Virus record (IMG/VR): IMGVR_UViG_3300036829_000065
Span: 1-22,947 of that record
Source of the DNA: a virus
Length of the DNA: 22,947 nucleotides
Strand: one strand, 5' to 3'
The position numbers and the translations under genes are program-made. Positions within the stretch are counted from its first letter, which is position 1. Each line of letters opens with the position of its first letter. The notes under the pieces were generated by a model that was given only the letters and a program-made list of their open reading frames with translations, had not been told where the DNA came from and ran no database searches. Below, one piece after another: positions 1 through 22,947 of this stretch.

Positions 1-2
1 CT

Positions 3-317
3 GAGGCGTGGCAGCGCACCAAGAACACCGTCGCGGCCGCCGACGCGGGCACCCAGGCGCCGGCCAAGGGCCAGATGAACCGCCTCTTCGCGTTGCTCGG
101 CGAGGGCGGGATCACCAGCGACGAACACCGTTACCGGCTGGCCTCACATCACCTCGACCGCGACATCACCAGCTTCAAAGACCTCACCGCCAGCGACGTC
201 AGTCGACTCATCACGGACCTGGAAAAACTCAAAGCCGACGGTCGCCTAGTCAAGCCCGCGCCGGACGCGACACCCGCCGAGACGTCACCCACCGACACCG
301 AAGGGGACAAGCCTTGA
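3..317 (+). CDS. C-terminal part of a phage recombination/annealing-type protein (5' end outside window)
   Basis: This reading frame is open from the window edge to a TGA at 315-317, giving the last 104 residues of a longer protein. The visible part has a short Lys/Ala-rich linker, then a compact helical segment (M-N-R-L-F-A-L-L-G-E-x-G-I-T through the D-L-E-K-L-K-A region) and an acidic, Pro/Thr-rich tail. From memory, this helical C-terminal module often ends actinophage recombination or ssDNA-annealing proteins (RecT, ERF or exonuclease-associated), but the catalytic part is missing here, so the class is inference. An internal ATG at 75 could be mistaken for the start, but coding character continues upstream of it. 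The stop overlaps the next ATG by one base, so translation is probably coupled. Confidence 0.55.
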   Translation, partial: EAWQRTKNTVAAADAGTQAPAKGQMNRLFALLGEGGITSDEHRYRLASHHLDRDITSFKDLTASDVSRLITDLEKLKADGRLVKPAPDATPAETSPTDTEGDKP

Positions 318-619
318 TGCCCGAACAGCAGCAGGAACCGATCGGCGGCCTGGAAGCCTGCCGGGTGAAGTTCGTCGACGTCGCCCTCGACGCCATCGAC
401 GACCCACCCGAGATCGACGACCAGATGGACTTCGCGGTCACTGCGGTGTGCGTGGGTCGCGCCCGGGAACGCATGAAGGACGGGGAACTGCGGCACACCG
501 CGAAGATGCGGGTGGTGTCGCTGGAAGCCACCAGCGGAGTAGTCAAACCCGCAGCCGGGCCCAACCTGTTCTCCGTCGACCCGGCGGACGGCGACGGGGA
601 CGGCGAGGACGGCGAGTGA
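317..619 (+). CDS. conserved actinophage hypothetical protein (100 aa)
   Basis: A small acidic protein whose ATG overlaps the upstream stop by one base (TGATG), so it belongs to the same operon. The core (about residues 15-75) alternates hydrophobic and charged residues and includes V-G-R-A-R-E-R-M-K-D-G-E and H-T-A-K-M-R-V-V. The last 15 residues are Asp/Glu/Gly-rich and probably disordered. I recognise the general pattern as a recurrent hypothetical beside actinophage recombination genes, but I know of no assigned function. No membrane segment, signal peptide or catalytic motif is visible. Confidence 0.75.
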   Translation: MPEQQQEPIGGLEACRVKFVDVALDAIDDPPEIDDQMDFAVTAVCVGRARERMKDGELRHTAKMRVVSLEATSGVVKPAAGPNLFSVDPADGDGDGEDGE

Positions 620-783
620 TGCCCTGGTGGGGATGGCTCATCGCCGCTGGCCTGGTCGTGGTCTGCGCAACGTGGGTGACCATCGTCGTCATCGCTGGTC
701 GCAACGTCCGGGGTCTGCATGACGACTGGAATGCCGAGCACCAACAGTGGCGGAAAGATCACGGATTCGGCGGCCGCCGGTGA
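619..783 (+). CDS. small single-pass membrane protein (54 aa)
   Basis: The ATG at 619 overlaps the previous stop by one base. The N-terminus begins M-P-W-W-G-W and runs straight into about 20 hydrophobic residues (residues 3-26, Leu/Ile/Val/Ala-rich), predicting one transmembrane helix. A short basic, aromatic, hydrophilic tail follows (D-D-W-N-A-E-H-Q-Q-W-R-K-D-H) and would be cytoplasmic if the N-terminus is outside. Small membrane proteins of this kind are common and poorly understood in actinophage early regions. Function is unknown. Overlaps on both sides show it is part of the operon. Confidence 0.65.
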   Translation: MPWWGWLIAAGLVVVCATWVTIVVIAGRNVRGLHDDWNAEHQQWRKDHGFGGRR

Positions 784-1031
784 CTGCGACCAAACAGGCC
801 ACGCTCGTCCTGCGCCCAGGAGCGACGCAGATCGTGGTAGACGGCACGGACATCGCCAGCTCGGTCATGGCGCTCGATCTGCACGCTGCCGCGAATTCTG
901 TGCCGCGACTACAGCTGCACCTGTCCATAGGTGATGTCCTCGTCAACGCGGAAGTGAGCGTGACGATCGCCGATCGGGATGCCCGCGCGCTTATCGCGTT
1001 GGGCTGGACACCGCCAGGCGCGGGGGAATGA
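780..1031 (+). CDS. conserved actinophage hypothetical protein (83 aa)
   Basis: I chose the GTG at 780 because it overlaps the upstream TGA in a GTGA junction, the pattern used throughout this operon; an upstream in-frame ATG at 747 would overlap the previous gene by 37 bases. The protein is mostly alternating beta-type sequence and ends with A-L-I-A-L-G-W-T-P-P, a tail I associate with a small conserved actinophage hypothetical family. No catalytic motif, zinc site or membrane segment is visible. It precedes the winged-helix gene by only a few bases and is probably co-transcribed with it. The function is unknown. Confidence 0.65.
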   Translation: MTATKQATLVLRPGATQIVVDGTDIASSVMALDLHAAANSVPRLQLHLSIGDVLVNAEVSVTIADRDARALIALGWTPPGAGE

Positions 1032-1039
1032 CCTGATGA

Positions 1040-1309
1040 GTGAGTGCGGATGCGCTCAACACGCGAGCGGTCAAATGGGCGCGTCTACAAGCCACCGGCG
1101 GGCCCGCAGAGAAAGCCGTGCTGCTCATTTTGTCCGCTGCGGCGGACCCATCGGGATCGTGCAACCTTTCGACTCGCACCATCGCGCAGCGCTCCGATAC
1201 CAATCAGGCGACAGCGCGCCGAGCTCTCGATCGGCTCCGGAATCGAGGCCTTGTCTCATGGTCTGCGGGTGTCGGTCGAGCACCCAGCACCTATCAGTTG
1301 CCGCTGTGA
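1040..1309 (+). CDS. winged-helix DNA-binding protein, HTH_36-like (89 aa)
   Basis: A DNA-binding domain spans almost the whole protein. A helix around residues 10-32 (V-K-W-A-R-L ... A-V-L-L-I-L) is followed by S-T-R-T-I-A-Q-R-S, then a recognition helix N-Q-A-T-A-R-R-A-L-D-R-L-R-N-R-G-L-V (about 55-72) and a wing ending at the C-terminus. This is the arrangement of the HTH_36 family, which in phages often forms the N-terminal domain of lambda O-like replication initiators, or stands alone as a regulator. The GTG at 1040 is the start because the in-frame codon just upstream is a stop. The TGA at 1307-1309 is followed in the same frame by an open stretch to 1570, so the gene may be a shortened form of a longer ancestor. 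Paired palindromes start 10 bases after the stop and are candidate binding sites. Confidence 0.75.
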   Translation: MSADALNTRAVKWARLQATGGPAEKAVLLILSAAADPSGSCNLSTRTIAQRSDTNQATARRALDRLRNRGLVSWSAGVGRAPSTYQLPL

Positions 1310-1642
1310 CGCCCCGCCGTAGTGAGTCACCTAGCGACTCACTACACCCGCCGTAGTGAGTCGCTAGGTGACTCACTACGAACAAAGAAGATGATCTTTG
1401 ACCAGCGGAAACGCGAGGGTTTCGATCGCCATGCCCAAACAATGCCTTTGTTCGTCCTGGAAGGACGAAGGTTTCCACCACCTCAGCTTCGCTTCGGTGA
1501 TGGTTGGGCTGCCGCCCCACCTTCGCTTCGCTCAGGCGGGTTGCCCTCGATGATCAACTCAACGACCTAGATGGCTCGGTTCTGACTGGAGTAGTGAACG
1601 TAACCACTAGACCGCGCGCGCGAATTGAAAAGGAACCGCACA
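1310..1642. other. structured non-coding region: paired palindromes and serial hairpins
   Basis: I see no convincing gene in these 333 bases. The region starts with two 27-bp sites (1319-1345 and 1353-1379). It continues with short inverted repeats at 1383-1400 (CAAAGA/TCTTTG), 1408-1423 (GAAAC/GTTTC) and 1451-1469 (TTCGTCC/GGACGAA). A 10-bp direct repeat CTTCGCTTCG occurs at 1487-1496 and 1521-1530. The segment ends with an alternating CG run (near 1612-1622) and the ribosome binding site AAGGAA of the next gene. An in-frame open stretch (1322-1570) continues the winged-helix frame after its stop, but beyond residue 35 or so it looks unlike protein. Candidate roles are replication origin, operator region or structured RNA. 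Confidence 0.6.
1319..1379. repeat. two 27-bp near-palindromic sites, exact reverse complements of each other
   Basis: Site 1 (1319-1345) and site 2 (1353-1379) both have the outer arms GTAGTGAGTC and GACTCACTAC, which are perfect inverted repeats. Their 7-base centres are ACCTAGC and GCTAGGT, which are reverse complements. The full sites are therefore exact reverse complements separated by 7 bases (ACCCGCC), and CCCGCCGTAGTGAGTC also recurs as a direct repeat with a 34-base period. Such sites suit a dimeric DNA-binding protein, and the winged-helix gene ends 10 bases upstream. As RNA, the whole would fold into one long hairpin with 27-bp arms. Confidence 0.85.
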
Positions 1643-1822
1643 ATGCGAAATCTGATCTGGCATCAGATGCGCGCCGACGCGTTGAGATTCCCCTGCGGTC
1701 ACTGCCATAAACGCATCGACGAACTCTGTGTCAATCCGCGCACCGGGTATCAACTCGAACGCCAACCCGCTCACGTCAAACGACTACAAGCCGCCGGTTA
1801 CGGATCGATGGTCTCGGCGTGA
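1643..1822 (+). CDS. small zinc-finger protein (59 aa)
   Basis: The ATG at 1643 is preceded by AAGGAA at 1630-1635, a well-spaced ribosome binding site; the upstream in-frame TTG at 1625 has none. The protein carries C-G-H-C, then a single Cys (E-L-C-V) and a His in P-A-H-V-K-R. This C-x2-C...C...H arrangement fits the small phage zinc-binding domain in which a nucleic-acid-modifying or packaging-related protein holds one zinc ion. The surroundings are basic (R-M-R-N at the start, K-R-L after the His), consistent with nucleic acid binding. It ends in a GTGA overlap with the resolvase gene, suggesting translational coupling. Confidence 0.7.
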   Translation: MRNLIWHQMRADALRFPCGHCHKRIDELCVNPRTGYQLERQPAHVKRLQAAGYGSMVSA

Positions 1823-2424
1823 CCGAAACCCAGCCGCCCTACGTCCTCGGCATCGACTCAGCGCTCGACCGCACGGGCGTGGGCCGCATCGAGCTCGTCG
1901 ACGACGCGTGCCGAGCCAGCACTGAGGTGATCGCGACGTCAACCCCGCCCGATCACAGCATCCCGCAGCGCTGCCGGCGGATCGCCTACGTCGCGCAGCG
2001 GGTGACGTCGCGGTGGCGGCCGTCGGGCAGGCCACCCGAGCTGGTCCTGATCGAGGCGGCCGCGCTCGACGCGCACTGGGGTGACGCGCACACCCGCGCC
2101 GGCGTGTGGTTCGAGATCGTCATCCCGCTGTGGCAGGCGGGCGTGCCCATCGCCGAGGTCGCCCCGACCACGCTGAAAAAATGGACCACAGGCCGCGGTG
2201 GCAGCAAACAACGGCCCGTTGAGAAGGCGCACATGGTGCGAGCGATGCACCAGATGTGGCCAGGCGTGCCAGCCACATCCAGCGACCTGCGTCACCACGA
2301 ATGTGAAAGCTTGGCGATGGCGCAGATGTGCGCGCAGCACCTCGGCTGGCCCGTGCCGATCCGCGCGCACCACGGCGAGCCCCTGGCCGTCGTCAAGTGG
2401 CCACAGCTGCAGGCGGGGAGCTGA
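1819..2424 (+). CDS. RuvC-like Holliday junction resolvase / branch endonuclease (201 aa)
   Basis: The fold of the RuvC/RNase H class is recognisable. The first strand is Y-V-L-G-I-D-S-A-L-D-R-T-G with catalytic Asp13, the fourth strand is L-V-L-I-E-A-A with Glu79, and the C-terminal helix is L-R-H-H-E-C-E-S-L-A-M-A (about 157-168), which supplies the remaining acidic or His ligands. Between them lies T-T-L-K-K-W-T-T-G-R-G-G-S-K, the basic DNA-contact loop seen in phage RuvC-like proteins. Such enzymes resolve recombination or replication branches before packaging. The C-terminal motif has Glu where the usual form is D-A-D, so metal ligation may differ slightly. The GTG start at 1819 overlaps the previous stop. 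Confidence 0.85.
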   Translation: MTETQPPYVLGIDSALDRTGVGRIELVDDACRASTEVIATSTPPDHSIPQRCRRIAYVAQRVTSRWRPSGRPPELVLIEAAALDAHWGDAHTRAGVWFEIVIPLWQAGVPIAEVAPTTLKKWTTGRGGSKQRPVEKAHMVRAMHQMWPGVPATSSDLRHHECESLAMAQMCAQHLGWPVPIRAHHGEPLAVVKWPQLQAGS

Positions 2425-2428
2425 CCCA

Positions 2429-2644
2429 GTGACCCTGCGCAAGCTCGTCCGCATCCAGCTCGCGCACCTCGTCGAGCTGCACACGCGGCCGCCGGATGCG
2501 TTCTTCATCGATTGGCGCTGCCGACTTTGCCCCCACCACGCCGGCGCCACGGACCGCGAGACGGCGCTCAATCAAGCCGCCACCCACATGCAGGCCGCTC
2601 ACTACGCGTCAGGTGGCCAGCACTACGCCAGGAGGAAGAAGTGA
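2429..2644 (+). CDS. small C2H2-like zinc-motif protein (71 aa)
   Basis: The start is the GTG at 2429, five bases after the resolvase stop; the ORF is open further upstream, but that part lies inside the resolvase gene. The protein has C-R-L-C at about residues 31-34 and H-M-Q-A-A-H near residue 55, that is C-x2-C then H-x4-H, matching a C2H2-like zinc site with a longer than usual spacer. The end is basic (Y-A-R-R-K-K). I do not recognise the family. Nucleic acid binding is the obvious inference. Its stop overlaps the GTG of the next gene, and the next gene's ribosome binding site AGGAGG lies inside its last codons. Confidence 0.6.
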   Translation: MTLRKLVRIQLAHLVELHTRPPDAFFIDWRCRLCPHHAGATDRETALNQAATHMQAAHYASGGQHYARRKK

Positions 2645-2886
2645 TCCGCATGCTCGACCGGGACTGGCCGCCAACCGACCAGCCGACACCCAAGCCCAGA
2701 CAGCCCATGCCCGAGGTACTGGCCAGTTTCCTGCTGTTCCTGCTCGCCCCCCTCGCGGCGTGGTTCGTCGCGGCGCTACCCGGGTCACACCCGTGGGCGA
2801 CCACGCTGTGGCCCGCCGGGTGGGCCGTGGCCATCGTGGTCCTGTTCGTCGGCAACTACCTGCGCGAGCGGCGGGCGAGCCGATGA
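2641..2886 (+). CDS. small membrane protein, two transmembrane segments (81 aa)
   Basis: AGGAGG at 2630-2635 sits five bases before the GTG at 2641, which decides the start over the ATG at 2650. A Pro-rich, charged N-terminal segment of about 22 residues is followed by hydrophobic helix 1 (V-L-A-S-F-L-L-F-L-L-A-P-L-A-A-W-F). A short loop then leads to helix 2 (W-A-V-A-I-V-V-L-F-V-G-N-Y-L), and the tail is basic (R-E-R-R-A-S-R). This predicts a hairpin membrane protein with both ends in the cytoplasm. I do not know its role; it is far from any lysis gene, so I would not call it a holin. Confidence 0.6.
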   Translation: MIRMLDRDWPPTDQPTPKPRQPMPEVLASFLLFLLAPLAAWFVAALPGSHPWATTLWPAGWAVAIVVLFVGNYLRERRASR

Positions 2887-3311
2887 CCGGCGGCGGCATC
2901 GAGCAGGCCACGTTCGAGGGCTGGGTGATCCTGGAGCTGATGGGTCATCGCCGTCTTGCCGGTTACCTGAGCGAGCAGCAGATCGGCGGTGCGAGCTTCC
3001 TGCGCATCGACGTGCCGAGCAGCGACCTCTGTGAAAGGTGCGCCGGCGCCGGTGGCCTGCAAGAGACCGACCTCGATCTACGCCCTACGCACACCGAGGA
3101 CCCGTGCACCGACTGCAACGGGTACGGAACCAAGCTCAGCGCCACTCAGCTCTACGCGCCCTCAGCGGTCTATTGCATCACCCCGACCACCGAGGAGACC
3201 GCCCGCAAGGTGGCCGGGACTGGCCGAGTTGCCCCGGTGCAGCAGTGGGAGTTGCCGGCGCTCACGCAAGGCTCGGATGAGCAGGACATCTACTGTGAGC
3301 ACGCGCCGTGA
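2883..3311 (+). CDS. conserved actinophage protein with inserted CxxCxGxG zinc motifs (142 aa)
   Basis: The ATG at 2883 overlaps the previous stop (ATGA). The N-terminal (F-E-G-W-V-I-L-E-L-M-G-H-R-R-L-A-G-Y) and C-terminal (Y-A-P-S-A-V-Y-C-I-T-P-T-T-E-E) parts match a conserved actinophage hypothetical I recognise by pattern. Between them, residues 50-82 carry C-E-R-C-A-G-A-G and C-T-D-C-N-G-Y-G, two copies of the C-x2-C-x-G-x-G motif that binds zinc in DnaJ-type proteins. The four cysteines (50, 53, 75, 78) could bind one zinc ion. Whether this insertion is widespread or special to this phage I cannot say. Function is unknown. Confidence 0.7.
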   Translation: MTGGGIEQATFEGWVILELMGHRRLAGYLSEQQIGGASFLRIDVPSSDLCERCAGAGGLQETDLDLRPTHTEDPCTDCNGYGTKLSATQLYAPSAVYCITPTTEETARKVAGTGRVAPVQQWELPALTQGSDEQDIYCEHAP

Positions 3312-3541
3312 GCAAGGCCAGCCGGATCCACCTGCTCAGTGACCTCGCCACGGTCCCCGGCGTAACCGCCGACTGCACCCTCGGCGAGAACGACGCCACG
3401 GTCTGCACCGTCCTCCGGGGGGCCAAACGCGCCAGCGCCGACCGGGCGGCCGTCGAGGACCTGTGGGCGATTCTGGGTCTCGACGCGGACCGCGCTAAGG
3501 GGCTCGACAGAAGCGCCATTTGCGGTGAGGCCATCCAATGA
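3308..3541 (+). CDS. hypothetical protein (77 aa)
   Basis: The GTG at 3308 overlaps the previous TGA, and the stop overlaps the next ATG, so the gene is embedded in a chain of translationally coupled genes. The protein has a short basic start (M-S-K-A-S-R), then alternating small and acidic residues, and a helix-like segment A-A-V-E-D-L-W-A-I-L-G-L near residues 47-58. Two isolated cysteines (T-A-D-C-T and T-V-C-T) are present, without a zinc pattern. I do not recognise the family. Confidence 0.6.
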   Translation: MSKASRIHLLSDLATVPGVTADCTLGENDATVCTVLRGAKRASADRAAVEDLWAILGLDADRAKGLDRSAICGEAIQ

Positions 3542-3675
3542 GCCGCCAGGCGTACGCCCTCGCCCATCCCCTCAACCGCGCCGATATCGACCAAGGCCAG
3601 ATCGCCGCACTGCGATCGGTCCACCCGCTACCCGGCGGTAACCTCCTGTGCTCGATCCTCGCCGTGGACCGTTGA
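3538..3675 (+). CDS. very small hypothetical protein (45 aa)
   Basis: The ATG at 3538 overlaps the upstream stop in ATGA form, and the stop at 3673-3675 directly precedes the ATG of the next gene, so the spacing fits a genuine member of the operon. The product begins M-S-R-Q-A-Y-A-L-A-H-P and contains Q-G-Q-I-A-A-L-R and L-P-G-G-N-L-L. There is no hydrophobic stretch long enough for a membrane helix and no metal motif. Without this gene there would be a 134-base hole in an operon where every other junction overlaps, which is the main argument for it. Confidence 0.5.
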   Translation: MSRQAYALAHPLNRADIDQGQIAALRSVHPLPGGNLLCSILAVDR

Positions 3676-3921
3676 ATGCGACTCAACGACGGCGCGCCGG
3701 TCTGGCACGCGAGCATCAGCATCCGAACACCCGACCTGCGTTTCGTGCGCTCCGCTGGGGTCGCTGAGCGCCATGCCGTGGCGCTGCTCGACGGTGTCGG
3801 CAGCGACCGCGAATGGTGGTACTGGAACTCGGCCGCCGTACTGCCGGACCTGCCCGCTGAGCACGACGCCGGCGAATCCGGTCCGGAACGCCGACGTAAA
3901 CCGGTGAGGCGGGTCCGGTGA
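3676..3921 (+). CDS. conserved actinophage hypothetical protein (81 aa)
   Basis: The ATG at 3676 follows the preceding TGA directly. The body (G-A-P-V-W-H-A-S-I-S, then A-V-A-L-L-D-G-V-G, then R-E-W-W-Y-W-N) matches the pattern of a small hypothetical that I recall in many mycobacterial and other actinophage early regions, where the aromatic W-W-x-W cluster is characteristic. The last 20 residues are Arg/Lys-rich. I know of no demonstrated function. The stop overlaps the next GTG. Confidence 0.7.
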   Translation: MRLNDGAPVWHASISIRTPDLRFVRSAGVAERHAVALLDGVGSDREWWYWNSAAVLPDLPAEHDAGESGPERRRKPVRRVR

Positions 3922-4238
3922 GCTACGACATCGGCCTGTGCATTGACACCGGCGGACCCGAGCCCGCCTACCTGACCGATCGCAACCAGACAAGCAACGT
4001 GGCCCCCATGTGGCGTCACGCCGGCGCTGACCTAGCCGGGTTTCACGGCCGTATCGCCGCGGACGCGCTACCCGCGCTGCGCGCGGCGATCGCGACCATG
4101 GAAGACAATCCGGCCACTTACAAAGCGATGAACCCACCCAACGGGTGGGGCGATTACGACTCGTGCCTGGAGTTCCTGCGCGGGCTGGTGACCGACTTCA
4201 CCTCGCATCCGAAGGCCACTGTGATGGTGAGCCGGTGA
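3918..4238 (+). CDS. conserved actinophage hypothetical protein (106 aa)
   Basis: GTG at 3918 overlaps the preceding stop. The protein shows a well-known actinophage pattern: S-Y-D-I at the start, N-Q-T-S-N-V-A-P-M-W-R near residue 23, L-P-A-L-R-A-A-I in the middle, A-M-N-P-P-N-G-W-G-D-Y-D then a helix, and H-P-K-A-T-V-M-V-S at the end. The N-x-T-S-N-V and N-G-W-G-D-Y elements are the hallmark of this family. It is widespread but, to my knowledge, without an assigned biochemical function. Length agrees with the family (about 100 aa), so it is probably intact. Confidence 0.8.
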   Translation: MSYDIGLCIDTGGPEPAYLTDRNQTSNVAPMWRHAGADLAGFHGRIAADALPALRAAIATMEDNPATYKAMNPPNGWGDYDSCLEFLRGLVTDFTSHPKATVMVSR

Positions 4239-5206
4239 GCCACCCTGAGTGCGGCAACTGCGCCCGGGAGGTCCCCGATGGCGCTGGGATCTGCATGCAC
4301 TGCACCACCGCACTAGCCCAGGCCCTGCGTCGCGTACCGGGCCTGCTCGATGACTTGGTGGTGACGTGGTCGAAGCAGGACCGGCTGCGCGCCGGCGGTG
4401 GTCATCGAGGCAAGCAGTCCGAGGCACCGCTACCGGTCCGGTTCGACATCACCCCGGTGATCGCTGCGCTCGGCAACGAACTGACCACGTGGGCTCGCGA
4501 CCTCGTCGACCGCCACGGTTGGGACGTGCCGGACCCGCCGCGACGTCGCCCGCACAACACCGCAAAACCCGACATTCCCTCTGTGGGCGCCCAGAATCTA
4601 CGTCGAGGCGAGGTCGGCAACGGTCGCGGCCTGGCGGTTTTCCCGGCGAGCTCACCCAGCACGGACTTGGCCTGCTACGCGGCTGTGTGGCTCGCTGACC
4701 ACTCGGAGCAGCTGCGGATGAACCCCGCCGTGATGGAAGCCCACCGCGGGATCACCGGTGCTATCGCGGCCGCCGAGAACGCCATCGACCGACCCGAGGC
4801 ACGCCTGTTCATCGGGGCCTGCGACACGTGCGACGCCGCCCTGTACGCCAAACCCGACGACCGCAACACTCGGTGCGATGTGTGCGGGACCTCGTACGCC
4901 GACGTCGCTGAGCGGTGGGATCGTGCGCTGTTCCGGTTGCGTGGCTACCCGGCCACTGCGGCCCTCATCGCCGGGTCCATCGGTGAGCTCTACGGCGTCA
5001 TCGTCTCGAGAAAACTGATCAACAGCTGGCACCACCGACGGATGATCAGCAAGGTCGACGACGACCCCGACACCAGCGATCCCCGGTTCCGGATCGGCGA
5101 AGTCCTAGACCGGGCCGCCAAGTCCCAGCCGCGCAAGGGCAGGATGATCCGCACCACCACCACCGGCAAGCAGGGGAGGTCGACTGCATGGCTGACGATC
5201 GATTGA
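4235..5206 (+). CDS. zinc-ribbon and helix-turn-helix DNA-binding-type protein (323 aa)
   Basis: This is the largest gene of the early block. The GTG at 4235 overlaps the preceding stop. Two zinc-type cysteine sets are visible: C6-x2-C9 with C20-x2-C23 at the N-terminus, and C196-x2-C199 with C214-x2-C217 in the middle. A helix-turn-helix-like segment follows (about 238-270, A-A-L-I-A-G-S-I-G-E-L-Y-G then L-I-N-S-W-H-H-R-R-M-I). The tail is basic and Thr/Lys-rich. The pattern resembles zinc-ribbon hypotheticals of streptomycete and other actinophages. A DNA-binding, possibly regulatory role is inferred; no enzyme motif is visible. It overlaps the next gene by 19 bases. Confidence 0.65.
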   Translation: MSHPECGNCAREVPDGAGICMHCTTALAQALRRVPGLLDDLVVTWSKQDRLRAGGGHRGKQSEAPLPVRFDITPVIAALGNELTTWARDLVDRHGWDVPDPPRRRPHNTAKPDIPSVGAQNLRRGEVGNGRGLAVFPASSPSTDLACYAAVWLADHSEQLRMNPAVMEAHRGITGAIAAAENAIDRPEARLFIGACDTCDAALYAKPDDRNTRCDVCGTSYADVAERWDRALFRLRGYPATAALIAGSIGELYGVIVSRKLINSWHHRRMISKVDDDPDTSDPRFRIGEVLDRAAKSQPRKGRMIRTTTTGKQGRSTAWLTID

Positions 5207-5433
5207 TGATCACCTGCCGGGCCTGCGACGGTCAGCTCACCCTGGCATCGATCCACTCCTGCAGCATGACCGTGCTCGACACCGCGCGCCTAGATCGATG
5301 GTTGCGGGTGCACATCCACTCCGAGCTAGCCGAAGCGGGCCCACAAGAGGTGATCTGTGAGTTTCCCGTCGACAGATTCCATCTGAGCACCGAAGGCGAC
5401 GCCACGCTGGCGCCCCAATTGCACGGCGAATGA
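5188..5433 (+). CDS. hypothetical protein with N-terminal CxxC (81 aa)
   Basis: The ATG at 5188 is preceded by GGGGAGG at 5173-5179, a strong ribosome binding site inside the end of the upstream gene. The product starts M-A-D-D-R-L and has C-R-A-C at residues 10-13, then a third Cys in H-S-C-S, suggesting a small metal site. A helical part (T-A-R-L-D-R-W-L-R-V-H) and an acidic C-terminus follow. I do not recognise the family. It is the last gene of the rightward early run and is followed 79 bases later by a strong terminator-like hairpin. Confidence 0.6.
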   Translation: MADDRLMITCRACDGQLTLASIHSCSMTVLDTARLDRWLRVHIHSELAEAGPQEVICEFPVDRFHLSTEGDATLAPQLHGE

Positions 5434-5512
5434 CAACTATGTAACCATGCGTGCAGTGGGCGAGATGTGCCCGCACTGGGCAAATCGCTGCCTTTGGGAC
5501 ATGGCTGCTACA

Positions 5513-5546
5513 CGGCCCCGGCTCGCGTGGTGGTGAGCCGGGGCCG
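5513..5546. terminator. strong GC-rich hairpin, probable bidirectional terminator
   Basis: A perfect 12-bp inverted repeat, CGGCCCCGGCTC (5513-5524) and GAGCCGGGGCCG (5535-5546), has a 10-base loop. No long T run follows, which is normal for actinobacterial terminators. It lies 79 bases after the stop of the rightward gene at 5188-5433 and 7 bases beyond the stop of the leftward gene at 5553-5774, exactly where a shared terminator between converging genes would be expected. Confidence 0.65.
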
Positions 5547-5552
5547 ACCTCT

Positions 5553-5774
5553 CTAAGGTCGCTGGCCGAACTGCTCGCACCTAGAGCAGTGGGCACACAT
5601 CATCTGGTAAGGCACTTGCCCCATCTCCGTTATGTCGATCCACACGTGTCCGGGACATGGTCGGTGGGTGTGGCAACGCACGTCTGTCAAGGTCACACCC
5701 GGCGTAACGGTCTGTAGCTCGCGGCGGCCATCTTGGCCGCAGGGCACCCGGGTGCCGAAGACAGTAGCGCTCAC
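5553..5774 (-). CDS. probable small zinc-type protein on the minus strand (73 aa, start uncertain)
   Basis: This is the only plausible leftward gene in the window. Read on the minus strand, it gives V-P-C-G-Q-D-G-R, V-T-P-G-V-T-L-T-D-V, C-H-T-H-R-P-C-P-G-H, W-I-D-I-T-E-M-G-Q-V-P-Y-Q and M-M-C-A-H-C-S-R-C before a TAG. The Cys/His content suggests a metal-binding protein, and the W-I-D-I-T-E-M-G segment looks like genuine protein rather than random sequence. I place the start at a GTG (5774), but the GTG at 5696 (47 aa) or an ATG at 5840 are alternatives; none has a clear ribosome binding site. Support is the convergent terminator 7 bases past its stop and the lack of a competing plus-strand gene. 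Confidence 0.45.
   Translation of the reverse strand: MSATVFGTRVPCGQDGRRELQTVTPGVTLTDVRCHTHRPCPGHVWIDITEMGQVPYQMMCAHCSRCEQFGQRP
5724..5756. promoter_or_regulatory. two adjacent palindromes upstream of or inside the minus-strand gene
   Basis: GCGGCCA/TGGCCGC with a 3-base centre (5724-5740) is followed at once by the perfect 14-bp palindrome GGCACCCGGGTGCC (5743-5756). If the minus-strand gene starts at 5696, these lie just upstream of it and could be operators; if it starts at 5774, they lie within its coding sequence. I cannot tell which from sequence alone. Confidence 0.3.
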
Positions 5775-5830
5775 GGGGTCTGAGGTTAGCGATGGTGAGC
5801 ACAGGACTCGGGGCCGTGTAGCGAGGTGTG

Positions 5831-6148
5831 ATGACACCACCTAAGCGTCAGCCTCGTAGCAAGGGCCGTACTGGCGGCAGGTGGCGCAAGGTACGCGCAC
5901 AGTGCAGGGCTAGGGCCGCACGTGGCGAGCCTTGCGCATGGTGTGGATGCCAAGTGGATGTGACTATCGCCTACCCACACCCACACAGCCTGGCCGCTGA
6001 CCACAGTGTGGAGCTGGTACATGGTGGTGCACCATACGACGTAGTACCTATGCATAAGATATGCAATGAGAATAAAGAAATAAAAAGAAAAAGAGAATTA
6101 AGAATGCTAAATCATATTAATAATGCTAATGCCTCACGTGAGTGGTGA
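5831..6148 (+). CDS. HNH endonuclease (105 aa)
   Basis: The core is a clear HNH nuclease: C35-x2-C38 (C-A-W-C), A-D-H-S-V-E-L at 56-62 (Asp57 and the general-base His58), a G-G-A-P-Y-D turn, and H75-K-I-C78-N79 closing the zinc site. This follows the typical A-D-H ... H-x2-C-N form of phage HNH proteins. ATG 5831 is better spaced from GAGG (5823-5826) than the GTG at 5828. The N-terminus is Arg/Lys-rich, consistent with DNA binding. In HK97-type phages an HNH protein encoded next to the terminase assists cos cleavage and packaging, and the gene order here fits that role. The last third is abruptly AT-rich with codons foreign to the rest of the window. Confidence 0.88.
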   Translation: MTPPKRQPRSKGRTGGRWRKVRAQCRARAARGEPCAWCGCQVDVTIAYPHPHSLAADHSVELVHGGAPYDVVPMHKICNENKEIKRKRELRMLNHINNANASREW

Positions 6149-6305
6149 GCGATGAGGTAGCAACAATAAATGGCGCTACAGGCATTGAGTAGGGACCATC
6201 CAGGGGAATCGAACGAATGTTCGAGTTTTTGGCCTGGAATTACGGCGACCCCGCGCTCAGTCTCCCATTTCTCTCCCCATGAAACGTGGTCGAAAGTCCG
6301 GTTAA
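6149..6305. other. HNH-terminase intergenic region, candidate cos site
   Basis: A 157-base gap separates HNH from small terminase. It contains an AT-rich start continuing the HNH 3' composition, a small hairpin with T run (6209-6230), then a C-rich segment (CTCCCATTTCTCTCCCC, about 6262-6278) just before the terminase gene. In cos-type HK97-like phages the cohesive end lies immediately upstream of the small terminase gene, so this is the expected position. I cannot identify the cut site or overhang from the sequence. Confidence 0.4.
6209..6230 (+). terminator. small hairpin with T tract
   Basis: TCGAAC (6209-6214) and GTTCGA (6219-6224) form a 6-bp stem with a GAAT loop, followed by GTTTTT (6225-6230), the layout of an intrinsic terminator. 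It would end transcripts from HNH before the late genes. The stem is short and AT-moderate, so strength is doubtful. The inverted repeat could equally be a protein-binding site linked to DNA packaging. Confidence 0.4.
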
Positions 6306-6584
6306 ATGGGCAAATACAATCGATTTAGCGTCGCAGAAGCGGTCATTCGTGACCTGGAAGCGATGCCTGAGCAGATCCAGGCGAGCACGGAAGCTGCTGC
6401 CGCTGTTGCGCTGGCTCGCAAGCTCGACGCAGGCGGTGAGATCTCGGTGGCGCCGGTGGCGAAGGAGTTGCGCGAGGTGATGCGGTTCCTCCGGGATCTG
6501 ACCGGCACACGGGAGCGGGAGGCCGACGATGTTGATGACCTCGCCGCCCGCCGTGCTGAAAGGCGCTCAGGAACCGCGGGTTAG
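6306..6584 (+). CDS. terS: terminase small subunit (92 aa)
   Basis: Small terminases recognise phage DNA and load it onto the large subunit. The protein has the usual actinophage form: a short basic start, a helix with V-A-E-A-V-I-R-D-L-E-A-M, then A-A-A-A-V-A-L-A-R-K-L-D-A-G, A-P-V-A-K-E-L-R-E-V-M-R-F-L-R, and a charged end D-D-L-A-A-R-R-A-E-R-R. The A-L-A-R-K-L-D and D-D-L-A-A-R-R elements are typical of this short terminase family. It overlaps the large terminase gene by 56 bases in another frame, so expression of the two is coupled. It is the first gene of the late operon. Confidence 0.82.
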   Translation: MGKYNRFSVAEAVIRDLEAMPEQIQASTEAAAAVALARKLDAGGEISVAPVAKELREVMRFLRDLTGTREREADDVDDLAARRAERRSGTAG

Positions 6585-7971
6585 CTGCTGGCCGTCCTAC
6601 GTTAGCTCGGCAGGTAAGGAAGCTCTAGACCTCGCCCGCAGCGTCGGACTCTGGCTCGATCCGTGGCAAGCTTTCGTCCTCGATCACGCCCTTGGGGAGC
6701 GGGGGGACGGGAAATGGTCGGCCTTCGAGGTCGCGCTTGTGGTAAGCCGCCAGAATGGTAAGGGTGCCGTCCTTGAGGCACGGGAACTGGCAGGGCTGTT
6801 TCTGTTCGGCGAGCAATTGATTCTCCACAGTGCCCACGAGTTTAAAACAGCGCAGGAAGCATTCCGACGTGTTCTTGGATGGATCGAGGGAAAAGATCAC
6901 CTCAGGAAGCGCGTCAGACGTGTTCGTACCTCGCATGGTGAAGAGGGTATTGAGCTTCTCAATGGCGCTCGGCTGAGATTCGTAGCCAGATCGACCGGCA
7001 GCGGCCGCGGCTTCTCGGGCGACTGCGTGATTCTCGATGAGGCGTACAACCTCGGTGGCGACGCCATGGCCGCTCTGCTGCCGACGTTGAGTGCCCGGCC
7101 TAACCCGCAGCTCTGGTACGCCAGTAGCGCCGGCATGGAGACCAGCGAGCAGCTACTGCGGGTCCATGAGCGCGGTGTGGCGGGCAGCAACGGCGCGGAC
7201 TGCGGCCGGCTGTCGTATTTCGAGTGGTCAGCCGACCCTGACCTGCCGATCGGTGGCATGGAAGCTGTGCTGCAGGCCAACCCGGCAGTCGGTATCCGAA
7301 TCTCGACCGAGTTTGTGGAGTCCGAGCGCGGCGCGTTGCCTGAGTGGGAGTACTGCCGGGAACGTCTCGGCTATTGGCCAGAGTTCGGCGTCGAGCAGGT
7401 CATCGACCCGAAGATCTGGGCCTCGCTGGCTGATGAGACCTCGGAAGCCGCCGGCCGTGTGGTGTTCGCCGCGGACTGCAACCCCGAGCGCACCCGCTCA
7501 GCCATCGCCGCGGTGGGCCGGCGGGCAGACGGCCATTACCACCTCGAAATTGTGGACGAGCGCGCCGGCACGAGCTGGGTGCCCGCCCGGGTGGCCGAGC
7601 TCGCAGCGAAGTGGGAACCGCCGTGCGGACCCCTGATCGACCCGGCCGGGCCCGCTGGCGCGTGGTTGGCCGACCTCGCTGAGCTGAACATCGAACCGGT
7701 ACTGATCAACGGAAGGGAGATGGCCCAAGCGTGCGGAGCGTTCTACGAAACAGTGATGGAGCGTCAAGCGCTGCGCTGGCGGCCCAACGCCCACTCCCCG
7801 GCCCTGAACACCGCGCTGACGGGCGCGAAGAAGCGGCCGCTACTCGACACCTGGGCCTGGCACCGCAGGGACTCGGCGACGAACATCGCTCCGCTGGTGG
7901 CCGGTACAACGGCGCTGCATGGATTCGTGCTCTACGGAGGGGAAGCCGATGCGCTCGACAACATCTGGTGA
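6529..7971 (+). CDS. terL: terminase large subunit (480 aa)
   Basis: This is the packaging motor ATPase and nuclease. The ATPase half shows the adenine-type L-D-P-W-Q motif (43-47), a Walker A-like S-R-Q-N-G-K-G (73-79) and Walker B C-V-I-L-D-E-A-Y (166-173; Asp170, Glu171). S-G-R-G-F-S-G lies between them. The nuclease half has A-A-D-C-N-P-E-R (Asp316), L-I-D-P-A-G-P-A (Asp371) and H-R-R-D-S-A-T-N (Asp448), consistent with the three-acid RNase H-like site. Length is normal for this family. The ATG at 6529 has GGAGG at 6518-6522. The end overlaps the next GTG. Confidence 0.93.
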   Translation: MLMTSPPAVLKGAQEPRVSCWPSYVSSAGKEALDLARSVGLWLDPWQAFVLDHALGERGDGKWSAFEVALVVSRQNGKGAVLEARELAGLFLFGEQLILHSAHEFKTAQEAFRRVLGWIEGKDHLRKRVRRVRTSHGEEGIELLNGARLRFVARSTGSGRGFSGDCVILDEAYNLGGDAMAALLPTLSARPNPQLWYASSAGMETSEQLLRVHERGVAGSNGADCGRLSYFEWSADPDLPIGGMEAVLQANPAVGIRISTEFVESERGALPEWEYCRERLGYWPEFGVEQVIDPKIWASLADETSEAAGRVVFAADCNPERTRSAIAAVGRRADGHYHLEIVDERAGTSWVPARVAELAAKWEPPCGPLIDPAGPAGAWLADLAELNIEPVLINGREMAQACGAFYETVMERQALRWRPNAHSPALNTALTGAKKRPLLDTWAWHRRDSATNIAPLVAGTTALHGFVLYGGEADALDNIW

Positions 7972-8159
7972 CGATCTGGCTGGCGCTAGCGACGTTAGCT
8001 GGCCTTTGTTTGCCATATTTGCCGACGACACTAGGGCTTACGCTCCTAGCAGTCGGATCTGGCCTGGCCTGGCTGCCGCTGGGCTTCATGGTCCCCGGCG
8101 CGCTGCTGCTGGCCGACCGGATCGCGACAACCACCTTGCTCGCTAGGCGTCGTCAGTGA
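7968..8159 (+). CDS. small membrane protein between terminase and portal (63 aa)
   Basis: The GTG at 7968 overlaps the terminase stop, and its own stop overlaps the portal GTG. Nearly the whole product is hydrophobic, in two segments (about 3-19 and 24-50: L-T-L-L-A-V-G-S-G-L-A-W-L-P-L-G-F then A-L-L-L-A-D), with a basic end A-R-R-R-Q. This predicts a membrane hairpin. Small membrane proteins at this exact place recur in actinophage late operons, but their role is not known to me. It could assist membrane-associated assembly, though that is speculation. Confidence 0.65.
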   Translation: MTIWLALATLAGLCLPYLPTTLGLTLLAVGSGLAWLPLGFMVPGALLLADRIATTTLLARRRQ

Positions 8160-9328
8160 GCTTCCTATTCGGCCAACTGCCTGCCCTTGAGCGGTCCTGG
8201 GGCGTGGTGCCGCCGATTCCGCCCAACAGCCAGTCCGCGGGCGTCGGGTACGCCAGGGTGGACCTCAGCCGGGCGGAATCGAGCCTGCAGAAAGTCGCCG
8301 TCTGGGCGTGCGTGTCGCTGGTGCGGACGATCGCCGAGATCCTGCCGATCCAATGCTTCATTGGAACCGATCAAGACAAGCGTGAGGTTGACCTGCCGCG
8401 GTACCTGCAGGACCTGTCCGGCGACGGCTTCGGGCTGCCGGACTGGTGCTCACAGGTGGTCTACAGCGGCATGCTGCGCGGCAACTCAGTCGGTGTGGTG
8501 GCCGCCCGGGCGGACAACGGTGGCCCCACGCAGGTGGTGCTGCAGCATCCCGATCAGGTCAGCGTGCGGCGCACAGAAAAGGGCGCGGCCGAGTGGCGGA
8601 TCAACGGCAAGCTCGTACCGACCAGCAACATCTGGCATCACCGGATCAACCCCGTACCCGGCGAAATCGTAGGCCTATCTCCGATCAGCGTGCACGCTTT
8701 GACAGTCGGCCTGGGTATCGCTGCTACCCGCTTCGGTGCCCAGTGGTTCGAGGACGGCGCACACCCGTCCGGCCTGCTCGCTTACGACAAAGATCTCACC
8801 AAAGACAAGGCCGACACGGCTAAAAAGCGGTTCCTCAACGCGTTACGCGGTAACCGCGAGCCGTTGGTACTCGGGAGTGGCTGGAGTTTTCAAGCCATCC
8901 AGATCAGTCCGAACGAATCACAGTTCCTTGAGACCAACAACTACACGGGTGCGGAATGCTGCCGCATATTTGGCCCTGCGTTTGCCGAAGTCTTTGGTTA
9001 CGAAACCGGGGGGACGCTGACGTATGCCAATATCGAGCAGCGATCATTAGACTTACTTACCTATGCCGCGGATCCTTGGCTTGTTCGACTAGAACGAGCG
9101 CTGAGCGCGCTGTGCTCTTCGCAAAGATACGTCAAGTTCAATCGCAAGGCACTCGTGAAGTCGGACCTGATCACCCGATACCAGGCACATCAGATTGCAC
9201 TACAAAACCAGTTCGCGACACCGAATGAGGTTCGGGAGCTGGAAGATATGCCGCCGCTGCCGGGCGGTGACAAGGTGATCGCCCCGAAGCCGGCCGCACC
9301 AGCAGTGAAGGTGGACAGCAATCCATGA
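8156..9328 (+). CDS. portal protein, HK97 family (390 aa)
   Basis: The portal forms the dodecameric DNA channel at one capsid vertex. Features of the HK97 portal family are visible: V-A-V-W-A-C-V-S-L-V-R-T-I-A-E near residues 43-57, then P-D-Q-V (about 131-134) in the clip region, W-H-H-R-I-N-P followed by G-L-S-P-I-S-V-H-A, the long helix region around R-F-L-N-A-L-R-G, Q-F-L-E-T-N-N-Y-T, I-F-G-P-A-F-A-E-V-F-G, and the C-terminal A-T-P-N-E-V-R-E-L-E-D-M-P-P-L-P-G-G-D. That last motif is characteristic. Length (390 aa) is normal. Two TTA leucine codons occur close together (9047-9049, 9053-9055) in a patch less GC-rich than the rest. Confidence 0.93.
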   Translation: MSFLFGQLPALERSWGVVPPIPPNSQSAGVGYARVDLSRAESSLQKVAVWACVSLVRTIAEILPIQCFIGTDQDKREVDLPRYLQDLSGDGFGLPDWCSQVVYSGMLRGNSVGVVAARADNGGPTQVVLQHPDQVSVRRTEKGAAEWRINGKLVPTSNIWHHRINPVPGEIVGLSPISVHALTVGLGIAATRFGAQWFEDGAHPSGLLAYDKDLTKDKADTAKKRFLNALRGNREPLVLGSGWSFQAIQISPNESQFLETNNYTGAECCRIFGPAFAEVFGYETGGTLTYANIEQRSLDLLTYAADPWLVRLERALSALCSSQRYVKFNRKALVKSDLITRYQAHQIALQNQFATPNEVRELEDMPPLPGGDKVIAPKPAAPAVKVDSNP

Positions 9329-9513
9329 GCGAAGACCCGATGTACGACTTAAAGCAAGACCTGCAGGCGCTGCGCAGCTCGGCGCAGGACCATGAGCACG
9401 ACCCGCGGACCTGCCCGGACTGCGAGCATCGAACACAGAACCCGCAGGTATCCCGCCAGCAGAACCGCTCGCCTCGTGACCGGCAGCTCAAGACGCCAAG
9501 GCGCGACCGGTGA
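9325..9513 (+). CDS. small hydrophilic protein (62 aa)
   Basis: Its ATG overlaps the portal stop (ATGA) and its stop overlaps the protease GTG, so it is an integral late gene. The product is highly charged: an acidic start (M-S-E-D), a helical middle (L-K-Q-D-L-Q-A-L-R), C-P-D-C at about residues 30-33, and an Arg/Gln-rich end. A single C-x2-C pair with nearby His residues may bind metal. I do not recognise the family and its role in assembly is unknown. Confidence 0.55.
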   Translation: MSEDPMYDLKQDLQALRSSAQDHEHDPRTCPDCEHRTQNPQVSRQQNRSPRDRQLKTPRRDR

Positions 9514-10154
9514 GCGAGGATCTCAAGCACGGCTTCGCACGTGCCTACGTCGATCGTGACGCCACGGAGGCGGACGGGCCGATCCGGTTCGTCATGGCGA
9601 CCGAGGGCCCGAAGGGCGACGGCATCGACCTTCGCATGGACGGTGCCGACCTCGCGCGGTACCGCGCCAACCCGATCGTCGGCTACGGGCATTGCTACTG
9701 GGGGCGTAATGATCTGCCAATCGGGCGTGCGAGCAACACTGCAGTGGACGGGAAGCGTCTTATCACTGATGTGGTATTCGATACCGCGGACGAGTTCGCG
9801 GCTACTGTGGACCGCAAGTACCGAGACGGATTCCTTAATGCAGTGAGCATCGGGTTCGACGTGCATGAGTGGGAAGACCCTAAGTCCAGTTACTACAATC
9901 CTGGTGTCGCTACCAAATGGGAACTGTTCGAGCTGTCCGCTGTGCCTCTGCCGATGGATGGCAAGGCAGTTGTCGAGTCCGGTCGCGGTCTTGATCCCGA
10001 GTTCATCGCTCAGTGGTCCGGCTTGGACCCTGAGTTCCTGGCGCAGTGGCTGCAGCGCGCGACCGGCCGCGAAGTGCCCGTCAAGAACGTCGAAGCAGCA
10101 ATCGAGCGTCATCCGCTGTCGCTGTATCGGGCTCTTGCGCTAGCGCAGGGCTGA
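9510..10154 (+). CDS. prohead protease, HK97 type (214 aa)
   Basis: A serine protease (herpes-like fold) that removes the capsid delta domain during maturation. Typical elements in order are V-G-Y-G-H (His61), G-F-L-N-A-V-S-I-G-F (Ser113) and W-E-L-F-E-L-S-A-V-P-L-P-M-D (acidic third member probably Glu141 or Glu138). The V-S-I-G-F and E-L-S-x-V-P-x-P segments are hallmarks of the family. The start GTG overlaps the upstream stop. Near the C-terminus, G-L-D-P-E-F-I-A-Q-W is followed by G-L-D-P-E-F-L-A-Q-W, a small internal duplication. Its position between portal and capsid agrees with the HK97 order. Confidence 0.92.
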   Translation: MSEDLKHGFARAYVDRDATEADGPIRFVMATEGPKGDGIDLRMDGADLARYRANPIVGYGHCYWGRNDLPIGRASNTAVDGKRLITDVVFDTADEFAATVDRKYRDGFLNAVSIGFDVHEWEDPKSSYYNPGVATKWELFELSAVPLPMDGKAVVESGRGLDPEFIAQWSGLDPEFLAQWLQRATGREVPVKNVEAAIERHPLSLYRALALAQG

Positions 10155-10208
10155 TTTAGTCCATATATCTCGCTCCACTGTTCATTGTCAAATCAATAGG
10201 GAGTCGTA
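10155..10208 (+). promoter_or_regulatory. AT-rich leader of the capsid gene with ribosome binding site
   Basis: This 54-base gap is one of the few real spacers in the late operon. It is AT-rich for this genome (CATATATC and TTGTCAAATCAATA) and ends in GGGAG five bases before the capsid ATG. Extra initiation here would help make capsid protein in excess. No clear -35/-10 pair is visible, so I call it only a leader. Confidence 0.3.
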
Positions 10209-11612
10209 ATGCTGGAGTACCTACGCGCTCGGCTGGCCGAGCTGCTGGCTGAAAGGGCCGAGCTTGCCGCCAAGCGTGACGCGGTACTCACCGGCCCGAC
10301 TGCTGAGAAGCGTGATCTCACCGAGGACGAGTCCAATGCCTTCGAGGAGGCCCGGACCGCGATCACCGCCCACGACGAGAAAATCAACGAAACGCGTGCC
10401 CGGATCGCCAACCTTGAGGACGACGAGAAGCGCCAGCTCGCTGTCGACCAGCTCGCTGTCGAGCTCGGCCGCGGCCAGGGCGACCAGAACTCGCCAGCTC
10501 GCACGCAGGACCCGGCGATGTACGGGCGCGGCAACGGCCGGTCGTACTTCCGCGACCTCGTTCAGGCGCAGGTGTTCGGCAATCGCGACGCGATCGAGCG
10601 ACTGGTGCGCAACGACCGCGAGGTGAGGGACCACCGCAGTCAGCAGCGTGCGCTAACCACGACTGATGGTGTCGCCGGCGAGTTCGTGCCGCCGTTGTGG
10701 ATGGTCAACGAGTACATCAGACTCGCTCGGGCCGGCCGGGTCATCGCGGATCAGGTCCGGCAGCAGAACCTGCCGGGCGGTACTGACACCATCAACCTGC
10801 CCCGGCTTGCTACCGGCACGGCGGTTGCCGAGCAGGCCACTCAGAACACCGCAGTGCAGAACACCGACGCCAGCACCAACAGCGTGGCAGCCAACGTGGC
10901 CACGATCGCCGGCCAGCAGGTTGTCTCGCTGCAGCTGCTGGAGCAGACCCCGGCGGGTATCAACATCGATGACATCCTGCTGGCCGACCTGGCCGCGGAC
11001 TACGCCACGAAGCTCGATGTTTTCGTGATCAACAATAATGCTGCCGGCAAAATCGGCTTGCTCAACGTCTCGGGTGCCAATTCGGTCGTTTATACCCAGG
11101 CCAACCCGACCACCGTCGCTGCGATCTACCCGCGGATCGCTGACGGTATCCAGCAGATCTCCACTAACCGGTTCCTGCCGCCGCAGAAGATCTTCATGCA
11201 CCCGAAGCGGTGGGCATGGTTCCTGGCGGCGCTGGACTCCCAGTCCAGGCCGTTGGTTGTTCCTTCAGCGCAGATGCCGATGAACGCCGCCGGTATCGAT
11301 GACGGCTCGGTGAGCGCTGAGGGCTTCGTCGGGACGCTGCAGGGCCTGCCGGTGTTCCAAGACCCGAATATCTCGCTGATCCTCGGCGGCGGCACCAATG
11401 AGGATCGGATCATCATCGCTCGCACCGACGACGTGATCCTGTTCGAGGGCACGCCGCGAGCCGAAAGCTTCCGCGAGCCGTTGGCCGCCAACCTGTCGGT
11501 CCTGCTGCGGTTCTACAACTACGCAGCCCTGCACGCCTCCCGCTACCCCAAGTCCATCTCGATCATTTCCGGTACCGGGATGATCAACACCGGTGCTGGC
11601 TTCCTGGCCTGA
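10209..11612 (+). CDS. major capsid protein with N-terminal delta (scaffold) domain, HK97 fold (467 aa)
   Basis: The first 85 or so residues are a charged coiled coil (L-R-A-R-L-A-E-L-L-A-E-R-A-E-L onward), the delta domain that acts as internal scaffold and is removed by the protease. A linker to about residue 150 leads to the HK97 core: G-E-F-V-P-P-L-W, then V-V-S-L-Q-L-L-E-Q-T, I-D-D-I-L-L-A-D-L-A-A-D-Y-A, Q-K-I-F-M-H-P-K-R-W-A-W-F, G-L-P-V-F-Q-D-P, and R-I-I-I-A-R-T-D-D-V-I-L-F-E-G with E-P-L-A-A-N-L-S-V-L-L-R-F-Y-N-Y. Length fits an uncleaved precursor. The exact cleavage site cannot be seen. GGGAG lies five bases before the ATG. Confidence 0.94.
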   Translation: MLEYLRARLAELLAERAELAAKRDAVLTGPTAEKRDLTEDESNAFEEARTAITAHDEKINETRARIANLEDDEKRQLAVDQLAVELGRGQGDQNSPARTQDPAMYGRGNGRSYFRDLVQAQVFGNRDAIERLVRNDREVRDHRSQQRALTTTDGVAGEFVPPLWMVNEYIRLARAGRVIADQVRQQNLPGGTDTINLPRLATGTAVAEQATQNTAVQNTDASTNSVAANVATIAGQQVVSLQLLEQTPAGINIDDILLADLAADYATKLDVFVINNNAAGKIGLLNVSGANSVVYTQANPTTVAAIYPRIADGIQQISTNRFLPPQKIFMHPKRWAWFLAALDSQSRPLVVPSAQMPMNAAGIDDGSVSAEGFVGTLQGLPVFQDPNISLILGGGTNEDRIIIARTDDVILFEGTPRAESFREPLAANLSVLLRFYNYAALHASRYPKSISIISGTGMINTGAGFLA

Positions 11613-11626
11613 TAAGGAGATCTGAC

Positions 11627-11986
11627 ATGGCAGACAATGTGAAGTCGGTAGTCGAGGTAGGCCGGGCGCAGCGCTCGGACGGGTCTTGGCCCAAGCCGGG
11701 TGAGGAGGGGTTCGTGCACCCGGACGGCACCCCGCAGTCGCAATCACAGCTAGACGACAACTTGCGGGCCGCTGCCGATCGGGCTGCCGCTGGCAGTGGG
11801 GTGCATGGCGCACCAGCACAGGGCGGTGTGCAGCCCGGCATGACGGCACGTCCCGATGAGTCCGATCACGCGCAGGCGCGCCGGGAGCACACCGAATGGG
11901 TGCGCGAGGGCCTAGTCGAGCTAGATGCGGATGAGGCCAAGTATGAGGCTTCCAACAAGCCTGCAGCTGAAAGCTCTGCCAGCTGA
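11627..11986 (+). CDS. hydrophilic protein following the capsid gene (119 aa)
   Basis: AAGGAG stands seven bases before the ATG at 11627. The product has an N-terminal folded-looking stretch (V-V-E-V-G-R-A-Q-R-S-D-G-S-W-P, then P-G-E-E-G-F-V-H-P-D-G-T-P), followed by an Ala/Gln-rich, probably helical or disordered segment and an acidic end. There are no cysteines and no membrane segment. Genes at this spot often encode capsid decoration or accessory proteins, but nothing in the sequence proves that. Its stop overlaps the next ATG by one base. Confidence 0.5.
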   Translation: MADNVKSVVEVGRAQRSDGSWPKPGEEGFVHPDGTPQSQSQLDDNLRAAADRAAAGSGVHGAPAQGGVQPGMTARPDESDHAQARREHTEWVREGLVELDADEAKYEASNKPAAESSAS

Positions 11987-12339
11987 TGGCCGTCAATCTG
12001 GTTAACGTCGCTACGATCAATCGTAAGAACATATATCAGGGTCAGCCGGGGACGTCGGTCGCCACGGCATACACCGTGCCAGCGTCTACAGACGTTAAAG
12101 TGACCTCACTGGTGTTGTGCAACACCACTACGACAGCAGCCACTGTGACAGTGTCCGTTGTCCCGTCCGGGGGCACCGCTGGTGTGACCAACCAAATCGT
12201 GTCGGCGTTGTCAGTCAGCGCGAACTCAACAATTGTGATCGAAACGTCCATTTATATGACGACCGGTGATTTCATCGCCGCGTTGCAGGGCACGTCGGGC
12301 GCCGTAACGGTCACAATTAGCGGTGAGACGTATGCCTAG
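11986..12339 (+). CDS. beta-rich virion structural protein (117 aa)
   Basis: The sequence is dominated by alternating Val/Thr/Ser strands: V-T-S-L-V-L-C-N-T-T-T-T, then T-V-T-V-S-V-V-P-S-G-G, then S-T-I-V-I-E-T and F-I-A-A-L-Q-G-T-S-G-A-V-T-V-T-I-S-G. This recurring phage pattern (strand, N-T, strand, V-P-S-G-G, L-x-x-G-D-F-I) suggests a small jelly-roll or beta-sandwich of the type found in fibre and decoration proteins. It starts the fibre module between capsid and connector. Whether it sits on the head or tail cannot be told. Overlap with the next gene is eight bases from its ATG at 12332. Confidence 0.6.
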   Translation: MAVNLVNVATINRKNIYQGQPGTSVATAYTVPASTDVKVTSLVLCNTTTTAATVTVSVVPSGGTAGVTNQIVSALSVSANSTIVIETSIYMTTGDFIAALQGTSGAVTVTISGETYA

Positions 12340-13087
12340 TGGCTTGACTCGTTACCTGTCCGGGCAAAACACCGGGACCGCGACCGCGTCCGGAATTAAC
12401 GGGTTGACGCAAGGCCGGTTCGTTGGCGTCACAGTATCTGGTGCGCCGTTGTCCGGGACATTCTCTTTGGCCGATTATGTAATCGACCAAAGTGGACAGA
12501 TGTATGTCTGCACCACTGCGGGGGCGCCAGGAACGTGGGTAACACCCACGGACACTAAAAATCTTCTGGTGATCGGCGAAGAATCAATGGATCGGAGGTT
12601 CGTCACCTCGCAGGCGACAACGTCCGCGAGTGGAAACCTCAGCTTAACGTACTTCACTGCACGCAAGACGGAAACCACCACACAAGTACGCGTGATGACC
12701 GGATCAACCGCAGCGGCGGCTACGCCCACAATATGTCGGATCGGGCTATATGCGATAGCAGCTAACGGTGATGGCACTCTGGTCGCGTCGACACCAAACG
12801 ACACATCGCTGTTCGCTGCGACGAGCACCGCCTACACGAGGTCATGGTCTGTCAGTTTCGCTAAGGTGGCGGGCGCCCGGTACGCCATAGGCATTATCGT
12901 AGTAAGTGGTGTTGCTACCCCGACCTTCATCGGCGCAGTTAACATATCGACAAACATCGGTGTAGAGAATGGTGTAGCACCGCGCGTGCATGGCCGCATG
13001 GTTTCGCAGTCGGATCTGCCTTCGACGTTTACTGAGGCGGCCCTACTAGCGGGCGCCGTACTTCACTACGCTGCCATTTTGCCGTAG
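12332..13087 (+). CDS. fibre-like structural protein (251 aa)
   Basis: I chose ATG 12332 over the GTG at 12323 because it is well spaced from a GGTGAG-type site. Residues 25-72 (G-L-T-Q-G-R-F-V-G-V-T-V, A-D-Y-V-I-D-Q-S-G-Q-M-Y-V-C and G-A-P-G-T-W-V) form an adaptor pattern that I recall in phage fibre proteins. Residues 95-205 resemble a beta-sandwich domain (L-S-L-T-Y-F-T-A, then A-A-A-A-T-P-T-I-C-R-I-G-L-Y, then G-A-R-Y-A-I-G-I-I-V-V-S-G) found repeatedly in actinophage tail and fibre proteins. No enzyme motif. It is directly followed by the beta-helix gene, so the pair may assemble together. Confidence 0.6.
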   Translation: MPSGLTRYLSGQNTGTATASGINGLTQGRFVGVTVSGAPLSGTFSLADYVIDQSGQMYVCTTAGAPGTWVTPTDTKNLLVIGEESMDRRFVTSQATTSASGNLSLTYFTARKTETTTQVRVMTGSTAAAATPTICRIGLYAIAANGDGTLVASTPNDTSLFAATSTAYTRSWSVSFAKVAGARYAIGIIVVSGVATPTFIGAVNISTNIGVENGVAPRVHGRMVSQSDLPSTFTEAALLAGAVLHYAAILP

Positions 13088-13094
13088 GCCAACC

Positions 13095-14990
13095 ATGAAC
13101 ACGTCAATAGGAACGTCCAGCACTAGCCGAATATCGTTGGACTCCGACGACACCGTTGGTCTATGGATTATTGCAGGCGTTGCAGCGACTGCGCCCATTG
13201 CCGAGTACCGGCCGGAAGATTATGGTGCAAGTGGTGACGGAGTCGGAGACGACACTGATGCGTTCGCAGCGATAGCAACGGCGATCAACCTAGCGGGTCA
13301 GCCAGCACTGGTTCAGCTCGTGCCTGGTGCCGTGTATCGGGTAGGACGGCAGACGTTCCCGGGCATAGCGAACGGCACCGGGTCTTACTTGCCTGTAGCT
13401 ATCTTCAAAATAGTTAACTCGCCTGCTTTGACCATCATGGGTGACGGCGCTACCCTCAAGGTCAACGATGGCTTGAAGGTCGGCACATTCGACCCTGTAA
13501 CAGGCGCGGTGTACGGCACGGTCGATGTCGCCATACCGTCGTCCGGCAATGGTAAGTATGTGGCCGCGCTGGGTAACGTTATCGAAGGCTATGGCATAGA
13601 TCGAGTTGCGATCAGAGACCTCAACATCGACGGCAATGACTCAGCACTTGTTAAGGGCGGCGGGATCGGTGTCGCAGGTACCACAGATTACTCAGTAGCA
13701 GGTACAGGTATTTTTTTACAGAAGGTAAAGAATGCGCTCATCGACAACGTTCACGGGCATCATTTGGTATTGGACGGCCTGTCCTTTTCTGATAAGTCAA
13801 CGACAATAAATGCAGACGGCGATTCCATAGTGGTTCGAAGTAGCACGTTCGAGTACGTGGGCCGTAATGCGTTCTGGCCGGGGAGCTGTAGCAACCTGCA
13901 CGTGACCGGCAGCAAGTTCAATCACGCCGGGAGAGGCGCGTTCAGGACCGCGCCTAGTGTTGGCATCGATTTCGAAGCATACGCTCCGAACGTGTCACGT
14001 CGAGCGCTGATCGAGTCGAGCGAGCTCGTGGACAACGCATCCCGCGGGTACTCTACGGCTGCGGGTTGGGGACAAATAGTGTTCAAGGTGTGCACGTTCC
14101 GTGCAAGCGGCACCCGTGGCGAGTTCGCTACTCCTACTGGTCCGTGGGTCAGCCATGAGGATTGCACGATTTATGGTGTCATCAATACGCTGGGGTCGGA
14201 TGCAAATGATCCGGACAGTACACTCAAGCCGCTCAATGGCACCGCATTTCGACGGTGCCTGATCGAGGACGCTGACTTCGTTCAGCCGGTCGTGTTCCCA
14301 GACGCCTTCGGTGTTCCCACCATGCAGGCCGAATCGAAACAAACCTACGGCGCCGTGACGGGCACAGTGGCGATTACAACGGCAGCGAGTTTGACATCGA
14401 ACAGGTGGAAGTGCCAGGTTCTCTACAACGGGGCTGTTGTCGAGACATACGACTCGCTGAACACCGTCGCCGGGGCGCTGGCGGTTCTCAATGCATCCAA
14501 CTATGCGGTGTTCACGGACCTGGGCTCATCGTCGCCTAGCCCGGCGTCGCAGCCTGCACCGGCCACTGCTATCACCTTACCGGTGAGAATCTTGGACCGG
14601 AGCAACGGCGGCCTGGTAGCCAAAGCGTTCGACAATGCCGTATTCGAGGATTGCACGTTCATTCCGCACGCTGTGACTGCCTTCAATATGTCTACGAACA
14701 GTTCTCTTGTGTCACCAATGGTGATCCGGCGCTGCACAGTAGTTCCGTACAATCCGGCAGTGGCCGACAAAGCGAACCAATCACTCATTAAACAATCCAT
14801 ACTTGACGGCTTGCGTTTTGTGGAGCCCCCCGGTCTGACGCCACCCGCTAATGGCTGGTACATAGGCAAGGACGCCACGGTGATGTACACTCCCAACGGG
14901 GTGACCGTCGGTCCATCAATTCATTGGGGTGCGTGGAACGGGCCGACCGGCACAATAGCTCGTAAGGACCCGCTAGCATGGCTGCTGTAG
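13095..14990 (+). CDS. right-handed beta-helix tailspike/depolymerase-like protein (631 aa)
   Basis: The N-terminal part has the tell-tale pectate-lyase-type start: P-E-D-Y-G-A-S-G-D-G-V-G-D-D-T-D-A-F (40-57), then a strand with L-V-P-G-A-V-Y-R-V (75-83). Residues about 105-370 show repeated short strand and Asn/Asp turn units (V-A-I-R-D-L-N-I-D-G-N, A-L-I-D-N-V-H-G-H, S-I-V-V-R-S-S-T-F-E, L-H-V-T-G-S-K-F) typical of parallel beta-helix rungs. Such spikes bind and often cleave surface polysaccharide. The C-terminal third is less repetitive and may trimerise or bind. Catalytic residues cannot be named. Codon use is visibly less GC-rich than the capsid gene, suggesting separate origin. No strong ribosome binding site precedes the ATG. 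Confidence 0.8.
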   Translation: MNTSIGTSSTSRISLDSDDTVGLWIIAGVAATAPIAEYRPEDYGASGDGVGDDTDAFAAIATAINLAGQPALVQLVPGAVYRVGRQTFPGIANGTGSYLPVAIFKIVNSPALTIMGDGATLKVNDGLKVGTFDPVTGAVYGTVDVAIPSSGNGKYVAALGNVIEGYGIDRVAIRDLNIDGNDSALVKGGGIGVAGTTDYSVAGTGIFLQKVKNALIDNVHGHHLVLDGLSFSDKSTTINADGDSIVVRSSTFEYVGRNAFWPGSCSNLHVTGSKFNHAGRGAFRTAPSVGIDFEAYAPNVSRRALIESSELVDNASRGYSTAAGWGQIVFKVCTFRASGTRGEFATPTGPWVSHEDCTIYGVINTLGSDANDPDSTLKPLNGTAFRRCLIEDADFVQPVVFPDAFGVPTMQAESKQTYGAVTGTVAITTAASLTSNRWKCQVLYNGAVVETYDSLNTVAGALAVLNASNYAVFTDLGSSSPSPASQPAPATAITLPVRILDRSNGGLVAKAFDNAVFEDCTFIPHAVTAFNMSTNSSLVSPMVIRRCTVVPYNPAVADKANQSLIKQSILDGLRFVEPPGLTPPANGWYIGKDATVMYTPNGVTVGPSIHWGAWNGPTGTIARKDPLAWLL

Positions 14991-15130
14991 TCATAGCGGC
15001 TGTCTCACCAGCTCGAATCACGCTTGATCCTGGTGATGAGTACGTTGCCGTCTGGATTGCACCGTCCGCACCGCCCGCGACGCCGATCAAACCGCCGATC
15101 ACCGTTTCGCAATACGCTGCACTATTCTAA
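14978..15130 (+). CDS. very small protein overlapping the spike gene (50 aa)
   Basis: The ATG at 14978 lies 13 bases inside the end of the beta-helix gene and is preceded by AAGGA (14964-14968) at good distance. The product is V-V-I-A-A-V-S-P-A-R-I-T-L-D-P-G-D-E-Y-V-A-V-W-I-A-P-S then Pro-rich, ending V-S-Q-Y-A-A-L-F. It has two strand-like parts and a proline linker, so it may be a small structural or assembly accessory for the spike. I do not recognise it. The stop is followed by a good ribosome binding site (AAGGAG) for the next gene. Confidence 0.5.
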   Translation: MAAVVIAAVSPARITLDPGDEYVAVWIAPSAPPATPIKPPITVSQYAALF

Positions 15131-15144
15131 GGAGAATTATCGAA

Positions 15145-15612
15145 ATGGCTCGGTACTCGACGAAAATCAAGTCGGTGGCGGCGCTGGCCGTGGACACTGC
15201 GTTCGCTGCGGTGGTGCCCGCCGCCTCCGTCGCGTGCAAGATCCGGCGCGTGACCATCGGCGTGGTCGCTGGCGCGAGTGTGCCCACCAGCCAGCAGGTC
15301 ACCGTGGGCATCAACCGCGGTACCGCGCGGGGCACCGCGACGACCACCGTGACGCCGGGCAAACTGGACCCGAGAAGCCCTGCTGCGAGCATCACGGGCA
15401 TCGATACCGTGTGGTCGGTCGCCCCGACGCTCGCCGCGGCAGATCAGTTCGATGTGTCTTTCAACTCCCAGTCCGGCGCGGACCTGCCCTGGGAGCAGCT
15501 CGAGGAGTTCTGGACGGATATCGGCACGGCCAACCCGATCGTGTTCGTCAATCGGGACAATGCGCTACCTGCGTCGCATTCCTACACCCTGAGCATTGAG
15601 ACCGAAGAGTAA
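15145..15612 (+). CDS. beta-rich virion structural protein, decoration/fibre type (155 aa)
   Basis: AAGGAG lies upstream of the ATG at 15145. The product is rich in beta strands: C-K-I-R-R-V-T-I-G-V-V-A-G, Q-Q-V-T-V-G-I-N-R-G-T-A-R-G-T-A, then the D-P-R-S-P-A-A block and D-T-V-W-S-V-A-P-T, and a C-terminal V-F-V-N-R-D-N-A-L-P-A-S-H-S-Y-T-L-S-I. This layout (strand, G-x-x-R-G-T-A, W-S-V-A-P-T, N-x-A-L-P-A) is a recurrent phage structural pattern I associate with capsid or fibre accessory proteins. Composition is again GC-rich, unlike the beta-helix gene before it. Role on head or tail is not resolved. Confidence 0.6.
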   Translation: MARYSTKIKSVAALAVDTAFAAVVPAASVACKIRRVTIGVVAGASVPTSQQVTVGINRGTARGTATTTVTPGKLDPRSPAASITGIDTVWSVAPTLAAADQFDVSFNSQSGADLPWEQLEEFWTDIGTANPIVFVNRDNALPASHSYTLSIETEE

Positions 15613-15649
15613 GTCGCCCCGGGGGTTGTCTAGCGTAAGGGGCTCGTAG

Positions 15650-16084
15650 GTGAACCGTCGCTTACGTCCCCGGCCGCGGCGGGGCAAGTTCTTCGAAGTT
15701 CCGCTTCCTCAGGCCGCTGCTGCGCCGGCGCCGGCGCTCGTCCCTGGAGTCATCCGGCGAGCGGGCTCGCGGCACATTCACCCGCTGAGTCGTCGAGGCA
15801 GCTTCTATCAGGTACCCCGAGCGCAGCGGGCGTCGCATCCAGGCAACGTAAGACGCCGCACTCAAACGCTCACTTCACGCCGTGCTGGCGTATTCCTGTC
15901 GGTGCCCAGAGCTCAGCGCATGCCGCACCCGGGGCTTGTGCAGCGTGGGGCTCGCCGGCCGGTAACACCGATCCGACGCGGCCAGTTCCTCACGGTCCCG
16001 CTGGTCGGTGGGCCAGCGGTAGTCAGTTCCCGCGGCTCCATGTTCGGTGCCGACCGCACCACCGCAACCATGAGGGGAGCGTGA
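15650..16084 (+). CDS. Arg-rich protein with repeated R-R-G-x-F-x-x-V-P motif (144 aa)
   Basis: Start GTG 15650 has AAGGGG (15637-15642) seven bases upstream. The protein is extremely Arg/Pro-rich and carries the same short motif several times: R-R-G-K-F-F-E-V-P (10-18), R-R-G-S-F-Y-Q-V-P (48-56), R-R-A-G-V-F-L-S-V-P (77-86) and R-R-G-Q-F-L-T-V-P (109-117), with a possible degenerate fifth copy R-G-S-M-F (128-132). P-R-A-Q-R follows two of them. Copies are about 30-38 residues apart. Short actinophage proteins with similar R-R-G-x-F...P/Q pieces exist to my recollection, without known function. The strong positive charge suggests binding to DNA, RNA or an acidic protein surface such as capsid. 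Confidence 0.6.
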   Translation: MNRRLRPRPRRGKFFEVPLPQAAAAPAPALVPGVIRRAGSRHIHPLSRRGSFYQVPRAQRASHPGNVRRRTQTLTSRRAGVFLSVPRAQRMPHPGLVQRGARRPVTPIRRGQFLTVPLVGGPAVVSSRGSMFGADRTTATMRGA

Positions 16085-16087
16085 GGC

Positions 16088-16924
16088 ATGGCCTATGACC
16101 TGGCAGATATCGTCCCGCTCACCGTCAGGACCTATGACTCCTCAGGCGCTTTGGCCAATGCCGGCAGCGTCACACTCACTGTTACCCATGTCGGTACCAG
16201 CACGAGCTACATACCGACTGTCAGCAACCCGACGACCGGCACCTACCAGGCTGATTTCACCCCGGTGTTGTCGGGCTACTACAAAGTCCGATGGGTGGCT
16301 ACCGGTGCGAATACCTCGGGCTACTCAGACGTCTTCCATGTCTACGATGCGACGCCGAGCTATCTGATCAGCTTGCCTGAGACTCGCTCGCTGCTGCGGT
16401 TGACCACGACCACCAATGACGAAGATCTGCGTCCGTTCATGGAAGCCGTGACCGAAGTCATCGAGCGCCATCTCGATGAGACGATCGCACCGCGCACATT
16501 TATTGAGGATGACCTAGATATCCGGCCGTCGAGGTGGGGAAATTCGATTTCGCTACGGCATACTCCGGTCGTCTCGCTAACCAGCATTGTCAGCGTCACT
16601 AACCTCTTCACCTGGCAAGTGGCCGATTTCCACCTCGACAAGACGACTGGGTTGATCACATCGCTGCCGAGCACATGGGGCTTATTCGGCGACGTCACGA
16701 TCACCTACCTGGCCGGCCAATCGGTTATCCCAGCGCACATCCAGCAAGCCGCCCGCATCATCGTCCAGCACCTGTGGACGACTCGGCGCGGCCTGGCTGG
16801 CGTGGTGCCGCGGGTCGGGCAGATCGGTGAGGAGTCCGTAGCCACCTCGCGCCTCGGCCTCGGCTACGCCATGCCCAACGCAGCTTTAGAACTGCTAGGC
16901 CCACGCATGTCAGGGTTCGCGTGA
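16088..16924 (+). CDS. head-tail connector with N-terminal Ig-like domain (278 aa)
   Basis: Residues 1-88 form an Ig-like beta domain (S-V-T-L-T-V-T-H-V-G, G-T-Y-Q-A-D-F-T-P, G-Y-Y-K-V-R-W-V-A-T-G and F-H-V-Y-D). Residues 92-278 resemble the HK97 gp6/SPP1 gp15-type adaptor: L-I-S-L-P-E-T-R-S-L-L-R-L, then T-N-D-E-D-L-R-P-F-M-E-A-V-T-E-V-I-E-R-H-L, and the C-terminal helix I-Q-Q-A-A-R-I-I-V-Q-H-L-W-T-T-R-R-G. Adaptors form a ring below the portal. GGGGAG (16074-16079) precedes the ATG. The Ig-like extension is longer than the usual connector and would project outward. No separate stopper gene is obvious between this and the terminator. Confidence 0.8.
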   Translation: MAYDLADIVPLTVRTYDSSGALANAGSVTLTVTHVGTSTSYIPTVSNPTTGTYQADFTPVLSGYYKVRWVATGANTSGYSDVFHVYDATPSYLISLPETRSLLRLTTTTNDEDLRPFMEAVTEVIERHLDETIAPRTFIEDDLDIRPSRWGNSISLRHTPVVSLTSIVSVTNLFTWQVADFHLDKTTGLITSLPSTWGLFGDVTITYLAGQSVIPAHIQQAARIIVQHLWTTRRGLAGVVPRVGQIGEESVATSRLGLGYAMPNAALELLGPRMSGFA

Positions 16925-17373
16925 GCACCGGCACCACGTTGGTAGCTGTCAAGCAGGCACTGAGGACCGCGCTGCGAGCTCGAATCGGCTTGACCGGTGT
17001 CATCGTGAGCTACACCCAACCGGCAGCGTTTGAGAGCGACGACAACATCTGGTTCGGCACCGCAATAGCCAGCACTGAACTGTCTAACATGCGCGGCGGG
17101 GCGCCGCTGACGGTGATGGAAACCGTCGAGCTGGAGCTGCACATCCAATCGGGCACGTTCGTTGATGACGGCCAGGAGACCGCCGACCTGCGTGCGACTG
17201 CGCTGTTGGCGGAAGTGCAGCAGGAACTGGCTAGCACTCCGCAGACCACCGCCGACGTGATGATCACGGAATTGATCGGTTGGGAGCACAGCACCGGACC
17301 GGCCGGCGGTGACGGGTCGGGATATGCGTCACATTTCACCTGCAGGGTGCGGATTCGCGCCCGACTCAGTTAG
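16921..17373 (+). CDS. tail terminator / tail completion protein (150 aa)
   Basis: The GTG at 16921 overlaps the connector stop. Residues: helix A-V-K-Q-A-L-R-T-A-L-R-A-R, strands V-I-V-S-Y-T-Q-P and I-W-F-G-T-A, then V-M-E-T-V-E-L-E-L-H-I and helix L-R-A-T-A-L-L-A-E-V-Q-Q-E-L-A-S, ending in strand T-C-R-V-R-I-R-A-R. This mixed alpha/beta plan and position match tail terminators (lambda gpU-like/HK97 gp10-neighbour class), which cap the tail tube and meet the head connector. Length fits. The assignment rests on position and pattern rather than a diagnostic motif. Confidence 0.65.
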   Translation: MSTGTTLVAVKQALRTALRARIGLTGVIVSYTQPAAFESDDNIWFGTAIASTELSNMRGGAPLTVMETVELELHIQSGTFVDDGQETADLRATALLAEVQQELASTPQTTADVMITELIGWEHSTGPAGGDGSGYASHFTCRVRIRARLS

Positions 17374-17385
17374 AGGGGAATGTTA

Positions 17386-17574
17386 ATGGCAGACTTGGTT
17401 AAGTGCGTCGTGATTGGGATGTGCCCCATTGTCGGTGCTGACGGTGTCGATGTGAATACCGGCGGTACGGTGATGCTTGATCCCGAGCAGACCAACGTCC
17501 AAGCACTTATTTATGGTGGCCATGTTGAGCCGGCTACCAAGGCGGCAGAGAAGCAGATCGTTGAGGGCAGCTAA
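17386..17574 (+). CDS. small protein upstream of the tail tube genes (62 aa)
   Basis: The ribosome binding site AGAGGGGAA (17372-17380) is too close to the ATG at 17380 and well placed for the ATG at 17386, which decides the start. The protein reads A-D-L-V-K-C-V-V-I-G-M-C-P-I-V-G-A-D-G-V-D then P-E-Q-T-N-V-Q-A-L-I-Y-G-G-H-V-E-P. It resembles small proteins I recall at this place in some actinophage late operons, possibly a tail assembly accessory. Two Cys (6 residues apart) are not in a standard zinc pattern. It ends three bases before the tail tube ATG. Confidence 0.55.
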   Translation: MADLVKCVVIGMCPIVGADGVDVNTGGTVMLDPEQTNVQALIYGGHVEPATKAAEKQIVEGS

Positions 17575-17577
17575 AGC

Positions 17578-18291
17578 ATGCCCGCGGCGGTACTTACCGA
17601 TGCGACTATCTGGGCACATGATTTCAATCTCAGTACGTCCAGCAATAAGGTCACGCTACACGCTTCGGTGAAAGATCAGGACGCCACCACTTTCGGTGGT
17701 AATGGTTACACGGCACGGCTCGCTGGGTTGCGGGATACCGAATGTAAGTTAGAAGGCTTCTGGGATGGGCTGAGCGATGCGTCCACGTACACCAATTTCG
17801 GTATTTTCGACCAGGTAGTCACTGTCGCGCCCACCAGCGCCGAGGGCGCCAGGGGCTACATGTACCAGGCTGGCCGAACTGACTACGAGTTCTTCGACGC
17901 GGTGGGCAACGTCATCCCGTTCAAGTTCACCGCGCTGGGGTCCAACACAGTCGGGCTCATACGAGGGCTGGTAGTTGACGCCCCCGGATCTATCTCTGCG
18001 ACTGGTGTGACGGGCACCCCGCAGCAAGTAGGTGCTGGCGGTGCGGGCAAGTTCCTTTATGCCGCGTACCACGTGTTCACCGCGGGCACCACGATGACGA
18101 TCCAAGTGCAGTCGTCCGCCACCCTGGGCGGCACCTACGTCACGCGAGGCACGTTCCCCGCATTCACTGCGGTAGGCGGTTACTGGCTCACCCGGGTCGA
18201 TGCTTCGGCAATAACAGATTCTTGGTGGCGGCTTAACGTCAGTGCGATCACTGGCACATTCAATGGCGCCGGATCAATAGCAGTCCAATAA
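17578..18291 (+). CDS. major tail tube protein, long form with C-terminal domain (237 aa)
   Basis: The N-terminal two thirds form the tail tube domain: L-T-D-A-T-I-W-A-H-D-F-N-L-S-T, V-K-D-Q-D-A-T-T-F-G-G-N-G-Y-T-A-R-L-A-G-L-R-D and I-P-F-K-F-T-A-L-G. The last 100 residues or so add a beta-rich domain (G-K-F-L-Y-A-A-Y-H-V-F, I-Q-V-Q-S-S-A-T-L-G and W-W-R-L-N-V-S-A-I) that would project from the tube, as in siphovirus tail proteins with Ig-like decoration. The first 50 residues align without gaps to the next gene; by hand I count 31 identities. The two are tandem paralogues. Confidence 0.75.
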   Translation: MPAAVLTDATIWAHDFNLSTSSNKVTLHASVKDQDATTFGGNGYTARLAGLRDTECKLEGFWDGLSDASTYTNFGIFDQVVTVAPTSAEGARGYMYQAGRTDYEFFDAVGNVIPFKFTALGSNTVGLIRGLVVDAPGSISATGVTGTPQQVGAGGAGKFLYAAYHVFTAGTTMTIQVQSSATLGGTYVTRGTFPAFTAVGGYWLTRVDASAITDSWWRLNVSAITGTFNGAGSIAVQ

Positions 18292-18304
18292 CGGAGGAAT
18301 TAGA

Positions 18305-18715
18305 ATGGCCGCTACCGTCCTCACCGACGCAAAGGTGATTATCAACTCGGTGAACCTGTCGACGTTCGTGCGTAAAGTCACGCTCAACATCACAGTGAAA
18401 GACCAAGACGTCACCGCGATGGGCGGCAACGGCTACACGGCACGGATCGCGGGCCTGAAAGACTGGTCAGTGAAGATCGATTTCAACCAGGATTTCACCG
18501 CGGCCGCGGTGGATGCGACGCTGTGGCCACTGTTCGCGACGAACACAACCATCAGCGTCAACCCGACCAGTGCCGCCAACAGTGCCACCAACCCCCAGTA
18601 CACCGGCTCCGTGCTGGTATCCGACTACACCGCACTCGACGGCTCGGTTGGTGACGTGTCGACCATCACCATTCCCTTCATGGCCGCCGGCGCACTGACC
18701 CGAAACATCGTCTAA
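18305..18715 (+). CDS. second tail tube protein, short form (136 aa)
   Basis: GGAGG (18293-18297) lies seven bases before the ATG, a strong site. The protein is a tube domain alone: L-T-D-A-K-V-I-I-N-S-V-N-L-S-T, V-K-D-Q-D-V-T-A-M-G-G-N-G-Y-T-A-R-I-A-G-L-K-D, then V-K-I-D-F-N-Q-D-F and a final I-T-I-P-F-M-A-A-G. It lacks the C-terminal beta domain of its upstream paralogue. The strong ribosome binding site suggests it may be the more abundant tube subunit. The stop overlaps the next ATG (TAATG). Confidence 0.75.
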   Translation: MAATVLTDAKVIINSVNLSTFVRKVTLNITVKDQDVTAMGGNGYTARIAGLKDWSVKIDFNQDFTAAAVDATLWPLFATNTTISVNPTSAANSATNPQYTGSVLVSDYTALDGSVGDVSTITIPFMAAGALTRNIV

Positions 18716-19146
18716 TGGCCTTCGTTGGGGGCACACAATCGTTCACCGCGGCTATGCAGAAATTGAAACACGCCGTGAACAGTGACTTCCCCCAAGAGTT
18801 CCGCAAAGAGTTATCGCGAGAATTAAGACTGCTTGAGGGTAGTCTCAGTAGCTCTGCGATCAACACGCTACCGAAGCGCGGTGGCTTAGCCGCCATGATC
18901 GCTAGCAGCGATTCCAACGTGCGTGAGACCCCCAACGGGGCGCAACTGTCTGCTAGCTCCAAGCACGACATCACCGCGATGGACCGGGGGCGGCTTAGGC
19001 ACCCACTTTTCGGCAACCGCGCGCACTGGTACACGCAAGCTGTCCGACCCGGCTGGTGGTCGATCCCCATTGAGCGCAGCAAACCAGCACTGCAGACTGC
19101 TGCGAACCGCGCTCTCGAGAACACTAAAACGAAAGCAGGCGGCTGA
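18715..19146 (+). CDS. HK97 gp10-like minor tail/neck protein (143 aa)
   Basis: The ATG overlaps the stop of the tube gene. A long N-terminal helix region (A-A-M-Q-K-L-K-H-A, then F-R-K-E-L-S-R-E-L-R-L-L-E) is followed by G-G-L-A-A-M-I-A, V-R-E-T-P-N-G-A-Q-L-S, H-D-I-T-A-M-D-R-G-R-L-R-H-P-L-F-G-N-R and W-Y-T-Q-A-V-R-P-G-W-W. The R-L-R-H-P-x-F-G-N-R element is the hallmark of this actinophage family related to HK97 gp10, thought to act at the head-tail joint. Position after the tube rather than before is noteworthy. Several TTA codons are used (18811-18813, 18823-18825). Confidence 0.7.
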   Translation: MAFVGGTQSFTAAMQKLKHAVNSDFPQEFRKELSRELRLLEGSLSSSAINTLPKRGGLAAMIASSDSNVRETPNGAQLSASSKHDITAMDRGRLRHPLFGNRAHWYTQAVRPGWWSIPIERSKPALQTAANRALENTKTKAGG

Positions 19147-19452
19147 GTGGACATCACTAAAAAGGCCCGAGTGACGTACCTAGATGGCCGGGAGTCGGTT
19201 GCCACGAAGGCTACGCCTCGCGGCCAGGTCGCCGCTGAAAGACATTTCAGTTCTTCTATAGCAACAATGAACAACGCTGAACACGTGTATTACATCATCT
19301 GGGCATCGTTGAAGTTCGCCGGCAAAGAGCCGAATGACTTCGAAGTCTTCCTGGACAGTGTTGAGGAGATCGAGTTCGATAAGAGTGCTGATGCGCCGGA
19401 GGACCTGGACCCTACCGTAGAGGCTCAATCACCCGGCTCATTGTCGAGTTGA
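19147..19452 (+). CDS. tail assembly chaperone, short (G-type) product (101 aa)
   Basis: GTG 19147 follows directly after the previous stop. The protein starts with short strands (A-R-V-T-Y-L-D-G-R-E-S-V-A-T-K), then helices (A-A-E-R-H-F and A-E-H-V-Y-Y-I-I-W-A-S-L-K-F-A), then N-D-F-E-V-F-L-D-S-V-E-E-I-E-F, with an acidic end. This is the typical plan of the lambda G-like chaperone that keeps the tape measure soluble during tail assembly. It is followed by a -1 frame extension and then by the tape measure gene, the standard order. The stop is TGA at 19450-19452. Confidence 0.8.
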   Translation: MDITKKARVTYLDGRESVATKATPRGQVAAERHFSSSIATMNNAEHVYYIIWASLKFAGKEPNDFEVFLDSVEEIEFDKSADAPEDLDPTVEAQSPGSLSS

Positions 19453-19550
19453 GCGTAGCCACACATATCGCGTTCGATGACCTGACTGACCTCGATTACC
19501 GGGTGCTGCTGACGTACTTCGATGTGCTCGACAAACTCAATAGTCGATAG
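19392..19550 (+). CDS. probable -1 frameshift extension of the tail chaperone (GT-type C-terminus)
   Basis: In the -1 frame the sequence is open from 19392 (after a TGA at 19389-19391) to a TAG at 19548-19550. It reads S-I-T-R-L-I-V-E-L-S-V-A-T-H-I-A-F-D-D-L-T-D, then Y-R-V-L-L-T-Y-F-D-V-L-D-K-L-N, a helical pattern like the T part of G-T chaperone fusions. The slip must occur between 19392 and 19452. The best single spot I see is GAC-CCT-ACC (about 19408-19416), where the CCT-reading tRNA could re-pair to CCC; it is not a classical heptamer. An alternative is separate initiation at a TTG (19449) overlapping the stop. Confidence 0.6.
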   Translation, partial: CAGGPGPYRRGSITRLIVELSVATHIAFDDLTDLDYRVLLTYFDVLDKLNSR

Positions 19551-19558
19551 GGGGACGT

Positions 19559-22500
19559 GTGACTAGATTAGTCTTCGACGTCCTCTTTCAGGCGCAGGCG
19601 ACCAGTCTAGAAGCTACGATTGCGAAAGAAGAGGCGAACCTACAACGGCTGAATGCGCTTAAAGTTAGCCCTAAAATCGATGCCGATATCTTGGCCGAGG
19701 AAGCCAAGGTCGCACAGGTCGATGCGAAGCTCGATGAACTGCGTTCTAAGACAGCTACAGCGAAAATTGATGCAGACATACTCGCATTAGAAGCTAAAAA
19801 GGCTCAGGCCGAGGCCAAGCTCGATGAACTGAGGACTAAAAAGGTAACCTCGACTTGGGATTTAGAGATCGCAGCGGGTGAGGCTAAAGTAGCGGCGCTG
19901 AAGGCCGAGCTGGACTCAATACGTGACCAGCATGTCAACGTCAATGTAGACGTCGATCAAGGCGTCGCGAATGTCCGGCGCTTGGCCGCCGAGGGCGACA
20001 GCCTCGCATCGAAGTTCGCCGGCCTCAATCTCGGTTCCGGTCTCACCTCAGCTATCTCCGCGGCAGTCATCCCGGCCATCCAGTCGATCGGGCAGCTTAG
20101 CGGCGCGCTGGGTTTGCTGCCCGCCATGGCTGCCGGCGCCGCTACCGCACTGGGCACTGTGGTGCTGGGCTCGCAAGGCATCACCGACGCCTTCACGGCT
20201 AGCGAGAAGGCCACGAAGGCCCAAGAGGCTGCCGTCAAGGCCGACTCGGTCGCCCAGCAGGCCAACGCCACCGCGACGCAAACCGCTACGGCAGCTGGCA
20301 CAGCGAACATCGCGGCCCTGCAGCAACGCGTGACCGCTGGCGCCGCGCATGTGGCCCAGCTGCAAGCTGAGGCCGCGGCCGGCAAGAACGTGACCGCAGA
20401 GCTGACAGCCGCCAAGGCGACCCAGGCCCAGTACACCGCGGATCTGAAGACGGCCCAGGCCGCTGCCTCGGGCAACACGTCGGCCGTCACCGCGAACGCC
20501 GCCGCTCAGAAGAACGCCAGCTCGGCCACCAGCGCCGCCGCAGCAGCGCATAAGGCCGCAGCGCAGGCAGCTGACGAGCAAGCGGCAGCGATGAAGAAAC
20601 TAGCGCCGGCCGCGCAGGGGGTGGTGTCGGCCGCGTTGCAAATTAAGCCGGCCTTCGAGGCGATGCGCATCGATGTTCAGCAGCATCTGTTCGAGGGCAT
20701 GAAGCAGGTGATGCTCGATACCGCTAATACGGCGCTACCAGTTCTGCGTACCGGGCTTGACCAGATGGCTACCTCACTCAATACCGGCATGAAAGATGTA
20801 GCCAGCTTCATTCAGCAGCAGTCATCGGTTTCAGCGTGGAAAGAAATATTTGCGAACCTGGCCACATCAGCCAACAACTTCATGGGTGCCATTAAGCCTA
20901 TCCTGCAAATCATTACCGACATCACTCAAGTCGGATCAGAGTTCTTGCCGCAGATGGGTACCAGCTTCGCTCAAGCAGCCCAAGCCGCCGCCGACTTCAT
21001 CTCTCACGCGAAAGAAACCGGGCAGCTTCATGAGTGGATCCAGACGGGCATCGACGCTGTCAAGACACTATGGGGCATTTTTAGTGATCTAGTGCAGATC
21101 ATCGTCAAGGTTACTGCCGCGCCGGGTCCCGGTCTGCTGGACATGATCAAGGGCATTCTCGATGTAGTGCTGCAGCTCATTACGAAGTTCCCCGCATTGA
21201 TAACAGCTGTGGAGTTGTTCATCGCGGCCTGGGCTGTCGCTAAAGTCGTGCAGGGCATCACCGGCATGATCACAACGATCAGTACACTTGCTACGACTAT
21301 TGGCCTTGCCACCACCAAAGTAACCGCATTCGGTACTGCGAGCACGGTAGCCGGTGCCGAATCCGAGGCGGCGGCAGCCAAAGCCGGCTTGGCTTGGAAG
21401 GCCGCAGGGCTGGCTATCCTCGCTGTCGGGGCTGACGCACTCCTGCCGCAGAACACCCCCGCGCAGAGCCAGCAAGGCAAAGATCACCCGCTCACCTCAG
21501 GCTTCGGTGCCGCTAACCGCGATGAACTAGCCGGTATCGCTGCTGCAATCAAAGACCCGATGCAAGCACTGCAGGATCTCAAGCAAGAACTGAACGCGTT
21601 CCCAGCCCAGTTCGCTAACTCACCGTTCATGAACTTCTGGAAGGTCACGCTACCGGGTGTCCTTAATGCTACCGGTCCGCAAATAACCGCTGCCGGGTCA
21701 CAGATACAGCAAGCCATCACCGCCGCATTCACTCCGCTGCCCCCTATCGTGACTGGCGCGATGGGTGGGCTTAATGTTGTGGTCAATGAAGGCATCCATA
21801 ATATTACGGCGGCAATTGGAACACTGCCCGCGGAGACACAAGCGCAGCTCGGCCAGCTGGCCCCAGCTATGCGGGCACCGACCGAGGCCGCCATGGGCGG
21901 TTTGCTCCCCATCATCACGTCAGGCATGCAAAATATAACCAATCAGGTGCAGGGCTTGTCACCACAGGTTCAGGCCGCACTTGCACCACTTAGCCCAGGC
22001 ATGCAGCAGTCAGTGCAGTCGGCAATGGGCGGTTTGCTGCCCGTCGTGGACACCGGCATTCAGAACATCACCGCGGCCGTCGGTCAACTGCCGACGCAAA
22101 CTCAAACCAGTTTGACGCCACTGCAGGCTTCGCTGGAGACTCCTGCAACGACAGGGTTTGCTGGAATGCTGACCGTGGTCAATCAGGGCATCTCCAACAT
22201 CACCGCACAGACCGGTCAGTTACCGAGTCAGGTGCAAAGTTCCGTGGGGGACTTAAGCGGCACACTCCAGCCTGCCGGCCAGTCATCAATGTCAGGTTTC
22301 TACCAGTCGATGATTGACTTCTACAACAACACCATCGCGCCGTGGTTAGCCAGCATCGCTGCTTCGATCGCTAGCCTGAAAGGACCGGCCGATAAGGACT
22401 ACTACATCCTGCAGGATGCCGGTACAGCGATCATGGCCGGATTGCACGATTCTATGCAGGATCGCTGGCAGGAAATCGAGCAGTGGCTGGGTGGTCTCGG

Positions 22501-22882
22501 CGGCCAGATTGGTGACGCAGTCGGGTCAGGCGTCGACACCAGCGGAGTGGGGGCTGTGACCGGCGCACCGTCCGGTCTGACTGCGAGTGCGGTCAGTAAG
22601 TTCACCGGACCCATGGCCCCGTACATCATTCACCCGAACTACGACTCAGCCGCGCTCTACAACTCGCTGTATCCACCTGCACCAACCCCATCGCCAGGTC
22701 CGGGAGGTGGCGGCAGCGGGCACGGTCACCATGGTTCAGGGGGCTGGAATCCGAAGCAGCTGCAGGACGCTTTCAGAGATGCGTTGCACGAGGTGTTCCG
22801 CGGCGGAATCAAGACCGATGTCGACTACAACTCGCTAACGTGGCGCCTGAATCAGGTAGCCCGATCCAACGCGCGGCGCTGA
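19559..22882 (+). CDS. tail tape measure protein (1107 aa)
   Basis: The tape measure sets tail length and helps DNA entry. The start is GTG 19559 after a GGGGG-type site. Layout: residues 9-128 contain about four 30-residue helical repeats (K-I-D-A-D-I-L-A-E-E-A-K type). A Gly/Ala-rich hydrophobic stretch follows (165-207), then an Ala/Gln-rich coiled-coil zone (about 215-350) and a second hydrophobic segment (about 520-570). Residues 735-910 hold four gapless 44-residue repeats. The C-terminus has a Pro/Gly/His linker (P-P-A-P-T-P-S-P-G-P then G-G-G-G-S-G-H-G-H-H) before a basic end. From the known rule of about 0.15 nm per residue, the tail would be roughly 165 nm (inference). Confidence 0.93.
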   Translation: MTRLVFDVLFQAQATSLEATIAKEEANLQRLNALKVSPKIDADILAEEAKVAQVDAKLDELRSKTATAKIDADILALEAKKAQAEAKLDELRTKKVTSTWDLEIAAGEAKVAALKAELDSIRDQHVNVNVDVDQGVANVRRLAAEGDSLASKFAGLNLGSGLTSAISAAVIPAIQSIGQLSGALGLLPAMAAGAATALGTVVLGSQGITDAFTASEKATKAQEAAVKADSVAQQANATATQTATAAGTANIAALQQRVTAGAAHVAQLQAEAAAGKNVTAELTAAKATQAQYTADLKTAQAAASGNTSAVTANAAAQKNASSATSAAAAAHKAAAQAADEQAAAMKKLAPAAQGVVSAALQIKPAFEAMRIDVQQHLFEGMKQVMLDTANTALPVLRTGLDQMATSLNTGMKDVASFIQQQSSVSAWKEIFANLATSANNFMGAIKPILQIITDITQVGSEFLPQMGTSFAQAAQAAADFISHAKETGQLHEWIQTGIDAVKTLWGIFSDLVQIIVKVTAAPGPGLLDMIKGILDVVLQLITKFPALITAVELFIAAWAVAKVVQGITGMITTISTLATTIGLATTKVTAFGTASTVAGAESEAAAAKAGLAWKAAGLAILAVGADALLPQNTPAQSQQGKDHPLTSGFGAANRDELAGIAAAIKDPMQALQDLKQELNAFPAQFANSPFMNFWKVTLPGVLNATGPQITAAGSQIQQAITAAFTPLPPIVTGAMGGLNVVVNEGIHNITAAIGTLPAETQAQLGQLAPAMRAPTEAAMGGLLPIITSGMQNITNQVQGLSPQVQAALAPLSPGMQQSVQSAMGGLLPVVDTGIQNITAAVGQLPTQTQTSLTPLQASLETPATTGFAGMLTVVNQGISNITAQTGQLPSQVQSSVGDLSGTLQPAGQSSMSGFYQSMIDFYNNTIAPWLASIAASIASLKGPADKDYYILQDAGTAIMAGLHDSMQDRWQEIEQWLGGLGGQIGDAVGSGVDTSGVGAVTGAPSGLTASAVSKFTGPMAPYIIHPNYDSAALYNSLYPPAPTPSPGPGGGGSGHGHHGSGGWNPKQLQDAFRDALHEVFRGGIKTDVDYNSLTWRLNQVARSNARR
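21761..22288 (+). repeat. four tandem 132-bp (44-residue) repeats in the tape measure gene
   Basis: Four consecutive 44-codon units begin at 21761, 21893, 22025 and 22157. Each starts M/F-G/A-G-L/M, has G-I/M-x-N-I-T near position 11-16, a Q-x-L-P/S motif near 21-24 and ends with a Thr/Ser/Gln-rich segment. No insertions or deletions separate them. DNA copies are diverged, so they are old rather than recent duplications. Confidence 0.85.
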
Positions 22883-22883
22883 C

Positions 22884-22947
22884 ATGAGTACGTCCTGGTA
22901 TTTAGGTCCGTCTAGCGCGCTGGTCGCGATCCCGTTCCCGCAGATCG
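22884..22947 (+). CDS. start of a distal tail protein (cut by window end)
   Basis: An ATG one base after the tape measure stop opens a frame reading M-S-T-S-W-Y-L-G-P-S-S-A-L-V-A-I-P-F-P-Q to the window edge. The gene directly after the tape measure in siphoviruses usually encodes the distal tail (Dit-like) protein, and the W-Y-L-G-P start resembles actinophage minor tail proteins at this place. Only 21 residues are visible, so the call rests mainly on position. Confidence 0.55.
   Translation, partial: MSTSWYLGPSSALVAIPFPQI

Follow-up and report, generated by a model that had tools for sequence, protein, structure and literature searches.

The replication origin of phage lambda lies inside the O gene, where inverted iterons of ~19 bp bind O dimers and are followed by a 40-bp A+T-rich region (PMC5043065). 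An O-type initiator with adjacent iterons is a known kind of origin, and iteron plasmids such as RK2, P1, and pSC101 also use DnaA boxes at their origins (PMC4980987, PMC5043065). For mycobacteriophages, RepA and RNA-based prophage origins have been described, and the authors of that study suggest an origin within or beside repA (Wetzel et al., 2020; PMC7157519). Streptomyces telomeres form hairpins that are closed by sheared G:A pairs and bound by Tap (PMC4513846). We analyzed a 22,947-base stretch of viral DNA, called the window below, and propose from sequence comparison that positions 1040–1545 quite probably constitute a compact phage replication-origin module. In the mechanism envisaged, an O-type initiator reduced to its DNA-binding domain, an 89-residue winged-helix protein, would bind two palindromes at 1318–1380, probably as dimers. 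Together with host proteins, this binding would mark and help to open an origin in the non-coding DNA behind, and conserved hairpins at 1475–1545, exposed as single strands, would assist the loading of host helicase or primase. Host DnaA boxes at fixed positions would also participate in related phages of this layout. Several lines of comparison argue for this reading.

First, the 89-residue protein is, judged by its family matches, the equivalent of the N-domain of O-like phage replication initiators. Its gene (1040–1309, + strand) has a GTG start, is complete, and ends in a stop at 1307–1309. The protein matches Pfam HTH_36 (E 3e-8), in PHROG it is closest to replication-initiation and O-like families (E ~1e-6, over the first ~70–90 positions only), and it keeps the conserved residues of the family. 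An AlphaFold model, built on an alignment that excluded two rows from annotated phage records, is a winged helix of one domain (pLDDT 86.9), and the second winged-helix domain found in plasmid Rep proteins is absent from the 89 residues. The frame ends right after the HTH, and the protein lacks any known helicase-recruiting domain; no remnant of a C-terminal domain was detected behind the stop with PHROG, even at E 1. The window record (G000), a 23-kb fragment in which other replication genes may be out of view, gave no C-domain match elsewhere. A C-domain supplied in trans was also considered, and the only two matches were very weak (12.8–14 bits) and judged to be chance.

A fold search with the model returned only generic winged helices, including many transcription regulators (CRP, MarR, PerR). 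This resemblance, and the close spacing of the two palindromes, which is typical of operators, would suit a small transcription regulator whose operator controls the downstream zinc-finger and RuvC genes. We consider this alternative unlikely, because the best family matches are replication initiators rather than regulators, the equivalent repeats lie inside the coding sequence of the homologues themselves, and the fixed DnaA boxes and hairpin of the relatives would be left unexplained. Moreover, a scan of the window placed the sites only behind the HTH gene, with neither a site nor a half-site upstream of 1040, which argues against autoregulation, and a promoter scan of 700–2000, which does not cover all actinobacterial promoters, found no sigma-70-like promoter.

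The original prediction had noted two exactly reverse-complementary sites ten bases behind the HTH stop. These sites were confirmed as 28-nt arms with 27-bp cores, and the gap was measured as 8–9 bases. Site 1 (1318–1345, + strand; core 1319–1345) and site 2 (1353–1380, − strand; core 1353–1379), the proposed initiator-binding sites, are 100% complementary across a 7-nt spacer. Each core is itself a near-palindrome (GTAGTGAGTC-N7-GACTCACTAC), and the two cores are also 85% direct repeats of each other. When up to three mismatches were allowed, just these two sites were found in 22,947 bases (shuffles gave 0), and all four AGTGAGTC half-sites of the window fall within them. The exact 27-bp site was absent from the other viral contigs searched, a set from which records near the window may be left out. 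As a single strand, the inverted repeat folds into a 28-bp hairpin, with a folding z-score of −12.2 against dinucleotide shuffles, and could on that ground be taken for a structure that terminates transcription or serves RNA processing and has nothing to do with the HTH protein. We give this idea almost no credence: no T-run follows the repeat on either strand, the terminator scan does not report it, and the relatives carry repeats of different sequence and arrangement, L004 having three direct repeats and L103 two short palindromes that stand apart, so that the constant feature is co-inheritance of a repeat with the HTH rather than the shape of a terminator. Rfam gave no match at the gathering score, and only sub-threshold microRNA-precursor models matched the palindrome. 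As a separate observation, the window palindrome (1319–1379) and a repeat in contig L003 (2685–2746) share GTGAGTCAC; the initiator domains of the two are not recognisably related, unlike their backbones (RecT ... zinc finger – RuvC).

Directly behind the sites, a short AT-richer stretch (AACAAAGAAGATGATCTTTGA, 1381–1402) was read from the sequence. The AT fraction is 0.54 for 1350–1399 compared to 0.30–0.44 in most neighboring 50-base steps, and the stretch might conceivably be an unwinding region. The HTH reading frame does stay open after the stop, as had been noted, from 1310 to a stop at 1568–1570, and does not look coding. The Ser/Thr linker peptide formerly read from it is the palindromes translated, and the frame shows no PHROG match even at E 1. 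Its GC content by codon position is flat (0.62/0.54/0.56, compared to 0.70/0.54/0.88 for the RuvC gene), a weak test, as the HTH gene is flat too (0.66/0.62/0.65).

Second, most full-length relatives carry repeats within the gene just behind the HTH. A search with the single HTH sequence failed, and relatives were recovered from viral contigs by a family profile, which yielded 66, ~58 of them full-length with closed frames of 166–426 residues. In 49 of the ~58, direct or inverted repeats were significantly enriched in the 330 bases behind the HTH, which lie inside the gene (p ≤ 0.03 against 60 block shuffles). In-gene repeats also followed the HTH in 11/11 homologues from an annotated phage collection that covers the O-like and L003 types (Gingerbug gp44, DelaGarza gp45, Margaery gp51, Altadena gp41, Tonitrus gp63, Darolandstone gp39, Samba gp71, Wocket gp69, Hans gp54, RcHotPocket gp66, and MT835840), with the repeat-rich stretch beginning at residues 73–153. 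A shortened initiator might be expected to have homologues that run through the repeats into a longer protein, and the full-length ones do so. DNA BLAST of 900–1800 against phages gave no match. In L118 and L122, Gingerbug and DelaGarza, the full-length HTH initiator contains in-gene AGGTCAGnnTGACCT repeats and is directly followed by a gene annotated as a helicase loader; in these Microbacterium phages the two genes form a pair like O and P of lambda.

Third, stand-alone forms with non-coding repeats recur. They were found in the window, Microbacterium phage ValentiniPuff (gp90, 87 residues), L010 (110–114), L034 (94), L045 (96), L004 (110), L003 (121), and L103 and L117 (~110 each). L102 (~106–144 residues, depending on the start chosen), which has DnaA boxes and the hairpin, is counted beside them. 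The repeats of L004 begin in the last codons of the HTH gene, and those of the other stand-alone forms follow in non-coding DNA. L039, from a low-GC contig, is short too (89 residues). The HTH of L003 belongs to a different initiator family (PHROG_2447 N-domain, E 4e-41). Recurrence in at least eight other phages indicates that the HTH stop is not a chance mutation, and the lack of a detectable C-terminal-domain remnant behind it points to a recurring architecture. The idea of a stripped initiator that keeps its origin repeats as non-coding DNA is well supported by comparison with relatives, and what had to be given up is the notion of a single gene cut short by a stop. Fourth, an in-gene repeat recurs as a non-coding one: the 14-bp sequence ACGGCGTGAGTCAC, which lies within the initiator gene of Gordonia phage Hans, is found in L003 as non-coding DNA that follows the homologous stand-alone domain, and 200 codon-shuffled control sequences reached 13 at most.

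The window also contains hairpins, and those conserved at 1475–1545 had not been part of the original prediction. Hairpin A (1451–1469; TTCGTCC-TGGAA-GGACGAA) was read from the window sequence. Hairpin B (1475–1503; CCACCACC-(TCAGCTTCGCTTC)-GGTGATGG) has 7/8 pairs and a conserved 13-nt loop, and its equivalent in L004 lies at the same place (CTACC-(TCCGCTTCGCTCC)-GGTAG). Hairpin C (1509–1545; CTGCCGC-CCCACC-(TTCGCTTCGCTCA)-GGCGGG-TTGCC), the conserved element, has 5/6 pairs, and its bottom strand carries a GCGAAGC mini-hairpin. The arrangement CTGCCGC-stem-TNNGCTTCGCTNN-stem-TTGCC behind the repeats is common to the window, ValentiniPuff, L004, and L010. The loop reads GCT(G/C)CGC in L034, L102, L103, and L117, and L003 has the variant CTGCCGC-CCCCGC-TGAC-GCGGGG-TTGCC. 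Across 17 instances, the stem ranges from 2 to 8 bp, and its pairs vary: pair 2 is C-G in 14 instances and G-C in 3, with both sides changed, pair 3 is C-G or A-T (5 and 2, with one mismatch), and pair 4 is C-G or T-A (4 and 1). Within the loop core GCTNCGC, the center is freest (T in 12, G in 3, C in 2), which reads as GC-GNA-GC on the bottom strand (GAA, GCA, GGA); the search pattern fixed the other loop-core letters, and their constancy is no evidence. DNA of the form d(GCGNAGC) folds into unusually stable mini-hairpins closed by a sheared G-A pair. The GNA pattern favors a role of the bottom strand as single-stranded DNA. An RNA element was considered and not favored, because variation of the loop center as GNA on the bottom strand is a signature of DNA mini-hairpins.

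Fifth, the hairpin occurs with stand-alone forms and in 0 of the ~58 full-length forms; one regular-expression match, in L058, was rejected because it has neither the loop nor a paired stem. In the set collected by HTH, it lies 184–206 nt after the HTH domain in the window, ValentiniPuff, L010, and L034. The association between stand-alone form and hairpin gave a Fisher p of 2.5e-5 for non-independent contigs and is partly ascertained, because the window, ValentiniPuff, and L010 seeded the profile; without these seeds, the hairpin accompanies 1/3 stand-alone relatives of the sample (Fisher 0.05, contigs again not independent). In the set collected by hairpin, six of 13 distinct paired-stem matches follow a stand-alone HTH (L004, L010, L034, L102, L103, L117), compared to none of the unpaired-stem matches, which lie mostly in long ORFs and serve as an internal chance control. 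For the other seven paired-stem matches, Metamorphoo among them, the region directly upstream contains no HTH gene, and the hairpin is therefore not exclusive to the stand-alone HTH protein. L045 and L039 have a stand-alone HTH and no hairpin.

Paired-stem hairpins without an adjacent HTH gene were seen in L011, L012/L015 (Metamorphoo), L008, L013/L014, L023/L024, L006/L009, and L110; that of Metamorphoo (37865–37895) sits between replication/recombination genes. The exact CTGCCGC...TTGCC hairpin is also present in bacterial genome contigs L016, L017, L019, L020, and L021, apparently outside obvious phage genes, and the bacterial contigs with the hairpin are MAGs of Clostridiales, Rubrobacter, Acidimicrobiaceae, Microthrixaceae, and Actinomycetes. 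BLAST matches of the element to plasmids (H98, H101, H108, H109, H117, H118, and H110–H123) were also recorded. In several linear plasmids of Streptomyces, the hairpin core has matches a few hundred bases or less from the ends, a short likeness that may be convergent, and large plasmids of Klebsiella and Serratia match it exactly over 21 nt at positions without an annotated gene.

Sixth, DnaA boxes keep their spacing to the hairpin in phages with different HTH genes. The boxes are of the TGTGGATAA type in L010, L034, L102, L103, and L117, and ValentiniPuff has DnaA-like boxes of the TGTGGAAA type; in all six phages they occupy two positions relative to the hairpin, −164 to −168 and −151 to −156. 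A further box lies ~10–25 bases before the hairpin in five of the six (all but L034) and reads TTTCCACAG in ValentiniPuff. Double boxes are common, with at least 86 such places, and 0 hairpins near them among those listed, which indicates that the hairpin is not their usual companion. Seventh, the HTH gene and palindromes have been swapped together. The sibling phages L010, L034, L103, and L117 have the DNA upstream and the gene downstream in common; between L010/L034 and L103/L117 the HTH gene and its palindromes (GTGACA...TGTCAC vs. TAGCTCACAGTGAGCTA) are exchanged as a block, and the DnaA boxes and hairpin stay. Such a swap is what co-evolution of a protein with its site before a constant origin core would give. 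No DnaA box was found in the window or beside the hairpin in L003 and L004. The missing boxes of the window, the missing C-domain remnant, and one mismatch each in hairpins B and C could mean that the origin has decayed, with an initiator gene that lost its C-domain and went out of use and with repeats and hairpin as leftovers. We regard decay as very unlikely, because each palindrome is the perfect reverse complement of the other, the HTH retains its conserved residues, and the layout recurs with conserved spacing in unrelated initiator families, which would not be expected from decay.

Finally, recombination and resolvase genes flank the proposed origin. Upstream is the C-terminal part of a RecT-like annealing protein (3–317, + strand; PHROG_4171, E 4e-9), cut by the record end. 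The HTH gene is followed by a gene for a small zinc-finger protein (1646–1822, + strand, with the ORF listed from 1625; Pfam PF24623, E 1e-7), which has counterparts in the corresponding position of L003 and L004, and then by a gene for a RuvC-like resolvase (1819–2424, + strand; PHROG_159, E 3e-28), which was the synteny anchor that retrieved L003 and L004. Far downstream of these genes, beyond the structural genes, a 631-residue ORF (13095–14990) reads like a repeat-rich tail-fiber or spike protein. Searches of the relatives' records, a set that does not include the window, found the Gingerbug helicase loader only in Gingerbug. A simple exchange of loader for hairpin is not apparent, as the loader is absent from the stand-alone phages but also from full-length ones, among them Margaery, Darolandstone, and Hans. 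A DnaB-type helicase (DnaB_C) was absent from both the stand-alone and full-length records searched, again a set without the window, which suggests that dependence on the host helicase is general among these phages.

Some observations count against the origin module. The window has no DnaA box, only two sites, and a mismatch in hairpin C; L045 and L039 have no hairpin, and about half of the hairpin loci have no adjacent HTH gene; the stand-alone protein lacks a known helicase-recruiting domain, and the record is a 23-kb fragment. A further and more tentative proposal, to which we give somewhat less than even chances, is that the half of an O-type initiator that recruits helicase gave way to a conserved single-stranded DNA hairpin, a GNA-type mini-hairpin of the bottom strand, which most members combine with host DnaA boxes, so that the phage protein would only address and open the site and host replication proteins would load on the hairpin. 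This proposal is compatible with the existence of the two forms, and a protein with no need for a helicase-binding part would leave DNA-binding domains and their own palindromes freely exchangeable before a constant loading site. If true, the origin reading would assign a concrete and compact replication start to a class of phages and provide a natural series in which the protein half of an initiator is replaced by DNA. It would also predict a small replicating cassette and, in actinobacteria, a new kind of single-stranded site for loading or priming. The exchange of domain and palindromes before constant boxes and hairpin would amount to a natural domain-swap experiment on the minimum that an initiator requires.

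The open-licence literature searched holds no description of the combination seen here, an initiator reduced to one domain together with palindromes in non-coding DNA, a conserved hairpin, and, in most members, DnaA boxes at fixed spacing, and each of the closest systems resembles the module in part. Streptomyces telomere hairpins (PMC4513846) likewise have GNA-type loops in GC-rich hairpins that act as single-stranded DNA, but they are terminal overhangs of linear replicons rather than internal origins. The mycobacteriophage origins of the nearest paper found (PMC7157519) are also actinophage origins but belong to parABS extrachromosomal prophage systems, and the portion of that report consulted describes neither a stand-alone HTH domain nor this hairpin. 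Iteron plasmid origins share a replicon-specific winged-helix initiator, nearby sites, and, with the window's relatives, DnaA boxes; by contrast, Rep has two winged-helix domains and direct-repeat iterons, compared to one domain and palindromes here. Lambda O and its origin share the O-like winged-helix N-domain, inverted repeats directly behind it, and a position in the early replication/recombination cluster. Unlike lambda, the window has no C-terminal domain, non-coding repeats, and a conserved hairpin after them; the genes next door encode the zinc-finger and RuvC-like proteins rather than an evident P-like helicase loader, and the relatives have DnaA boxes. Full-length actinophage initiators (Microbacterium Gingerbug gp44 and DelaGarza gp45, of 245 residues with the next gene annotated as a helicase loader; Margaery gp51; Rhodococcus Tonitrus gp63; Arthrobacter Altadena gp41) have a homologous HTH with repeats right behind it but differ from the window in that the repeats are in-gene, a C-domain is present, and the stretches examined contain neither hairpin nor DnaA boxes. 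ValentiniPuff gp90 and the 349 bases behind it differ in having DnaA-like boxes, repeats of another sequence, and one hairpin rather than two or three. ValentiniPuff has a stand-alone HTH that is 39–40% identical to that of the window, TGTGGAAA boxes, short repeats, and the same hairpin, and no other cultured phage with the complete layout was found.
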